From NCBI GenBank assembly GCA_903834925.1, contig CAILLA010000088.1:1-64000 (forward strand): a stretch of 64,000 bases of DNA. Direction: 5' to 3'. The translations under genes and the position numbers were made by a program. This DNA comes from an uncultured Schlesneria sp. Its GTDB lineage: Bacteria; Planctomycetota; Planctomycetia; Planctomycetales; Planctomycetaceae. Within the stretch, counting starts at the first letter, position 1, and the number at the start of each line of letters is the position of its first letter. Positions 1-64,000 of this stretch are shown here, one piece after another. The notes beneath the pieces were generated by a model that did no database searches, was not told the origin of the DNA, and worked only from the letters and a program-made list of their open reading frames with translations.

Positions 1-101
1 GGGAAATGCTGCACGAAGAATTCCTCAAACCTCTGCCAGCAGACCCAGATCCAGTACAATTCTTCAGCAAATTGAAATCACTCTTCAACCTCTGCTTCTG
101 A
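1..101 (+). CDS. Possible 3' end of an unknown protein (partial)
   Basis: In frame 3 the window opens inside a reading frame that runs to a TGA at 99-101 and would give a 32-residue C-terminal tail ending in a Lys/Phe-rich stretch. Nothing in it is recognisable and the upstream part lies outside the window. It could be the real end of the neighbouring gene or only an open stretch beside the CorA-like remnant that follows in another frame. Confidence 0.2.
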   Translation, partial: EMLHEEFLKPLPADPDPVQFFSKLKSLFNLCF

Positions 102-261
102 AATCCGATCCCCCAACCGAGGATCGCCTAAAGTGCAGTATGGAATGAATATGCCAATTCCGGAAAATCAGTCCCCCTGGATGTATCCGATCTTCTGGAT
201 CATCTGCTTCGTGACTGTCGTGTTCATGGTAAAGATCTTCAAACGCCGAGGTTGGATGTAA
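76..261 (+). pseudogene. CorA-type Mg2+/Co2+ transporter C-terminal remnant (GMN motif)
   Basis: The frame ending in TAA at 259-261 encodes the GMN signature of CorA channels (YGMNMPIPE, codons 139-165), then one strongly hydrophobic helix and a basic tail ending KRRGWM, which is how CorA proteins end. In CorA the GMN must be preceded by a first transmembrane helix. Here the preceding codons are polar (Ser/Arg/Pro-rich) and an in-frame TGA lies at 73-75, so helix 1 and the cytoplasmic funnel are absent from this frame. The first ATG is at 145 and would give only a 38-residue single-helix peptide. I read it as the end of a deleted or frameshifted corA. A real upstream half beyond the window edge joined by a frameshift is the alternative. 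Confidence 0.5.
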
Positions 262-266
262 GCCTC

Positions 267-2132
267 CTACCGTTCCACCGTTAATGGCTTGGTGGAATCA
301 AGTAGCATGGCACAGAAGCCTGCCAGGACGAAAACTCCGCAGCAAACGGCAAAGACGGTGTTCCAATCGTTTAGCGATGGATTTTCGCCCAGCAATCCGT
401 TGTAAATCAGCGGTGCAACGGCGGCACCGAGGTTCCCCCACATGTTGCCCCAACCCAGAATCGACGCCGTGTATCGACCACCCACGTCCTGAGCGTACGA
501 CCAGATCGCTGGCGACCCAAAGTCGGTCGACATCGAAGCGATACAGAGTCCCACAATATACAACCACGGAAGCCACCAGTTCTCGGGGTTCGGTGCAAAC
601 AGAATGTTGAGCAACAGGCACATGGCATAGCCGGCGGCGGCCGTGAAGCGGGATGCGGCTAACGGAATCTGACGGCCTCGCTTTAGGCCAAATACGCGCA
701 CCGCCCAATCGGTCGCTCGTCCTCCCGCGAACAATCCAACGATGCCGATTCCGCTCGGAAACGCTGTCATGAATCCGTTCGTTACCAGTGGGACGCCGTG
801 GACTTTGTCGAGGTATCTCGGTAACGACGTGACGACGAATAACCAACCGATGTTCGTTAAAAACTGAGTCAGACTATTGCCCCATAGACTGGGGCTTGTC
901 ATGAACGCTCGAAAGGGAAATTTCGGGTTGCCCGGTTCTTTCATCTTCGCTGTACGAGTCGCTTCGTCGTCGATGAATTCGCGTTCGGCCTGATTGCACC
1001 ACGGATGTTCTGCAGGACTGTTCCGAGTCACTATTGCAAAGGCGGCTGCGACGAGCAGTCCAATAATCCCGTAAAGAATCATTGTGGGTCGCCAGCCCGG
1101 ACCATAGATTTTCCGTATTTCTTTGGGAAATATCGCCTCCATGGCCAATCGGTTCAGCCTTAACGTTTCCAGACTGGTCAACTTGGTCCCTCGTGTTCGT
1201 CGGTCCAATAAACCTTGTGCTTCGGGATTCAGGCGGATTGAAACCGCCGAAAAATTGATAAAGGCGGGGTCGGTCATGCCTACGGTCAGCGATTCCATGA
1301 TCTCGGTCAGACCATTGGAACGTGTTTCAACAACGATCTGATTTTCATAGGCGAACGGAAACCAGTCACGAAAATCGATGAACGGTCGTTTGGCTTCTTT
1401 TTCTTTTTGTAATCGAGATTCTTCTGCCAATTTTGCATCGATGACACCGGATTGAACCGCCTGCAAATCGGCGGGAGCAAGTTTTGAAAGAAAAGCGCTC
1501 ACGAACTCTTGGCGCGGCTTACCCACGTCCATTTGTTCGTCGAATCTTGCGACGAAGGCATCCGCGTTCAAAATGTCCGCAGTCTGGAGTGTCGAATCCG
1601 ATTCGACCGGGACATAAGTCAGAATCAACCAGGCCGTCAAAAGGGGAGCAAGCACGGCACCAAAGCGGCCCCCTAAACCTACGATCGAACTGGCTGTACC
1701 TCGGTTCGAAATGGGATACCATTGTCGGATCATTCCAGCGGACGTGGGATAAGCTCCGGCCTGGGTAGTCCCGCAGAACAGCCTCAGCCAAAGCACCAGC
1801 CAGACCGCATGAGCGACCCCCATCAGCCCGGTGACGATCGACCAGGCCAGGATGTAAATCGTCAGCATCATCCACCCGCCGAAACGGTCGCTGAGCCAAC
1901 CGGCGGGAACCTGGCAGATGGCGTATGACCAGAAGAACGCACTGACAAACCAGGCCATTTGAGTCTGCGACATGTGCAGATCTTCTCGAATGTATTCGGC
2001 TGCGATACCAACAGCGAATCGATCGAGATACAGCAGAACCGACATCAACGTCAGCACAAATAGCACGGCATGCCGCACCAGGGTGGCCGAACCCGGGTTG
2101 TTGTACTTCGTCAGAAACGCCTCGTCATTCAT
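267..2132 (-). CDS. MFS transporter (anion:cation symporter type) with large inserted periplasmic domain
   Basis: This is a 621-residue major facilitator protein, probably taking up an organic anion or sugar acid by cation symport at the inner membrane. Helices 1-5 lie in roughly residues 20-176, with the MFS loop motif (GWLSDRFGG) after helix 2. The C-terminal half starts at GWRPTMILYG near residue 349 and carries the usual NSPAEHPWCNQAER segment after helix 6. Ordinary members have about 430 residues. The extra length is a soluble, charged stretch of about 170 residues between helices 5 and 6, which by topology faces the periplasm. No partner gene is adjacent, so the substrate cannot be named. 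The family call is firm; the start at the first ATG is plausible because the hydrophobic helix begins about 20 residues later. Confidence 0.88.
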   Translation of the reverse strand: MNDEAFLTKYNNPGSATLVRHAVLFVLTLMSVLLYLDRFAVGIAAEYIREDLHMSQTQMAWFVSAFFWSYAICQVPAGWLSDRFGGWMMLTIYILAWSIVTGLMGVAHAVWLVLWLRLFCGTTQAGAYPTSAGMIRQWYPISNRGTASSIVGLGGRFGAVLAPLLTAWLILTYVPVESDSTLQTADILNADAFVARFDEQMDVGKPRQEFVSAFLSKLAPADLQAVQSGVIDAKLAEESRLQKEKEAKRPFIDFRDWFPFAYENQIVVETRSNGLTEIMESLTVGMTDPAFINFSAVSIRLNPEAQGLLDRRTRGTKLTSLETLRLNRLAMEAIFPKEIRKIYGPGWRPTMILYGIIGLLVAAAFAIVTRNSPAEHPWCNQAEREFIDDEATRTAKMKEPGNPKFPFRAFMTSPSLWGNSLTQFLTNIGWLFVVTSLPRYLDKVHGVPLVTNGFMTAFPSGIGIVGLFAGGRATDWAVRVFGLKRGRQIPLAASRFTAAAGYAMCLLLNILFAPNPENWWLPWLYIVGLCIASMSTDFGSPAIWSYAQDVGGRYTASILGWGNMWGNLGAAVAPLIYNGLLGENPSLNDWNTVFAVCCGVFVLAGFCAMLLDSTKPLTVER

Positions 2133-2704
2133 ACGGATCTCCCGTTGCCGAATTTCAATCGCGCGCAGCGGTCACGGTATGCCTCTGGAACAGAGGCGTC
2201 AATCAACAAACCCGAAGCCGATCTCCTTTCATTATTTCCTTCTAAAGCGTTAGGCACTCTTTCTTGAGATTTCTGTGCGAACTTTTTTTGTGGTAGTGCG
2301 TCTCATTGGCAGCGCTGGTGACGTTGATGGTCATTGGTCGCAAGTTTCAGGAAGTTGCAAAAAAGGTCTTGTCAATCATGACGGTGTTACCGCTGATGTC
2401 CGAGCGTAGAGAGAGCGATACGCAGCGGTTCGCCAAACCGGCGAACCACTTGACTGCACAGCCTTTGTGTCCCCAGATCCCGCAACAGTTTGCTGGACAG
2501 TTTTCAGAGATCCAGGCATTGTGTCTGCTGAAGGCAGGGAAACTCGGTTTGCATTGCGTCAAGTCCCCGTATCCCCTGCGCTCGTGACATCGGCCTTAAG
2601 TTCGAATAAGCCTGGTGTCATAAGAATGACACTGGGCTTATTTTTTGGCGAGCCGAAACGGAAGACACTCTATTGAATAATGAATTGGACCGTGGAACTC
2701 GATT
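2133..2704. other. Intergenic stretch with a terminated + strand transcript of unknown kind
   Basis: No convincing protein gene is present. The stretch has a perfect 8-bp hairpin with a 5-nt loop at 2427-2447 and a strong rho-independent terminator at 2607-2646, both readable on the + strand. The 93-codon frame at 2306-2587 lacks a ribosome site and resembles nothing. A small non-coding RNA ending at the terminator is the simplest reading. The promoter of the MFS gene should lie near 2140-2250 on the - strand. Confidence 0.4.
2607..2646 (+). terminator. Rho-independent terminator
   Basis: A 14-nt arm (AAGCCTGGTGTCAT) pairs with a nearly complementary arm across a 4-nt loop and is followed by a run of six T at 2641-2646. 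No T run lies on the other side, so it works on the + strand and must end a transcript that starts upstream, in a stretch with no obvious gene. Confidence 0.75.
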
Positions 2705-2776
2705 GACGCTGAAGTCATGTGGCGTGGCGGCGGCCTGCAAAACCGCATCCGGTGGGTTCGATTCCCACCAGCGTCT
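2705..2776 (+). tRNA. tRNA-Cys (GCA)
   Basis: The acceptor arms GACGCTG and CAGCGTC pair perfectly over 7 bp, the T arm GTGGG-TTCGATT-CCCAC is perfect, the D stem GTCA/TGGC pairs with one G-U, and the anticodon loop CTGCAAA gives anticodon GCA. Two positions are odd: position 8 is A rather than the nearly universal U, and pair 31-39 is C-A. No CCA is encoded. It is probably a working gene that has drifted. The similar anomalies in the next tRNA-like gene make decay a possibility. Confidence 0.85.
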
Positions 2777-2881
2777 CTTTGTATGTGAGCATTGATGTTG
2801 TCTGTCCAGCGGCGGATCGGATCACTCGAAAGGGTTTTGGCCCGGCTGTTCCGAACATGGATTATGACCAGCAATATCAGT

Positions 2882-2960
2882 GTCAGGTTAGCTCAGAGGT
2901 AGAGCACCAGACCGTGAATCTGGCAGTGACGGGTTCGAATCCCGTACCAAATCGGCTGAC
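2882..2960 (+). tRNA. tRNA-His-like gene (GTG) with broken acceptor stem
   Basis: The D arm (GCTC-AGAGGTA-GAGC), anticodon stem (CCAGA/TCTGG) and T arm (ACGGG-TTCGAAT-CCCGT) are perfect and the anticodon is GTG. In the normal register the acceptor 5' arm GTCAGGT faces ACCAAAT, with two mismatches and a G-U. If 8 nt (2949-2956) are skipped, it faces ACC plus TGAC and all 7 pairs form. The base before the anticodon is C33 instead of the nearly universal U33. No G-1 or CCA is encoded. A tRNA pseudogene, a tRNA-like regulatory RNA, or a His tRNA needing unusual processing all fit. Whether the genome has another tRNA-His decides this. Confidence 0.55.
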
Positions 2961-3357
2961 ACCCGAAAAAACGAACGGGTAGGTTGAAAGACCTGCTCAA
3001 CCAAGGCCCAAGGGAGGTGAATGATTGCAGGATCAGCCAGGATCAGGGTTCGCCCTGTTTATGGCAGCATTGAAAAACGCCATGCAGGACCCGGATTCCG
3101 TCGTGGGGCTTGTTCGGCAACGGTGCATGTCAGGGTTAGCTGACGAATCGTAAGGTTCGCCTTACGGTGAAGGATTTCTCCCCAGGCATCGACGCCCATC
3201 AAGACCATGACGAAAAGGTCTCTCCGTGTTTTTTTACGTGTGATCCACCAATATTTCACCTTCTGCGGGTTTCTTTGCTTTCTCGAAATGAAAACGATTG
3301 TTTCCCCCTGACCATTAAGGCTGTTTTTTGCTTGATCCTCCAGAAAGGAGGTGGTCC
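2961..3357 (+). ncRNA. Candidate structured leader RNA upstream of the slipin gene
   Basis: Between the tRNA-like gene and the slipin start there is no protein gene but an unusual density of exact hairpins on the + strand. An outer pair GGGAG (3012-3016)/CTCCC (3179-3183) encloses CAGGG-TTCG-CCCTG (3044-3057), ATGGC/GCCAT (3061-3083), GTCAG/CTGAC (3129-3144) and CGTAAGG-TTCG-CCTTACG (3149-3166). Two of these carry the extra-stable UUCG tetraloop. A weak hairpin AGACC/GGTCT (3202-3221) followed 7 nt later by seven T (3229-3235) could act as a terminator before the gene. The layout, a folded domain then a terminator-like element then a gene, is that of a cis-acting regulator. It matches no RNA class I know, and a separate trans-acting RNA is equally possible. 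Confidence 0.4.
3337..3351 (+). promoter_or_regulatory. Ribosome binding site inside a small hairpin
   Basis: The slipin gene has an ideal Shine-Dalgarno GGAGG (3347-3351) six bases before its ATG at 3358. The same bases are mirrored by CCTCC at 3337-3341 across a 5-nt loop, so the site can be hidden in a 5-bp hairpin. This decides the start codon and could make translation conditional. Confidence 0.55.
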
Positions 3358-4464
3358 ATGCTGCTGTTGAAGCGTTACAAGATTCGTTCGTATGAAATGG
3401 GTTTGCTGTTCCGGGACGGTGAATTTCAAGGCATGATTGCAGCAGGTACTCACTGGTACTTTGACCCGCTGGGCAAGGTTCGTGTCGATGTCGTATCGCA
3501 GCGTGAGCCCTTGCTGGTTCATGAGCAACTCGACTTGATCATCAAGTCGGGTGCGCTGGCCGAACGCGCCATCGTGCTGGATCTGAAAGACAACGAACGA
3601 GCCCTGGTCTGGATTGAGAACCGATTCAGTCATGTCTTACCTGCTGGTCAATACGCCTACTGGACGGGCCAGAAGCAGGTCCGGGTGGAGATCGTCGATA
3701 TCCGATCGGTCCGTTTCGAGCACGAACAATTCAAGACGATTGTCCGCTCGACCCTGGCCAGTCGTGTGCTTGATGTCTGTTCGGTCCAGCGTGATCACGT
3801 TGGTGTCCTGTTCATTGATGGTCGGTATATCGACTCGTTGGCTTCGGGAGAATATGCCTTCTGGAAGGGTACCGCCGACACCAAGGTCGTTGAAGTCGAC
3901 TTGCGTGAAACAATCGTCGACGTCGGGGGGCAGGAGATCATGACCGCCGATAAGGTCACACTTCGTCTCAACGCCGTCGTGACTTACAAGGTTGTTGATG
4001 CTCGTAAGGCGGTCAGCCAGACCGACGACGTGCGTCAGGCCCTGTACCGCGATACTCAACTCGTACTGCGCGGCGTGGTGGGAACTCGGGAACTGGATGC
4101 CTTTCTGTCGGACAAAGATTCCGTCGCGAAAGAGATTGAAGAGAATGTCCGACGTCGCGCTGGTGAATTGGGTCTCGACATCGCCTCGGTCGGTATCCGT
4201 GACGTGATCCTGCCGGGTGAAATGAAGGATCTGATGAATAAAGTGACGGAAGCTCGCAAGGCCGCCGAGGCCAACTTGATCGTGCGACGTGAAGAGACGG
4301 CAGCGATCCGCAGCCAGGCCAATACGGCCAAACTGTTGGCAGACAGCCCAACCCTGATGCGCTTGAGAGAACTGGAAGTTCTGGAAAAGATCGCCTCTGC
4401 CGGCAAACTCAATATCGTCCTTGGCGATAAAGGACTGGCGGATAAAGTCGTTAACCTGCTTTAA
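3358..4464 (+). CDS. Slipin / SPFH domain protein with three N-terminal repeat units
   Basis: The 368-residue protein belongs to the stomatin/prohibitin (SPFH) superfamily, whose members assemble into membrane-associated scaffolds. The SPFH core is seen from about residue 185 (VVEVDLRETIVDVGGQEIMTADKVTL) to 310, followed by a helical, Ala/Glu/Arg-rich tail. Unlike classical slipins it has no N-terminal transmembrane hairpin. Instead the first 185 residues hold three related beta-rich units beginning near residues 14, 82 and 148, each with a pattern like F-x-DG-x(F/Y)...G-x-(H/Y)-x-(F/Y)-(W/F). The start at ATG 3358 is set by GGAGG six bases upstream, although the frame stays open further 5'. 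It is followed by a terminator. No partner NfeD-type protease gene is adjacent. Confidence 0.85.
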   Translation: MLLLKRYKIRSYEMGLLFRDGEFQGMIAAGTHWYFDPLGKVRVDVVSQREPLLVHEQLDLIIKSGALAERAIVLDLKDNERALVWIENRFSHVLPAGQYAYWTGQKQVRVEIVDIRSVRFEHEQFKTIVRSTLASRVLDVCSVQRDHVGVLFIDGRYIDSLASGEYAFWKGTADTKVVEVDLRETIVDVGGQEIMTADKVTLRLNAVVTYKVVDARKAVSQTDDVRQALYRDTQLVLRGVVGTRELDAFLSDKDSVAKEIEENVRRRAGELGLDIASVGIRDVILPGEMKDLMNKVTEARKAAEANLIVRREETAAIRSQANTAKLLADSPTLMRLRELEVLEKIASAGKLNIVLGDKGLADKVVNLL

Positions 4465-4498
4465 TGCTTTTTCATTCCACTGACACGATCAATACGAT

Positions 4499-4529
4499 CC
4501 CCGAGGGTCAGCTGTGCTGAACCTCGGGG
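4499..4529. terminator. Hairpin terminator between convergent genes
   Basis: Arms CCCCGAGGGTCAGC and GCTGAACCTCGGGG pair at 13 of 14 positions around a 3-nt loop. It lies between the slipin gene (+) and the YezD-like gene (-), so it can end transcription from both sides, although T runs are short. Confidence 0.6.
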
Positions 4530-4538
4530 AATCGGCGT

Positions 4539-4730
4539 TTAATGCGTTGTTTTATCGAAGGGGGACCGACGACGGTCGATTCGTTCAATCTGGACAACAT
4601 TGCCATCCTGTATGGTGATTGTCACTTGACCAAAACGCAATCCAATTAGTGCCTTGTTGATTTCATCGAGCAGCTGCTTGCTGATACGTGATTGAGATTG
4701 CTCAGTTGGATTTTGGGCCCCGAAAGTCAT
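4539..4730 (-). CDS. YezD-like small protein (DUF2292)
   Basis: This 63-residue protein has the DUF2292/YezD core: after an amphipathic N-terminal helix (ISKQLLDEINKALIGL) comes RFGQVTITIQDGNVVQIERIDRRR, the family's hallmark strand pair. In Firmicutes yezD-type genes sit near sulfur-assimilation genes and their biochemical role is not known. No sulfur gene is near here. The start is backed by AAGGAG seven bases upstream on the - strand. It is convergent with the slipin gene across a hairpin terminator. Confidence 0.85.
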   Translation of the reverse strand: MTFGAQNPTEQSQSRISKQLLDEINKALIGLRFGQVTITIQDGNVVQIERIDRRRSPFDKTTH

Positions 4731-5254
4731 GCCTTAGGTCTCCTTTTCGTGCGCTAGTGCGGTTGCCACTTTCGACATTCAACTTCTTCCAGCGTAGTAA
4801 CCAAAGGGCACTCACAATGACGACGCAGGCAGAATAATATACACGACTTTAGTGGTGATTTCAATATCCGTCTTTGGGTTCGGAATTGATTTTTTCGAGA
4901 CATTGAAAACACACACTGATTAAGTCGTGCTTATTTGGCTTTGAAATTGGGCTTGATCTGTGGGCGCAAGCAGAAAGTCTCAACAGAAGCACAGCGTTTG
5001 CCGGTCGAATTGTTATCAACCCGCCTTGCCCCTCCGACCCTGAGGCTGTAGTCTGCAAAGCTTGACGTCATTTGAAATGAGTTGACTTCAGGATTCGTGG
5101 TGGGACCGAAGTCCATTCGCTCAAAGTGGTTAATGATCCAAGCTAAGCGGGGAACTGAAGCCTGCGAAGGTTTCAAGCTTTTTTGTGCACTTCGACGTAG
5201 TCTGCGGAAACGAGCAATCGTCATGAGGGCTGATTCATCGCCGCGAGAGGAAAC
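4731..5254. other. Intergenic, no gene seen
   Basis: About 520 bases between two divergent genes. The short frames on either strand lack ribosome sites and family resemblance. It should hold the promoters of the YezD-like gene (-) and of the large membrane protein (+); I could not identify convincing promoter boxes or repeats. Confidence 0.5.
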
Positions 5255-8200
5255 ATGTCTGCCCAGTTAGATTCCCCGCCAATTCCTGCATCCTTACGGA
5301 TGGCGAATGATGTTGAGCAACGCCTGCGCGAGCAGCAGGTCGGAATCTATTTTGTGATGCCTCGTGTTGTCCGTCGGGTACTGCAAAATGAATTAGATAT
5401 CGCCAGTCCGCTACAACAACCACCGCACCGCAAGTGTTGCGTGGTTCAGCGTGACCGCCTGCTTTGGCTTGTCGCTCGGGACGAGCTTGGTGTCGATGAC
5501 CATATCGAATTGCCGGAACAGATCATTTTGATTGCTCAGCCGGAAGAACATCAGCTCGAAACGATGACGCGTGAAGAATTGCAGCGGCATTACTGGCGAC
5601 TGATGTTCCACGCTCGAATCGACTACGAAATGCTGAATCGGACCAGTCGAGCCCAGATGTCAACGTCCGAGTTGCGGTCCCGGATCGATCGAATCGGTCA
5701 GTCATCATTTGACGAAATCCGTACGGTTCTGCGATCTGAACAGATGCTGATGCGGCCCGACGATGATCGGAATGTCTACGCGGAATTTGTGGCCGTCTAT
5801 CAGGAATTACATGCCTTCGCACCGCAACTCGTTCCGCTCTATTTTCCAAGCTTGCCCGCCCCTGAAATTGTTCTTGATACGATTGGCCCTGAGTGTAACG
5901 CGAAAATTCTGCTCGAAGAAACGCGTCCTACCGATCTGCCGCGTGACATCCCGGCAAATATGGAAGCGCGGGATTTTTCAGCGAATATCAACCCGAACGT
6001 CCCGAAAATCGAAGTCGCCCCACGTCGGTCGGCGCGACAATACGCCAATCTTGTTCGGGCAGCCGGAAAGTTCAGCGATCAACAGAACAATGTCCGTGCG
6101 GCGATCGTTCGGCAAATGGCACTTGGGATTTCTCCCGAAGAGTCAATTGATTCGGCGAAACAATTTTTAAAGGAAGAAGTTCAAAAACTGGCGATTCGAC
6201 TTCAGTCGGCCTTGGAAATGACTGAAGCAACAACGCGTTCCTGGTGCGAGATGTGCGAAAAATTGCTGCCCAGCGCGTTGCGAGGGTTTTGGAATGCGAA
6301 CGCACGTTTGCTGTACGACCTCCAAACCGTCTGCTTCGATCATGAACAAGAGATTTACAAAGTCGATTTGCTGGGGTGGCTCGTCAGTCGCGGCAAGTCT
6401 CCATTAAAACGGCCGCTACCAAAACATCGGGTTGTCTTGATGGCGAAACATCTCAGGCGAGCGGCGTTGCGTGCGCCGAATGTTGAGATCGATGCCGAAG
6501 GGCGTCGCGAATTGAGCCGACTATTGCATGACGCAGCCGACTCGGCCGAACATATTTTGCGAGTAAGTCTTGCGCCAACAATTGACCGTGCTCTCCTTGA
6601 CGCGGGGTTCGTTCCATCCAGTGTTGTCGAACGAGTCGCACTGAAAAAGATGGTTCACGAATTGTCTGACGGGGTCGTCGAGCGAGGATTCATTACACTC
6701 GGCGGTCTCCGCGACGTCATTTCACGTAACCAACTCAAGATGCCCGATCTTAATGATGCGGCGGAATTTTTTACGGGAGACCCTTTATTACGGGCGGACA
6801 AGTTGATGTCCGTATCTCTCGATGGCGTTTATCAGCGTGGTCCATTTTATCTTCGCTGGTTACAAAAGCTGAATTCCCTCGCGTATGGAATCCCGTGGGG
6901 CCGTTTATTGACGCTGTACGTCGCTTTGCCATTTGGTCTTTCCTTTCTGTTGCTGATGTCGATCGAAGAAATCGGGCATCTGTTGATTGGCCATTCACCC
7001 GCTGCCCATGTAATGAGTGCCGTGGTGACGCCTGAGGTGGTCGAGGATAATATGGGTTCTGCCGAGGCTTTAGTGGCAGAGGAAATCATCAGTCATGCGC
7101 CCCCCCCTGCGCACGTTCCTCATGTCAATCTGGTCTATAGCACCGATCGGATGCTATTACTTGGTTGCGTCATCTTTGCATTGATCCATTTTCCCATATT
7201 TCGCCAATGGGTCATCTGGTTTTTAAAAACAACCTGGTACTTTTTGAAAATCGTATTGATTGTGATCCCGCGAGCGATCTTGCGTTGGCGCTGGGTCGAT
7301 TGGCTATTGAAGAGTTTTCCAATGATGCTCTTCAGACGTTTCCTTCTTGCGCCTCTGTTAGCAACGACGGTTTTCTGGAAGCTTCTTCCAATCCTCGGGG
7401 TCTACGGCAATCTGAATTCCTGGTGGGGAATTGCCATTTTTCTCGCGTCATTCATGATGTTGAATTCTCGCGTCGGGCGAGACACAGAAGAACTTGCCCG
7501 CGAATTTTTCAGTCGAGCTTGGTATCGCATTCGAGTCCATCTCGTCATGGGTCTGTTTACATTGATCATCGATGTTTTTCGGGCCTTCATGGACGGACTG
7601 GAGCGGGTGCTTTATGCCGTCGACGAATGGCTGCGATTTCGAAGTGGCGAGTCCAATCTGACGCTGGGCATTAAAGCGGTCGTTGGGATCGTGTGGGCTT
7701 TTGTCCACGGGGTGATTCGGTTCTGTGTGACGTTGCTGATTGAACCACAGCTCAATCCGATCAAGCACTTTCCCGTCGTGACCGTTTCACACAAGATCCT
7801 GTTCGCCACGTTTTATCTCCCTCTCAGCTATAATCTCGAAAAATTTTTCCACCTGAGAACGGCCGAGGCCTACACCAGCGCTACGCTGATCCTGATGTGT
7901 ATTCCCGGCGTTTTTGGTTTTCTTGCCTGGGAGTTAAAAGAGAACTGGAGACTCTATAAGGCCAATCGTTCGCCCAATCTGAATCCGGTACAGATTGGCG
8001 ATCACGGCGAAACTTTACTGCGTTTACTGTGCCCAGGCTTTCATTCCGGGACAATTCCCAGACTGTTTGCCAAGCAGCGCCGCGCTGCACGTCGAGACGT
8101 CACGGCGCTAACAACGAACAAACAGGCTCGTTTTGCCGAACGGCTTCATCACGAATCAAAGGCGCTGCAACACTTCATCGAACGAGAGCTGATCGCATTG

Positions 8201-8797
8201 CTTGATGAGAGTCGGACGTTTCATGATTATCGAATTAATGTCAGAGAGATCGAACTGGCAACCAATCGAATTATGGTCACGATCGAAGAGGACACAAATC
8301 CAGATCATCCGTTGAAGCTGGAGTTCGCAGAACAGTCCGGATGGCTGATTGCAGTGATTCGCGAACCCGGCTGGTTAAACCAGCTTCCCCCTGCAGATGC
8401 AGAGATTTTCAAAGTCGCAATGACGGGACTCTTCAAACTTGCCTCAGTAGATCTCGTTCGAGAACAAATCGAGAGACATCTGTCCACAACAAATCCCGTC
8501 GCAAACAATGGTCAAGAAAGCTCGCACGCGTCACATCCGTACGACATTGGTCCGCCTGGACTGATTGTCTGGCCGAATGGTGTTTACGAACACGAAGTTT
8601 ATTATCCATTGGACGATCAACCGGTGACTCACCCACGACCCCGCAGCTTCGCGCGGGCCGCAGGTCTGAAACCACTTCCGATGGATGAGCTGGTTTTTGG
8701 CTTATACCAACTTAACTGGGACGAATGGCGTCGGTTCTGGGATAACGAGCAACAACGATCACCTGATTCCGAAGTGAAATTCTCATTCAAATTGTGA
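5255..8797 (+). CDS. Very large membrane protein of unknown function
   Basis: I do not recognise this 1180-residue protein. Residues 1-540 are soluble, charged and largely helical. From about 547 there is a run of hydrophobic segments (near 547-575, 632-675, 690-735, 760-785, 804-830, 847-865 and 875-895), giving perhaps 8-10 transmembrane helices. A loop of about 60 residues rich in Ala, Pro, Val and Glu separates the first from the rest. Residues 895-1180 are again soluble and basic to mixed, with a strand-rich part near 1000-1050. No nucleotide-binding, protease or transport motif was found. The ATG at 5255 follows GAGAGGA at a normal distance. The gene stands alone, 120 bases ahead of a glycosyltransferase on the same strand, so a role in envelope biology is possible but unproven. 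Confidence 0.8.
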   Translation: MSAQLDSPPIPASLRMANDVEQRLREQQVGIYFVMPRVVRRVLQNELDIASPLQQPPHRKCCVVQRDRLLWLVARDELGVDDHIELPEQIILIAQPEEHQLETMTREELQRHYWRLMFHARIDYEMLNRTSRAQMSTSELRSRIDRIGQSSFDEIRTVLRSEQMLMRPDDDRNVYAEFVAVYQELHAFAPQLVPLYFPSLPAPEIVLDTIGPECNAKILLEETRPTDLPRDIPANMEARDFSANINPNVPKIEVAPRRSARQYANLVRAAGKFSDQQNNVRAAIVRQMALGISPEESIDSAKQFLKEEVQKLAIRLQSALEMTEATTRSWCEMCEKLLPSALRGFWNANARLLYDLQTVCFDHEQEIYKVDLLGWLVSRGKSPLKRPLPKHRVVLMAKHLRRAALRAPNVEIDAEGRRELSRLLHDAADSAEHILRVSLAPTIDRALLDAGFVPSSVVERVALKKMVHELSDGVVERGFITLGGLRDVISRNQLKMPDLNDAAEFFTGDPLLRADKLMSVSLDGVYQRGPFYLRWLQKLNSLAYGIPWGRLLTLYVALPFGLSFLLLMSIEEIGHLLIGHSPAAHVMSAVVTPEVVEDNMGSAEALVAEEIISHAPPPAHVPHVNLVYSTDRMLLLGCVIFALIHFPIFRQWVIWFLKTTWYFLKIVLIVIPRAILRWRWVDWLLKSFPMMLFRRFLLAPLLATTVFWKLLPILGVYGNLNSWWGIAIFLASFMMLNSRVGRDTEELAREFFSRAWYRIRVHLVMGLFTLIIDVFRAFMDGLERVLYAVDEWLRFRSGESNLTLGIKAVVGIVWAFVHGVIRFCVTLLIEPQLNPIKHFPVVTVSHKILFATFYLPLSYNLEKFFHLRTAEAYTSATLILMCIPGVFGFLAWELKENWRLYKANRSPNLNPVQIGDHGETLLRLLCPGFHSGTIPRLFAKQRRAARRDVTALTTNKQARFAERLHHESKALQHFIERELIALLDESRTFHDYRINVREIELATNRIMVTIEEDTNPDHPLKLEFAEQSGWLIAVIREPGWLNQLPPADAEIFKVAMTGLFKLASVDLVREQIERHLSTTNPVANNGQESSHASHPYDIGPPGLIVWPNGVYEHEVYYPLDDQPVTHPRPRSFARAAGLKPLPMDELVFGLYQLNWDEWRRFWDNEQQRSPDSEVKFSFKL

Positions 8798-8918
8798 AAA
8801 ACGTCGGACAACAGTGATGAAAAGCCAAATGATGTAGGCGCGTATCATCCTATCCGGTATCTTTTTACAGCGACGTAACGTCCGCAGGCGTGATCACGCT
8901 TACGGCATTCGTGGGGCG

Positions 8919-9782
8919 ATGGAGCGCACCGTGATGAAATTGGCAGGAAGCTCGAAAAGCGTCATTCTCAAGATACCAACGGCAACAGTAGCCGAAGACG
9001 GTCTCGTTGATCATGACTTGACGTTGGTTATTCCAGCATATAACGAAGAATCTCGACTGCCGAAAACGCTGGCCGATGCCAAGGCGTATCTTGAAAACTG
9101 GGGAATCAATTACCGGGTCCTTGTCGTCGACGACGGTAGCAGCGACGCGACTTCGACGATCTCGTCGTCCTTTGGTCGCCGCTTCTCGACGATGTATCAG
9201 CCAAATGGCGGCAAAGGATCTGCCGTCCGAAACGGAATGATCGCGGCGACCGGGCGTGTTGTTGGTTTCACCGATGCGGATCTGCCGTACGATTTAGACG
9301 CTTTGAAATCGGCATACGAGACAATTTCAGCGGGTAAGCGGGACGTCGTCTTCGGAAGCCGCACAGCCGAAGGAGCCAAGTCAAACGTTGAGCGGCAATG
9401 GATGCGAACCCTGGCCTCATTCATTTTTCGCTCATTCATGGCGTTACTTGTCTCACGAAAGGTGACCGATACGCAATGTGGCTTGAAGGTTTTTAGCCGC
9501 CGAGCCGCGCGGAAAATTTTTTCGCGAGCAACAGTAAACGGTTTCGCATTTGATGCAGAGGTCGTCTATCTGACACATCTTCTCAAACTGTCGTTCGAGA
9601 AAGTGCCGGTCACACTGGTGAACGACTATTCGACGACGATTTCGCTGACGAGAAATGCGATTCCAATGTTGATGGATGTTGTCGGAGTCCGCATCCATTC
9701 CTTGTTGAATGGATATCATCCGCAAATTGATGTGATTCCGGCCACCGAAGCAATTCCGCCAGCAGCCACGAAAGCAGCGTAA
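8919..9782 (+). CDS. GT2 glycosyltransferase, dolichyl/polyprenyl-phosphate sugar synthase type
   Basis: This 287-residue GT-A fold enzyme resembles ALG5/dolichyl-phosphate glucosyltransferases, which move a sugar from a nucleotide donor onto a polyprenyl phosphate at the inner face of the membrane. Visible motifs are LVIPAYNEE (residues 37-45), VVDDGSSD (69-76), the GGKGSAVRNG loop near 97-106, the metal-binding TDAD (118-121) and the family mark DTQCGLKVFSRRA near 184. There is a short amphipathic patch near 158-175 but no C-terminal transmembrane pair. An alternative ATG lies at 8934. Its stop codon overlaps the start of the deacetylase gene (TAATG), so the two are translationally coupled and likely act on the same lipid-linked sugar. 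The donor sugar cannot be read from sequence. Confidence 0.87.
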   Translation: MERTVMKLAGSSKSVILKIPTATVAEDGLVDHDLTLVIPAYNEESRLPKTLADAKAYLENWGINYRVLVVDDGSSDATSTISSSFGRRFSTMYQPNGGKGSAVRNGMIAATGRVVGFTDADLPYDLDALKSAYETISAGKRDVVFGSRTAEGAKSNVERQWMRTLASFIFRSFMALLVSRKVTDTQCGLKVFSRRAARKIFSRATVNGFAFDAEVVYLTHLLKLSFEKVPVTLVNDYSTTISLTRNAIPMLMDVVGVRIHSLLNGYHPQIDVIPATEAIPPAATKAA

Positions 9783-10840
9783 TGCCGGTTCACGCCGAAT
9801 CCAACCGCCGAAACACGCCCGAAGCTCTCCAAAGTCGATCGGGGGGGTTAGACGGTTTTCGCGATCGCTCACGTTTTGCCGGGCGTGGTTCGAATTCCAC
9901 TCAAGTTCGACGCGTCGTTTTTCATGCAGACGATTTCGGCATGAACACTGCCGTCAACCTGGGAATCTTGTCTGCGTTTCGAGACGGACTGCTGACTAGT
10001 ACATCGATTTTGGCAAACGCTCCCGCAGCTGAAGTTGCCTGTCATCAGTGGGGGAAATTCGTTATTGAACACGCGTCAGGAGCTTTTGAATCATCCGAAA
10101 AGCGACGTCAAGTTTCCGAGCAATCTTTGCTGTTTGATCTTGGAATTCACCTCAATCTGACCCAGGGGCGTCCGCTGACTGGGGAACAATTCCCTGCGGT
10201 GTTGCTCGACCCGAACGGGAATTTTCCTGGAATCGGAAAACTGTTCGCTCGACTGAATCTCGCAACTTCAGCTCAGCTCAAAGGTGTTGAAGCGGAACTT
10301 CACGCACAGGTTGAGTGGATGTGCGATCACGGGTTTCGGCCAACGCACCTGAATGGGCATCAGTACATCGAGATGATCCCTCAGGTCTCTATGATGGTTC
10401 CCCGGATTCTCCGCCATTTTTCGATCGGGACCGTCCGCGTTGCGCTCGAATCCGGACTCGTCCGCAACGTCTTGTTTCGGGGCGATATTGCAGGATGGGG
10501 CCTGGCGCAAGTGAAACGACATTTTGCGAAAAGCTTTCGTCGTCAGATGATTCGAGCAAACGTCTCGTTTACCGATCGCTTTTTTGGAACGTCGCACGCG
10601 GGTCGAATTGATCGTCAATTGATCTCCCGATTCTTAACGCAGTCGTTAAACGCTGGAACGATAGAAATTGGCGTTCATCCCGCCGTCCCATTCACAGCGG
10701 ATCATCTTCCATCCAGTGATCCCTGGTTCGACCCGCTGGCAAAATCGCGACCAATGGAACTTCAGTGGCTCTGTGATAACAGCCTCGTTGACGAGTTGAT
10801 GGCGCGGGGGTTCGGTCTCGGTCGGCTTGGTTCGCTTTAA
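9782..10840 (+). CDS. YdjC/ChbG-family carbohydrate deacetylase (HpnK/NaxD-like)
   Basis: The 352-residue protein has the YdjC-family metal-dependent deacetylase motifs: HADDFGMN (48-55) with the Asp pair, GIHLNLTQGRPL (His123), and THLNGHQYIEMIP with His189 and His193. Family members remove the N-acetyl group from sugars: ChbG acts on chitobiose, HpnK is placed in hopanoid side-chain synthesis, and NaxD acts on undecaprenyl-phosphate-GalNAc. About 40 polar residues precede the conserved core, so a later start is conceivable. The ATG overlaps the upstream GT2 stop by one base. With a polyprenyl-sugar GT2 directly coupled, a NaxD-like activity on a lipid-linked aminosugar is the best inference. 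A hopanoid role is less likely because no hopanoid genes are near. Confidence 0.85.
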   Translation: MPVHAESNRRNTPEALQSRSGGLDGFRDRSRFAGRGSNSTQVRRVVFHADDFGMNTAVNLGILSAFRDGLLTSTSILANAPAAEVACHQWGKFVIEHASGAFESSEKRRQVSEQSLLFDLGIHLNLTQGRPLTGEQFPAVLLDPNGNFPGIGKLFARLNLATSAQLKGVEAELHAQVEWMCDHGFRPTHLNGHQYIEMIPQVSMMVPRILRHFSIGTVRVALESGLVRNVLFRGDIAGWGLAQVKRHFAKSFRRQMIRANVSFTDRFFGTSHAGRIDRQLISRFLTQSLNAGTIEIGVHPAVPFTADHLPSSDPWFDPLAKSRPMELQWLCDNSLVDELMARGFGLGRLGSL

Positions 10841-11144
10841 GTCCCTTTCGCCACGGCATTCAACGCCTGACAATTGACTTTATTCAATCTTGGTTCGGCA
10901 AATATGGACCGAGAACAGACCTGACTTGATTGTACAAAAAGCCTGAGTTGTGCAGCGTGACTTGATTTCATCAATCTGCCCATTGCCGTCATTTTTCCGC
11001 TTTTTTTGTAAATAACGCCGCGCCATCGATCGATTTTTCCGGTTGCGACAACATCGCGGGCAATTCCCGCAAATTCAGTGTACGAGGCGGAAAAATCGAA
11101 TTGGATTAGTTGCCTGTTGTCGTTTTGCATGCAATCTTGAGATC
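10841..11144. other. Intergenic, no gene seen
   Basis: About 300 bases between the deacetylase and the next + strand gene. It has a T-rich stretch near 11001-11010 but no hairpin before it, so I see no clear terminator. The 5' extension of the following reading frame (from 11043) runs into it without a ribosome site. Confidence 0.4.
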
Positions 11145-11783
11145 ATGCTCAAGATCTGCCAAACGCCGTTCCCGCAATCGACGCTCAGTTATGTCGCGCT
11201 TCGCGTTGCATTCCTGCAAACGTTCGAAATTTTTGCCCAACAAAGGCTCTTAATGGGAGAAGACTCCGAGTCGCACGGATATCTTCGTGAAGTGCCGTTT
11301 CTGCAAGAAGTAGCCCCAGCCGTTCAACTTGAATTGCTCGCATCGACCTGGAACAAGCATCAAAGCCGGGATATTCATCGATCAGATTTGGTTGATGAAA
11401 GTGTCATCTATGCGGCGTGTGAGGTCGCTGCTCGGGCGGTTGAAAACGATCCAGAATTTGTTCTGCGATCGCTCGCTGGTGGTCCTGTCGATGTCACGAT
11501 TCCGCTGGATTCGTATTTTGCCCGAGAACTTCGCCTGCTTTACCTCGAACTTCCGAATGATTGTGACTTTCTACTGGTCAGCCAATTCCTGGATCTTGAT
11601 CCTGAGGACGCGATCGATCAGAAGCTTCAGATGGGTATTGATCCAAACTGCATGTTGCCAATGTTCGATGCGCTGGGGCGTTGGCATGTTTCGCCTCAAA
11701 TGATCGGTTTTCTGCATGGACTATTGACCGAAGCGGAAATTGCTCGTGTATCAACAATCTTGCGAGTATCGTGTTTGACGTGA
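11145..11783 (+). CDS. Unknown conserved-looking cytoplasmic protein
   Basis: I do not recognise this protein of about 212 residues. It is acidic and mostly helical, has no signal peptide or membrane segment, and contains a patterned stretch (ESVIYAACEVAARAVENDPEFVLRSL) followed by a run of Asp/Leu-rich helices. The start is uncertain: the frame is open from 11043, ATG 11145 is taken here, and ATG 11253 (preceded by AAAGG) is an equally good choice and would begin MGEDSES. It lies between the deacetylase and the large GT-C/TPR gene on the same strand, so it may be co-expressed with them. Confidence 0.6.
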   Translation: MLKICQTPFPQSTLSYVALRVAFLQTFEIFAQQRLLMGEDSESHGYLREVPFLQEVAPAVQLELLASTWNKHQSRDIHRSDLVDESVIYAACEVAARAVENDPEFVLRSLAGGPVDVTIPLDSYFARELRLLYLELPNDCDFLLVSQFLDLDPEDAIDQKLQMGIDPNCMLPMFDALGRWHVSPQMIGFLHGLLTEAEIARVSTILRVSCLT

Positions 11784-11996
11784 TCATTGATTTGCAAGGT
11801 CTGAATCCTGCAAGGCGAGACAAAAAAGAACCGCCTCAAGAACGCAAGTATGCCTCATCGCTGCGATCAATCGCCGAACTGCCCAACGATTTCTACTTGC
11901 TTGACGTAAGCGGCAATTGGTCCGGTTAGTTGACCCGCGAAAAAGAAGCGGCGTACCATCCAGCAACTGGCATCATTGTTTCCGTTCGACACTTGC

Positions 11997-14900
11997 ATGA
12001 GCGACATCGTGACCGAATCATCCGACGAATCTGTTGAGCCCAAATCTGCCGCGAATGATCCGTCTGTCGAGAATCCGGATGGATCAGCTTCCGTTGATCA
12101 ACGGCCTGATCAGACGATTCCTCCCCTTGCTCCCGAAGACGAGGGGCTGCCAGAATGGGAACCGCTGACCCCCGAATTGGTTGAGGACGAAGCCATTCGC
12201 GGTGATTTCGTGATTCGATGGGTTGTCGTCGGTTTGGCATTGCTACTTGGGATTTCTCAGATCTCTGAGACTCGAACCCTGCTGCACTTGAAAAGTGGCG
12301 AATATCTGTTAAGCCACGGCTTTTTGCCGGGTTCCAAAGACGTCTTGTCATTCACCGCGAACGATCGCAAGTGGGTCAATTTGTCGTGGATGTTTGACAT
12401 CGCCACGGCAGGTGTCTTTTCCATTGCAGGCGGAGTCGGTCTTTCGATCGTTCAAGGGCTGCTGGCGGGTTTAACGTTTGGGCTGATTGTGCATGCCGTG
12501 CGTCCGAATATTCGGACGTGGTGGGGGTCACTTTGTGCCGTACTGGCGCTTCTGGTTTGTTACACCCAGTTTACGGTTCAGCCAGAACTGGTCACGCTCC
12601 TTGGTCTCAGTTTTGTCTTATGGACCCTGATTCGGTCTGACGAACCAGGTCAATCAGGGCGACTTTGGCTGCTGGTCCCGGCTCTTTTGGTTTGGGCTCA
12701 ATTCGATCAGCGGGCGTGGTTTGGCTGGTTCTTATTACTGTTGTGGGCGGCAGGAGACTTCTTCTTCCGCAAGAGCACGACGTTAAACGAGAAGACTCCG
12801 GTGGGAACGGTTGCGATCTTGTCGTATGCGGTGGTTGCCATCCATCCATTCTTGTGGGAATCATGGCTGGCGCCTGTTCGGTTGTACCTCACAGATTATC
12901 CCGCTTTTCGGTTTGCCTATCCGCAGCCTTCACCGGCAGACCAGGTTTTTCATGAGATCTGGAAGCCATTTTTCTGGCGATCGATTAACCATAGGGGAAT
13001 TGCAGCACTAATTCTTGCTGCCGCCACGGTCGTAACATTTGTGTTAAATGGATCGCGTTTACGTTGGTCGCATCTTTGTGCCTTCGTTGGCTTCAACGTA
13101 TTAAGCCTTTTTGCCACGCATGAACTGGCCGCCGCCAGTCTGGTCAACTGCGTTCTCAGCACGATTAACGCCCAAGAATGGTATCGAGAACGCTTTGGCC
13201 AGGTTTACTCGATTGATTGGCGCGAGTTACTCTTTTCACGCGGGGGACGGGCTGTCACCGTCGTCAGTTTCTTCGCGCTTGCGTGGCTGATCTTAAGTGG
13301 TCGTATTGATGGTCCAGGGGGCAAACGAACAGGACTGGGCTTCGACGGTCAACTCGCAAGTGCGATGAGTGGATACCAAAGGCAGAATTTTCATCTTGTC
13401 GACGATCAAGCATTCAATTTTTCTCTCAGACAAGGCGACCTGATGATCTGGGGTGGACTGAAGCCATTTGTCGACAGCCGTGCGGGCCTCTACTTTGGCA
13501 ACGCGACGACGAATTTGCTGGATGTCCACAATAAGACTCGTCAGTCTCTGCGACAAAAACGAGATGGCATCGATCCATCCAGCGAACCGACCTACTGGAA
13601 AGAGATCTTTGATAAATATCAGATTCGTCAGGCATGGCCACGTTTAACCGGTCCGTTTCAGGTTCCCGATTACTCGACGTTTCATGCATTGCTGTCGACG
13701 CCAGAGTTTGAATTGAGCGATCTCAATTCGGCAACAGCGATCTTCCTCCGAAAAGAAAACAACGATGAAACGGTCGCTTCGAATCTGAAAGACCATTCAT
13801 TCGATCTGATTGTGCAGGGCTTTCGGACTAAGCCAGAGCGCATCGAAGATGTCACGCGAGAATGGTCCAAGCCTGCCAGTACGTACGATAATCTGTTCTC
13901 GTTGCGTCGTCCCAATGATCCTGCTGGAGCACAGTTGGGTCAGCACTATGTTAACTTGATGGTGGTCGGTCAAGGTCCCCAAACGATCGCCAGTGCTCTA
14001 ATGGCGATCCGGAATGCGAATGAAGGGCTGCGAAGCGATGCCAATTCGGCCGAAGCATACCGGGTACTGGGCCTGTGTTACACGATTGTCGGACAATTGG
14101 AATCGGCAATCCTTTCCCAGCCTGGGGCACCGCCAAGCGGTCCAAATCTTTTGCGATACTATCAGGCTGTTGCGGCGCTCCATCAGGCAAACTCTTTGAA
14201 GCCAGGCGATAGCGGCATCAATCAACTGCTCATGCAAAATTATCGATCGACGAACAAACAGGACATTCAACTCGATCTGATGAAGAAGCTGAAACAACTG
14301 CGGCCTTATTCGAAGTCGATGACAGTTGATCAGCGTCAGGAGAGGGAAGGGATCGTCAATGCCATCGATCAGTTGTACGAGCCTGTCGCTCAAGTGGAAA
14401 CGTTAGTCGAAAAGGCGATGAGCGAAGGTATGGATCGATTTCAGGTCGCTGCCCGTGCGTATCAGATGGGCTGCGTTTTGTTGGCCGTGAAGACGCTGGA
14501 AGAAGATGCGATCTATCTTGAGAAAAACCCGCAAGCAAAGCTGGTTTTAGGAAGCTGGCTGATTGAAGTGGGTCGAGGGCGCGAGGCGGAATCAATCATT
14601 GAGAGTCTCGAAGGCTTTGCCGCCCAAAATGCACTGTCGGGGTGGCAAGATGCCGCAGCAATCTATGCATTGACGGTCGCGAATTACTCCCGCGCGATCA
14701 AAGTCTGGGGAGATCAACGGGATGCTGCTGCGACGACTCCCATTGTTCAAACCATGTTTACTCTACCGTTTCTGACGCTGAATCCACTTTGGATGGGCCC
14801 CGATGCCTACCCAACTTCAAACTTGGGGGCAACCGCTCAAGTCATTCAGGGGGTTCGTCAGGAAGGAGCACTGGCAACTTATCAAATCGCACTGGCACAG

Positions 14901-15134
14901 ATGGAGGCGGGAATGGTCGACGAAGCCACTGCTTCGGTCAGACGCGCCATTGAGCTTTATCCCAGTTCTCCACTCAGGCCGGTTCTCCGTTTTTATCTCG
15001 GGTGCCTGACCGGAGAACAAATCGAACTAAAGCTACCGGAATCAGAATCGCAAGTCGAAGAACTGTTCGATCTGGCTGAACCTGAACCTGAACCCGAGAC
15101 CAAAGCCGAGCCGGAAGCGAAAAAAGAAAAATGA
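11997..15134 (+). CDS. Polytopic GT-C-like membrane protein with C-terminal TPR region
   Basis: This protein has 1045 residues from ATG 11997; an in-frame TTG lies 21 bases upstream. After an acidic, disordered N-terminus of about 70 residues come some 10-11 transmembrane helices to about residue 440. The first long loop has the pattern LKSGEYLLSHGFLPGS..LSFTANDRKWVNLSWMFD. It resembles the catalytic first periplasmic loop of GT-C glycosyltransferases, which take sugars from polyprenyl phosphate, but the usual acidic residue is not clear-cut (KDVLSF). The rest, about 600 residues, is soluble. It has TPR-like helix pairs (for example near 690-760 and 880-990) and ends in a Glu/Pro/Lys-rich tail. 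In this context it could be the transferase using the lipid-linked sugar made by the GT2/deacetylase pair. A purely structural TPR protein is the alternative. Confidence 0.7.
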   Translation: MSDIVTESSDESVEPKSAANDPSVENPDGSASVDQRPDQTIPPLAPEDEGLPEWEPLTPELVEDEAIRGDFVIRWVVVGLALLLGISQISETRTLLHLKSGEYLLSHGFLPGSKDVLSFTANDRKWVNLSWMFDIATAGVFSIAGGVGLSIVQGLLAGLTFGLIVHAVRPNIRTWWGSLCAVLALLVCYTQFTVQPELVTLLGLSFVLWTLIRSDEPGQSGRLWLLVPALLVWAQFDQRAWFGWFLLLLWAAGDFFFRKSTTLNEKTPVGTVAILSYAVVAIHPFLWESWLAPVRLYLTDYPAFRFAYPQPSPADQVFHEIWKPFFWRSINHRGIAALILAAATVVTFVLNGSRLRWSHLCAFVGFNVLSLFATHELAAASLVNCVLSTINAQEWYRERFGQVYSIDWRELLFSRGGRAVTVVSFFALAWLILSGRIDGPGGKRTGLGFDGQLASAMSGYQRQNFHLVDDQAFNFSLRQGDLMIWGGLKPFVDSRAGLYFGNATTNLLDVHNKTRQSLRQKRDGIDPSSEPTYWKEIFDKYQIRQAWPRLTGPFQVPDYSTFHALLSTPEFELSDLNSATAIFLRKENNDETVASNLKDHSFDLIVQGFRTKPERIEDVTREWSKPASTYDNLFSLRRPNDPAGAQLGQHYVNLMVVGQGPQTIASALMAIRNANEGLRSDANSAEAYRVLGLCYTIVGQLESAILSQPGAPPSGPNLLRYYQAVAALHQANSLKPGDSGINQLLMQNYRSTNKQDIQLDLMKKLKQLRPYSKSMTVDQRQEREGIVNAIDQLYEPVAQVETLVEKAMSEGMDRFQVAARAYQMGCVLLAVKTLEEDAIYLEKNPQAKLVLGSWLIEVGRGREAESIIESLEGFAAQNALSGWQDAAAIYALTVANYSRAIKVWGDQRDAAATTPIVQTMFTLPFLTLNPLWMGPDAYPTSNLGATAQVIQGVRQEGALATYQIALAQMEAGMVDEATASVRRAIELYPSSPLRPVLRFYLGCLTGEQIELKLPESESQVEELFDLAEPEPEPETKAEPEAKKEK

Positions 15135-15159
15135 TTTTTCGCAACAGCAAATTTGAGTG

Positions 15160-15243
15160 ACACTGGCGGGCAGCTTTGACCCGCCAGTGTCTTCGCGGTT
15201 TCAGCGAAGAGCACTGGCGAGCGAAGACACAAGCCAGTGGCAC
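15160..15243. repeat. Palindromic intergenic repeat, three hairpins (family A, diverged copy)
   Basis: Three hairpins in a row: ACACTGGCGGG/CCCGCCAGTGT (15160-15190), CTTCGC/GCGAAG (15191-15209) and CACTGGC/GCCAGTG (15212-15239), ending in CAGTGGCAC. The layout (CACTG arms, CTTC...GAAG centre, CAGTGGCAC end) matches the 97-bp repeats at 49.7, 52.1 and 57.2 kb, but the arm sequences differ. Confidence 0.6.
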
Positions 15244-15325
15244 GCAAACCCGCAACTAACTCGATTATTAATTTCGTTGAAGCAATCGTCTCTTGGCAAG
15301 ACGTTGAACGCCAGGAAAGGCAACC

Positions 15326-15790
15326 ATGACTGGATCTCGCTGGACTTCACTAGGTGCCATCTTCTGTCTGTTTTCCGTGGCATTCGGTGCATTTGCGGCA
15401 CACGGACTCGATAAAGTCTTCGTGGAAAAGTACGCGGGCCGTACAAAGGAAGTTGGCGGACAGACATTGCCTATGGCCGCTAAATTCTTAAATGACTTTA
15501 AAACCGGGGCAGAGTACCAGATGTATCACGGCCTCGCCCTAATCGCCGTCGGCTTAATCTTAGAACGCCGCCCGTCCCGCGCGGCGAGTATCGCCGCATG
15601 GCTATTTGCCGCCGGAATCGTTTTGTTTTCCGGAAGTTTGTATGTCCTCACACTAACAGGTGTCACAAAGTGGGGTGCAGTAACGCCCCTGGGTGGCCTG
15701 GCCTTTCTGGCTGGCTGGTTCTTTCTTTCGCTAGCCGCGTTAGGAAAACCCGCTGCTGTTGTGAGCAGGTCTCCCGACCTTACACACTGA
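15326..15790 (+). CDS. DUF423 family membrane protein (YgdD/TMEM256-like)
   Basis: This 154-residue inner-membrane protein has four hydrophobic helices (about 7-25, 70-85, 92-112 and 122-142). It has the DUF423 features GAFAAHGL after helix 1, YQMYHGLALIAVGL in helix 2, and GGLAFLAGW in helix 4. Family members average about 125 residues. The extra length here is in the first loop (KYAGRTKEVGGQTLPMAAKF). The biochemical role of the family is not established. The ATG follows AGGAAAGG at a normal distance. It stands alone between a palindromic repeat and the convergent chitinase gene. Confidence 0.9.
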   Translation: MTGSRWTSLGAIFCLFSVAFGAFAAHGLDKVFVEKYAGRTKEVGGQTLPMAAKFLNDFKTGAEYQMYHGLALIAVGLILERRPSRAASIAAWLFAAGIVLFSGSLYVLTLTGVTKWGAVTPLGGLAFLAGWFFLSLAALGKPAAVVSRSPDLTH

Positions 15791-16024
15791 GTCCTTACTC
15801 GTTACCAAGCTCCAGCTTGGTATCGCAATTCTTCGAAGCTCCGCTTCGCAATCGTCCAGAACCGTAGCCACGTCAAACACCCCAATCCCCAAAGCAGACA
15901 ACACGCAAATATTCACGTGTACGTGTTTCATTGGATGGTTTCTATTCTATTCAATTGCCCCTCTCGGCAAAGCGAGAAGGGCAACTTTAGTCTGACGAAA
16001 CCCCTGCTCGTTCAAGGCATCAGC
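15791..16024. repeat. Intergenic stretch with two kinds of small palindromes
   Basis: A pair of hairpins lies at 15801-15855 (ACCAAGCT/AGCTTGGT and a CGAAGC/GCTTCG pair). A second element at 15955-16005 (CTCTCGGCAAAGCGAGAAGG followed by AACTTTAGTCTGA) is similar to half of the palindrome at 43672-43810. The stretch separates the convergent DUF423 and chitinase genes and the hairpins may serve as terminators. Confidence 0.55.
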
Positions 16025-18379
16025 TCAAAACGTTTCGAAGATCGATGAGAATTCCCATTGCTTCTGCACGATACTACTGCTGGTCGTATCAACGTAGGTC
16101 TTGGCTGTTGTGCTCGCGGTATCGCGGTTGAGCGACCAGATCGAGATTCGCCCCATCCCCTTCTGCTCGGCGAAGGCCAGCAGTTCGCTGGCGGCATTCA
16201 GATCGAACGTTTCGGTAGTCACGTCATTCAGTCCGATCATGGGTGTGACGCCAATCATAGTCCACAATTCCGCACTGGTCTTACTGGTTCCATATAGCGT
16301 GCTTAACTGATTGAACAGACTGTTGGCGGAATCGATCGCGTAATTGCCCATCTGTTTCGCGGGACTCGGAGCGGCGCTGTCGCCGTAATCCATCGCCATC
16401 ACGTTAATGCCGGCAATCTGCACGCCGTACTTAAGGGCCGATTGCACTACGTACAACCCGTCTGCAGTCAACCCCGTGGGAAGCACGGGAAGGGTAAACC
16501 AGACCTGCAGTTTAGTGCCGGCCGTAGCGGCATTTTGTTCCAGTGCCGCCAGGGCCTGCGAACGACGATCAATCGCAGCATGGTCCGCCGACGCCGCGCC
16601 TTCGATGTCGAAATCCAGGTGAGTGATATTGTAGGCGCTGACCACCGTCTGATACGCCGCCGTCAATTGGGTGACATTGGTGATCTGCTGGGCCAGTTCC
16701 GCATTCGACGCTCCGCCGAATGAAACCATGACGTCGCCCCCCGCAGCCCGCAAATTGGTGATCTGCTGCCTAAGCGCCATGTCAAAGCTCCCGCCGTTGA
16801 CTTCATACTGGGTATATCCACCCCAACTGGGCTGATTGTTGGAATCGGCCACGATGAAGGCTAGCGAGAAGTATTTGATTTTTCCGGTGGTGGCGGCCGT
16901 CACGAGGTTGAAGGTCGGGTACAGCGTCATGTCGACGTAAGGGGCGTAGAAACTCGTCGGCCAGTTCGTGCTGGTCGTCGCCTGCGCTACTGTGATCGCG
17001 ACATTGGCCGTGGCTGTCCTGCCGTGGCCGTTGCTCACAGTATAGGTAAACGAATCGTTCCCGGTGTAGCCGGTCGTGGGCGCGTAGGTGACCGTGCTAT
17101 CGGCGTTAAGGACGGCGGTCCCGTGCTGGGGGATTGTGACCGCTGTGACGGTCAGCGAAAATCCGTTGGGATCAGAATCGTTGGCCAGCACATTTATGAC
17201 TTTGGCCTGGTTGACGATCGCTGAGACCGAATCATTGGCGGGTGTTGGTACCTGGCTCGTGCCGCCACCACCACCTCCGCCTCCGCTCTGCGTCCCTACC
17301 CAGGCATAGTTGGTCGGGCCGACCGTTACGTTACCGGGACTGCCGTCGAAGCCGATCGAGACGTTGGCACCGGGCTGGATCGTGCTGTTCCAACCGGCGT
17401 TTTGAATGATGTAATGATTTCCGACATGGCTACTGATCGTCGCGTTCCAGATCGATGTAATTTGGCCTGGAAAATCGAAACCGAGCTGCCAGTTGGTGAT
17501 CGCCGTCGTGCCGGTATTCGTGGCAGTGATCTGACCGCCGAATCCCGTCCCCCAGTCACTGGTCACGGTGAATTGGAAGTTGCCGCCGGACGATGCGGCC
17601 GGATTTTTAATGGTGCCGGTCGCCTGTGTCCGGCTGAGGGTAGCACCCGAGGGATTGCTGAGCGTGAGATTGAAGGCAGTCGTCGCGGCCGCTGTCGGTT
17701 TGCTCAGCACCGACACATTGATCGTCGCTTGCGTCTGACCCGGCGCAAAGGTCAACGTTCCACTGGCAGCCTGATAGTTCACGCCTGCGACCGCCGTGCC
17801 GTCTGATGTCGAATAGGCCACGGTGATTGGCGTGGTTGCCGCCGCAGACAGCGAGACCACGAACGGTTCGCTCACTGATTGGGTCGCCGACTCGGTCACG
17901 GAGCTGTCAGCAATAGAGAGCGTCGGTAAAGCGGTCGTGTTCCCCAGCGCAGCTCCATTCAATTTGTAATTCGACGGATTGCTGGCACTGGAACCGGTGG
18001 CGACGAAACCAAACGCCACGTTCCCCTGTGCAGGGAGATCCTGGTCCCAGCTAAGGCCCTGAATTAGATAGTGATTGCCGGTGTGGCTGACAACCTGGGC
18101 ATTCCAGATCGATGTGATATTGGGGGCGTAATCGAACTCAAGCTTCCAGTTCGACACCGCTGTAGTCTGAGTGTTATTCAGTTGCATCTGAGTCTGGAAA
18201 CCCGAGCCCCAATCGCTGGTAACCGTCATGCCAACGCTGACGCCGGACATTAAAGAGCGAGTTTCCAGAATTTCGACCTGAGCAGACTGAATTGTCGGCA
18301 CAGCAAACCGACGCTTACGGCTTCGACTCCCTTTTGGTGACAGTAGCCACGACACGAACACTTTGGAAAGACTGGTCAT
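16025..18379 (-). CDS. Secreted multidomain chitinase (GH18 with CBM2 modules)
   Basis: The 784-residue exported glycoside hydrolase has these parts in order. An N-terminal planctomycete export region with a basic patch is followed by the motif LETRSLMSG (about 35-45). Next come a CBM2 carbohydrate-binding module (about 46-145), a Calx-beta domain (about 150-260), a second CBM2 (about 262-360), a glycine linker and a cadherin-like/Big-type module beginning TPANDSV. The C-terminal GH18 catalytic domain follows (about 465-784). The GH18 signature reads HLDFDIEG with the catalytic acid at Glu593. It should cut chitin or a related beta-1,4-N-acetylglucosamine polymer outside the cell. The start is ATG 18379, set by AGGAGG on the - strand; the frame stays open 99 bases further through a degenerate repeat. 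No other chitin genes are adjacent. Confidence 0.9.
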   Translation of the reverse strand: MTSLSKVFVSWLLSPKGSRSRKRRFAVPTIQSAQVEILETRSLMSGVSVGMTVTSDWGSGFQTQMQLNNTQTTAVSNWKLEFDYAPNITSIWNAQVVSHTGNHYLIQGLSWDQDLPAQGNVAFGFVATGSSASNPSNYKLNGAALGNTTALPTLSIADSSVTESATQSVSEPFVVSLSAAATTPITVAYSTSDGTAVAGVNYQAASGTLTFAPGQTQATINVSVLSKPTAAATTAFNLTLSNPSGATLSRTQATGTIKNPAASSGGNFQFTVTSDWGTGFGGQITATNTGTTAITNWQLGFDFPGQITSIWNATISSHVGNHYIIQNAGWNSTIQPGANVSIGFDGSPGNVTVGPTNYAWVGTQSGGGGGGGGTSQVPTPANDSVSAIVNQAKVINVLANDSDPNGFSLTVTAVTIPQHGTAVLNADSTVTYAPTTGYTGNDSFTYTVSNGHGRTATANVAITVAQATTSTNWPTSFYAPYVDMTLYPTFNLVTAATTGKIKYFSLAFIVADSNNQPSWGGYTQYEVNGGSFDMALRQQITNLRAAGGDVMVSFGGASNAELAQQITNVTQLTAAYQTVVSAYNITHLDFDIEGAASADHAAIDRRSQALAALEQNAATAGTKLQVWFTLPVLPTGLTADGLYVVQSALKYGVQIAGINVMAMDYGDSAAPSPAKQMGNYAIDSANSLFNQLSTLYGTSKTSAELWTMIGVTPMIGLNDVTTETFDLNAASELLAFAEQKGMGRISIWSLNRDTASTTAKTYVDTTSSSIVQKQWEFSSIFETF

Positions 18380-18394
18380 TGAAACCCCTCCTGA

Positions 18395-18475
18395 AACGTG
18401 AGAAACGAGAAGTGTGAGACGCGAGAACCGAGCGACATGAGACGTGAGAAATGTCAGGCGTGGGGCATGTGAAAG
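18395..18475. repeat. Degenerate short tandem repeat upstream of the chitinase gene
   Basis: On the + strand the words GTGAGA, GAGAA and TGAGAC recur every 7-12 bases (for example ACGTGAGAAACGAGAAG, GTGAGACGCGAGAAC, ATGAGACGTGAGAAATG). It lies just upstream of the chitinase ribosome site, in its probable 5' untranslated region. Confidence 0.5.
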
Positions 18476-19477
18476 CACATGTTGCGCCAGTGGTGTTAAA
18501 TCCTATTTTCCATAAAGCGAAAGCGAATTATTGAAGCTGTTCGAGATGAAGCATGCAAAACGGAATCAAATGCCGCAGTAGTCTGCGCCGTTTGTACAAT
18601 CCTGCGTCTAGTTGCGAGAAGTTCTTGAGAGATTATAAACACCAAATAACAGTCAGTGTTGCTTCCATTACTATGGAAACATAGGCAAGACGAATTTGTC
18701 ATCATTAGTGGATGACATTTTTATTATCGAGCACGATCTGTTTGTGTCGGCAGCGATGAACCATTATTAGCTAATGGATTTCGCTCGGATTATTCAGCAT
18801 TTTCCACGATTCGACGCGCGATCAACATCGATCAAGAGTTAATGCATCGTCACACACAGCAACGTGAAACGTTAGACTGACGCGTGATCAATGGGTATTC
18901 AGCTTCGCCTGAGTGCTCAATATCATGAACAAACAAGTTCGAGTCAGTCCTTCCATGATACTGGAAATACGAAAACGTTCCTGGATTCATCCAGTGCAAT
19001 AGCATCCTTGCGGCCCATTTCACTGGTCACTATCGGTCTGTTGAAGACAGGTAAGCACGGCGTACTTCGCTTTCATTTCCAAATAGGAGCAGCCGTCGCT
19101 TCTGATTGTTGTAGTCGAATCCAAGCATTGTCAACACGAAACCGAAACGGCGTAAGTGTTAAAGTGAGAAAACTGAAAACGGGATTCGTTCGGTGTCGCC
19201 GGGTAACCCCATCCGGTAAGACCATGGCCGTCGAATGGAGTGAGAGTTGTATTCTTACTTGTTTCTGATGAGGTTCACTGATTTAATGACAGGCGGAAAG
19301 ATGGTATCTCGCGTTTCGTTCTGTGATTTCCTGGCGTTCTTCGTGTCTTTCATGAGAACGAATACTTTGCTTCTTCAGGAGTAGCAATGAGGTTTCAACG
19401 AAGCTTCATGCTGGCCTGATGAAATGAAGAAAAGAGTGTTTGAGGTGAAGAAAATGAGATTTCCAGAGTCACATTAT
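18476..19477. other. About 1 kb without a recognisable gene
   Basis: AT-richer than its surroundings, especially 18600-18760. Reading frames on both strands are short or have atypical composition; the 125-codon + strand frame at 18891-19268 has no ribosome site and no family resemblance. It probably holds the chitinase promoter and perhaps remnants of decayed sequence. I see no transposase fragment, tRNA or array. Confidence 0.5.
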
Positions 19478-19513
19478 GAAAAAAGCCCGGCAAAAAGGAA
19501 TTTCTTGCCGGGC
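19478..19513 (-). terminator. Rho-independent terminator of the cupredoxin-like gene
   Basis: GCCCGGCAA (19485-19493) pairs with TTGCCGGGC (19505-19513) over 9 bp. Read on the - strand the hairpin is followed by a run of T (A at 19478-19484). It lies about 40 bases beyond the stop at 19551. Confidence 0.85.
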
Positions 19514-19550
19514 GATACGAGATTTAATTCGCAAGTACTTTTGGGTTCGT

Positions 19551-20321
19551 TTACTTCAGGATTTGCTTCGCGGTGAACTTCAGCGGCTTTTCCTGGTTTT
19601 CCCCAGCCTTGACGTTGACCGTGTACTTTTTGTCGAGGTAACCAGCGGATTCCTGCCATACGTTGAATTCGTGTGTTCCGACAGGCAGGTCCTTGATTTC
19701 GAAGTTACCATTCTCATCGGTTACTGCGGCGTAAGGGTGATCGAGGATAACCCAGTAGGCCACCATCCACGGGTGAATATCGCAACCGACTTTGGAGGGA
19801 AGCTTTTCAGCGAGGGTGAGCGGCTTGACGGAAACACCGACTCGGTCTTTTGGTGCGACGACGAAATTATCCTGGCGATTCTTGATCGGATAGGTGTGCG
19901 TGTTGTGGGCCGCTTCGTCGTCAGAGAGAACGAGAACCGTTTGATCGGTTCGGACGAGCAGAACGTGCGGTGTGAATCGGCATCCTTTCTGGTCGAAGGT
20001 GACCTGTGGGACCGCACTCTTCTCAACGGAAGGAGCAATTTTTGCAGGCTTCTTGGCGAGGTAGACAACGACGTTGGCAATCCCCTTGTTTGCAGGATTG
20101 ACGACAAGCTTTTCGTCGGGAACATCTTGAGCGGCACAAACTGCGGCATCTTTCGCGGCAGCATTGCCTTTTACGACCAGCAAATCAATCTTTGGGATAT
20201 CGCCGTCAAGCAGAACTTGACCTTTTAGGGTGCCCCATTGGGCGTTGGCTGAATTGCAGAGTCCTGTACCCATCAGGGCGATTGCTGCACATGCAGCTGT
20301 CACTGAAAACAACTTTGGCAT
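19551..20321 (-). CDS. Exported cupredoxin-like protein with carboxypeptidase-regulatory-like fold
   Basis: The 256-residue protein begins with a Sec signal peptide (cleavage expected after ANA, about residue 27). A strand-rich domain follows, with a probable type 1 copper site: HNTH near residue 139, then Cys180, His183 and Met186 in VGCDIHPWM. The end (about 195-250) is a beta sandwich like the carboxypeptidase regulatory domain (DENGNFEIKDLPVGTHEFNVW). Blue copper proteins of this type carry electrons in the periplasm. Whether copper is bound here, and what the partner is, cannot be read from sequence. The gene is single, with its own terminator, and the ribosome site is weak. Confidence 0.75.
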   Translation of the reverse strand: MPKLFSVTAACAAIALMGTGLCNSANAQWGTLKGQVLLDGDIPKIDLLVVKGNAAAKDAAVCAAQDVPDEKLVVNPANKGIANVVVYLAKKPAKIAPSVEKSAVPQVTFDQKGCRFTPHVLLVRTDQTVLVLSDDEAAHNTHTYPIKNRQDNFVVAPKDRVGVSVKPLTLAEKLPSKVGCDIHPWMVAYWVILDHPYAAVTDENGNFEIKDLPVGTHEFNVWQESAGYLDKKYTVNVKAGENQEKPLKFTAKQILK

Positions 20322-20877
20322 CTGTGAACACTTTCAGAAAAGAGAGGCGAGGCAACCTTGCCTGCGGGGAGAGGCGTCCAACCTCAATAGTTGTGGTTAC
20401 CTGTATTATCGCTGAACAGTCGCTGGGAACAAGAACCGAAACTGTTTTTACCATCATCGAGAATCAAGAAATGCTGATATTTCCGTGAATCGGAATTGTA
20501 AATTAACCGACATTCTCGCTGTAGGATTGCATTTCGGCGAACAAAACGTCAAAAATCTCTGCTCCCATACAAATTTCGCAATTCGATGGACGCGATTTTC
20601 GCCCGTCGGTTTTTCATAGTTAATCGTAATTTCGAGACTTCCAAGTTCATGGCCAACGTGAAACAACTGGCATCCGCTGCACTGACTGAAGGCAATGGTG
20701 TTTTCCGTCTGGCCCCGAACTGGATTCCTCGTTCGTTTCTCCACCCGAGCCGCTTGTCTCGTTGCGATACTTTGGTCCGAACGCTCAGCCTGGTGCTCCG
20801 AATGTTGGCGTTCACAGGCGTCGCTAAGGTTTTTTTTCACTCCATCAATTTTCAAACTTCGCCTTGAAGGAACTTCA
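20322..20877. other. Divergent intergenic region, no gene seen
   Basis: About 555 bases between the cupredoxin-like gene (-) and the sugar isomerase gene (+). The frame of the isomerase is open upstream to 20695 but without similarity to it, and the - strand frame at 20454-20888 overlaps the isomerase ribosome site. Both look like chance. Promoters for both genes should be here. Confidence 0.5.
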
Positions 20878-21906
20878 ATGAGTAACAAATTCCCACGACT
20901 TCATAATGCGATGTGGCCCGGCCTGGTTGGAAAGGGTTCGCCCGGGGCCGAACCGTTTATTTCCCTGGATCACATGCTCGGTTTTACGAAAAACGCAGTC
21001 GTCAACGGCCAGCGGTTCGATGGAGTCGATCTGTTCCTGTTTGATCCACATGTCAACATCGACCTTTCAGATGATGACGTAAAGCGGATCGCCGATAAGA
21101 TTGCTAACGAAGGTCTGGCTGTGGGTTCGCTGGTGGCACCCGTCTGGCCAGGGACGGTTGGCGACAGTGCAATGGGCGGACCTGAGCAACGCGCGAAGTT
21201 CGTCCTTGCGGTGAAGAAGGCATGTCGCATCGCAGACATCTTTAACAGGCATGGCGTGCGAAAGTACGGTGTGATCCGAATCGATGCTGCGGCCGGCCCG
21301 TCTCAATGGCTGGAAGATCCTGTTTCCAACACGAAAAAGATCGCATCGACATTCCGCGAAGCCGGTATTGTCGCCGCCGCTCATGGTGAGCGACTGGCTG
21401 CAGAAGGGGAAATCTGCTGGGGTGGAATGCACTCCTGGAAGAACATGGTTGATCTGCTTGAGCAGGTTGACATGCCAGGGACAGTTGGGTTCCAGGCCGA
21501 TCAGGCTCATACGTATCTCTACCTGATGGGGTACAATGCTCCTGAGCATGCTCTCTTGAAAGAAGGTTATACTCAGGCCGAGTTTGACGCAGCCTATACG
21601 AAGATGACCGACGCACTACGGCCTTGGACGATCGACTTCCATGTCGCCCAGAACGACGGGACCGTGCATGGAACAGGAACCCACGACAAGACAGGTCGAC
21701 ATTGTCTTGCCGATGATCCGAAAGGTAAGCTTGATATCGTCGCGACTGCGGCCTATTGGCTGAAGGGTGCCGCAGATCGTGGTATCAAACACATTTGCTG
21801 GGACGGTTGCATGTTCCCGAATTCCACGTTGGAAGACATGAAGACATGGAACACGATTTTGGGAACGATGATTAAAGTCCGCGATAACTGCGGCTGGAAT
21901 CTTTAA
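20878..21906 (+). CDS. TIM-barrel sugar isomerase/epimerase (AP endonuclease 2 fold)
   Basis: This 342-residue cytoplasmic protein is of the xylose isomerase-like/AP endonuclease family 2 superfamily, which interconverts ketoses or their epimers using a divalent metal. The barrel strands are visible: [44 protein letters not shown] (probable Glu/His metal ligands), [42 protein letters not shown], and [10 protein letters not shown]. It has no Tat leader, unlike the relative at 56.3 kb. The start at ATG 20878 is preceded by AAGGAA. A hairpin terminator follows the stop. The substrate is not known; no sugar operon surrounds it. Confidence 0.85.
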
Positions 21907-21933
21907 TACGACGTTCCTGACGGCATGAAATCA

Positions 21934-21975
21934 AACAGGGCGAGCCGAGGATTGATTCCTCGTGCTCGCCTTGTT
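21934..21975. terminator. Bidirectional hairpin terminator
   Basis: AACAGGGCGAGC ... GCTCGCCTTGTT pairs with an inner GAGGA/TCCTC pair. It sits between the convergent isomerase (+, ends 21906) and phosphoesterase (-, ends 21984) genes. Confidence 0.75.
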
Positions 21976-21983
21976 CTTGTGGG

Positions 21984-23345
21984 CTACTTTTCCCCTCTCA
22001 ATCGAACTGGCGTTTCGGGGACTTGTTCGATCAGTTCGTTTGGTTGGCCTGATCGTTTCTTTAACGTGAAGCCGTCATAGGTTTGACCGGTCGCGGTACG
22101 GGCCTGGTATCGAAGTTCGTCGCCATCGATCGTGATGACCTGGAACAATTGAGTATCTTCAGCGACCCGCTGAAACTCCTCACGGGGCGGCTTGCCAATG
22201 TCATACATTTTCGGACCGCTGACAGATACGACATAGATCGTCCCAGACTCTCCCTTTGCGGCAAGGCCCGTCGTGCTGTTGACCAGTTTTGATCTCGCGT
22301 AAGTGTGGTCGTGTCCCTGTAATACGAGATCGACTTTGTATTTGTCGAACAGCGGTTGCCAGCTGTCACGTATGAATTTGTTGTCTCGAAGTTTGGCGCT
22401 GGAATAGATCGGATGATGGAATGTGACAATGGTCCAGCGGATTGAATCATCACGGCTCGAGAGTGCCTGTTCCAGCCATGGAGCCTGTTCGAGGATCTTG
22501 GCGTTCGAATTCAATGAGATGATTCGAGTCCCTTGAAAATCTGTGAAATAGGTTGTTTCAAACAGGTCTGGGGGGCCGTTTTCCGGCAGGGCAAATTGTG
22601 GCTTCCAATACTTTGAGAGGACTTGAGATTTCAGTAATCCAACAAGTTCGTATTCGTGGTTACCCGGTGTGACGATGCTCGGTATCATCGCATTGATCCA
22701 CCCGCCCGCCTGGTTCCATTCGCCCCATTCCGCATCACTGTTCGGTTTATTGATGAGATCTCCGGCGTGGAGCAGAAAACTGGCTTTGGGTGCGTCGCTA
22801 AACGCTTCGCGAATGACTCGTGACCACATCGGCTTGATGTCGTTCTGGGCGTCACCGAAATAGATAAAGGTGAACGGTTCAGCCCGATTGCTTGCCGTCG
22901 TAAAATGAAACCATTCGCTCCAATTGACTCCGTCACCCACGCGGTACGCATACTTAGTACGAGGGGACAGGGCGTTAAACTCGACCGTGTGGTAGTGAGC
23001 TTTGGAAAGATCGGATTCGAGAAGAGTCGTCTTCGCTGCCAATTGCCGGGCGGTCTTCGCAAAACCCGCGTTGTCGGTTGCGACCGCGATCTCGGCCAAT
23101 CCCTTGGCAACAGTCGTATTTGTCCGCCATGTAACCGCTTGAGTTCGCGATGGGTCACCGGTCCAGGTGAGGATAATTCGATCAGGAAGTGACGACGGCT
23201 TGTAGGCTTCGGCGTCTGCAACCTTAACCGGTTGACGGCCATCAGACCCATCAAACACATCAATCGCCTGCGATGACGAATCACACCCAACAGTGGAAAT
23301 CAGTAATAGACTGAGGGCGGTGATGAAAACGAGGTACTTCAACAT
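21984..23345 (-). CDS. Lipoprotein metallophosphoesterase, purple acid phosphatase type
   Basis: This 453-residue protein starts with a lipoprotein signal (LLLISTVGC), so it is lipid-anchored outside the cytoplasm. A fibronectin-like purple acid phosphatase N-terminal domain (PDRIILTWTGDPSRTQAVTWRT ...) precedes the calcineurin-like catalytic domain. The five metal motifs are YFGDAQND, HAGDLINK, TPGNHEYE, FHHPIYS and GHDHTYARS. It should hydrolyse phosphate esters using a two-metal centre. The frame is open to a TTG at 23363; ATG 23345 is chosen because GGAG lies nine bases before it and the lipoprotein signal then has normal length. It lies 120 bases behind the M28 peptidase gene on the same strand and may be co-transcribed with it. 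Confidence 0.9.
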   Translation of the reverse strand: MLKYLVFITALSLLLISTVGCDSSSQAIDVFDGSDGRQPVKVADAEAYKPSSLPDRIILTWTGDPSRTQAVTWRTNTTVAKGLAEIAVATDNAGFAKTARQLAAKTTLLESDLSKAHYHTVEFNALSPRTKYAYRVGDGVNWSEWFHFTTASNRAEPFTFIYFGDAQNDIKPMWSRVIREAFSDAPKASFLLHAGDLINKPNSDAEWGEWNQAGGWINAMIPSIVTPGNHEYELVGLLKSQVLSKYWKPQFALPENGPPDLFETTYFTDFQGTRIISLNSNAKILEQAPWLEQALSSRDDSIRWTIVTFHHPIYSSAKLRDNKFIRDSWQPLFDKYKVDLVLQGHDHTYARSKLVNSTTGLAAKGESGTIYVVSVSGPKMYDIGKPPREEFQRVAEDTQLFQVITIDGDELRYQARTATGQTYDGFTLKKRSGQPNELIEQVPETPVRLRGEK

Positions 23346-23465
23346 AACTGAACTCCGCGTCAAAACAGGCGGGATGCTTAACGTAAGATAAAGTATCTCC
23401 CTTTCGGAGCCATGTTATAGTCTCACGAACCGCCACAATGATGAAGACTTTGCGAATAATGCTGA

Positions 23466-25016
23466 TTACTGAGCGTCTTCAATCAGTTCCACGACGACCT
23501 CGTGAATCTGACCGTTTCGCTCAACTCGAAAGTGAAATGGCTGCTTTTCGGACACCACGCGAAGTCGCATTTCTTCCGACGATGCGAACGAACGCCCGCC
23601 CATGTCGAGAACGACATCTCCAGCCGCGATACCTGCTCGATCCGCCGGTGATTCGGCAACAACATGCGTAATCACAGCACAATTGGGAAGAGCCGAGTCA
23701 TCACGCCAGCTGGCTCCAAGGCGAACAGGATTTCCCAGAAGATAGGCATTCAATTCGATGGGGGTTTCGACTCCAGGTCGTTCGACTCGAATCGGAACCG
23801 GGTTTTTGACGGTTTGGAGAACCATTTTCAAATCGTCGGCAGTCCCCGATTTCCAAGGGCCCAGTCGTACAATTCGGTCGGACGGTCGAAGCCCGGCATT
23901 CGCTGCCGGGGAACCGGGAGTGACCTGAGAAACGACCACGACGTTTTTCCGCAATTGTTCCAGATCCCAATTGACGCCGAGTCGAACTGGAGGACTGGTC
24001 GCGGCTTTGGTGTTAAACCAGGATGGTGTAGGCTCAGAAAGTGCTTCGCGTCGAAATCGAGGAAAGTCGGAACGGTTCGCGGCTTCGAAAGCCAATCGAT
24101 ACGAATACTCGGTCATCCGTCGTAATCCGTCCCAGTTGATTTTGTCAGGATCGTCAGACGGACGGTGATAGTCATCGTGTTTGTCGGTATCAAGATGGAT
24201 TGAGGGAACGCCAGCGGCATAGAATGGGTAATGATCGCTGTCAGCAATGACCTGAGGTTGATACGCAAGCTTCAGGTCGTTTGCGATATTGTGCGTTGCG
24301 AGAAACGGACGCAGCCCAGGTGCCGAACGCCATCCTACAGTAATAACCTTACCGTCTCTCAGCCGCCCCAGCATGTCGATATTCAAAACAAAGCGTAAAT
24401 CCTGAATCGGTATCGTTGGATTGGCAACCCAGTGTTTTGATCCCAACAGGCCAACCTCTTCGGCATCCCAGAACGCAAACATTATCGATCGAGCAGGTGG
24501 GGTTTCGAGCGAAGCAAAGGCTTCAATCAATTCAAGCACTGCTGAAGTACCGCTCGCGTTGTCGTCTGCTCCGTTGTGAATCTGTCCGGTCGGACCACGG
24601 CTATTCGATGCTTTTCCGTATCCGACATGATCGTAATGAGCCCCGATGACGACGACCTCGTGCTTTAAGGTCTCGTCCGAACCGGGGAGAAGGACGAGTA
24701 AGTTTTGATAATCACGTCCAAACTCTTGTGTCTTTTCCATCGGCAAACGGCTGGTTTCCCGAATCTTCTTGAGGACGGATCTCAAATATGCAGCAGCAGC
24801 TTTGCCACCGCGTCCCCCGGCCTCCCGGCCTTCTAGCGAATCACTGGCTAGCGTTGTTACGTGCCGCTTGAGATCGTCGCCGTCAATTCGTGCCAAACCC
24901 GTTCGAATGACGATGGCGTCACTGGCCAACGCATCAGACCATAGGGCCGTAATACTCTGAAACAGCAAAATTCCAAAAATGAAAGTTGGAAAGCGCGATT
25001 CAGTCGATCCCCTCAT
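23466..25016 (-). CDS. Exported M28 family zinc metallopeptidase with two PDZ domains
   Basis: The 516-residue protein has a signal anchor at about residues 8-30. The M28 aminopeptidase core contains all expected zinc-site motifs: GAHYDHVG (His), GADDNASG (bridging Asp), WDAEEVGLLGS (catalytic and ligand Glu), NIDMLGR (Asp) and DYHRPSDDPDKIN (His). A PA-like insertion seen in larger relatives is lacking. Two PDZ domains follow (about 330-420 and 425-510; SPAANAGLRPSDRIV and SPADRAGIAAGDVVL), which bind peptide ends or regulate the enzyme. It should act as an aminopeptidase in the periplasm or on the surface. The start at ATG 25016 has GGAGG upstream; the longer frame to 25085 has none. Confidence 0.92.
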   Translation of the reverse strand: MRGSTESRFPTFIFGILLFQSITALWSDALASDAIVIRTGLARIDGDDLKRHVTTLASDSLEGREAGGRGGKAAAAYLRSVLKKIRETSRLPMEKTQEFGRDYQNLLVLLPGSDETLKHEVVVIGAHYDHVGYGKASNSRGPTGQIHNGADDNASGTSAVLELIEAFASLETPPARSIMFAFWDAEEVGLLGSKHWVANPTIPIQDLRFVLNIDMLGRLRDGKVITVGWRSAPGLRPFLATHNIANDLKLAYQPQVIADSDHYPFYAAGVPSIHLDTDKHDDYHRPSDDPDKINWDGLRRMTEYSYRLAFEAANRSDFPRFRREALSEPTPSWFNTKAATSPPVRLGVNWDLEQLRKNVVVVSQVTPGSPAANAGLRPSDRIVRLGPWKSGTADDLKMVLQTVKNPVPIRVERPGVETPIELNAYLLGNPVRLGASWRDDSALPNCAVITHVVAESPADRAGIAAGDVVLDMGGRSFASSEEMRLRVVSEKQPFHFRVERNGQIHEVVVELIEDAQ

Positions 25017-25229
25017 GATTTTTATCCTCCTGCAATCCATACCGGCCGCGAGTCCATGCGGCCGGAGCACGAGATTTTCACCCATGCCGTTTTGAGATCA
25101 GTTTCCATCAACGAATGTTGCAGATCCGAGACGAATCGGCCCGTATATGATCGATCCGATTTGAATCTAACGCAATCCGTATTTTGGGAGATTACCGGTT
25201 CAGCACCTGAAATCCACCATCGGAAACCA

Positions 25230-26225
25230 TTAAACCCCTTCGATTAACTTTGCCACTTCGTCCTTCGTAAATGGCTTTTGCAGCCGGGCACCCATTTGAG
25301 CGACGACTCGAGCGGCCGCGTGCGAGGCGAGGTGACCGGATTGCTTCCAGGTCAGGCCGTTTGTAATGCCGTAAAGAATTCCTGCCGCGTACATGTCGCC
25401 TGCCCCGGTCGTGTCGATCGCTTTTGTTGTGACACCTTCAATAGGGATTGCCTGGCTTTGATGCATGAGCAACGAACCGTCGGCTCCGAGAGTTAGCGCA
25501 ACATCGGCGGCATGCTGATGAATGTCATGAGCACAATCGACCGGATCAGTTTTGCCAGTCAGGCTGCGGGCTTCTTCGAGATTACAGAAAAGCAGATCAA
25601 CGGGTCCCTTGATCAGGTCCCAGAACAGATCGCGATGCATTCCGATCAGGAACGGGTCCGAGACGGTGAAGGCGACTTTAACTCCATTTTTCTTCGCCAG
25701 TTCAATCGCTTTAAGCGCGGCGGCCTTGGTCGAATCGCCGGCGAAAAGGTAACCCTCGATATAGATATACTTGGCCTTCTTGATTTCGGCTTCCGAGATA
25801 TCGTCAGGTCCCAATGTTGCGGAAAGACCAAGATGAGTCAACATCGTGCGTTGGGCATCGTCCGTGATTAAGACCACGCAGGTACCGGTTTGGCCTGGGG
25901 CTTGTGGAACTTCAATCTTCACACCCAGATCACGCATGAATTTCAGATAGAATTCGCCTAGTTCGTCCTGCCCGGTCTTGGCGGCATAGGCCCCTTTACC
26001 TCCGAAATCGACCAGTCCGGCAATCGTATTCGCCGCCGAACCACCCGCACAGCGATTGATCTTGGCACCGCGAATCTTGTCGAGCACCCGAGCTTGAGTT
26101 GGCTCATCGACCAGCGTCATAATCCCTTTGGGAAACTGAAGACTTTCAAGGGTTGAATCATCGATAACAGCCTGGATATCAACGAGCGAATTGCCGACGC
26201 CAAATACGTCATAGCTGGTAGACAT
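25230..26225 (-). CDS. PfkB-family sugar/nucleoside kinase (adenosine kinase-like)
   Basis: This 331-residue ribokinase-fold enzyme uses ATP to phosphorylate a sugar or nucleoside. Conserved parts are GNSLVDI (10-17), the substrate-binding GGSAANT (61-67), the SDPF/NLEEA region (199-218) and the catalytic/ATP motif DTTGAGD (271-277) followed by the helix starting MYAAG. The segment pattern ([29 protein letters not shown]) is like the bacterial adenosine kinase branch. The substrate is still an inference. The gene is single, 210 bases from the M28 gene, and its 5' end is close to the YjbQ gene transcribed in the other direction. Confidence 0.88.
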
Positions 26226-26526
26226 GAAGAATTACTTTCGAGAAGGATCACGCGAACCAGACAATCGCCGAAAAATAAGCACCGATGCCAACTGTTCGTG
26301 TCTGGAATTATCGAAGTTTACGAGCATTTTCTATCAGACGGAAAGTCATCCCGCCACTCGAACAATCGTTGACGGCGCGACTGCGTTTTCAGAAGGTGAG
26401 CCGGTTTCTCACGAAAAGGGGCGTTGCCCAGAGACGTCAGGCAAAGGCAAAGTGTTCGACAGATGGATTCAGCGATATCTTGATATGAAAACTCCTTTCG
26501 TGAAAACACCCCTGATTGGAAAAGAA

Positions 26527-26949
26527 ATGAAGTCGCACACTGAATACCTGACCTTTAATCTTCCCACCCGAATGGGCTTTCTGAATATCACTCCAACAAT
26601 CGAAGAGATTGTTCGGAAGAGTGGCATTTCAGAAGGGTTATTGCTCTGCAATGCCATGCACATCACCGCTTCGATCTTTATCAACGACGACGAGTCAGGA
26701 CTGCATGAAGACTACAAAAAGTGGCTGGAAGGTCTTGCACCTTTTGATGCGTCGCCGCAACGATATTCTCACAACCGAACCGGCGAGGACAATGCTGACG
26801 CCCACATGAAACGTCAGATCATGGGCCGGGAAGTGGTCGTCGCAGTCACGAAAGGGAAGCTGGACTTCGGACCTTGGGAACAGATCTTCTATGGCGAATT
26901 CGATGGTCGAAGACCCAAGCGGGTTTTGGTGAAGGTGATTGGGGGATAG
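26527..26949 (+). CDS. YjbQ / UPF0047 family protein (secondary thiamine-phosphate synthase enzyme)
   Basis: This 140-residue protein has the full UPF0047 pattern: the [14 protein letters not shown] segment, [36 protein letters not shown], the histidine-bearing [28 protein letters not shown], and a C-terminal [18 protein letters not shown]. The E. coli member can supply thiamine-phosphate synthase activity; the physiological role is not settled. ATG 26527 gives the normal family length; upstream ATGs (such as 26485) would add residues not seen in the family. A decayed copy of its 3' end lies 430 bases downstream. Confidence 0.9.
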
Positions 26950-26953
26950 GAAT

Positions 26954-27268
26954 ATGGTCCGTCGACTTACTGAAGGCGAATTCAAGGCCACGTTGACCCA
27001 CAACATGCATGACGTCACGACGTCTGCAACTGACGTTCTGGACATCTGGCCCTACGTTGAGTCTGTCCCAGTTGCCGACTTGGAAGGGCATTCCATCTTC
27101 GAACACTTTGTTGAAGTTGTCTATCGCAGCGACGACGGATGTTTCGACCACGTCCTCGTAATGACGAGAACGAAGAACGTGTATCTCGCAGTGGTCATTG
27201 ATTTAGCAAATGACGCGTTTTACGGTCATCGACTGCTCGATCTAAACCGAGAGTACGGACTTTCTTGA
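26954..27268 (+). CDS. Small unknown protein
   Basis: I cannot give this 104-residue protein a function. It has no signal or membrane segment. The sequence ends RLLDLNREYGLS and contains DVLDIWPYVESVPVADLEGH and a strand pattern FDHVLVMTRTKNVYLAVVIDL. The start ATG 26954 lies five bases after the YjbQ stop and has GGGGGA upstream, inside the end of yjbQ, so the two are probably translated from one message. Confidence 0.72.
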   Translation: MVRRLTEGEFKATLTHNMHDVTTSATDVLDIWPYVESVPVADLEGHSIFEHFVEVVYRSDDGCFDHVLVMTRTKNVYLAVVIDLANDAFYGHRLLDLNREYGLS

Positions 27269-27348
27269 GCGAAAGAGAGACTCGTGCCGCTGTCCCGAAA
27301 ACTATTTTCATATGAAGAAACCAGATAACATCTCGACCGGTCCCCGTT

Positions 27349-27438
27349 GCATTGTTCTTCCGTCATCGGGAATAGAATTGTTATGGCGAATTCGATCCAC
27401 GCATGCCGAAGCGGCTGCTGGTAAAAATCATCGGAGAG
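27349..27438 (+). pseudogene. Decayed 3' end of a second YjbQ gene
   Basis: In the frame of the downstream ORF the sequence encodes GEFDPRMPKRLLVKIIGE, matching the YjbQ end [18 protein letters not shown] residue by residue. The 15 bases TATGGCGAATTCGAT are identical in both. At the place of the YjbQ Gln codon (CAG, in WEQIFYGEF) this copy has a TAG at 27373-27375, and the upstream part no longer resembles YjbQ. It is the remnant of a tandem duplication. Confidence 0.75.
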
Positions 27439-27453
27439 CAGGGTTTCCATCGC

Positions 27454-27984
27454 ATGGGCCGAGAGACCATCGACAGTTCGTTTCAACAACTCTACGGCAA
27501 TCCTTGCTGGGGGCTTCGGTATGACCGGCAGTTAAACTTGTCGATGAATTTCGGGGTCCCGTCACTCGACATTCGAGAGCCGTTCACGACGGATTCCTCA
27601 TCTGAAACCGTCCAGCAAATGGCGGCACGTCGGCGAGTCACCGTGCGTGGGGAATGGTTTCTTTGGATCTACCAATGCTACTGGAGTCTCAATTCCGCCG
27701 AACGTCAACTGGCGACGGGAGCGTCTTCTTACCGACGGATTGAACGGGCAATGTCACAGCTCGAGGGACAAAAGCTTGTATCGATTGCGATTGATCCCGA
27801 AACGTGCGCCACTCGCTTCGCCTTTGATCTTGGGTGCGTCCTGAAATGTCGCAGATTCGAGCCGGGCTCCGAACAAGAATTGTGGATGCTGTACGAACCG
27901 AGAGGATTCGTCCTTTCCGTCTGCGGCAACGGACAAATCAATCAACAGCAAGGGACGGAGAAAGCCCGACCACATGGGCGATAG
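27454..27984 (+). CDS. Unknown protein fused in frame to the YjbQ remnant
   Basis: This protein of about 176 residues has no recognised function and no signal or membrane helix. Patterned stretches are NPCWGLRYDRQLNLSMNFGVPSL near the N-terminus, RRRVTVRGEWFLWIYQCYWSLN in the middle and FAFDLGCVLKCRRFEPGSEQELWMLYEPRGFVLSVCGNG near the end. They suggest a beta-rich fold of the kind found in small scattered bacterial families. The frame is open back to ATG 27403, but those 17 codons are the YjbQ remnant. ATG 27454, with GGAGAGCAGGG upstream, is taken as the start. Confidence 0.68.
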   Translation: MGRETIDSSFQQLYGNPCWGLRYDRQLNLSMNFGVPSLDIREPFTTDSSSETVQQMAARRRVTVRGEWFLWIYQCYWSLNSAERQLATGASSYRRIERAMSQLEGQKLVSIAIDPETCATRFAFDLGCVLKCRRFEPGSEQELWMLYEPRGFVLSVCGNGQINQQQGTEKARPHGR

Positions 27985-28059
27985 CAACGAGGAATTCGTT
28001 CGCGTCCGCATCAACTTTAATTTCGGATCGAAGTTGTGACGTCTAAGGATTACGGGTGA

Positions 28060-28434
28060 TTAATCGATTGCCCGACGATCAGGTTTCAACATTTCCGCTT
28101 TGACGTATAGCTCGGCGGGGGCTTTGTCGAAATATTTAAAGAGGGCGGGACATAACCAGCCTTGCATCGCGGGAGAATCGGTTTGGTACCAATTGCCACC
28201 CATTTCTCCCCGAATCCATTCAAGCCGTTTTTGGTAACCCGGAAACGGTGAAGGCGAGAAGAGCATTCGAAATCCGTTCCTGGCATTGGGGATTTCTGCG
28301 ACAAGATCATCAATCATCGCAGGAATCCCATTGACGAACGGCTCCCTGACAAGATCCGTGGCCGCGTCATCAAAGACCCATGTTCCCGCACTGTCGAGCC
28401 AGTAGGGGGCAATGACCTGGATTTGATTGGGCAT
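28060..28434 (-). CDS. DUF6717-like unknown protein
   Basis: The 124-residue protein reads IQVIAPYWLDSAGTWVFDDAATDLVREPFVNGIPAMIDDLVAEIPNA and so on, ending in a WLCPALFKYFDKAPAELYVKAE segment. I recognise this as the DUF6717 pattern, whose role is unknown. It is cytoplasmic, with no membrane segment. The frame is open to 28557, but the family begins close to the Met at 28434. It is divergent from comEC, whose start lies 109 bases away. Confidence 0.78.
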   Translation of the reverse strand: MPNQIQVIAPYWLDSAGTWVFDDAATDLVREPFVNGIPAMIDDLVAEIPNARNGFRMLFSPSPFPGYQKRLEWIRGEMGGNWYQTDSPAMQGWLCPALFKYFDKAPAELYVKAEMLKPDRRAID

Positions 28435-28542
28435 GGGATATTCGATCTGTTGTGGGGCGTTCGATTTCGAAATTCTGTAAAGTGTATTACTGATTGATGC
28501 GTAAAACGCAAGGTCGATACTTTCGGGTTGTTTCCGTGAGGC

Positions 28543-31044
28543 ATGGTGATGTCGCATGTGTTTGAGCTGGCCGCGAACTCGCCGGCGATCGATCGTCGCC
28601 GCCGTTGCCCTGCCATCGTCATCGTCGGTATCGTGTCGTTGGGAATCCTGGCAGATCGGACGTATCCAGTCTCGCTCGACGCTTGGCTGTTGTTGACCAC
28701 TCTTTCAGCGAGCGCCTGGTTGATTGCGTTTTCCGCTCGACAACGATGGTCGTCTGCTCTGTGCTTATTACTCGGCTGGTTCGGACTGACAGGTGCCTGG
28801 CATCACTGCCGCTGGAATTGTCGAGCTGAGACCAATATCGCGAATTCTGCGACCAGCACTCCGGAACTGGTCCGCCTTGTTGGAAAAGTCGTTCAATCAC
28901 CCTGGATCGTTCATCACCCTGAGGCGAGTCGTGCAAGCTGGCAAAGTCCCGAGCACACGATCCTGATTCTGGAAAGCCGATCATTGGTGACCGATGCCTC
29001 GAAGTCGCTGCCGGTTTCGGGAACGACGCGCGTTTCTGTCGATGGCGCTGTGACCGCAGTTGCTTTGGGTGATCTAGTCGAAGTCACCGGAACCTTGGCC
29101 CTCCCCAGTGAACCGGCAAATCCCGGCGATTTCAACCAGCGATCCTTCTTGCGGGCTCAGGGGATCTTCGCCTTAGTCCGTTCTGACCACCCTGACTGTT
29201 TTGTGATCTTAGGGAGACAACGAACCACATGGGATTGGTTGCTGGTCCTTCGAGGTAAATTGCGATCACGCGCGGAGTTATTGATTTCCAACTGGCTACG
29301 TAGCGATACCGCACCAGTGGCGCAGGCCATGTTGTTGGGAAGCCGTGTGCAAATCGATGACGAGACTCGTCGCGCCTTCCGCGAAAGTGGCATGTTGCAT
29401 GTCCTCGCCATTTCGGGGATGAATGTTGGCCTGCTGTGGAGTTGGCTCTGGTCACTCAGTCGATGGCTGGGTCGTTCAGCCGAGACATCGACCTGGATCG
29501 TACTGATCGCTCTACCGCTTTATGCGATCGTCACGGACGCGAATCCTCCGATCGTTCGCGCAACGGTTGTTGCTGTCGTTGTCGCGTTGGGAACACTGCT
29601 GGGCCGTACCGGGTCGATGGGGAATTCTCTGGCGCTGGCCGGTCTGTCAGTACTAGCATGGAATCCGACCGACTTGTTCAATACCGGAGCTCAGCTTTCG
29701 TTTCTTGCTGTGTTTGCCATCCTGCACTCCACGAACTGGCTGAAGCTGGTGCAACAGCAGACATTGGTCAAGGACGACGATGTGCTATTAGAGAACTCGT
29801 TCCTGAAACGATCGGTTCGTCGAATGTTGCGAGCCATCATTGAGGCGAATGTCGTTGGGTTGGCGGTCTGGGTGATGACCTCACCGCTTGTCGCGAGTGA
29901 GTTTCATCTTGTTTCACCCATCGGTTCGTTGCTGACAGTCTTGCTTGCCGTTCCTGTCACGATCATGTTCTGGATCGGCTACTCGTTCCTGCTGCTGGGT
30001 CTGGTCTGGTCAAGCCTGTTTGGTTGGCTCGGAATTCCGTTCGACATGATGCTGCGAGGTTTTCTGTGGACGGTGCATGCGGGGGCGAGCTTGGATCTTG
30101 GTCACGTCTATGTTCCCTCACCACCCGTCTGGTGGACGATTGGATTTTATGGTTTGACTCTGCTGCCAACACTGTTAATTCGCAACCATCGCCGGGGTGC
30201 CGCAGTTTCGGTACGGGCCGGATTGACGTGGATGGTGCTGGGCCTGGCCTGGGATCTTTATCGTGAGCCTCAACGTGGAGTGACATGTACGTTCATTTCC
30301 GTCGGCCATGGACTGAGTGTTTTGATCGAGTGTCCCAATGGTCGAACCGCTTTGTATGACGCGGGAGGAATGGTTGGCGGCGGATCGGTTGCCCGCACAA
30401 TCTCACAGGCTCTCTGGACGACGGGACGGTCGCGACTCGACGCCGTGGTGATCTCACACGCGGATGGTGATCACTGCAATGCCGTGCCGGAATTGAGTCG
30501 CATCGTATCGCCGGGAAATCTATTTGTGCATCGCAGTTTTCTCGATTGGAAACAACTTCCCGTCGCGGATGCGATCGAACGTTCGGCTAACGCCGGTGCA
30601 AAGGTCCGCTTGATTTCTGAAGGAGAATCGCTGGTCCTCGACCCGAGCGTGTCACTCAGAATTCTCCATCCGCCAAACGAGTTTCACTCGTCCAAAGACA
30701 ACCCCAACAGCATCGTGCTTTGCATTGAATACGCCGGACGACGGATCCTGCTGACAGGCGATCTGGAACTTGAGGGGCTTGAGCGGCTGCTAAAGACTCC
30801 GCCCGTCGATACGGATGTTCTACTCTCACCACATCACGGCAGCTTGAAAGCGAACCCACCCGATCTGGCTCGCTGGGCGACACCCGAATATCTGGTCGTC
30901 AGCACTCCTGAAGCGAGCGCCGCCGATCGCCTTGCCGCACGTTACGGTCCAGAAACTCAAATTCTGACGACGGCAACTCGAGGAGCAATCCGCTGTCACA
31001 TCAGTCCTGACGGACAACTTCAGATTATTCCGTTCAAGAATTAG
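28543..31044 (+). CDS. comEC: ComEC/Rec2 DNA uptake channel protein
   Basis: This 833-residue inner-membrane protein has the normal ComEC order. An N-terminal membrane pair comes first, then a soluble OB-fold/DUF4131 region (about 85-250, with LGDLVEVTGTLALPSEPANPGDFNQRSFLRAQGIFALV). The Competence membrane domain follows (about 250-560; ESGMLHVLAISGMNVGLL is its best-known motif). A metallo-beta-lactamase-like domain ends the protein (about 575-833; SVGHGLSVLIE, SHADGDHCNAVPEL near 637, LLTGDLE, LSPHHGS). ComEC passes single-stranded DNA into the cytoplasm during transformation and the C-terminal domain is thought to degrade the other strand. An alternative ATG lies at 28549. The stop overlaps the stop of the convergent DUF1501 gene by 4 bases. 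Confidence 0.93.
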   Translation: MVMSHVFELAANSPAIDRRRRCPAIVIVGIVSLGILADRTYPVSLDAWLLLTTLSASAWLIAFSARQRWSSALCLLLGWFGLTGAWHHCRWNCRAETNIANSATSTPELVRLVGKVVQSPWIVHHPEASRASWQSPEHTILILESRSLVTDASKSLPVSGTTRVSVDGAVTAVALGDLVEVTGTLALPSEPANPGDFNQRSFLRAQGIFALVRSDHPDCFVILGRQRTTWDWLLVLRGKLRSRAELLISNWLRSDTAPVAQAMLLGSRVQIDDETRRAFRESGMLHVLAISGMNVGLLWSWLWSLSRWLGRSAETSTWIVLIALPLYAIVTDANPPIVRATVVAVVVALGTLLGRTGSMGNSLALAGLSVLAWNPTDLFNTGAQLSFLAVFAILHSTNWLKLVQQQTLVKDDDVLLENSFLKRSVRRMLRAIIEANVVGLAVWVMTSPLVASEFHLVSPIGSLLTVLLAVPVTIMFWIGYSFLLLGLVWSSLFGWLGIPFDMMLRGFLWTVHAGASLDLGHVYVPSPPVWWTIGFYGLTLLPTLLIRNHRRGAAVSVRAGLTWMVLGLAWDLYREPQRGVTCTFISVGHGLSVLIECPNGRTALYDAGGMVGGGSVARTISQALWTTGRSRLDAVVISHADGDHCNAVPELSRIVSPGNLFVHRSFLDWKQLPVADAIERSANAGAKVRLISEGESLVLDPSVSLRILHPPNEFHSSKDNPNSIVLCIEYAGRRILLTGDLELEGLERLLKTPPVDTDVLLSPHHGSLKANPPDLARWATPEYLVVSTPEASAADRLAARYGPETQILTTATRGAIRCHISPDGQLQIIPFKN

Positions 31045-32498
31045 AAAAGTCCCGAAATCGGAGCTGCGTCGAAGATATGTGTCGGTCGATTCAGGTCGTC
31101 GTACCAGGCGGCGGTATCAGGGAGACCAAGTGCAGTATAGATCGTGGCAGCCATGTTCTCAGGCTTTTGCGGATCAGCGGCGGGATAGGCTCCGATCTTA
31201 TCCGAAGAGCCAACGACGCGGCCACCTTGGGTCCCTCCCCCGGCAAAGAACACAGTTTGAACGGCTCCCCAATGATCACGTCCCGGCAATTTATAGTGCT
31301 GCGGCAAATGAGTCACTTTCGGTGTTCTACCGAACTCGCCAGCCATCACGATCAGTGTATCGTCGAGCATTCCGCGATCTTGAAGATCGTCCAGCAGTGC
31401 TGAGAGGCTCCTGTCTGCTGGGGGGAAGAGTTTATCTTTCAAGTGAGGAAACGCTTCGCCATGAGTATCCCAGGTTTCGTTGTTTCCCAGATTGACCTGC
31501 ACCAGATTGACCCCTGCTTCAACCAGGTTGCGAGCCATAAGCAGCGACCACCCGAACGAATTTCGGCCATAGCGATCGAGTGTTTCGGGTCGTTCGTTTT
31601 TTACATCCAGTATTTGCTTTACCTTAGGGTCCGTTAATAACGAGATCGCACCCTGACGCGAACGATCAAACGATTCAGTTCCCGCAGAGCGATCAAGATC
31701 CTGTCGCTGGCGTTCGATCGACGTCAAAAGATCCATTCGTTTGCCAAAACGATCGAACGATAATTCTGCGGGTAAAGTCAAATCCGGAATTTGAAATTTG
31801 CGATCGGCGTTGTAGACCTTTGCTCGATCCTGATGATCGAAGGCAAATTCCGGGTAGGCGCCGTAACAGGCGGAATCATAGCCGGCCGCATCGATAACCC
31901 ACGGGTCCCGGTGTGATCCCAACTGCCCGGCAAATTGACCTGGTATGATCCGTCGCGTGGTATGAATCAGTCTTTCAGGAAGAATGGCAGCCGGAGGAAG
32001 ATTATTGCGAGGCCGAGTGACGGCTTGGGCAACTGAGGCTATCGACGGCCAGTCGGTTCGTTTAGGACCATTGGGATCAAAGCCTGGCGGAAGCATCGTC
32101 TTACCCGTCAGCATGATCATATGACCGGCAGAATGGTCGTTCGTCGGATGAGTCAGCGAACGACAGATCGACCACAGATTGCTGCGCTGAGCGAGCATCG
32201 GCAGGTGTTCGCAAATCTCAAGTCCAGGTGTCTTCGTGGCGATCGGCTGAAACTCACCACGAATATTCTCCGGTGCTTCCGGCTTCATATCAAAACTGTC
32301 GTGTTGGCCAAGACCGCCGGAGAGAAAGATATAGATGACCGATTTCGCGGTCTTACGTCCCCGGTAGGTCGTGACGTCAGCAGCCTGCAATGCATGCACA
32401 TGGTTCATTCCCAGTCCCAATAAGCCAATCCCACCCGCCTGAAGCGCAGCGCGACGGCCAATTTGGGGATGAACAAATTTCGGAACATGAGCGGGCAT
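31041..32498 (-). CDS. DUF1501 protein with twin-arginine leader
   Basis: This 485-residue planctomycete-type exported protein has a Tat leader (GRRAALQAGGIGLLGLG, residues 13-30) and the DUF1501 sulfatase/alkaline-phosphatase-like fold. Visible marks are SVIYIFLSGGLGQHDSFDMKPEAP, THPTNDHSAGHMIMLTG, NNETWDTHGEAFPHLKDKLFPPADRSLSALLDDL, and VMAGEFGRTPK. Such proteins are usually encoded next to a DUF1549/DUF1553 cytochrome-like partner. No partner is present here, so this is a solitary copy and its substrate is unknown. Its stop codon overlaps that of comEC. Confidence 0.92.
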   Translation of the reverse strand: MPAHVPKFVHPQIGRRAALQAGGIGLLGLGMNHVHALQAADVTTYRGRKTAKSVIYIFLSGGLGQHDSFDMKPEAPENIRGEFQPIATKTPGLEICEHLPMLAQRSNLWSICRSLTHPTNDHSAGHMIMLTGKTMLPPGFDPNGPKRTDWPSIASVAQAVTRPRNNLPPAAILPERLIHTTRRIIPGQFAGQLGSHRDPWVIDAAGYDSACYGAYPEFAFDHQDRAKVYNADRKFQIPDLTLPAELSFDRFGKRMDLLTSIERQRQDLDRSAGTESFDRSRQGAISLLTDPKVKQILDVKNERPETLDRYGRNSFGWSLLMARNLVEAGVNLVQVNLGNNETWDTHGEAFPHLKDKLFPPADRSLSALLDDLQDRGMLDDTLIVMAGEFGRTPKVTHLPQHYKLPGRDHWGAVQTVFFAGGGTQGGRVVGSSDKIGAYPAADPQKPENMAATIYTALGLPDTAAWYDDLNRPTHIFDAAPISGLF

Positions 32499-32842
32499 TG
32501 GATTCTCACTGTGGAACCATTACGAATCAGTATCGGCTTAAATGTCATACCGAATCAAGCGACACTTCGCAATTGTTTCAGCTTGCGCAGCCGGTTCATG
32601 CGCGTCGAAGTACGGGTTTAAACAGGGCTATCAATCTCGCGTTGTCCAGGCGAGCCGGGAGGCGTAAGCCCTCGGACTCTTTATTCTCCATTTCGCATTC
32701 AGATTCCAAAAAAACATCCGAGGGCTTACGCCTCCCGGCTCACCTCGGAAATCTCATTGACGCGAGCGAACCTGGTCGTCGGCTTGGGAAATTCGCAGCG
32801 GCGGTTTAGCATGTAAGGCCCTGCTTTTGTGAAAGAAACTGA
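32499..32842. other. Divergent intergenic region containing a long perfect inverted repeat
   Basis: About 340 bases between DUF1501 (-) and the YkgJ-type gene (+). Its only clear content is the 25-bp inverted repeat listed separately; promoters for both genes should be here. Confidence 0.6.
32652..32741. repeat. Perfect 25-bp inverted repeat around a 40-nt spacer
   Basis: The left arm at 32652-32676 (GAGCCGGGAGGCGTAAGCC then CTCGGA) is exactly complementary to the right arm at 32717-32741. The spacer is T/A-rich. The arm core CCGGGAGGCGTAAGCCCTCGG is the kind of intergenic palindrome that recurs in planctomycete genomes; only this copy lies in the window. Confidence 0.8.
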
Positions 32843-34108
32843 ATGGCCGGCCCGCGTCTGGAATTACCCGTACTTCAAAACTGGAGCTGTCACAATTGTG
32901 GTGGTTGCTGCCGACAGCACTTGATCGAAGTGACTGAAGCGGAACGTCAGCGAATTCTCAATCAAAACTGGACAGCCCAAGACGGTGTTCCTCAACCGGT
33001 CATGCAATGGCATGCGGGTCCTCCCTGGCGAAAGCGTTATCGGCTGAGTCATACGGCGGATGGGGGATGCGTCTTTCTCGATGAACGAGGGCTTTGCCGA
33101 ATCCACGCGAAATTTGGAGAAGCTGCCAAGCCACTTCCCTGCCGGGTCTATCCGTTTGCATTTCATCCCTCTGGAAATTCATTCGCCGTCAGTCTGAGAT
33201 TCAGTTGCCCGTCAGTCGTCGCGAACAAGGGTATGGCAGTGACCCAGCGGGCGAGTGAATTGCGACGAATGGCTGAAGAAGTCATTCCGCGTGGTGCCGA
33301 GAAATCTCCGCCACCGCTGCTGACCCGTACTGATCGCGTCGACTGGCCCGATTTGCTCCCGTTTGTAGAAGCACTTGATCACACGTTCGTGGACCCGACA
33401 TCGCCACTCGTCGTGAAACTCCTTCGTGCGATCATCTGGACAACATTGGTGGGTCAGTCGTCGTTCGAACAAATACGCGGGCCTCGGATTCGCGAGCTAG
33501 TTGGTTTGTTGATGGAAGCGGCTCGTATTGAGTTCCCGCGTCTCCCTGAGCAGATTGACGAACCGAGCCGATTAGGTCGCCTGTACTTCCGAATGCTTGT
33601 CGCGCAATACGCGAGGAAGGATACCGTGGCAGATCTCTCAGCAGGTCCATTGGGGCGTTGGCGACTGTTTCGAGCCATCCTCAAGTTCACGAAGGGGAAA
33701 GGCGACATTCCGCCGCTGCAATCGGGGTTCAAACCGGTCCCTTTTGCGTCCCTGGAGACGCCGTTCGGTGCGTTGGACGCCGAGTCAGAAGAAATCTTGA
33801 CTCGTTATTTTCGAGTCAAAATTCAAGGATTGCACTTCTTCGGTTCTGCTTACTATGACGTTCCGTTTGCGGAGGGCTTTCATAGTCTGGCGCTGATACT
33901 ACCGGTCACGCTGTGGCTGGCACGCTGGCTGGCGGTTGGTGATGGACGAAACCGCTTGACTGTTGACGACGTTTCCAAGGGCTTGGCGATTGCCGACCAT
34001 CATCACGGTTACTCGCCAGCCCTCGCACAATATGCTGCCAGAAACCGAGTCAGATGGCTGGCTGAATCGAACGACTTGAGCCGGTTGAGCCTTTGGTATT
34101 CGCGGTGA
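32843..34108 (+). CDS. YkgJ-type cysteine cluster protein (zinc/iron-chelating domain)
   Basis: This 421-residue cytoplasmic protein has the CxxCxxCC cluster (residues 15-22, SCHNCGGCCRQH) and the matching downstream cysteines in GLCRIH and LPCRVYPFAFHP (near 81 and 97). That is the PF03692/YkgJ metal-binding domain, thought to hold zinc or an iron-sulfur cluster. The remaining 300 residues are helical, long for the family, and of unknown function. The start at ATG 32843 follows GTGAAAGAAACTGA, a moderate ribosome site. It heads a run of + strand unknown genes. Confidence 0.87.
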   Translation: MAGPRLELPVLQNWSCHNCGGCCRQHLIEVTEAERQRILNQNWTAQDGVPQPVMQWHAGPPWRKRYRLSHTADGGCVFLDERGLCRIHAKFGEAAKPLPCRVYPFAFHPSGNSFAVSLRFSCPSVVANKGMAVTQRASELRRMAEEVIPRGAEKSPPPLLTRTDRVDWPDLLPFVEALDHTFVDPTSPLVVKLLRAIIWTTLVGQSSFEQIRGPRIRELVGLLMEAARIEFPRLPEQIDEPSRLGRLYFRMLVAQYARKDTVADLSAGPLGRWRLFRAILKFTKGKGDIPPLQSGFKPVPFASLETPFGALDAESEEILTRYFRVKIQGLHFFGSAYYDVPFAEGFHSLALILPVTLWLARWLAVGDGRNRLTVDDVSKGLAIADHHHGYSPALAQYAARNRVRWLAESNDLSRLSLWYSR

Positions 34109-34185
34109 ATTGAACTCTCTTTTCGTTTCGTTCTTAAAAAGAACGCCGACAGTCCATTTCATTATGTCGTCACGTCAGGTTTGTG

Positions 34186-34791
34186 ATGTTCAACACGATT
34201 CAGGACATTCGCGATGCACTTCAATTTCAATTCAATACGAAAGTCTCCCCTCCCGTTTACCACTACGAAGAGTTATCACCCTGTGGGCGTTACCGACTGA
34301 CGATCGACGAATTTGCAGTCAAGGAAAATCAGACGATCTCGGAATTCGTTGTTGCAACGGTCCTGCTTCGAGAGGCAAATGAAGTCGTCACAACGTTTCT
34401 GCGGAACGATAGCCGATTGTTTTACGCATGGATCACGCGGAATGACCATGATTACCTTTTATTTCCAGAGGACCTTGAAGGACAATCGATTGTTGACCTG
34501 ACTACGAGGCGAATTGCGGGTTTCGCGGATAAAGAAGGTGGATTTATTTGGACCGAGTTTCACCCATCCCCGGACAAGGCAAAGCTTGCGGTCATCGGCT
34601 GTTTCTGGGCCTGTCCTTATCAAGTAGTGGTCTATGACTTTCGCGACCCTATGGATGTGCCCTTCAAAGTCATGGCGGAAATCGACCTCCCTGGAAATAA
34701 TGCGCAGTTTGGGCAGTGGACTTCAAATGAGTCGTTCACGATGATCGATCGTCAAGGTGTTTCTCATGTTTTCCAGGTACCCAAGGAATAA
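34186..34791 (+). CDS. Unknown protein
   Basis: I do not recognise this 201-residue protein. It is cytoplasmic by composition and strand-rich. Its repeated pattern (YRLTIDEFAVKE..., LFYAWITRNDHDYLLFPEDLEGQSIVDLTTRRI, FIWTEFHPSPDKAKLAVIGCFWACPYQVVVYDF, SFTMIDRQGVSHVFQV) suggests a beta-propeller or sandwich built from WD-like strands. The frame also permits GTG at 34183, one codon upstream. It lies 77 bases after the YkgJ-type gene. Confidence 0.7.
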   Translation: MFNTIQDIRDALQFQFNTKVSPPVYHYEELSPCGRYRLTIDEFAVKENQTISEFVVATVLLREANEVVTTFLRNDSRLFYAWITRNDHDYLLFPEDLEGQSIVDLTTRRIAGFADKEGGFIWTEFHPSPDKAKLAVIGCFWACPYQVVVYDFRDPMDVPFKVMAEIDLPGNNAQFGQWTSNESFTMIDRQGVSHVFQVPKE

Positions 34792-34915
34792 TTACCGAAC
34801 GAAGCGATCAACTTGACCTGCTATCACTTGTGGTTCAAATTATTTGTGCGTCGATTGGAAGTCCGCCGTTCATCGCAGATAATTTTCTTGAACGTTTGAC
34901 AGCGGAGACCTGTGC

Positions 34916-35272
34916 ATGAGCGACTTCGGATCACATGTGGTCATTTATCGCGTTGATGGCCGAGAACCATCGGACGACGAAGTACGTCGCATTCGAGCCG
35001 CTGCACAATCGCTACAGTTTGCCGCCGTTGACCGGGTTGGGCCTTATGACGAATTCGATCTCAGTTTCGGAGGTACCTGTAGTGCGGAGGGTGTCGAGGG
35101 ATTCGCAGTCTTTCTCTCAAGTTATTTTGTGGAGGACGAAGAAGCCAATAATGAATTTGACCCTGAAGTGATCATCGCCCGAGAGGCTCCTGTTGCTGCT
35201 CAATTTGCGGAAGACTTGCAGCGTTTGCTGGGAAATGAATTCGAGGTTTTCTCATACAGCGGCGATCACTAA
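34916..35272 (+). CDS. Small acidic unknown protein
   Basis: The 118-residue, strongly acidic protein (MSDFGSHVVIYRVDGREPSDDEVRRIRAAAQSL ...) has an alpha-beta pattern and no signal peptide. No family is recognised. The start ATG follows GGAGA about ten bases upstream. Its last 21 bases overlap the end of the convergent gene at 35252-36061. Confidence 0.68.
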   Translation: MSDFGSHVVIYRVDGREPSDDEVRRIRAAAQSLQFAAVDRVGPYDEFDLSFGGTCSAEGVEGFAVFLSSYFVEDEEANNEFDPEVIIAREAPVAAQFAEDLQRLLGNEFEVFSYSGDH

Positions 35273-36061
35273 ATCCATGAGAAAAAAAACGATCTTCAAT
35301 TGACCGCCCTGTTTGTCTATAAAGGGCGAATCGCCTGGAATCTGATCGTCATTGTTGATGTCTGACCATGCAGATGCGAATGGGTCATCGGTTTCGTCCG
35401 CCGCTCCACGCTCGGCTCGCTTCAGGTCCATATGGGCACTGAAGTCGGCGTATTCGCGTTGTTGCTCTTCCCACTCCTCACGAGTTTCCTTCATCGAAAA
35501 GGCAAATTCGTCATCAAGTTCTAAATGATGCCCGTCAATACCCGTGAAAGCGATGCCGAACATTCCGTCAGCCATCATTTCGCAAATCGGACAATCGCAA
35601 TCGGCAACATGTTGGTCGGATTGCACTTCGTCGATACCGTCGATCGCAACACCTGCGCCACGAGGGACTCTTCTGCGATCGCAATCGATGATGAAGCTAG
35701 GCGGTGAGCCACCTTCGAAGGAGCTGCTGAGCCAGTCGTCTTTGGTTCGTCCTAAGAACTGAATGAGCTCATTCAGGGCTAGCTCAATCGTCTGTCGCGC
35801 CGATTTACCCTCATTGTTCTCGCACCAAACCCAACCTGCCTCAATCAGTTCGCGGCATAAGTCGAAATAGAGGCACATTTCTTCCCTGCCAATGGGGCCT
35901 GTGTCAAATCCGGCCCAGTCGTTTGGAGCTGCGATCTTCGGCCCCCCGTCTCCAACGCGAAGTTGTTGACCCCAGGTCACTCGACCAGTCCAATCGATCG
36001 CACCGTGGAGCAACTCCCGAGGCATTCGTCTTGCTTCATCGTTCCCCCAACTTCGTATCAA
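35252..36061 (-). CDS. Unknown protein with CPIC motif
   Basis: This acidic 269-residue protein of unknown role has helices rich in Trp and Glu in the first half and a CDCPICEMMADGMFGIAF segment near 155. That cysteine pair could bind metal or be a relic of a larger cluster. A Glu/Arg-rich helix (ETREEWEEQQREYADF) follows. The last 18 residues (KIVFFLMDLVIAAV and preceding) are hydrophobic, unlike the rest, and begin at a run of eight T in the coding strand, so a frameshift at that run is possible. The tail overlaps the convergent gene by 21 bases. Confidence 0.7.
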   Translation of the reverse strand: MIRSWGNDEARRMPRELLHGAIDWTGRVTWGQQLRVGDGGPKIAAPNDWAGFDTGPIGREEMCLYFDLCRELIEAGWVWCENNEGKSARQTIELALNELIQFLGRTKDDWLSSSFEGGSPPSFIIDCDRRRVPRGAGVAIDGIDEVQSDQHVADCDCPICEMMADGMFGIAFTGIDGHHLELDDEFAFSMKETREEWEEQQREYADFSAHMDLKRAERGAADETDDPFASAWSDINNDDQIPGDSPFIDKQGGQLKIVFFLMDLVIAAV

Positions 36062-36194
36062 TGAAACAAATTCGATTTTGTTGACAATATCGTAACGCGA
36101 ATTACGTGAATCGCTATGACGAAAGGAAGTTACAAGGTCCGAGCAATTGCGAGATCGACGTTTTCTTCAAGATAGATTTTTTCTCTTGCATATT

Positions 36195-36221
36195 ACGACC
36201 GTTTATCATTTTAATGGTCGT
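36195..36221. promoter_or_regulatory. Dyad symmetry, possible operator
   Basis: ACGACC and GGTCGT flank a 15-base A/T-rich spacer, about 120 bases upstream of the small membrane protein gene and in the divergent promoter region. It could bind a dimeric regulator or simply form a hairpin; no regulator gene is adjacent. Confidence 0.3.
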
Positions 36222-36340
36222 GAATCCAGTCTTGAGGTGATGAAGCTTTTCGCCCGCCGATTCTCGTCGGCCACCAGTCCAAAAGATTTATACAACGAAT
36301 TCCCATTGGTGAACGGTTCCGTTAATTGGAGTACTTGATC

Positions 36341-36853
36341 ATGACGATGTCGACGCCAACTATTCTTGCCCAAGCATTTCAACCCAACACATCACAACTT
36401 GGAGTGATTCTTGGCGGTCTGAGTTCGTTTTCCGCGATCTTGGCGCTGCTTTCAGCGGCACTCATCTTTTTCGGCGCGTGTTATTTATTTGCGACAAAGC
36501 GCCGCCCGGCTGTTCTAGCGGCTTATCTTGTGCTGCTGCCACTTCCGGTGATTGTCAGCATTTCCGGCTGGATTTCTGGAACAATCGCTTCATTAAGCGT
36601 GATCGCAGCGTCGCCAGACCTTCAAATCACCAATCAGGACATCGCCGGGGGGGTCGCCGCATCACTGATCAGCCTGTATGCGGCAATGCTCGCCTCTGCA
36701 CCGACGTATGTTGTACTCGCTTACGGCCTGCTGGTTCGAACGCTTAATCCGCCAGCAGACTTCGGAACAAACCCAGCGAATCCCGTCAGATCTCCCGTGG
36801 CTCCGCAACAGGTTGCGACGGTCACGGCAGGGACGTTGCCAGCGACGACGTAA
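36341..36853 (+). CDS. Small membrane protein of unknown function
   Basis: This 170-residue protein has three or four hydrophobic helices (about 17-42, 50-75, 92-112 and 110-130 from the ATG) and a Pro/Ala-rich, probably disordered tail of about 40 residues. The pattern of a long helix, a basic turn (ATKRRPAVLAAYLVLL) and two further helices is loosely like MotA/TolQ-type proton channel subunits, but key residues cannot be matched, so I leave it unknown. The frame starts at TTG 36326; ATG 36341 has GGAG upstream. Confidence 0.7.
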   Translation: MTMSTPTILAQAFQPNTSQLGVILGGLSSFSAILALLSAALIFFGACYLFATKRRPAVLAAYLVLLPLPVIVSISGWISGTIASLSVIAASPDLQITNQDIAGGVAASLISLYAAMLASAPTYVVLAYGLLVRTLNPPADFGTNPANPVRSPVAPQQVATVTAGTLPATT

Positions 36854-36872
36854 GCAAGAACGAGAAACATTA

Positions 36873-36966
36873 ACGGAAGAGGGAGTCTCTGGCGGTAGCG
36901 TTGAGCCGCCAGAGACTCCCTCTTCCGTCAAAAAGCCACTGGCGTGCGAAGTCGCACGCCAGTGGC
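36873..36966. repeat. Double palindrome between convergent genes
   Basis: A perfect 23-bp inverted repeat (36873-36895 with 36906-36928, 10-nt loop) is followed at once by a perfect 15-bp one (36935-36949 with 36952-36966, 2-nt gap) ending in CAGTGGCAC. The second shares its CCACTGGCG ... CGCCAGTGG arms and end with family A repeats. Placed between two gene ends, it may also stop transcription. Confidence 0.75.
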
Positions 36967-37000
36967 ACACAATGTAAAATTCGAGTTCACGAACAATTAA

Positions 37001-38236
37001 CTACTTTGGCAACCGATCGGTTCGGACCTTTGGAAGATCTCCCTGCAATGCCTTCATGTAGGAAACAAGATCTTCTTTTTCCTGAGCGGTCAGGTTCAGC
37101 TTCTTCATCTTGTCGCTGAGGTACGGATTTGGGTGACCACCTTTGTCATACCAATTCACGACTTCTTCCAATGTCTTCAAACTACCGTCGTGCATGTACG
37201 GACCGGTTTGAGAAATGTTGCGAACGGTTGGCGTCTTGAAGGCCCCTTTGTCCTTCTCGATCTTGGTCTGATCATATCGACCCAGGTCAGGCTTGGCCTT
37301 GTCCATACCGACGCCGATGTTGTGATACTTTTCGTCGGTGAAGTTAGCACCGGCGTGACATGCCGTGCAATTGGCCTTTCCGAAAAATAAGTCACGGCCA
37401 CGAATTGCCGAAGCAGAAATCGGGTGAGCATCGCTGGCTCGCTTCAGGCTCCAATACTGATTATACGAATCCAGATCGTCTTTCTTGAATGCGTCGAGAT
37501 CCTTCAGTTCATCACCATAGTTTTTCACAAAGTTCGCGAATGGTTCGTAATAGTCAGCAGGCGAAGGTCCAGTGACGATAGATCGTTCGAACGTCGCGAT
37601 CGCCTGAGCAACCGTATCGATTGTGATCCCTTTGCCGGGAAAAATCGCTTCGAATTCGAGACGGTATCCTTCAATCCCCTTCAATGTTTTGACGGCAGCG
37701 TCATGCGTGTTGGCCATTTCGATCGGATTGGCGATTGGTCCTTTGGCTTGGTCTTCGAGCGTCGCAGCTCGTCCGTCCCAGAATTGGACAGAGCTCAAAA
37801 TACGGTTGAATGCGATTGGTGAATTCCTTCCACCTTTCTGACCGCCGACGCCGACGCCGAACGTTGTGTTCCGTCCGTATCCATCTTCAGGGTGATGGCA
37901 ACTGGCACAGCTGACTGTGTTGTCGGACGAGAGGCGGGTATCGAAGAATAGTTGACGACCGAGTTCGATTTTCGCCCTGGTCATTGGATTGTCGGCAGGA
38001 ATCGAAATATTGTTGGCACCAAGAGCCAGGCCAACAGGGAGCGCAACCTCAAGTGGCCGATGGTTTGCCTTTTTGTCTAACCAGGTCTTGATCTCTTCGA
38101 TTGTCAGATCACCTTTGCCAGGAATGCCATTTGTCAGACCGGGCGTTCCCAGCACGACAGTCGGACGCGCCCCTTGCTGAGCGTTCAATGCCCCGACGGA
38201 AGCGAACACGACCAGTGCCCATGTTACGTATTTCAT
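37001..38236 (-). CDS. Di-haem cytochrome c peroxidase / MauG family protein
   Basis: The 411-residue periplasmic protein has a signal peptide (about 1-20, ending LNAQQ) and two c-type haem sites, CASCH (Cys110) and CTACH (Cys290). The family segments ELGRQLFFDTRLSSDNTVSCASCH, GGRNSPIAFN, FWDGRAATLEDQA, KGAFKTPTVRNISQTGPYMHDGSLKTLEEVVNWYDKGG and LSYMKAL-type ends are present. Bacterial members reduce hydrogen peroxide using cytochrome c, or in the MauG branch oxidise protein side chains. In planctomycetes they are numerous and of unproven role. The start is ATG 38236 with GAGGGA upstream; the frame extends to 38284 without a site. Confidence 0.92.
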   Translation of the reverse strand: MKYVTWALVVFASVGALNAQQGARPTVVLGTPGLTNGIPGKGDLTIEEIKTWLDKKANHRPLEVALPVGLALGANNISIPADNPMTRAKIELGRQLFFDTRLSSDNTVSCASCHHPEDGYGRNTTFGVGVGGQKGGRNSPIAFNRILSSVQFWDGRAATLEDQAKGPIANPIEMANTHDAAVKTLKGIEGYRLEFEAIFPGKGITIDTVAQAIATFERSIVTGPSPADYYEPFANFVKNYGDELKDLDAFKKDDLDSYNQYWSLKRASDAHPISASAIRGRDLFFGKANCTACHAGANFTDEKYHNIGVGMDKAKPDLGRYDQTKIEKDKGAFKTPTVRNISQTGPYMHDGSLKTLEEVVNWYDKGGHPNPYLSDKMKKLNLTAQEKEDLVSYMKALQGDLPKVRTDRLPK

Positions 38237-38616
38237 CTCTGAAATCCCTCGTTTTCTCTGAATGTCAATTACCAAACGAATCAATCACAATTTCGCTGAG
38301 ATTAGCCGCTGCCGGGCGGGTATCGGTACCTCGTCATGATTTTTCAGGGCTTTGATTCGGCCGGCGGGTCAACAACGCGACAGCCCCGGATTGTAGAAGC
38401 AAATCTTTCAAAGACCAACCGACTGGGGCGAGATCTTCAATCCACGACGTTCATCAAATCTTAGCAATACAACGAGCTCTTTCGGAATTCGACGCATTCC
38501 AAAAGCCACCGCCGCCTCTCGTAAAACTCACGTTTTGTTTCTTCGCGTGCCGCAGAGATTTTGCGTCGGGAGCCTGGCCCTCCGATTGGGCTGCATGCGA
38601 ATTGCGTGTCAGGAAA
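38237..38616. other. Intergenic, no gene seen
   Basis: About 380 bases upstream of the cytochrome peroxidase gene and beyond the end of the ABC permease gene (both -). No frame with a ribosome site, no clear terminator and no repeat were seen. Confidence 0.45.
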
Positions 38617-39375
38617 TCACGGGGTATCACGATATTCCTTCCATTGGAAAAGCAAGAACGCGGCGAACAGACAGCCGCCCGTGATCCCTGCAAGCGTCCA
38701 ATAAGCTTGTGCGGCTGGAATCCCTTCGAAACCGCGCGGAGTCTTCAATCCCTCGGTAATTCCGAGACCGTAGATCAACGATCGTCCGTAAAAATTGATT
38801 GCGAGGCGTTTGATGCTGCCTGGCAGATTTCCGACAAAGAGTTCGATGACTAATGCGTAGACCAGCGCCAACATTGTTGGGTGCCTGAAGACGACGGCAA
38901 ACAGTTGGAACAATGCGACATAGGCGATGGTCATTCCCAACATGGCGGGCCAGTAAATCAAAAATGCTTTTAGCCCGATAGAGCCGACCAGCAGGCAGTA
39001 AAGGGCAAAGCTGGTCATTACGATTCCACAGCTCAGCGGTAGCGACGCGAGAATTTTGGCGAGAAGCACCTGCCAGCGGGGAATTGGACGAGTGAGCAGA
39101 AAAACCAGCGTCTGCTCTTCTCGCTCAGCCCCGAGCGCCGTAGTCCCAAATCCGAGGGCACAGATCGGGATCAGAAACGATGAAAAGATGAACACAAGAA
39201 ACGTGCCGAAAGCATCGAACGCATTTTCCGGAGGCGTGATCTTTCCAAAACCACGCCGTAGGACAAAAAGAAAGCATCCGACGACGGGAAGTAACACCAT
39301 CATCGTATTGACGGACCAGAACAATCGTAGAAACGAAAACCTCAGCAGGGTTTTAAATGCGCGCAGCGAATTCAC
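38617..39375 (-). CDS. ABC-2 type transporter permease
   Basis: This 252-residue protein has six hydrophobic segments (about 18-38, 60-82, 108-130, 140-165, 172-190 and 222-240). The ABC-2 mark lies in the loop after helix 2, GAEREEQTLVFLLTRPIPRWQVLLAKI. It forms the membrane part of an exporter with the ATPase encoded just upstream; the two frames overlap by 4 bases (ATGA), so they are translated together. The substrate is unknown. NosY-like and gliding/antibiotic exporters have this architecture. Confidence 0.87.
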   Translation of the reverse strand: MNSLRAFKTLLRFSFLRLFWSVNTMMVLLPVVGCFLFVLRRGFGKITPPENAFDAFGTFLVFIFSSFLIPICALGFGTTALGAEREEQTLVFLLTRPIPRWQVLLAKILASLPLSCGIVMTSFALYCLLVGSIGLKAFLIYWPAMLGMTIAYVALFQLFAVVFRHPTMLALVYALVIELFVGNLPGSIKRLAINFYGRSLIYGLGITEGLKTPRGFEGIPAAQAYWTLAGITGGCLFAAFLLFQWKEYRDTP

Positions 39376-40328
39376 GATGAATGTTTCCCCTGCTGAAGGT
39401 ATTCAAAAACGGCCTCAGCCCCTTCATCAAGGCTCTGCATCTGACGAATTGTTTGTCGCCCGTTAACAACAAGATCCTGAATGCGAACGTAAAAATCTGA
39501 GGCATTTTTCGTGCGAACTCGCAGACGGTTTTCTTGAAGATCACAGCCAAGGACCTGGCCAAACGTCATCAGCTCTGCCGCCAGGGAACGTGGATTATCG
39601 GCAATAATTTCAATCACGAGCGGTCGATCGTCGAGCAGTCTGCGAATTTCTGAGAGGCTGCCCGAGGCAACCAACCGGCTACGTCCAAGCACCAGGATCT
39701 GATCGGCCAGCATTTCAATGTCGTGCAAAATATGGCTCGAAACGAGAATACTTTTCCCTTTGTCTGCCAGTCGAAACAACAGATCGTTAATTTCCTGGCG
39801 ACCACCAGGATCGATGCCGGTCAGTGGTTCATCGAGCAACAAGACTTGCGGGTCGTGAACAAGCGCCTGGGCTAGCTTAAATCGTTGCCGCATGCCGTGA
39901 CTGCAACCCGCAATCTTCCGTTTTGCCCGGTCGGCCATTCCTACTTCTTGAAGTACCGCCTGGGTTCGGTCACGGACTTCGTCGTCGGGAAAGCCGTGCA
40001 GCGCACACATCGTCCGAACAAATTCTTCGCCTGTCATTTCCTCATAAAGGTTGGGAACATCAGGACAGTAGCCGAAAAGTCGTTTTGCCGAAGTTGACGT
40101 CGTTTTCAGCTTACCGATCCGAACTTCCCCTTGAGTCGGTCTCAATTGGCCGCTGGCCAGTTTTAGTAACGTCGATTTGCCTGCGCCATTTGAGCCGAGC
40201 AATCCCGTTATCCCCGGTCCAATCCGACATGTGAGGTCGTTCAACCCAATGACGGCTCCGTAGAATTTGGTGACCCGTGAAAAGGTCAAATCAAATTCGG
40301 TTGTAGACGAGGGTGCCAAGTCAATCAC
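39372..40328 (-). CDS. ABC transporter ATP-binding protein (ABC-2 exporter)
   Basis: The 318-residue ATPase has Walker A GSNGAGKST near residue 42, a Q-loop in LFGYCPDVPNLYEEMTG, a signature CSHGMRQRF in place of the usual LSGGQ, Walker B VLLLDEPLTGIDP and the switch His in SSHIL. The last 100 residues form the extra domain usual in ABC-2 exporters. It pairs with the permease whose gene overlaps its end. Its start lies about 190 bases from that of the divergent ABC pair. Confidence 0.9.
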   Translation of the reverse strand: MIDLAPSSTTEFDLTFSRVTKFYGAVIGLNDLTCRIGPGITGLLGSNGAGKSTLLKLASGQLRPTQGEVRIGKLKTTSTSAKRLFGYCPDVPNLYEEMTGEEFVRTMCALHGFPDDEVRDRTQAVLQEVGMADRAKRKIAGCSHGMRQRFKLAQALVHDPQVLLLDEPLTGIDPGGRQEINDLLFRLADKGKSILVSSHILHDIEMLADQILVLGRSRLVASGSLSEIRRLLDDRPLVIEIIADNPRSLAAELMTFGQVLGCDLQENRLRVRTKNASDFYVRIQDLVVNGRQTIRQMQSLDEGAEAVFEYLQQGKHSS

Positions 40329-40516
40329 TTCGTCAATTCATGGGTTGGGCGGAACGAACATCTTAGTTGCAGGATGTTAACAGCGATCGATGGCGAGTTT
40401 CCACCGAAGCCAGCCTCGGCAATCGCTTGTGAACTGGGAATGACTGTGGCGGATTTTGAAAATTGCTTCGTTCTCGACACGACGCGTCGTAGCGAGCGAG
40501 AGCTGAGCCAATTACT

Positions 40517-41497
40517 ATGTGCAAACCTTCCTCGAATCAAACGAAGTGGAAAGTGCTGTCGCTCGTGCTACTGGATCTTCAAAACCTATCGCGTCATTTC
40601 GGTCAGGTGCAGGCGCTCCGTGAGGTGACGCTACGGCTTGAGACAGGCACGATCGGGCTGGTGGGAAATAACGGAGCGGGAAAATCGACACTGTTGAAAA
40701 TCCTGCTGGGGCTTTTACCACCATCATCGGGGTCGGGCACGATCCTGGGGTGTGACATTCGGCAAACCGGCCTGAAATTACGCGGGCGAATCGGGTATAT
40801 GCCGGAAGCCGCCGCAACAGTTCCCCTGCTGAAGGGTGTCGAGTACGTCGCTCTGTCTGGTGATCTGTATGGAATGCCGTTCCGTGACGCTCGACGTCGT
40901 GCTCACGAAGTTTTGAACTACGTCGGGCTGGGTGAATTGCGGTATCGGCGATTGGATGAGTATTCCGCAGGTAACCTGCAACGTCTGAAACTGGCTGCGG
41001 CCTTGGTTCATGACCCGGAACTCCTGTTGCTGGACGAACCAACAAACGGACTCGATCCCGCCGGTCGATTATCGATGTTGCGACTTTTGGAAGATCTGAT
41101 TGCAGAGACCGGCAAAAGCCTGATTCTGTGTACCCATTTATTGAAGGATGTTGAACGGATGTGTACACAGGTTGTGGTTCTCCACCAGGGGACGATCGCC
41201 AAATCGGGACCGATTGAGGAAATGACGCGCGCAGCCGAGAACCGTTATGAGGTTCATTGGCGCGACGCAAGTTCGGATTTTCTATCCAGGTTTCGGAGTT
41301 CTGGTGGAACGGTCTTACATCAATCAGAATTGTCGGAAGCCCTTGTTGCCTTGCCGGAGACATGGCAGGCGAAACAATTGTTCGAACTCGCCGCTCAATG
41401 CGGGACCGTGATCACTCGATTACGAGAAGATGACGACGATCTGGAACGGCTATTCATGCGGCTCACCGCCAAAGAAACAAAGGGGACACAAGATTGA
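40517..41497 (+). CDS. ABC transporter ATP-binding protein (ABC-2 exporter), second pair
   Basis: The 326-residue ATPase has Walker A GNNGAGKST near 52, a Q-loop in IGYMPEAAATVPLLKGVEYV, a signature YSAGNLQRL, Walker B LLLLDEPTNGLDP and the switch in CTHLL. The first 17 residues from ATG 40517 are not part of the fold, and a GTG start slightly downstream is possible. Its C-terminal domain (about 230-326) is like that of the divergent ATPase, but the two proteins are clearly different in sequence. It is followed by, and overlaps, its permease gene. Confidence 0.88.
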   Translation: MCKPSSNQTKWKVLSLVLLDLQNLSRHFGQVQALREVTLRLETGTIGLVGNNGAGKSTLLKILLGLLPPSSGSGTILGCDIRQTGLKLRGRIGYMPEAAATVPLLKGVEYVALSGDLYGMPFRDARRRAHEVLNYVGLGELRYRRLDEYSAGNLQRLKLAAALVHDPELLLLDEPTNGLDPAGRLSMLRLLEDLIAETGKSLILCTHLLKDVERMCTQVVVLHQGTIAKSGPIEEMTRAAENRYEVHWRDASSDFLSRFRSSGGTVLHQSELSEALVALPETWQAKQLFELAAQCGTVITRLREDDDDLERLFMRLTAKETKGTQD

Positions 41498-42392
41498 CGG
41501 CGTAGGGATCGACATTGCGAATTATCACGGCTGGCAAGGAAAACTGCGAGCACCTGTTCGTGGCGTGATTTCGATTGCGCGTGTGGCGTTGATCCAGGTG
41601 CTAAGGCGAAAAACCTACTGGGTCCTGCTGGGATTGGGTTTGGCACAATTCATCATGTTCTGGTCGGTGATCTACGCGTTGACTCAGTTGCAGTTACCCG
41701 ATCAAGTGAAACAAAACATTCTGCGAGAATTTGGTTTCAGTGCACAAATGGATGAGCAACGTGACAACGGCTACATGGTTTTCATGGAACGCCAGAGTGT
41801 TGTGGTCATGATCCTGTTGGCATTTTCAGGAAGCCTGCTGGTTGGTTCTGATTTCCGTCAGCGGACGTTGCCGTTCTATTTGTCTCGGCGGATTGCCAAG
41901 AGGCACTACATCGCCGGAAAACTTCTGGCTGTCAGCAGTCTAATCCTGTTCCTGACGGTAATTCCTGCTCTGGCACTTTTTGTTGAGTACGGCGCATTCA
42001 CATCGGGGTTAACATACTGGCGAGACAACTGGCGGATACTGGTGGCCGTTCTCGCCTATGGTGGGGTCTTGTGCCTAGTGAACAGTGTCTGGCTGGTGAG
42101 TCTATCAGCGTACCTTCAGCGCGCAGCCCCGATTGCCATCATCTGGTCCAGTCTATTAATTATGCCTGGACGCCTGGGCGAGTATCTCTGGAAAGCAAGC
42201 GACAATGAGTACTGGCGGCTGCTTGATCCCTGGCGAGACATGCGATTGATTGGCCAATTATTTTTCGGAAAGTTTCGCAAGGATTTTGATCGAGGACTCG
42301 CGTGGTGGGGACTTTTATTGATTTCAGCAATTACAATTGTTGCATTTATTGCACTCGTACGCCGAGTCCGTGCCGTCGACGTCGTCGAATAA
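41430..42392 (+). CDS. ABC-2 type transporter permease, second pair
   Basis: This permease of up to 320 residues has six or seven hydrophobic segments and the ABC-2 mark GSDFRQRTLPFYLSRRIAKRHYIAGKLLA near residue 148. The start is unsettled: ATG 41430 lies in the end of the ATPase gene (68-base overlap, GAGAAG just upstream), and between it and the first helix there are only rare starts such as GTG near 41563. Either way the two genes are coupled. The gene ends 30 bases from the convergent small protein gene. Confidence 0.82.
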   Translation: MTTIWNGYSCGSPPKKQRGHKIDGVGIDIANYHGWQGKLRAPVRGVISIARVALIQVLRRKTYWVLLGLGLAQFIMFWSVIYALTQLQLPDQVKQNILREFGFSAQMDEQRDNGYMVFMERQSVVVMILLAFSGSLLVGSDFRQRTLPFYLSRRIAKRHYIAGKLLAVSSLILFLTVIPALALFVEYGAFTSGLTYWRDNWRILVAVLAYGGVLCLVNSVWLVSLSAYLQRAAPIAIIWSSLLIMPGRLGEYLWKASDNEYWRLLDPWRDMRLIGQLFFGKFRKDFDRGLAWWGLLLISAITIVAFIALVRRVRAVDVVE

Positions 42393-42422
42393 TTTTTATG
42401 AGGCCCATGATTTGCGCCGCAG

Positions 42423-42797
42423 TCAAAACTTGCTTACCGTGACAACTGTCGGCGATTCCCACCATCGCGTCGGTGCAAATTTAGTAGTGTTGTTGCTGTC
42501 ATGGTTGTGATAGATGTTATGCTTCCCCGCCGGAACACGGGCTGTCCATCGTCCATCCACAGCCACCGAAACAGGTTGATCGCAATCAATGCGGATGAAC
42601 CACGCTTTGCCGGCCCAAAAAAGATCCGGCATGACTTCACCCTCAACATCTGCTTTGACGTCATCCGCGACGACGATCTTAATCGGCGTTCTCTGCAGTT
42701 CTCGGATTTTTAGCTCCACAACCGCAGCAAGCACAAACGCCGCAATAATTATCAAGATTCCCAAGATACTTATGCGGATTTGCGGAAACTTGGACAT
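42423..42797 (-). CDS. Small membrane-anchored unknown protein
   Basis: This 124-residue protein has one N-terminal transmembrane helix (about 8-28, ILGILIIIAAFVLAAVVEL) and an extracytoplasmic domain of about 95 residues with no family resemblance. It contains FWAGKAWFIRIDCDQPVSVAVDGRW, ending in an Asn/His-rich stretch before WWESPTVVTVS. The frame is open to 42836; ATG 42797 gives a normal signal anchor. It lies just behind the uracil-DNA glycosylase gene on the same strand. Confidence 0.62.
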   Translation of the reverse strand: MSKFPQIRISILGILIIIAAFVLAAVVELKIRELQRTPIKIVVADDVKADVEGEVMPDLFWAGKAWFIRIDCDQPVSVAVDGRWTARVPAGKHNIYHNHDSNNTTKFAPTRWWESPTVVTVSKF

Positions 42798-42854
42798 GGT
42801 TCTGGCTAACTGACGGAATCCCATTTGACGCGACAAAACGAATTCCCTTGATGC

Positions 42855-43556
42855 CTACTTGATGTCGGACGCGATCTTCGCTTTTGCTAATTCAAATACG
42901 GAATCAAACATCGGTTCTGTCAGGCGTCCGGTAAATGTATTTCTTGGACTCGGATGAAAGCAGCCGATCAGCCAGCGCTGATGATCATCGAGAGGCACTT
43001 CGACACCATGCCCGAATTTCGGTCGCCGCTCATCCTGTTTCAGCCATTTGGCCGCAACCGCCTGATCGACGACAGCCTGCCATGCGGTCTGCCCCAGTGC
43101 GATAATGACTTGTACGGGAAGTAGCTGAAAGGTTTTCTTGATCCATTCTGAGCAATTCGCAATTTCCTCTCGAGTCGGTTTATTCGCAGGCGGGGCACAG
43201 TGACAGGGGTTTGTAATGGCACAATCGAATAGTTGCAGGCCATCGTCGGCAGAGATCGATGTCGGTTGATTGGCAAAGCCGGCTTTGTGTAAGGCTCGAT
43301 AAAGCCAGTCTCCGCTACGGTCGCCAGTGAAGACACGTCCGGTTCTATTTCCGCCGTGCGCAGCAGGTGCCAATCCGACGATCAGTACTCGTGCCGCAGG
43401 ATCACCAAAGTTAGGGACCGGCAAGCCCCAATAGTCCCAATCACGATACGCTGCCCGCTTCTCGATGGCGACGGCCTGACAATAAGTCCGCAAACGAGGA
43501 CATCGCTCGCACTTGACGATCTGATGATTAAGTCGATTCCAGGCTGCAAGGCTCAT
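42855..43556 (-). CDS. Uracil-DNA glycosylase, type 5 (UdgB-like)
   Basis: The 233-residue DNA repair enzyme should remove uracil and probably other deaminated bases from DNA. The iron-sulfur cysteines are seen in [11 protein letters not shown] near the N-terminus and in [12 protein letters not shown] with a following Cys in EEIANCSEW. The active-site motif [25 protein letters not shown] is the family V form (no catalytic Asp of families I-II), and [15 protein letters not shown] is the C-terminal DNA-binding motif. ATG 43556 is chosen; the frame continues to a GTG at 43592 with no better site. Confidence 0.9.
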
Positions 43557-44058
43557 TCTTTCATTGTGTTCGTCGAGAATCAAAACTTCCACTCAACGAA
43601 GGTGTTCACTGGACTTCTTCGGGTTTGAAGCTTGGCTCATTGAGTCAAGCTTCAAAATTTCTTCAAAAGTTGCCTTCTCGCTCCGCCGAGAAGAAAGCCG
43701 AATTGCCATTTACCTTGTGATCCATCGGGGCTTTCAAGTGCCAGTCGAGGTCTGCTGCAATTCGGCTATCGTCTCGGCGGAGCGAGAAGGCTACTTGGTC
43801 TGAGGCGAAGCCTCGCTGGAATCTGTTCTCTTACTTTTTGAGGTAATTTTCGTGAGGGTATACCATTCTGCGGTGAGAACTCGGTTCGGATTAATCTGAT
43901 CGAACTCTGATTTTCGTCGGATCGCTTTTCCATCGGACGATTGCTGCGTATGCTTACAGTCTTCGACTCGCGCTCCAACACCAGTCGGAAAGTTACTGCC
44001 GAGGCGGCCAGAGTGCCGCCTGGATTCCTCAACAATTTCGATCGACGATGAAATTACC
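43557..44058. other. Divergent intergenic region with palindromes
   Basis: About 500 bases between udgB-like (-) and serA (+). It contains a palindrome TGAAGCTTG/CAAGCTTCA (43626-43654), the family B repeat (43672-43810) and a GGCGGC/GCCGCC hairpin near 44003-44022. Promoters of both genes should be here. No gene is seen. Confidence 0.6.
43672..43810. repeat. Long palindromic repeat (family B)
   Basis: The left part GCCTTCTCGCTCCGCCGAGA ... AAGCCGAATTGCC (43672-43707) is mirrored by GCAATTCGGCT ... TCTCGGCGGAGCGAGAAGGC (43757-43791), each half being itself a hairpin. A further small hairpin lies in TGAGGCGAAGCCTCG. A half copy with the same AGCGAGAAGG core lies at 15955-16005. Confidence 0.65.
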
Positions 44059-45693
44059 ATGTACCGAGTTCTGATTACCGACGACCTGTCACCTGCCGGC
44101 CTCAAGATTCTGCAAGAAACGCCTGGCGTTGAAGTTGTCGTTCGCAGTGGAAAACATACGCCCGACCAGGTCCGCGAGTATCTGCAAGACTGCGATGGCA
44201 TCATCATTCGCAGTGCGACACGATTAACACCCGAGATTCTTAAGGATCAACCTCGGTTGAAGGTCATCGTCCGTGCTGGTGTTGGTGTCGATAATATCGA
44301 TTTGCCTGCCGCTACCCGCGAAGGGATTGTCGTGATGAACACCCCGGCGGGAAACACGACTTCCACCGCCGAACAAGCCATGGCGTTATTACTGGGGCTG
44401 GCCCGAAATATCGGCCCTGCCGCAGCATCGATGAAAGCTGGGAAGTGGGACCGAAAAAGCTTTACGGGAACTCAGTTAGCTGGAAAGACGATTGCCGTCG
44501 TCGGGCTGGGTCGAATTGGATTAACTGTCGCTCGTCGCTGCATCGCGTTCGAAATGAAGGTGCTGGGCTACGATCCGTTCCTTTCCGACGAGCGCGCTCG
44601 TGCGGAAGGGATTGAACTGTTCCGCGACATCGACGAACTGGTTGGCAAGTGCGATTTCCTGACGGTGCATACTCCGATGACCCCCGAAACCGAAGGGCTG
44701 ATCAACGCCAGCCGCATTGCCCGAATGAAGAAGGGTGTACGACTGATTAACGGTGCTCGCGGTGGGATCATCGATGAGAAAGCCCTGTTCGACGCGATCC
44801 AGTCCGGCCACGTCGCCGGTGCTGCGTTAGACGTGTTTGTTGATGAACCGCCGAAGGATTGGAGCCTTGCTCAGCTTCCTCAAGTTCTGGCGACGCCGCA
44901 TCTGGGTGCCTCAACCGACGAAGCTCAGGAACTGGTCGCAGTCGAAGCGGCGGAAATCATTACCGGTTTTCTGGTGCGGAACGAGGTTCGTCACGCCGTC
45001 AATATGGCGCCTATCACGGCCGCCGAAATGACCGACATGCAGCCCTATCTTGATCTTGGTCGTCGCCTCGGCCTGCTGTTGTCGCAGTTGAATAAGGGTG
45101 GTGTGCGAGGTGTGAAGCTGCAGTTCAAGGGCGAAGCGGCGAATAAGAAGACGAAACTGATCGCGAACGCCTTTGCCGCAGGGCTGCTTTCCAACGCCTT
45201 GGCCGATAACGTCAATATCGTTAATGCCGATCTTCTGGCCAAAGAACGGGGTATCGAAATCAAGGAAGAACTCTCTCACGAACTGGGTGATTTCTCGACA
45301 TTGATTTCGGCCACGGTCCTGACGGACAACGGCGAATTGACAGCGGCGGGAACGATCTTCGGCAAACAGTTCTTGCGTCTGGTTCGAATTGATCAGTTTC
45401 ATCTCGACGCGTATCTTGATGGATTGCTGTTGATTTATAAGCACATCGACAAACCGGGGGTCATTGGTTTCATCGGAAATATTTGCGGAAAACATAGCGT
45501 TAACATTGCTCATATGGCATTGGGTCGCGAGAAGAACGAGCCGGGTGGAGATGCGATTGCGGTACTGAACCTTGATAATGAACCCGATGCAGCGACGTTA
45601 ACAGAAGTCGCGGAGCACAAAGCAGTGACGGGAGTTCAATTGGTCAAGTTGCCAAGAGCGGGAGAACCGCTCCCTTGGCTCGTCAGCCGGTGA
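44059..45693 (+). CDS. serA: D-3-phosphoglycerate dehydrogenase
   Basis: This 544-residue cytoplasmic enzyme oxidises 3-phosphoglycerate with NAD+ in the first step of serine synthesis. It is the long (type 1) form. The substrate domain is split around the NAD-binding fold (VVGLGRIGLTVARR near 148). Active-site segments are NGARGGIIDEKAL (Arg), a Glu in DVFVDEPP, and ATPHLGAST (His). An intervening domain (about 315-450) and a C-terminal ACT domain (about 470-544, with the family's LDNEP sequence) follow. The ACT domain suggests feedback by serine. The start ATG gives the exact family N-terminus (MYRVLITDDLSPAGLKIL). The gene is single, 31 bases ahead of priA. Confidence 0.96.
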   Translation: MYRVLITDDLSPAGLKILQETPGVEVVVRSGKHTPDQVREYLQDCDGIIIRSATRLTPEILKDQPRLKVIVRAGVGVDNIDLPAATREGIVVMNTPAGNTTSTAEQAMALLLGLARNIGPAAASMKAGKWDRKSFTGTQLAGKTIAVVGLGRIGLTVARRCIAFEMKVLGYDPFLSDERARAEGIELFRDIDELVGKCDFLTVHTPMTPETEGLINASRIARMKKGVRLINGARGGIIDEKALFDAIQSGHVAGAALDVFVDEPPKDWSLAQLPQVLATPHLGASTDEAQELVAVEAAEIITGFLVRNEVRHAVNMAPITAAEMTDMQPYLDLGRRLGLLLSQLNKGGVRGVKLQFKGEAANKKTKLIANAFAAGLLSNALADNVNIVNADLLAKERGIEIKEELSHELGDFSTLISATVLTDNGELTAAGTIFGKQFLRLVRIDQFHLDAYLDGLLLIYKHIDKPGVIGFIGNICGKHSVNIAHMALGREKNEPGGDAIAVLNLDNEPDAATLTEVAEHKAVTGVQLVKLPRAGEPLPWLVSR

Positions 45694-45724
45694 TTCTCCA
45701 CCGGGTCCATCAAGAGAAACATCC

Positions 45725-48154
45725 TTGAGCAAACCCAAACAGCACAGCCTATTTTCCGATGACGAGATTCCTCCCAACCTGGAAGCGTGGGAAGTGGCTG
45801 CTTCGGACGATCGGCTTGTAGCCGATGTCGTTTTCAATCGACCGCTGACAACGATTTATCAGTATCTTGTTCCCGAGGGACTGCGAGACCTGATCGGGCC
45901 TGGACAACGAGTTCAGGCCCCTTTCGGGCGCGGCGGGCAATCCATCACAGGTTTTTGTGTTGGGCTGAGCACGACTCTGCCAACAGGAAGAACGCTGAAG
46001 ACGATCGAATCGGTACTGGATCGCGAGCCATTGATTGATTCGCGGATGCTGGAACTGACTCGATGGATCGGTGATCGATATCTCTGTGGCTGGGGGCAGG
46101 TTCTCGAGACCGTCATCCCGAAAGGGGTAAAGACAAACGCAGGAACTCGCGAAGTCACTTTTTTTACTCTTAGTGATTCGTTGCAGGCCAAGTTGGGTAT
46201 CGTTGCGCCGGGAGCTTCGAAAAACAAGGAACCGGACGACGCTGAAGAGGGCACTTCAGTTCGCCCGACTGAACCCAACCAGGACGATTCCCCTTCGCGA
46301 TCCGCCGCCGAGATTGTCCACATTCTGGACGGCCTGAAGCTGCGTGCAAAACAACGAACTGTCGTTGAGATCCTGCTCGCCGCTGGTCGTGCAATGTCGG
46401 TCGATGAGTTATCGGCGGCGGCTCAATGCGGAGTCTCGCCCATCCATTCGCTGGAGGAAAAGGGCTTGATCCTCTCTCTTCGGCATCGAGTGTTTACGAG
46501 TTTTGAAGCTGACGCGATCGAACCACATCGTGAGATTGTTTTGAACGACGATCAGACTCGCGCGGTGGATGCGATTCTGGATGTTGTTCGATCCAGCGAA
46601 CACCGAACATTGCTGCTTCACGGTGTCACTGGCAGCGGCAAGACAGAAGTTTACATTCGAGCCATCGAAGAAATCGTCAGTTACGGGCGACAGGCCATCA
46701 TGCTGGTTCCAGAAATCAGTCTGACACCGCAAACGATTCGCCGGTTTCGCAGCCGATTCGATTCAGTCGCAGTTCTGCACAGCCACTTGACGGACGCAGA
46801 ACGGCATGGGCACTGGAAGCAGATTGCCAGCGGAAAGGTGCAGGTAGTAGTGGGTGCTCGCAGTGCGGTCTTTGCCCCGACCCCACATCTGGGAATGATC
46901 GTGATCGATGAAGAGCACGAGACTAGTTTTAAACAGGACAACACACCCCGCTATCACGCACGCGAAGTGGCTCGTTATCGAGCCGAGATTGAGAAGGTTC
47001 CGCTCATTCTCGGTTCGGCAACGCCGACTTTGGAATCGTGGCAACGAGTGATCAATCGGCAGGACACGTTAATTTCGATGCCGAAACGGGTCGAGAATCT
47101 ACCGCTGCCTCCGGTTGTTATTGTCGACACCAGGAACGATCCGGCAATTGGAAAAGGTGCCGCGATCGGGCGCGCCTTATTTCAAGCAATGAACCAGGCA
47201 TTGAAAGATGGGGGACAGGTGATTCTGTTCCTGAATGTTCGAGGTTATTCATCGGTCATCTGGTGCCGTGGGTGTGGAGTCGGGGTGAAATGTCCAAATT
47301 GCGATATCACGTTGACGTGGCATAAAGAGCGTGCCATCGCACTGTGTCACTGCTGCAACTTTTCCGCGAAGCCGCCGTCGACCTGTCCAAGTTGCGGTCG
47401 TCCTGGTTTGGCCTACCTGGGATTGGGGACCGAGCGACTCGAGAACGAAGTTCGAACGAGATTCGAGGACTATAAATGCCTGAGAATGGATAGCGACACC
47501 ATGCAAAAGCGTGGTTCGCACGACACGGCGCTCGAAAAATTTCGACATGGCGAAGTGCAGATCCTGCTGGGGACTCAGATGATTGCCAAGGGACTCGATT
47601 TTCCCAACGTGACACTGGTCGGGGTCATCGACGCCGATACGTTACTGCACCAACCTGACCTTCGTTCGGCGGAACGGACATTTCAATTGATTGCTCAAGT
47701 CGCAGGCCGAACTGGACGAAGTCGTCGTGGCGGACGAGTTCTCGTTCAAACTGCGTCTCCGTCACAACCTGCGATATTACGGGCGGCTGAGCACAATTAC
47801 CTGGGCTTTGCGAACGCAGAAATGTTACATCGAAAGGCCTTAAACGTTCCGCCATTTTCGCAACTGGCAAGGATTATTATCCGCGGCCCGGTGGAAAAAG
47901 AAGTGAATGCGTACGCCGTAAAGATCGGGGAATTGGTGAGGGCCGCCGCGAAAGAGCTTCTGGCCCAAGTCAAAATTCTCGGCCCGGCACCCTGTCCTGT
48001 CACTCGACTGAAGGCGAACTTTCGATACCACCTTCAACTGACTTCGCCCGATTTGGAGTCGCTACGAGCGATCTGGCTGCTGGCTGCGCCACAATTTCCA
48101 AATCATTCGACCATCGAACACCAGATCGACGTTGAACCTCAAAATTTTCGGTAG
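45725..48154 (+). CDS. priA: Primosomal protein N' (replication restart helicase)
   Basis: The 809-residue helicase reloads the replisome at stalled forks. It has an N-terminal 3' DNA-binding domain (VADVVFNRPLTTIYQYLVPEGL, residues 35-60), a winged helix, Walker A GVTGSGKTEVYIRAIEEI near 300, and DEEHE as the DEAH-type box. The zinc-binding cysteines CRGCGVGVKCPNCD ... CHCC ... CPSCGRPG sit inserted in the second helicase lobe, and GTQMIAKGLDFPNVTLVGVIDADTLLHQPD completes it. About 50 residues near 160-200 are a variable acidic linker. The start is a TTG at 45725 (weak AGAGA upstream); no in-frame ATG lies near. Confidence 0.95.
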   Translation: MSKPKQHSLFSDDEIPPNLEAWEVAASDDRLVADVVFNRPLTTIYQYLVPEGLRDLIGPGQRVQAPFGRGGQSITGFCVGLSTTLPTGRTLKTIESVLDREPLIDSRMLELTRWIGDRYLCGWGQVLETVIPKGVKTNAGTREVTFFTLSDSLQAKLGIVAPGASKNKEPDDAEEGTSVRPTEPNQDDSPSRSAAEIVHILDGLKLRAKQRTVVEILLAAGRAMSVDELSAAAQCGVSPIHSLEEKGLILSLRHRVFTSFEADAIEPHREIVLNDDQTRAVDAILDVVRSSEHRTLLLHGVTGSGKTEVYIRAIEEIVSYGRQAIMLVPEISLTPQTIRRFRSRFDSVAVLHSHLTDAERHGHWKQIASGKVQVVVGARSAVFAPTPHLGMIVIDEEHETSFKQDNTPRYHAREVARYRAEIEKVPLILGSATPTLESWQRVINRQDTLISMPKRVENLPLPPVVIVDTRNDPAIGKGAAIGRALFQAMNQALKDGGQVILFLNVRGYSSVIWCRGCGVGVKCPNCDITLTWHKERAIALCHCCNFSAKPPSTCPSCGRPGLAYLGLGTERLENEVRTRFEDYKCLRMDSDTMQKRGSHDTALEKFRHGEVQILLGTQMIAKGLDFPNVTLVGVIDADTLLHQPDLRSAERTFQLIAQVAGRTGRSRRGGRVLVQTASPSQPAILRAAEHNYLGFANAEMLHRKALNVPPFSQLARIIIRGPVEKEVNAYAVKIGELVRAAAKELLAQVKILGPAPCPVTRLKANFRYHLQLTSPDLESLRAIWLLAAPQFPNHSTIEHQIDVEPQNFR

Positions 48155-48213
48155 GTGGTTATTCAACGCGACTCGATGTGGAAGCCCAGAAGATCAGGGA
48201 ATGCTGACCGGCG

Positions 48214-49017
48214 TCACCAGTCACAGACTCGTCTTGGCTTATCGAAAATCGCTGTCAACGCTGATGTCAGTTGTTCGAGCGTATCACCCGGCGAACGCCG
48301 CAGGTCAACGATCAGGTCATCGCGGGTCGTTGATGATCCTCTCATGAGAAACGGAAGTGCGTCGATCGACGATTCACCGTCCCAAACAAATTGTACGTCT
48401 GGGAATTGAGGGATCAGATCGCACGAAAGAGCCTCAACCTGTTCGGAATGAACGTTGAGCAGCCTGATCTGAAGCGGTCGACAAGATACGCGGCCAAGTA
48501 TGTGACCTGCCGTGCTATGACAGACAGGATGACGCCAATTCGCATCAACCTCAACAAGTGGGTCAAGAACAAATCGGCGGTATGTTAACGCGGGATGGGG
48601 TATCACCAAATCTGGATCATTAACGATGCAATTTCCGTAGCTGAGAAGATCAAGATCAAGCGTTCGCGGTCCCCAACAGATCTCGCGAACTCGACCGAGT
48701 TGTGTTTCGACCGACTGCAGGGCCGACAAAAGTTCTTGAGGACTCAGTTGGGTCGTCAGACCGCAAATGGAATTCAGAAACGGGCTACCAGCCTGACTTC
48801 CCATTGGGGTTGAACAATAGAGTCCCGAACGTTGTTTCAATTGAATGTGACAATGCAAACTGAGCAGTGCGAGTGCTGCATCGAAGGTCGCCTTCACGTC
48901 GCCAACATTACCGCCAAAGGAAATCCAACAGTGATAGTCACCTGGAACGCTCGACGAAACCTCCTGTGGTAAGGATTCGACGTTCTGGGAAAGGTTTCTA
49001 TCAATGAGCCCGGACAC
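48214..49017 (-). CDS. folK: HPPK, folate biosynthesis, with C-terminal extension
   Basis: The 267-residue protein has a 6-hydroxymethyl-7,8-dihydropterin pyrophosphokinase domain (about 28-175): WISFGGNVGD, the substrate segment STPMGSQAGSPFLNSI, and the metal-binding GPRTLDLDLLSYG followed by DPDLVIPHPALTYRRFVLDPL. It transfers pyrophosphate from ATP to the pterin in folate synthesis. Usual length is about 160-180 residues. Here about 85 residues follow (RLLNVHSEQVEAL ... PRRVCDW) that belong to no family I recognise and may be a planctomycete-specific appendage. The gene is convergent with priA and has no folP or folB nearby. Confidence 0.9.
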   Translation of the reverse strand: MSGLIDRNLSQNVESLPQEVSSSVPGDYHCWISFGGNVGDVKATFDAALALLSLHCHIQLKQRSGLYCSTPMGSQAGSPFLNSICGLTTQLSPQELLSALQSVETQLGRVREICWGPRTLDLDLLSYGNCIVNDPDLVIPHPALTYRRFVLDPLVEVDANWRHPVCHSTAGHILGRVSCRPLQIRLLNVHSEQVEALSCDLIPQFPDVQFVWDGESSIDALPFLMRGSSTTRDDLIVDLRRSPGDTLEQLTSALTAIFDKPRRVCDW

Positions 49018-49348
49018 GGCTCCTCCTAAGAGCGTGAGATCGAGTACATGTTCTGGGTTTCGGATTTGACGACTGCCATTTGATCAGTGTCGTAAGTAAT
49101 CGTAAATGTGACAACCGTGTCGTTCCGTCAATTCCATTCCATTCAGGACGATCGTCAAATTCGACGATTGATTGAGAGTTTCGAACAAATCGTTGGGTCG
49201 ATCTTTCGGAAATCCCTAAGAAAAATTTCTCAAAAATTAATTTTTCTTGCGAATTTCTCAAAAATAGGTAGCATTTCTGTCGTCGGGCGAGTTCGGTCGC
49301 TCGGTTCTTTTGCAATTCGGAGCCGTTTTAGCGGTGGAGGAGGAGATC
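49018..49348. other. Promoter region with AT-rich direct repeats
   Basis: About 330 bases between folK (-) and the small unknown gene (+). The 14-base sequence AATTTCTCAAAAAT occurs at 49224-49237 and again at 49252-49265 in the same direction, 28 bases apart, within a strongly AT-rich block. TTGCGA (about 49247) and TAGCAT (about 49268) could be -35 and -10 boxes of the downstream gene. Confidence 0.4.
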
Positions 49349-49534
49349 GTGAGTGCGCTGGTGATGCTCGAACAGGTCAGTAGCCATGATGTCGATCCTG
49401 TCGAGGAAATGAGAATGAGGACCTGGGCCAGGCGACATTACACTCCCGCCGAACAACGGGATGGCAACTGGCATCCGATCGTTTTGGACGAAATGTTTCG
49501 CAAAGATCGCGAGAGCCAAATCAAACCACGTTAG
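49349..49534 (+). CDS. Small unknown protein (about 61 residues)
   Basis: This short, charged protein contains HDVDPVEEMRMRTWARRHYTPAEQRDGNWHPIVLDEMFRKD. There is no membrane segment and no recognised function. The start is a GTG at 49349 placed just after GGAGGAGG; an ATG lies five codons later. The good ribosome site, the AT-rich promoter-like region and the terminator behind it mark it as a real single-gene transcript. Confidence 0.68.
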   Translation: MSALVMLEQVSSHDVDPVEEMRMRTWARRHYTPAEQRDGNWHPIVLDEMFRKDRESQIKPR

Positions 49535-49576
49535 GAGGATTCCTGATTAAAACTGCTCGTTTCCGCCAACAATAAC

Positions 49577-49608
49577 AGCCCGCGACCAGAAGGGTCAGCG
49601 GGCTTTTT
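49577..49608 (+). terminator. Rho-independent terminator
   Basis: AGCCCGCGACC (49577-49587) pairs with GGTCAGCGGGCT (49593-49604) with one bulge across a short loop and runs into TTTTT at 49604-49608. It ends the small unknown gene. Confidence 0.88.
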
Positions 49609-49731
49609 GTTCGGAATCGGCATCCTCATCCCTCTGATTCAGGAACAAGTCATCGACGTTGATCCTGAGTTCAACTGGGATTTCAATATCAAAACCGGCT
49701 ATTGCGTCGTCAATACTTTAAGCTTGGGTTG

Positions 49732-49829
49732 TGTGCTGCTGCATCGGAGTCTTCCGAGACACAGTGACTTCCCGATTTTCTCGGGATTCGAAGAGCACTG
49801 GGTGACCGAAGACGGTCATCCAGTGGCAC
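49732..49829. repeat. 97-bp two-hairpin repeat (family A), copy 1
   Basis: Same order as the copy at 57236-57332: a terminal CTGCATCGGAGTCTTC hairpin, a CAGTG arm, a centre ending in CGAAGAG, the CACTGGGTGACC/GGTCATCCAGTG hairpin and the end CAGTGGCAC. The left hairpin is damaged (GTGCTGCTGC for GTGCCACTGC) and the centre differs; the right half is identical to the 57-kb copy. Confidence 0.85.
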
Positions 49830-49855
49830 CAGAAACTTCTCGCTTTGGTAACGAT

Positions 49856-50557
49856 CTACTTTCTTACCGGGCCGCCAGCTTTTGCATCGTTCACGGCGGT
49901 TTTCAATGCCTTGGCTGGAGTGTTCGTTGGCAATGTTGCGGGAGCCGATCCCGCAGCAGTGGGAACACTTCCTTTGATCGGGCTGCCGGTTTTTGCGACT
50001 TGGGCTGGATCTTCAGCCGCTGGCGACGTCCAATTCGCGACGCTCCAATGCGGATGCGTTTCCACGACGGACTGGCCTAGATCATCAAGAACCGCACGAA
50101 AGCGTTCTGATGTGATGTTCTCATTGGGGATCACTCGCTGAAGGACAAAACGTCGGTTTGCGGCGATATAAGTGAAAAACTTACCCTTGCCCAGTTTGTC
50201 GTTGTCGGAAAGCAATCTCAACAAGGCCGTTCGAGGTACATCAGCAGCCGATTTCGGCAGTTCATCGAGCCATGCCATAACCCAGATCGAGCTTCCGTCC
50301 TGGCTCAAAACTGACGACATCGAAAGTTCCCATTCGTTGTCTTCGATTGTTGCCTTGAAGGCAAAATCATATCGCTGCTCCTGAACTTTGGTCTCAAGTC
50401 CCATCGCCTTCAGCAGCGTTCCCAATGACTGGTCCGTGAGCTTCCCTTTCACGGCAGCTGATGGCTTTTCCTGAGCTACCGAAGTCCCCGCAGCGACAGG
50501 AATTGCCGCAACAAGAGCCGCACCGATTACGGATCGTCTATTCCATTGCGTTGCCAT
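49856..50557 (-). CDS. Exported YbjN-like protein with Pro/Ala-rich tail
   Basis: The 233-residue protein begins with a Tat- or Sec-type signal (WNRRSVIGAALVAAIPVAAG, cleavage expected near AQ at 28). An alpha-beta domain of about 130 residues follows (LLKAMGLETKVQEQRYDFAFKATIEDNEWELSMSSVLSQDGSSIWVMAWL ...). It resembles the YbjN/type III chaperone fold, a loose match by pattern. The end is an Ala/Pro/Thr/Lys linker. The function is unknown; a periplasmic binding or folding role would fit the fold. The start at ATG 50557 has GGAAGG upstream; the longer frame to 50689 does not. Confidence 0.72.
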   Translation of the reverse strand: MATQWNRRSVIGAALVAAIPVAAGTSVAQEKPSAAVKGKLTDQSLGTLLKAMGLETKVQEQRYDFAFKATIEDNEWELSMSSVLSQDGSSIWVMAWLDELPKSAADVPRTALLRLLSDNDKLGKGKFFTYIAANRRFVLQRVIPNENITSERFRAVLDDLGQSVVETHPHWSVANWTSPAAEDPAQVAKTGSPIKGSVPTAAGSAPATLPTNTPAKALKTAVNDAKAGGPVRK

Positions 50558-50652
50558 CGAAAGACCTTCCTTTGTCTTATCTACCCCGTCAGCCCTTATC
50601 GACCGATCGGACTTTACCCCGCCTTGCGCAGTTGGTCGCGTCAAACGCAACT

Positions 50653-51264
50653 TCACCCGAACAGATGCTTGAGACAAATCTGAGACCACGTTTCGAATTC
50701 GTCTGCGGCTTGTATCAATTCTGCGGGATCTGCGAATCCTGTCTCTAAGATCGACTCTTCACGGGGGCGAACTTTGGCCGTGTCGAGGTCAAAAATGTGA
50801 ACAATTCCTAAATGTACTCGTCCGACTGCTGTTTCATCGTCGTTGATCAGGCCAACGCAAGCGTCCTTAAACCCTGACTCCAGAAAGACTTCTTCCGAAA
50901 TCTCACGGTGCATGGCTTCCAAATACCGTCGATCACCAGAAAGTTGGTCGGTCGAAGAAATATGGCCGCCGATTCCGATCGAACGTTTGCTATGCAGCCG
51001 TCCCTCGCCTCCCTTCTTACCTCTTTTATAGAAAAACACCTGACCCGAGTGGCGAAAAATGCAGTATGGAATCAGTTGCTTGTAACTCGGGTCTTCCTCG
51101 ACCTCGTTACGAGGGCGAAAACTTGTATGAGCGGGATCGAGCAGAGTTCCGATATAACGATCGATATTGGAGTTAAAACCCTGGAAGTAACCGAGTTCTC
51201 GAAATAAGAGTGTGGGAACAACCAGGACATGTTCGATGGGCTCTTGCTTATCGGTCGCCGACAT
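50653..51264 (-). CDS. Nudix-type hydrolase
   Basis: This 203-residue cytoplasmic protein has a Nudix region in the middle: [31 protein letters not shown], with the REIxEE core that binds metal. The spacing before it departs from the strict Nudix box, so the substrate class is unclear. The N-terminal 60 residues ([32 protein letters not shown]) are an added domain typical of longer phosphoesterase-type members. Two ATGs (51264 and 51273) are equally possible. It lies about 95 bases ahead of the YbjN-like gene on the same strand. Confidence 0.75.
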
Positions 51265-51273
51265 AAAAATCAC

Positions 51274-51650
51274 TCTCGTCTGGGGTTAAATCACCCGTCA
51301 GGAAACGGGAAATGGAAGCGGGATGGAAACGCTCGTAGCGAAGAGATTCCGATCGCTGATAAAATGCGCCGCTGGATGGCGGCGACGCTTACTACCAGAA
51401 ACCGCAGTTTCTAACAGACACGAATCATAGGTGAGCACTGTTTCACGTTCCATCTCGTCAGGCTTCGAAAGTCTTTTGGTTGCATTTCTTTTGTCACTCG
51501 GTAGATTGAGGCGCACGACCTATGGACATTGATATCCATATGTCGTTTTTTTCGGCGAGCAGCTTTCCAGGCGATTCATGATTGTTGCGCCAGCAACGCC
51601 GCAGACGCTCGTCGTTCCCTGATTTGGTTTTTTTCGAGGAGACTGGCTTA
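51274..51650. other. Divergent intergenic region, no gene seen
   Basis: About 375 bases between the Nudix gene (-) and the cytochrome c' gene (+). A GGCGGCGACGC/GCGCCGCTGG-like hairpin occurs near 51365-51390. No reading frame with a ribosome site apart from the 5' extension of the cytochrome gene. Confidence 0.45.
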
Positions 51651-52067
51651 ATGAAACGGTTGTTCTGCGTTGCAATGATTGTCGGGATGGTCGCAATGTT
51701 GTCGGTAGGTGCTTCGGCCCAGGTGAAAAAGGGGAAGTCCAGAGTTCTGACAACAAAGCAGATGATGACGGGCTTGATCAAGCCGAATTGCGCCGGCATC
51801 GGTGAAGGTCTGAAAGCGGCTCCTGCTGACGATAAGGCGTGGGACGACCTCGCCACTAAAGCGGCATTGCTGAATGAATCGAGCTTTATCCTGATGGACG
51901 ATGGACGCTGCCCTGACGGTGAATGGGCGAACGCATCCAAAGCACTTCAAGATGGAAGCGCGAATGTCCTCGCGAAAATCGAAGCGAAAGACTATGCAGG
52001 TGCGCAAGAGGCATTTAAGGGCGTAACCGGTTCATGTGCAGCATGCCACAAAGCCCATAAAAAGTAA
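51651..52067 (+). CDS. Cytochrome c' -like (class II) periplasmic protein
   Basis: The 138-residue protein has a Sec signal peptide (MKRLFCVAMIVGMVAMLSVGASAQ). Four helices follow, with a single haem site near the C-terminus, SCAACHKAHKK, which is the place of the haem in class II cytochromes such as cytochrome c'. It should be a periplasmic haem protein; electron transfer or gas binding is the family's usual role. ATG 51651 follows GAGGAG about ten bases upstream. The family A repeat and a terminator come after it. Confidence 0.85.
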   Translation: MKRLFCVAMIVGMVAMLSVGASAQVKKGKSRVLTTKQMMTGLIKPNCAGIGEGLKAAPADDKAWDDLATKAALLNESSFILMDDGRCPDGEWANASKALQDGSANVLAKIEAKDYAGAQEAFKGVTGSCAACHKAHKK

Positions 52068-52096
52068 GCACTGCGCTGTCCGCTCTCAATATTTGG

Positions 52097-52193
52097 GTGC
52101 CACTGGATGACCGTCTTCGGTCGCCCAGTGCTCTTCGATTGCACCGAAAAAAGGCAAGACACTGCGTCGGAGAAGACTCCGATGCAGTGGCAC
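52097..52193. repeat. 97-bp two-hairpin repeat (family A), copy 2 (reverse orientation)
   Basis: Exactly 97 bases, from GTGCCACTGG to CAGTGGCAC. Its reverse complement matches the copy at 57236-57332 at about 90 of 97 positions, with changes almost only in the central linker. Both hairpins are intact. Confidence 0.9.
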
Positions 52194-52245
52194 ACGAGTC
52201 GAACTTTATGACTTAACAACGTAGTCGTGCTCGTCCGTCCGAAAG

Positions 52246-52272
52246 AGGGCATGCTTTAATGCATGCCCTTTT
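52246..52272 (+). terminator. Rho-independent terminator
   Basis: GGGCATGC (52247-52254) pairs perfectly with GCATGCCC (52261-52268) over a 6-nt loop and is followed by TTTT; flanking A and T extend the stem. It can end the cytochrome c' transcript before the next gene, and may also work on the other strand. Confidence 0.8.
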
Positions 52273-52465
52273 ACTTTGTTCGATACAGAAACTTCATCCA
52301 CCATTGCGAAGTTCGAGCGCGAACAGGAAGCTAATCAACGTCTTGAACTTGGATACTGCTGGTGAAAATCATTTGCAATGGCAGGACAATTCGCGATCAA
52401 GACAAAAGAGCTTGGCGATCAATGGTGATTCGAATTTCGTATTTTTCGGAAATCAGGAAGTCTCT

Positions 52466-53776
52466 GTGAAAGATCTCGCCATACGGGTCGAGGGGTTGTC
52501 GAAGTCGTTTCGGCTGGGACATCGGCTTTCGTACCACCGTTTTTCTGAATTCCTTGAAAACTTCGCCAAAAACGTTGCACGGATCCCTGCGCGACTCTTC
52601 GGTCCGGGGACGAAAACGGCATCACAGGAAGCTGACAGCTTTTGGGCATTAAAAGATGTCTCTTTTGAGGTCAAACAGGGTGAGGTTCTGGGATTCATTG
52701 GTCGCAACGGAGCGGGCAAAAGTACGCTTCTTAAGCTCCTTTCGCGGATCACTCGACCATCCCACGGGCGAATAGAGTTACACGGCCGAGTTGGCAGCCT
52801 GCTTGAGGTGGGAACGGGATTCCATCCCGAACTGACAGGTCGGGAAAACATCTATCTGAACGGTGCCGTTCTCGGGATGACCCGTCGGGAAATTCGAGCG
52901 AAGTTCGACGAAATCGTCGCTTTTTCTGAAGTCGAAAAGTTTCTCGATACGGCTGTTAAATACTATTCGAGTGGCATGTACGTTCGACTCGCGTTTGCTG
53001 TTGCCGCACATCTGGAACCGGAAATCATGATCGTTGACGAGGTTCTGGCTGTCGGCGATGCCGCGTTTCAGCAGAAATGTATGGGCAAAATGGGGGCTGC
53101 CAGTCGTCAAGGAAAGACGGTCTTGATTGTGTCGCACAGCCTGCCTGTCATCACCAATCTTTGCCAGCGCGCTATTCTTCTTGAGGCTGGACGCGTCACT
53201 GCCATTGGTCATCCAGGCGATGTCGTCAAACAGTACATGGCGAACGTCAGGTCGGCGTCAGGCGAAGTTGTCTGGCAATCACTGGATACTGCACCCGGAA
53301 CGGAAATGGTGCGACTACATGCTGTTAGGATCGTTCAAAATGGAATCGACGGACCGACAGCCGATGTCGATATCGCAAAAGATATCGGCATACAGATCAG
53401 CTATTGGAACCTGGTTCCTGACCAGCAACTCTACACTGCGCTTTGGTTAAAGGACACGAACGGAACGTTCGTGCTGGCAACATCGAATGTCAGAGCAATC
53501 AGTTCCACCGACGATCCGTGGTATGGGACCCCACAACCTGTTGGCCTTTACGAATCAACTTGCGTAATCCCCGGCAATTTTCTGAATGAAGGTCGATATG
53601 TCATCTCGGCAATCGTCGGTCGAGTTCCGCAAAAGACGACGATTCTCGAAGAGTCCGTCCTGACGTTCGATGTTCACGATACAGGCGCCATGCGAGAAGA
53701 ATACTTTGGAAATTGGACGGGGCCCGTCATTCGACCCCGTTTGCCGTGGAATACAATCCAGCAAACTTCTGGATGA
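52466..53776 (+). CDS. Wzt-like polysaccharide/teichoic acid ABC exporter ATPase
   Basis: The 436-residue ATPase is of the Wzt/TagH type. It has Walker A GRNGAGKSTLLKLLSRI near 77, a short signature in KYYSSGMYVRLAFA and Walker B IMIVDEVLAVGDAAFQQKC. An N-terminal insert rich in Phe/Arg (YHRFSEFLENFAKNVARIPARLFG) sits before the fold. The C-terminal half (about 280-436) resembles the Wzt_C beta-sandwich that recognises the end of a polysaccharide. Such ATPases need a Wzm-type permease, and none is encoded within the window. The start is GTG 52466 with AGGAAG upstream; the frame extends to 52259 through unrelated sequence. Confidence 0.88.
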   Translation: MKDLAIRVEGLSKSFRLGHRLSYHRFSEFLENFAKNVARIPARLFGPGTKTASQEADSFWALKDVSFEVKQGEVLGFIGRNGAGKSTLLKLLSRITRPSHGRIELHGRVGSLLEVGTGFHPELTGRENIYLNGAVLGMTRREIRAKFDEIVAFSEVEKFLDTAVKYYSSGMYVRLAFAVAAHLEPEIMIVDEVLAVGDAAFQQKCMGKMGAASRQGKTVLIVSHSLPVITNLCQRAILLEAGRVTAIGHPGDVVKQYMANVRSASGEVVWQSLDTAPGTEMVRLHAVRIVQNGIDGPTADVDIAKDIGIQISYWNLVPDQQLYTALWLKDTNGTFVLATSNVRAISSTDDPWYGTPQPVGLYESTCVIPGNFLNEGRYVISAIVGRVPQKTTILEESVLTFDVHDTGAMREEYFGNWTGPVIRPRLPWNTIQQTSG

Positions 53777-53802
53777 TCTACGCTTCAAATTCTTGCGGAC
53801 AT

Positions 53803-56148
53803 TTACCAGCCAATATCCTTCGTCAATTCCTGCTGTGCCTTATGAAGTGCCGCGTATGCTCCGTTGATTTTCAGTAGCTCATCGTGGGTTCCAATTTCGA
53901 CAAGTCGGCCCCGTTCGATCACCATGATTCGATCGGCCTGGCTGAGCGTACTTAAACGGTGAGCGATGGCGATCGTTGTCCGACCGCGCACAAGGTTCTG
54001 TAACGCTTCCTGGATTTGGCGTTCGGTTGTTGAGTCAAGCGCCGACGTCGCTTCGTCCAGGATCAAGATTCGCGGGTCAATCAACAGTGCACGTGCGATA
54101 CTGATTCGTTGGCGCTCACCACCGGACAATGACTGACCCCGTTCCCCAACGAGCGAGTCATAGCCGTCCGCCAACTGAAGAATGAATTCGTGTGCCCGAG
54201 CGGCTTTGGCTGCATCAATGATCTGTTGCCGTGTCGCATTCGGAAGCCCATATGCAATATTTTCAGCAATCGTCCCGTAAAACAGGAACGGGTCTTGAAG
54301 CACGATCCCGACATTCCTGCGGTATGGCTCGACCTTGTAACTGCGGATATCGACGCCATCGACCAGGATAGACCCTTCCGCAACGTCGAAAAAACGGCAG
54401 ACAAGGTTAATCAGCGTGCTCTTACCGGCGCCAGTATGGCCGACGAGTCCGATCATTTCACCTGCCGCAATTTTTAACGAAAAATCACGGATTACCTTGC
54501 GATTACCATAACGAAAACCGACATGTCGGAATTCGAGTTCGCCTCGCAATTTGTCGAGTGGAGCGGGCTTTGCAGGTTCAGGGACACTTGAGACGCGATC
54601 CAGAATTTCAAAGATCCGTTGAGCACTCGCCGCCGCACGCTGAGACGCATTCACGATACGACTCATCATTTCCAACTTGCCATAGAACTTCTCACTGAGA
54701 AGTACGACGGTCGTTAATGAGCCGACACTGAAATGTGGATCACGGCGGCCGATCAACCAGACACCACAGACCCAGACGACAAGAACACCCAAATGGTTGA
54801 GAAACGTGATCAAGGGCCAGAAAAATGTCCAAAGCGAATTGACTCGGTTATTTGTGGAGACAACCAGTTCGTTCGCGGTTGAAAACCGTTCGATTTCCCG
54901 ATCTTCCTGCGCGAATGCTTTCACCACTCGAATTCCAGGAATCGTATCCGCTAAAACACTCGACATCGCTCCCCAGGCACGACTTGAGGCTTGGAATCCC
55001 GTTTGTAATTTGTCGCGCGCGTAGTACATCAGCCAGATGATGAATGGAAAAGGAAGCAACGCCACCAGTGCGACCTGGTAATTTTCACGAAACAGAGCAT
55101 AGGCAACGACAAACAACAGGATCGTATTTGCCGTAAAATCGACGATGCTGTCTGAAAGGAACGAGCAAAGTCGATCAGAATCACTACTAATGCGCGACAT
55201 CAAGTCGCCGGTCCGCTTACCTCCGAAGTATTCCAGCGACAGCTTTTGCAGGTGCGAGTAAGTCCGCCGCCGCAGATCGCCAGTGACTCGCTCACTGACC
55301 CAAGCCAGAATCGCTCCTTGGCCCCAACCCAATAACCATGCGATCACTGCCGATCCCAGCATGATTCCCAGGTAATAAAAAGCCTGATTCAATATCGGAG
55401 GCTGGTCAGGTCCATAGTTTTTTAACAGGTCAACCAACGGTTTCGTCATTTCGATCGTTTTGACTTCGGCGATAGCCGCCGTCAAAGTCATTGAGAGCGC
55501 AACAATCATCCAAAAAGCATGGGGTCGGGCGAATTGCCACAGTCTCAGAAGCGCTGTCGTATCCGGGATGGATTCATGATCTTCCGGTTCGGGGATTTCG
55601 TCATCTTCAACGACTTCAGTCGAAATCGCTCGGTGTGACTTCTGGTCCTCGAATCGGTCGCCCAGAATCAGCGCCGAGGGCCCTTGTGCAATCGTGTAGT
55701 GCCAAACCGCCAGTCGCCGAGTTGCACCAGTCAGTTCGAGCGTACCTAATCCGCCACGGTCTTTCGTTTTGATTTTGTCGATCTCGGACAGGGCCCATTC
55801 CTGGAAACCCGATTCCGCCGAATGGCTCAGGAATCGCCGATTCGTCAGAACAATAAGCGTCTTCCGATAAAACCGATTGGAATCGATGTCAGAAATCATA
55901 AAGGCGACGATGGTTTCGCCTTCCGACAGTCGCGCTACCAATGGTTCTCGCAATGACGCTTCAACGGCTGGCCAACCGTCAAGAGGGGATGTGTGACCCG
56001 TGTTCAAGGGAAAGTTCCAGTCCTGAAAATGAGGGCATTGACAATTGGAAGAGAGATTACCGTCCTTAACTCGTTCGCACCAACGATGTCGGGTCGGTAT
56101 TATTCGGGCAAAATCGAATAGCTTCGTTTTACGAATAGCGCCGGTCAA
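53803..56148 (-). CDS. ABC exporter (fused permease-ATPase) with N-terminal PH-like domain
   Basis: This protein of up to 781 residues is a type IV ABC half-exporter. Its six-helix membrane domain (about 205-510; QKLSLEYFGGKRTGDLMSRI is a typical coupling segment) is followed by an ATPase with Walker A GHTGAGKST, signature SLSGGERQR and Walker B ILILDEATSALD. It should dimerise and export a lipid or hydrophobic substrate. The first 200 residues are extra. Residues about 60-160 (EGETIVAFMISDIDSNRFYRKTLIVLTNRRFL...) look like a bacterial PH-like domain, followed by an acidic linker. The start is not ATG: TTG at 56148 is the first candidate, another TTG is near 56007, and the first ATG lies inside the PH-like part. 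A Cys/Cys-containing stretch (NCQCPHF) precedes it. Confidence 0.87.
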   Translation of the reverse strand: MTGAIRKTKLFDFARIIPTRHRWCERVKDGNLSSNCQCPHFQDWNFPLNTGHTSPLDGWPAVEASLREPLVARLSEGETIVAFMISDIDSNRFYRKTLIVLTNRRFLSHSAESGFQEWALSEIDKIKTKDRGGLGTLELTGATRRLAVWHYTIAQGPSALILGDRFEDQKSHRAISTEVVEDDEIPEPEDHESIPDTTALLRLWQFARPHAFWMIVALSMTLTAAIAEVKTIEMTKPLVDLLKNYGPDQPPILNQAFYYLGIMLGSAVIAWLLGWGQGAILAWVSERVTGDLRRRTYSHLQKLSLEYFGGKRTGDLMSRISSDSDRLCSFLSDSIVDFTANTILLFVVAYALFRENYQVALVALLPFPFIIWLMYYARDKLQTGFQASSRAWGAMSSVLADTIPGIRVVKAFAQEDREIERFSTANELVVSTNNRVNSLWTFFWPLITFLNHLGVLVVWVCGVWLIGRRDPHFSVGSLTTVVLLSEKFYGKLEMMSRIVNASQRAAASAQRIFEILDRVSSVPEPAKPAPLDKLRGELEFRHVGFRYGNRKVIRDFSLKIAAGEMIGLVGHTGAGKSTLINLVCRFFDVAEGSILVDGVDIRSYKVEPYRRNVGIVLQDPFLFYGTIAENIAYGLPNATRQQIIDAAKAARAHEFILQLADGYDSLVGERGQSLSGGERQRISIARALLIDPRILILDEATSALDSTTERQIQEALQNLVRGRTTIAIAHRLSTLSQADRIMVIERGRLVEIGTHDELLKINGAYAALHKAQQELTKDIGW

Positions 56149-56267
56149 TTGTCACAATCTTGTGGCCTTTGGTTTTAACACGGCAATTGATTCGTAAATC
56201 GATCTCGATTTCCAAGACTGAAATGTTTCTCTTCCTACTGTTCCATTGAATCAATCAGGAGTTTCCC

Positions 56268-57194
56268 ATGTCAATTTCCCGTCGTGACTTGCTTCATTCC
56301 GCCGTTGCTGCTGGGGCGGTTGCCAGCGTTGGCCAGGACGCCATTCTCGCCGCAGCGGATAAAGTTGCGATCAATGGACGAATCAAGCATTCCGTTGTCT
56401 TTTGGTGTTTTAATGTCGCCGGAGACAAATGGGACATCGATAAAACCTGCCAGATCGCCAAAGGAATGGGAATACAATCCGTTGAGATCTGCGGGCCTGA
56501 AACATGGGATGTCCTCAAAAAACATGGACTCACCTGTGCCATCGCGCCAAACGGCATGCCTGGTGCCCCATTTATGAAAGGCTTCAATAATCCTCGATAT
56601 CAAGATCAGGTCATCTCCACGACCAGCAAGATGATCGACGACTGTGCTGCGGCAAATGTCCCTAACGTAATCGCATTCACGGGTTACAAGTGGAACGATG
56701 CCGAAGATCCGAAGAGCGGTGAAATCTCGCTCGAAGACGGAGCGAAAAACTGTATCGCCGGTTTGAAAAAAATCGCAGGACATGCCGAGAAAAAAGGAGT
56801 AACGATCTGTCTTGAGCATCTCAACTCGCGTGATGGTTCGCACCCGATGAAAGGTCATCCTGGTTACCAGGGCGACGATATCGATTACGTTTGCGATATC
56901 GTGCGAAAGGTCGGCTCGCCACGAGTAAAGGTTCTGTTCGATATCTATCACGTGCAGATTATGAACGGCGACGTGATTCGTCGGATCGAACAACACAAGG
57001 ACGTCATCGGACACATCCACACTGCGGGAAATCCCGGTCGAGCGGAACTCGATGACAAGCAGGAAATCAATTACCCGCCGATCATGAGAAAACTGATTGA
57101 AATCGGGTATCAAGGATACGTCGGGCACGAATTCATTCCGACTCGTGATCCGCTGGTCGGACTTCGCGAAGCAGTGAAACTCTGCGACGTTTGA
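56268..57194 (+). CDS. Sugar phosphate isomerase/epimerase with twin-arginine leader
   Basis: The 308-residue TIM-barrel protein is of the hydroxypyruvate isomerase-like family. A Tat-type leader (SISRRDLLHSAVAAGAVASVG) suggests export. The barrel features are VEICGPETWDVLKKHGL, NVIAFTGYKWND, VTICLEHLNSRDG (Glu ligand), VKVLFDIYHVQIMNGD (Asp/His) and GHIHTAGNPGRAELD with a final VGHEFIPT. Those are the metal and substrate residues of this group. The reaction is probably an aldose-ketose isomerisation of a small sugar acid; the substrate is unproven. AGGAG precedes the ATG by about eight bases. It is followed by the 97-bp repeat. Confidence 0.87.
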   Translation: MSISRRDLLHSAVAAGAVASVGQDAILAAADKVAINGRIKHSVVFWCFNVAGDKWDIDKTCQIAKGMGIQSVEICGPETWDVLKKHGLTCAIAPNGMPGAPFMKGFNNPRYQDQVISTTSKMIDDCAAANVPNVIAFTGYKWNDAEDPKSGEISLEDGAKNCIAGLKKIAGHAEKKGVTICLEHLNSRDGSHPMKGHPGYQGDDIDYVCDIVRKVGSPRVKVLFDIYHVQIMNGDVIRRIEQHKDVIGHIHTAGNPGRAELDDKQEINYPPIMRKLIEIGYQGYVGHEFIPTRDPLVGLREAVKLCDV

Positions 57195-57235
57195 TTGCTC
57201 GCTGGTGCATTGTCAATACTCAGAGATCGGGTTTT

Positions 57236-57332
57236 GTGCCACTGCATCGGAGTCTTCTCCGACGCAGTGTCTTCTCTTTTTTTGAGGCAATCGAAGAGCA
57301 CTGGGTGACCGAAGACGGTCATCCAGTGGCAC
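57236..57332. repeat. 97-bp two-hairpin repeat (family A), copy 3 (best copy)
   Basis: Starts GTGCCACTG and ends CAGTGGCAC. The left hairpin is CACTGCATCGGAG/CTCCGACGCAGTG, the right hairpin CACTGGGTGACCG/CGGTCATCCAGTG. Between them CTTCTC ... GAAGAG can pair too, giving a cruciform. It lies between two convergent genes. Confidence 0.9.
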
Positions 57333-57362
57333 TCGAATTTTAAGCGTTGTGCTAGCGCCGAA

Positions 57363-58433
57363 TCATTCAGCGGATGCAAGCTGTTCATGTGCTGAAAGAA
57401 TCAGACGTTCGGTTTCGTCCCAACCGATACAACCGTCTGTGATGGAAACTCCATATTGAAGTTTCGTCAGGTCGCTTGTCAGCTTCTGATTTCCTGGCAT
57501 CAGGTTACTTTCAAGCATCAAACCGACAATATTCTTGTTTCCAGCAATTCGCTGTGCCAGGCAATCGTCCCAGCAAACATGCTGTAACAAATAGTCCTTG
57601 TTGGAATTGGCGTGGCTGCAATCAACCATCAGGCGGGGTGGCAGCTTTGCCCCATTCAGTCGTTCAACGCTTTCTGCCAGGCTTTCCGGGTTGTAATTCG
57701 GTCCAGATTGACCCCCTCGCAGGATCAAAAAGCCCCAGGGGTTTCCTTTGGTATTGACGATGCAGGTCTGACCATCGTTGTCGATTCCGAGAAAACTGTG
57801 TTGAGAACGCGCTGCGAGCATCGCATCGATCGCGACCTGCAAGCTTCCGTTGGTTCCATTCTTGAATCCGACCGGCATCGACAATCCGCTTGCCATTTGC
57901 CTGTGAGTCGGTGACTCGGTTGTTCGAGCACCGATTGCTGTCAGTGAGATCAGGTCGGCGATATATTGCGGGGTGATTGGTTCCAGCAATTCCGTTGCAG
58001 CAGGCAAACCCATGCTGGCAACTTCCAGCAGGATTCGTCGACCAATCCGCAACCCGGTGGCGATGTCGAACGTGTCGTTCAGATGAGGATCGTTGATTAG
58101 CCCTTTCCACCCGACCGTTGTTCGCGGCTTTTCAAAATAGACTCGCATGACAACCAGCAGTTTGTCCTGGACGCGATCAGCAAGCGTCTTTAACCGCTGA
58201 GCATAATCCAGGGCGGCAACGTGATCATGGATCGAGCATGGGCCAACCACCACGATCAGCCGCGACTCTTCGCCTGACAGTATTCTCTTAATGGACTCTC
58301 TTGTTTCAATCACCGTTTTCACGGCAACGTCAGAGATCGTCTCTTCCTGTTTCAGATAGCGAGGGGCAACGAGAGGCACAGTTTCTCGAACATGAACATC
58401 TTGCAGCGGTTGATTCGGCGATGGATTCGTCAT
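57363..58433 (-). CDS. 3-deoxy-7-phosphoheptulonate (DAHP) synthase, class I
   Basis: The 356-residue enzyme condenses phosphoenolpyruvate and erythrose 4-phosphate in the first step of the shikimate pathway. It is of the AroF/G/H type: LIVVVGPCSIHDHVAALDYAQRL, MRVYFEKPRTTVGWKGLINDPHLNDTFDIATGLR, GFKNGTNGS, LRGGQSGPNYN and VDCSHANSNKD carry the PEP- and metal-binding residues, and GVSITDGCIGWDETE closes the barrel. The short N-terminal extension is where aromatic amino acids inhibit this class, but which one cannot be told. The start at ATG 58433 has AGGAAAG upstream; the longer frame to 58505 has none. Confidence 0.95.
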   Translation of the reverse strand: MTNPSPNQPLQDVHVRETVPLVAPRYLKQEETISDVAVKTVIETRESIKRILSGEESRLIVVVGPCSIHDHVAALDYAQRLKTLADRVQDKLLVVMRVYFEKPRTTVGWKGLINDPHLNDTFDIATGLRIGRRILLEVASMGLPAATELLEPITPQYIADLISLTAIGARTTESPTHRQMASGLSMPVGFKNGTNGSLQVAIDAMLAARSQHSFLGIDNDGQTCIVNTKGNPWGFLILRGGQSGPNYNPESLAESVERLNGAKLPPRLMVDCSHANSNKDYLLQHVCWDDCLAQRIAGNKNIVGLMLESNLMPGNQKLTSDLTKLQYGVSITDGCIGWDETERLILSAHEQLASAE

Positions 58434-58801
58434 TGGTCTTTCCTGGGATTTACGAAAAATCAGTATAGGTTCGACACGGTCCGCTCGCCATTGGTTCTCC
58501 CCCATTTTTTGTCACTGAAGTTCAATTTGAACCAATTGGATAACGGGGTCTAGTTATGCGGCCCACATTTTCGATTCCTCGATTTTGAGAAGACTCCTAA
58601 AATTGCCATGCTGGCAGTTCAAAACGATCGTTCCATCTGCGATTTCCGTTTCAATCACGTAATCTCGTTTCCCTGACCTGAATCAAAAGCGATAGACCGC
58701 TGGTACAGTGGTCACAACATCGCTGGATCACTACGATTCTGTAACGAGTTCCGGTGGAAACAACTCCGCCAAGTCACGTTCTTCAGACCAGAAATTGACA
58801 G
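58434..58801. other. Divergent intergenic region, no gene seen
   Basis: About 370 bases between the DAHP synthase gene (-) and mqnD (+). I found no hairpin terminator, repeat or attenuation peptide; a region rich in A/T near 58500-58560 may carry the DAHP synthase promoter. Confidence 0.45.
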
Positions 58802-59644
58802 ATGTCCGAAAAGACGCTTATCCGTGTCGGCCATAGCCCTGATCCCGACGACGCATTCATGTTTTATGCACTCGCTAAAGACAAAATCGAGACCGGTCCG
58901 TACCGATTCACACATGAATTGCAGGACATTCAAACCCTGAACGAACGGGCTCTTGATGGCGAGTTGGAGCTGACTGCCGTCAGCCTGCACGGATACGCCT
59001 ACATGACGGATCGCTATGCATTGTGCGCGTGTGGTTGCTCAATGGGTGACGATTACGGCCCCATGATCGTTGCTCGACAACCAGGCAGCTTAAGTGATTT
59101 TCGCGGTAAGACAATTGCCATTCCAGGTGAACTGACAACCGCCTATCTGGCACTGAAACTGGCATTGGGTAACGATTTTACGGCTGTTGTTTATCCGTTC
59201 GACGAGATTCTGGCGGTGACTCGCGAAGGCAAAGTTGACGCCGGATTGATTATTCATGAAGGACAACTGACCTACCAGAACGATGGATTGCATTTGATCG
59301 TTGACTTGGGAAAGTGGTGGATGAAAGATACTGGCCTGCCGCTTCCACTCGGTGGAAACGCAATTCGACGTGATCTTGGCCAGAAAGTGATGAGTGATGT
59401 TACATCGTTGCTGAAACAAAGCATCCAATATGCCCTGGATCACCGCGCTGAAGCACTCGCGTATGCACTTCAGTTCGGTCGTGACCTGGATCGCAGTCAG
59501 GCTGATAAATTCGTCGGAATGTACGTCAATGATTGGACGCTCGACTTTGGAGAGCGTGGTCGAAAAGCAGTGAGTCTCCTGCTCGAACGAGCCTACCAGG
59601 CAAAAATCATCCCTCATCCAGTGAAACTGGAATTCATTGGATAA
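58802..59644 (+). CDS. mqnD: Menaquinone biosynthesis protein, MqnD type (1,4-dihydroxy-6-naphthoate synthase)
   Basis: This 280-residue protein has the periplasmic-binding-protein-like fold of the MqnA/MqnD family, used in the futalosine route to menaquinone. The N-terminal GHSPDPDDAFMFYALA, LQDIQTLNERALDGELELTAVSLHGYAYM, YGPMIVARQP and VDAGLIIHEGQLTYQ segments fit MqnD better than MqnA, mainly for the HEGQLTY motif with its active-site His. It acts in the cytoplasm on cyclic dehypoxanthinyl futalosine. No other mqn gene is in the window, as is common where the pathway is scattered. It is followed closely by a small unknown gene. Confidence 0.83.
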   Translation: MSEKTLIRVGHSPDPDDAFMFYALAKDKIETGPYRFTHELQDIQTLNERALDGELELTAVSLHGYAYMTDRYALCACGCSMGDDYGPMIVARQPGSLSDFRGKTIAIPGELTTAYLALKLALGNDFTAVVYPFDEILAVTREGKVDAGLIIHEGQLTYQNDGLHLIVDLGKWWMKDTGLPLPLGGNAIRRDLGQKVMSDVTSLLKQSIQYALDHRAEALAYALQFGRDLDRSQADKFVGMYVNDWTLDFGERGRKAVSLLLERAYQAKIIPHPVKLEFIG

Positions 59645-59659
59645 CCACGAGGTTTGCGA

Positions 59660-60073
59660 ATGAGTGCCCCAACTGACGATGAACTTTTGGCTTATGCCGA
59701 TGAGCGACTTTCGACAGAAAGTTGTGCCGTGATCGAGCAATCGTTGCGAGGTGATCCGTTACTTGGCAAACGTTTGGCAACGCTGTTGTCGTTACGAGAT
59801 CAAGGAAACTTCAGCGTCGGGGAACTCTGGCGGCAACAACGTCTGAGTTGTCCGCCGCGAGCAGTCTGGGCAGCTTACGTTGATAACCGGTTAGGTGACG
59901 GGTTATCACAATATCTGCAGTTTCATATTGAAGAGATTGGCTGTCGCGTCTGTATGGCAAATCTCGATGACCTGAAAAGGAGAGATACCTCAACCGAAGC
60001 TGAGCGACGAACTCGGAAAATCTTTCAATCCTCCGCGGGCAATCTCGCAGGCAACACAGCGAGTAGCGAGTAG
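59660..60073 (+). CDS. Small unknown protein, possibly anti-sigma-type N-terminal region
   Basis: The 137-residue cytoplasmic protein begins TDDELLAYADERLSTESCAVIEQSLRGDPLLGKRLATLLSLRD. That helix pattern is like the short zinc-finger-less anti-sigma (zf-HC2-like) N-termini found in planctomycetes. Two cysteines in EIGCRVCMANL near 95 could complete a metal site. No transmembrane helix follows, so a membrane anti-sigma role is not supported. The start at ATG 59660 has GAGG upstream and lies 15 bases after mqnD. Confidence 0.68.
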   Translation: MSAPTDDELLAYADERLSTESCAVIEQSLRGDPLLGKRLATLLSLRDQGNFSVGELWRQQRLSCPPRAVWAAYVDNRLGDGLSQYLQFHIEEIGCRVCMANLDDLKRRDTSTEAERRTRKIFQSSAGNLAGNTASSE

Positions 60074-60351
60074 TGGGACAAGTCTACGAAGTCTCACCAA
60101 AACCTCAAAGAAAGTCAGCAAGTAGTAAGTCCGCGTCAAGCTCTGGATCGAAGCTTGTCTCCAATTTGAGTTCTACTTTTACGGACCCATTCGCCACTCT
60201 TTCGAATCGTCGGTGGACTGATAAGATGCCGTGCTTGGCTTGTCAGATTTCAGTGCTGTAGTTGGATCGGGTTCGTTCGCTGAATCGTTCCAAATTGCTT
60301 CTTGCTTCGTTTTTCCTTCTATGACTCGTTTCTCAGAAAGACGACGCCCGA

Positions 60352-61623
60352 GTGTCCAAGATCTTGTTGACAACCTTTGGGTCCTATGGGGATTTGCATC
60401 CTTACCTGGCGATGGCTCGAATATTGAAGGGGCGTGGCGATGACGTAACGCTGGCCACACATGAAGAATACCGCGAGTACGTCGAGCGAATCGGCGTTCG
60501 GTTTGTCCCCATTAAGCCGGGGTTAGAAGAACTTGGGCCCCAAGAATCCTGGGCCGCAAAAGCCAATCATTCATTGCATGGAACCCAGTTTATTATTCGT
60601 ACTTTGATTCTGCCGTATCTCAGTGACGGGTACAAAACAATCAAAGAGACTGCCGTCGGTCACGATTTGATGATTTCGCATGTGCTGACGTTTGCCACGC
60701 CGATCGTTGCGGAAGAATTGGGGAGACCATGGCTCTCGTGTGCTCTTCAGCCATCCCCTTTCTTTTCGGCCTATGATCCTCCAGCACTCGGATTCATGAC
60801 TTTGTTACCTCGCCTGAAGCATTTCGGTCCAACGGTCGCAAGCTGGGTTCTCAAGCTACTGGCAAGTCCCACTCGACGCTGGTTGAAACCGATTGATGAC
60901 TTGCGAAATCAGGTTGGCCTGCCGGTTTCTCCAAAAAACGTCCTGATCGACGGATTTTCTTCGTTTGGAACATTGGCATTATTTCCTTCGTCATTCGCAC
61001 CGGCTCAACCCGATTGGCCCAACCGGGTCAAACAAATTGGCTTTCCGCTGTTTGATGAAGAGACGACGAGTGACATTTCATCGGAACTACAGCAATTCCT
61101 CGATGCAGGACCTCCTCCAGTCATCTTCACACTGGGGACGGCCATCGTGAAGATGGAAACGAATTATTTTGAAATCGCTTACGAAGCGATCAAACGACTC
61201 GGTCTTCGAGCCGTCTTTCTGGTTGGAAAGAACCCGCGTCGAATTCCCTCAGCCACGATGACCGACCCAAGCGTTCATATCTCGAATTACGAACCGTTCT
61301 CAAAACTTTTCCCTCGAGGTGCGGTCATTGTCCATCAGTGTGGAATCGGGACGACGGGGCAGGCTCTGGCATCAGGTCGCCCGCAAATTCTGGTTCCGTT
61401 TGCTCATGATCAGCCGGACAATGCGCGACGTCTTGTCGAACTGGGTGTCGGAATCTCCATTCCTGCTTGCCGTTTGAACGTTACAAGACTGACAAATGCA
61501 CTCAAAACGGTCACTGAAAATGAAGGGTTTTCTCAGCGGGCGAAGAACCTTGTTTCCGACCTGCAAATCTCAGGATTCGATCGACGACTGCAGGATGCCA
61601 TTTCCGAATGTCTGGGTAAGTGA
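60352..61623 (+). CDS. UGT-type (GT1) glycosyltransferase
   Basis: This 423-residue GT-B fold enzyme is like the macrolide/sterol and flavonoid UDP-glycosyltransferases. It opens with KILLTTFGSYGDLHPYLAMARIL, the acceptor domain runs to about residue 225, and the donor domain has FTLGTAIVKM and the conserved C-terminal signature VIVHQCGIGTTGQALASGRPQILVPFAHDQPDNARRLVELGVG. It should glycosylate a small hydrophobic acceptor or lipid. The start is a GTG at 60352, without a strong ribosome site. The gene stands alone about 280 bases from its neighbour. Confidence 0.88.
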   Translation: MSKILLTTFGSYGDLHPYLAMARILKGRGDDVTLATHEEYREYVERIGVRFVPIKPGLEELGPQESWAAKANHSLHGTQFIIRTLILPYLSDGYKTIKETAVGHDLMISHVLTFATPIVAEELGRPWLSCALQPSPFFSAYDPPALGFMTLLPRLKHFGPTVASWVLKLLASPTRRWLKPIDDLRNQVGLPVSPKNVLIDGFSSFGTLALFPSSFAPAQPDWPNRVKQIGFPLFDEETTSDISSELQQFLDAGPPPVIFTLGTAIVKMETNYFEIAYEAIKRLGLRAVFLVGKNPRRIPSATMTDPSVHISNYEPFSKLFPRGAVIVHQCGIGTTGQALASGRPQILVPFAHDQPDNARRLVELGVGISIPACRLNVTRLTNALKTVTENEGFSQRAKNLVSDLQISGFDRRLQDAISECLGK

Positions 61624-61817
61624 AAAATCTTTCCTGTCGGCTGGTAGAGTGAAAACCTTACCGACTAGAGTATGCAATTCTTACGACTTCAAAGAATGCC
61701 TCAAGGATGCTTTGTTCGTTTCTTCGAGCATTCACACAACAACTTTACTGCTAGTTGGCGAAGCCCGCAGAGATAGTCTTTCAGATGTGCCTCATTCAGC
61801 GACGCGAGCACTAAAAA

Positions 61818-62804
61818 ATGCATATTAGGGATGGGATTCTTGGTCCGGAGGTTTGTCTCGTGACGGGGCTGGTGAGTCTCGCTGCGGTTGGGTACAGCTT
61901 GCGTAAACTTCGGATTGATCTGGAAGATCGCGCGGTTCCGTTGACGGGGATGCTGGCTGCGGTGGTCTTTGCGGGTCAGATGGTGAATTTTCCGCTGATT
62001 GGGCTGCCTGTTTCAGGCCATTTGTTGGGCGGCGTTTTGGCGTCAGTAATTCTTGGTCCCTGGGCAGGTTGTCTGGCGATTACGCTGGTTCTGATGGTCC
62101 AGGCGGTGTTGTTTAACGACGGAGGGTTGTTGTCGCTGGGCGCCAACGTCCTGAATATGGGCGTAATCGGGTCGTGGGGTGGCTATGCGATTTATACCAC
62201 GCTGAGGAAGTGGTTCGGAAATGGGAGTGTCGCTGCACTTCCCGCTGCTGTGATTGCAGCCTGGCTTTCGGTGCTTGCCGCAGCCGCGTTGTTTTGCGTT
62301 GAGTTCGGATGTTCCGCTGGTTCGAGAGAGTTTAGTCTGAGCGGTATTTTTACATTGATGGTCGTGTACCACGCTTTGATTGGGATTGGCGAGGCGTTGA
62401 TTACGGGAACTGTATTAAGTTTCGTGCTGTCGCGGCGGCCCGATTTGATTCCGACCCCTGTGTCAGCGGGAGCGGTTTCGAATGTTGGTCGTTTTGTTGT
62501 CGCGGGCTTGATGGCTGCACTCGCCGTGGCTGCGATTCTTTCGCCGCTGAAATCTGATTATCCAGACGGCTTGGATAAAGTCGCAGAATCGACTGGGATC
62601 GAAGCATTGAATGTCGAACGACCGGGGTTGATTCTCGATGGTTATGAAGTACCGTTCTTAGATCAAATGGGCTGGTCGATGCTGGCGACTTCGTCGGCAG
62701 GTCTTATTGGAACCTTGATCGTCTTCGCCATCGCTTTTGCCATTGGAAAAGCCGCTCGGTGGAATTTGCCGTCATTGGCGACGGACGGTGGACATGCCAG
62801 CTAG
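61818..62804 (+). CDS. cbiM: CbiM-type ECF cobalt/nickel transporter substrate-binding component with PDGL tail
   Basis: The 328-residue membrane protein is the S component of a group I ECF transporter for Co2+ or Ni2+. The N-terminus MHIRDG carries the metal-binding Met1-His2 that must be exposed; CbiM proteins usually read MHIPDG, so Pro4 is Arg here. Seven hydrophobic segments follow. After the core a CbiN-like end is fused: a helix, then SDYPDGLDKVAEST (the PDGL motif) and a last helix near 290-312. This replaces a separate cbiN gene. The stop overlaps the cbiQ start by 11 bases. No cobalamin riboswitch was recognised upstream. Confidence 0.9.
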   Translation: MHIRDGILGPEVCLVTGLVSLAAVGYSLRKLRIDLEDRAVPLTGMLAAVVFAGQMVNFPLIGLPVSGHLLGGVLASVILGPWAGCLAITLVLMVQAVLFNDGGLLSLGANVLNMGVIGSWGGYAIYTTLRKWFGNGSVAALPAAVIAAWLSVLAAAALFCVEFGCSAGSREFSLSGIFTLMVVYHALIGIGEALITGTVLSFVLSRRPDLIPTPVSAGAVSNVGRFVVAGLMAALAVAAILSPLKSDYPDGLDKVAESTGIEALNVERPGLILDGYEVPFLDQMGWSMLATSSAGLIGTLIVFAIAFAIGKAARWNLPSLATDGGHAS

Positions 62805-63456
62805 TTCACAAACCGCCAACGCGATTAGTCCCTGTCATGCGATCTCTTCCGGTTGGAAGCTTGGGCTAACGTTATCAGTGATCGTTCTGGCAAGTCTCAT
62901 TCCGCTTGAACATTGGCCAGCGCAAGGTCTCTTGCTGGCGGTAGTGTTTGCTGGATTGAGTATTGCTGGCGCCACGATCGGTTACCTAGCCAGACGTCTG
63001 GCACTGTTCCTGCCAATGCTACTGGTGTTTGGCTTGTCTGTGCCCATCACGCAGATAGATCAAGCGGCCGCCTGGTCCTGGATGTTTGGGCTTTGGTTGC
63101 GATGCACCGTCTCGTTTCTGGCTGGACTGTGGCTGATTCACGTCTTGCCGTTCCCGGAATTACTGACGACTCTTCTTCGATGGCGATGCCCGGTGCTGAT
63201 GGTCGCCATGCTGGCATTTATGTATCGATATATTTTTATTCTGTGGGACGAACTTGCTCGACTTCGCCATGCTCGCGATGCACGAGACTTTGGTCGCAGT
63301 TCACTCAAGACGCGTTGGACAACGAATGCGCAGTTGATTGGGTTGTTGCTCTTGCGAGCGATGGAACGGGCAGAGCGAACTCATCAAGCCATGCTTGCCA
63401 GGGGATGGGACGGTTCGCCGCGGTTCCTTGGTGAAGATCCGAGAAAGGTGCAATGA
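62794..63456 (+). CDS. cbiQ: CbiQ-type ECF transporter transmembrane (T) component
   Basis: The 220-residue membrane protein couples the ATPase to CbiM. It has about five helices and the T-component coupling segments with Ala-Arg-Gly signatures: RHARDARDFGR (about 155-165) and ERTHQAMLARGWDGSPRF near the C-terminus, the second of which contacts the ATPase. The start at ATG 62794 lies inside the end of cbiM (11-base overlap), and the stop overlaps the start of the next gene (ATGA), so all three are translated together. Confidence 0.9.
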   Translation: MPASSQTANAISPCHAISSGWKLGLTLSVIVLASLIPLEHWPAQGLLLAVVFAGLSIAGATIGYLARRLALFLPMLLVFGLSVPITQIDQAAAWSWMFGLWLRCTVSFLAGLWLIHVLPFPELLTTLLRWRCPVLMVAMLAFMYRYIFILWDELARLRHARDARDFGRSSLKTRWTTNAQLIGLLLLRAMERAERTHQAMLARGWDGSPRFLGEDPRKVQ

Positions 63457-64000
63457 CCAATTCCACGAATTCGACCGCAATCGAACTGAAGGGACTGACG
63501 TTTCGTTATCCAAGCGGACGCACAGCCTTGAACGATGTGATTTGTTCGATTTCTGACGGAGAACGCGTTGCCCTTGTTGGCCCGAGTGGAGCTGGTAAGT
63601 CAACCTTATTGATGCACTTGAACGGTCTTTTGCCTGCTGCGTCAGTCGTTAACGAAGGCGATGCTCAGGTCTTCATTAAGTCGCAGCCAGTGACTAAAGG
63701 GCGATTGCGCGAGGTGAGGCGGCAAATCGGATTCTTGTTTCAGGACCCAGACGACCAGTTGTTTTGTCCGACTGTTCGCGAAGATGTGGCGTTTGGTCCG
63801 CTGAACCTGGGTCTGGATCAGGATGAGATTTTGAACCGGGTCAACTGTAGTCTTTTAGCCGTGGGAATGCCTGAACATGGTCTTCGCAACCCATCGCAGT
63901 TGAGTACCGGCGAGCGAAAGCGAGTCTGCCTGGCGGGAGTGTTTGCCTGCGAACCAGCGATTCTGGTGCTGGATGAACCGACTAGCAACCTTGATCCGCG
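63453..64000 (+). CDS. cbiO: CbiO-type ECF transporter ATPase (partial, cut by window end)
   Basis: The frame opens at ATG 63453 (ATGA overlap with cbiQ) and runs to the window edge, giving 182 residues. Visible are a typical ECF ATPase start (IELKGLTFRYPSGRTALNDV), Walker A GPSGAGKST, the Q-loop FQDPDDQLF (the family's QDPDDQ form), VREDVAFGPLNLGL, the signature LSTGERKRVCLA and Walker B ILVLDEPTSNLDP. It drives metal uptake by the CbiMQO complex. The C-terminal part lies beyond the window. Confidence 0.95.
   Translation, partial: MTNSTNSTAIELKGLTFRYPSGRTALNDVICSISDGERVALVGPSGAGKSTLLMHLNGLLPAASVVNEGDAQVFIKSQPVTKGRLREVRRQIGFLFQDPDDQLFCPTVREDVAFGPLNLGLDQDEILNRVNCSLLAVGMPEHGLRNPSQLSTGERKRVCLAGVFACEPAILVLDEPTSNLDP

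Follow-up and report, generated by a model that had tools for sequence, protein, structure and literature searches.

In Francisella, FlmF2, NaxD, and FlmK act in that order. In the ArnC/ArnD/ArnT pathway, ArnD is a polysaccharide-deacetylase-type deformylase and not a YdjC-family protein. GT-C membrane domains that are accompanied by TPRs occur in TMEM260. The role of NaxD, which is also found in Acinetobacter, has been described (PMC10927774), and parts of the FlmF2/NaxD/FlmK scheme are covered by other studies as well (PMC4688374, PMC8149597). In the mycobacterial galactosamine pathway of PpgS (Rv3631) and Rv3779, polyprenyl-P-GalNAc feeds a GT-C enzyme (PMC3485146), and a GT-C membrane domain with TPRs has been reported for TMTC1 to TMTC4 (PMC7801869). 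The outer-membrane chemistry of planctomycetes is poorly known; a related planctomycete requires its lipid A genes for viability (PMC10632474).

The locus described here is located in a 64,000-nucleotide stretch of DNA from an uncultured Schlesneria sp. (the window). A first-pass annotation had tentatively assigned four ORFs to a single aminosugar pathway comprising a GT2, a YdjC-family deacetylase, a TPR-bearing GT-C transferase, and one additional protein, and all four ORFs are present (Table 1). Judged by sequence comparison, the GT2 and YdjC genes are a genuine conserved module of the FlmF2/NaxD kind, as had been proposed.

Table 1. Predicted features of the GT2-YdjC locus and its surroundings
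Feature	Coordinates	Strand	Basis of assignment
Multi-pass membrane protein upstream of the pair, 1180 aa	5255..8797	+	No Pfam match
Putative GT2, DPM/Alg5-type polyprenyl-phosphate sugar synthase, 287 aa	8919..9782	+	Pfam PF00535, conserved motifs
Putative YdjC-family N-acetyl-hexosamine deacetylase, 352 aa	9782..10840	+	Pfam PF04794, metal/catalytic residues
Conserved planctomycete protein, outside the module, 212 aa	11145..11783	+	Distribution
Predicted GT-C-fold (STT3/PglB-like) membrane protein with C-terminal TPR region, outside the module, 1045 aa	11997..15134	+	AlphaFold, Foldseek, VIA-align

The GT2 protein matches Pfam Glycos_transf_2 (E value, 7e-27), and no membrane segment was predicted in it. 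Its best NCBIfam matches are the polyprenyl-phosphate sugar synthases PpgS, AglJ, and ArnC, all far under the cut-offs (for PpgS, the top match, 55.5 bits against a cut-off of 370), in keeping with the resemblance to such synthases noted before. The motifs DDGS, DADLPYDL, DTQCGLK, and FAFDAE are conserved across the GT2 proteins of 24 relatives, the last two largely so. The DTQCG and FD.E elements recur in the nearest named relative found, a protein from Deinococcus that carries the annotation dolichyl-phosphate beta-glucosyltransferase (37% identity). Measured against this one annotated protein and the general features of Alg5, the DTQCGLK and FAFDAE motifs resemble those of Alg5-type enzymes.

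The product of the second gene matches Pfam YdjC (E value, 1.7e-47). Its metal and catalytic residues (D50, D51, H123, H189, H193, and H299), which had been recognized as complete, are invariant in 24/24 YdjC homologues. A second, distinct, full-length YdjC-family protein is encoded in the same genome (locus L001; G000:C58:17783-18568). The literature match for planctomycetes combined with YdjC concerned sediment degradation and not a lipid-linked aminosugar system.

The two genes are closely associated. The ATG of the YdjC gene and the stop codon of the GT2 gene have one base in common (position 9782), which bears out the stop-on-start overlap reported for this pair. At an E value of <=1e-30, YdjC was present in 24 of the 150 genomes of the order and GT2 in 26, namely, the 24 YdjC-bearing genomes plus G076, in which the contig ends within the GT2 gene, and G118, in which the GT2 match is a weak paralogue. 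GT2 adjoins YdjC in all 24 of the YdjC-bearing genomes, and 17 of these loci offer a YdjC start codon with a 1- or 4-base overlap with the end of GT2. In this count, the start nearest to the GT2 stop was chosen for each locus, a choice that favors overlap. Well-supported groups are common to the GT2 and YdjC trees, which elsewhere disagree weakly. The arrangement suggests that GT2 and YdjC are probably translationally coupled; a scan for promoters and terminators yielded signals not above chance level. Among 343 genomes drawn from the phylum, a set apparently short on known carriers, YdjC was detected (E value, <=1e-20) in the window's own genome only. In four other genomes (G053, G055, G043, and G088), the pair precedes a different conserved gene set, and the gene arrangement in the window therefore looks derived.

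The neighboring genes have other distributions. The 212-aa protein, which begins with an ATG encoding a conserved first Met, has no match in Pfam or NCBIfam, and its predicted structure, made from 8 sequences, has a pLDDT of 65, too low for a structural search. It was found in 132/150 genomes of the order versus 24/150 for the pair, which it adjoins only in the window genome and the three genomes nearest to it; we rejected it as a member of the module, and its earlier placement in the pathway is not upheld. The 1180-aa protein upstream of the pair is present in 85/150 genomes, many of which lack the pair, and adjoins the pair in seven Schlesneria genomes; it was rejected as a module partner for being non-specific. 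Beyond the TPR gene, a DUF423 protein (15326 to 15790, plus strand) adjoins that gene in four close genomes, and the gene at 16025 to 18478 (minus strand) encodes a large surface protein that carries CBM2, Calx-beta, and cadherin-like domains and weakly matches GH18 (chitinase type).

The gene for the TPR protein starts ~1.16 kb past the deacetylase gene on the same strand, close to the 1.1 kb given previously. The long TPR region attributed to its product is clear in relatives (TPR_19 in 13/27), whereas the match in the window protein itself is weak (E value, 1.7e-4). A GT-C-like first large loop had also been suggested, and the AlphaFold model of residues 56 to 640, built with 66 homologues (pLDDT, 87.1; pTM, 0.88), is in agreement with this. 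The top Foldseek and VIA-align matches of the model are STT3, PglB, and AglB. The Z score was 21.5 for STT3 (474 aligned residues with an rmsd of 4.3 and 11% identity), higher than the 15.0 for ArnT; middling Z scores are usual among helical proteins, and the value of 21.5 stands above that level. As judged from the predicted structure, the TPR protein is of the GT-C fold and nearest to STT3/PglB. The residue at position 91, in the first extracytoplasmic loop, is acidic (D or E) in 58 of the 66 homologues and Q, R, or H in the remaining 8, and D115, D134, D481, D493, and R495 are invariant in the same alignment. The WWD acceptor motif is absent from the TPR protein in the alignment as read by eye, and the stretch set opposite it by eye contains the invariant D481 and a near-invariant Q-G-D-x-L-I-W sequence. 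Neither the Pfam STT3 domain nor the Pfam TMTC domain was matched by any of the 27 family members.

Candidate transferases of a different type were identified beside the pair in other genomes. GT87 genes adjoin it in four Schlesneria genomes (G073, G050, G105, and G093) and in G144, which belongs to another genus; a more distant GT87 adjoins it in G083, and PMT/ArnT-like genes do so in G029, G149, and G144. The pair locus in the window has no ArnT-type (GT83) transferase, and an ArnT-like gene is located directly behind the pair in G029 and G149. The GT87 gene of the window's genome (G000:C146:2398-3531) lies outside the window. Because this gene is unlinked to the pair there and in eight other Schlesneria genomes, nine in all, its proposed role in these genomes rests on co-distribution. 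A GT87 homologue is present in 13/13 Schlesneria genomes with the pair and in 0/2 without it. Across the order, GT87 was found at an E value of <=1e-50 in 18/24 pair genomes versus 5/126 others, a cut-off that was picked after the hits had been seen and a co-distribution that is inflated by shared ancestry. The Fisher value for this contrast takes no account of kinship and, given the cut-off picked afterwards, does not represent a probability. The GT87 tree has the same main groups as the trees of the pair. A clear GT87 relative is lacking in some pair genomes (G080, G116, and G113). In the last of these, a gene near the pair (L084:680-2494, minus strand) encodes a 604-aa polytopic protein with C-terminal TPRs and a TMTC-type-like architecture.

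In G144, the pair, GT87, and a PMT-like gene are found together just beyond a break in synteny. The left half of this contig matches the congener G070 (86% to 92% identity of flanking genes), and the match ends before the module, which speaks for a joint gain. The pair is absent from all seven G144 congeners searched; G144 is a fragmented metagenome-assembled genome, and G070 is the one congener that matches the sequence immediately preceding the break. We regard the GT87 at G000:C146:2398-3531 as the most likely candidate for the pair's transferase in the window lineage.

The explanation that we prefer, with moderate confidence, is that a polyprenyl-P-HexNAc synthase and a deacetylase operate with an exchangeable GT-C as a variant of the FlmF2/NaxD/FlmK plan, the TPR and 212-aa proteins next door being unrelated to it. 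The pair probably loads an acetylated aminosugar on a membrane lipid and then deacetylates it for use in the cell envelope. On the cytoplasmic side, GT2 would load polyprenyl phosphate with an N-acetylhexosamine taken from a UDP-sugar, and deacetylation by YdjC would yield polyprenyl-P-hexosamine, which is positively charged. This lipid would be flipped across the membrane, and an integral-membrane GT-C would transfer the hexosamine to an envelope acceptor. The GT-C would most likely be GT87 in the window lineage, and in G029 and G149 it would be the ArnT-like protein. This explanation is based on the pairing, the overlap, the active-site residues, the distribution, the matching trees, and the neighboring or co-distributed GT87, and the enzyme activities are predicted. 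The presence of GT87 without the pair in five genomes and the lack of a clear GT87 in some pair genomes (G080, G116, and G113) argue against it.

According to the first-pass annotation, GT2, YdjC, and the TPR-bearing GT-C, along with the 212-aa protein, would form one pathway with the TPR protein as its transferase. The genes are on the same strand within a span of 6.2 kb, the fold predicted for the TPR protein is GT-C, and the order of the pair and the TPR gene is kept in four close genomes (the window's and its three nearest relatives). A core GT-C such as the TPR protein could also take the product of the pair in trans, which is compatible with the distribution. However, the TPR protein is present in 140/150 genomes versus 24/150 for the pair, and the two share a contig in 5/24 pair genomes (the four close genomes and G053); in G053, a complete genome, they are 1.3 Mb apart. 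In the other 19 pair genomes, they are on separate contigs and are not neighbors on the stretches read. The pair is nearby in just 3 of 80 named TPR loci, many of which are short, and elsewhere other genes come after the pair, with GT87 or ArnT-like genes beside it. The check set beforehand, co-occurrence of the three genes across related genomes, breaks down at the third gene. We rejected the TPR protein as a pathway member, and a single pathway including it appears highly improbable. As part of the preferred explanation, the TPR and 212-aa proteins would be unrelated core genes that were brought near the pair by rearrangement in one small clade.

The remaining alternatives concern the substrates of the pair. 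YdjC could be HpnK-like and deacetylate a GlcNAc that is bound not to polyprenyl phosphate but to another lipid, such as a hopanoid or other glycolipid, with GT2 making that glycolipid directly. All 23 YdjC members scanned match the HpnK model, and the window protein scores higher with HpnK (114.6 bits) than with ChbG (96.9 bits) and has an H-x-N-x-H motif, closer to HpnK than to the H-x-D-x-H of ChbG. However, its HpnK score is about half of the cut-off (232.6 bits), GT2 is of the DPM/Alg5 type, and neither HpnI nor the radical-SAM protein HpnJ was recognized among the family-assigned neighbors of the pair, many neighbors being without a family assignment; we consider this possibility quite unlikely. 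A function of the pair in soluble chitooligosaccharide or peptidoglycan-fragment metabolism would fit the fold and residues that YdjC has in common with ChbG, but the ChbG score is also below its cut-off (227 bits), and the ChbG loci inspected adjoin 6-phospho-beta-glucosidase genes, unlike the window YdjC with its conserved GT2 partner, which makes such a function very improbable. With both scores under the curated cut-offs, YdjC was rejected as a ChbG or an HpnK. Glucose is the usual sugar of Alg5-like GT2 enzymes; if this holds here, YdjC would have nothing to deacetylate in the preferred pathway. GT2 might then produce polyprenyl-P-glucose or mannose, with YdjC modifying another, downstream product of the same glycan. 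The annotation of the Deinococcus relative as a dolichyl-phosphate beta-glucosyltransferase is in line with this, as are Alg5-clade bacterial enzymes such as WsfH, which have been tied to glucose (PMC4973528). However, the strict pairing and coupling better suit consecutive steps, and the top NCBIfam match, albeit weak, is the GalNAc enzyme PpgS; this alternative seems unlikely.

If the preferred explanation is true, GT2-YdjC would be a compact cassette that can be transferred and whose GT-C can be switched, and positively charged envelope aminosugars would be expected in Schlesneria and a few relatives. It also names GT87, not the neighboring TPR gene, as the transferase candidate, which guides the choice of the gene to delete. 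The near-universal STT3-fold TPR protein, for which we found no described function in the literature, is of some interest as a target in its own right. A broader and rather doubtful proposal is that the TPR protein is one of a class of STT3-fold GT-C transferases with TPRs, found throughout the planctomycetes, that glycosylate secreted proteins or envelope glycans without a WWD sequon reader and that GT2-YdjC-GT87, distinct from this class, is an aminosugar cassette that can move horizontally and exchange its GT-C.

Among known systems, the STT3/PglB/AglB oligosaccharyltransferases resemble the TPR protein in its predicted GT-C fold followed by a globular domain and perhaps in the mostly acidic position 91, whereas the TPR protein has low sequence identity to them, lacks the Pfam STT3 match and WWD, and has an extra TPR region. 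Its family also differs from TMTC1 to TMTC4 in lacking the Pfam TMTC domain. HpnK, the hopanoid glucosamine deacetylase, shares the YdjC family and the H-x-N-x-H motif with the window protein, which scores under the HpnK cut-off and has no hopanoid genes recognized among its family-assigned neighbors. PpgS of the PpgS/Rv3779 pathway is the top NCBIfam match of the window GT2, but at 55 bits versus 370; we know of no YdjC partner described in that pathway. ArnC/ArnD/ArnT share with the proposed pathway the order of lipid loading, N-acyl removal, and GT-C transfer, whereas the window GT2 reaches 47 bits with the ArnC model against a cut-off of 529. FlmF2/NaxD/FlmK differ in that the GT2 here is Alg5-like and without a predicted membrane segment, the GT2 and YdjC genes overlap, and the likely GT-C is a GT87 unlinked in the window genome, the acceptor in Francisella being lipid A. 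The pathway proposed here follows theirs in its plan, in which a GT2 loads a HexNAc on undecaprenyl phosphate and a YdjC-family deacetylase and then a GT-C transferase follow.
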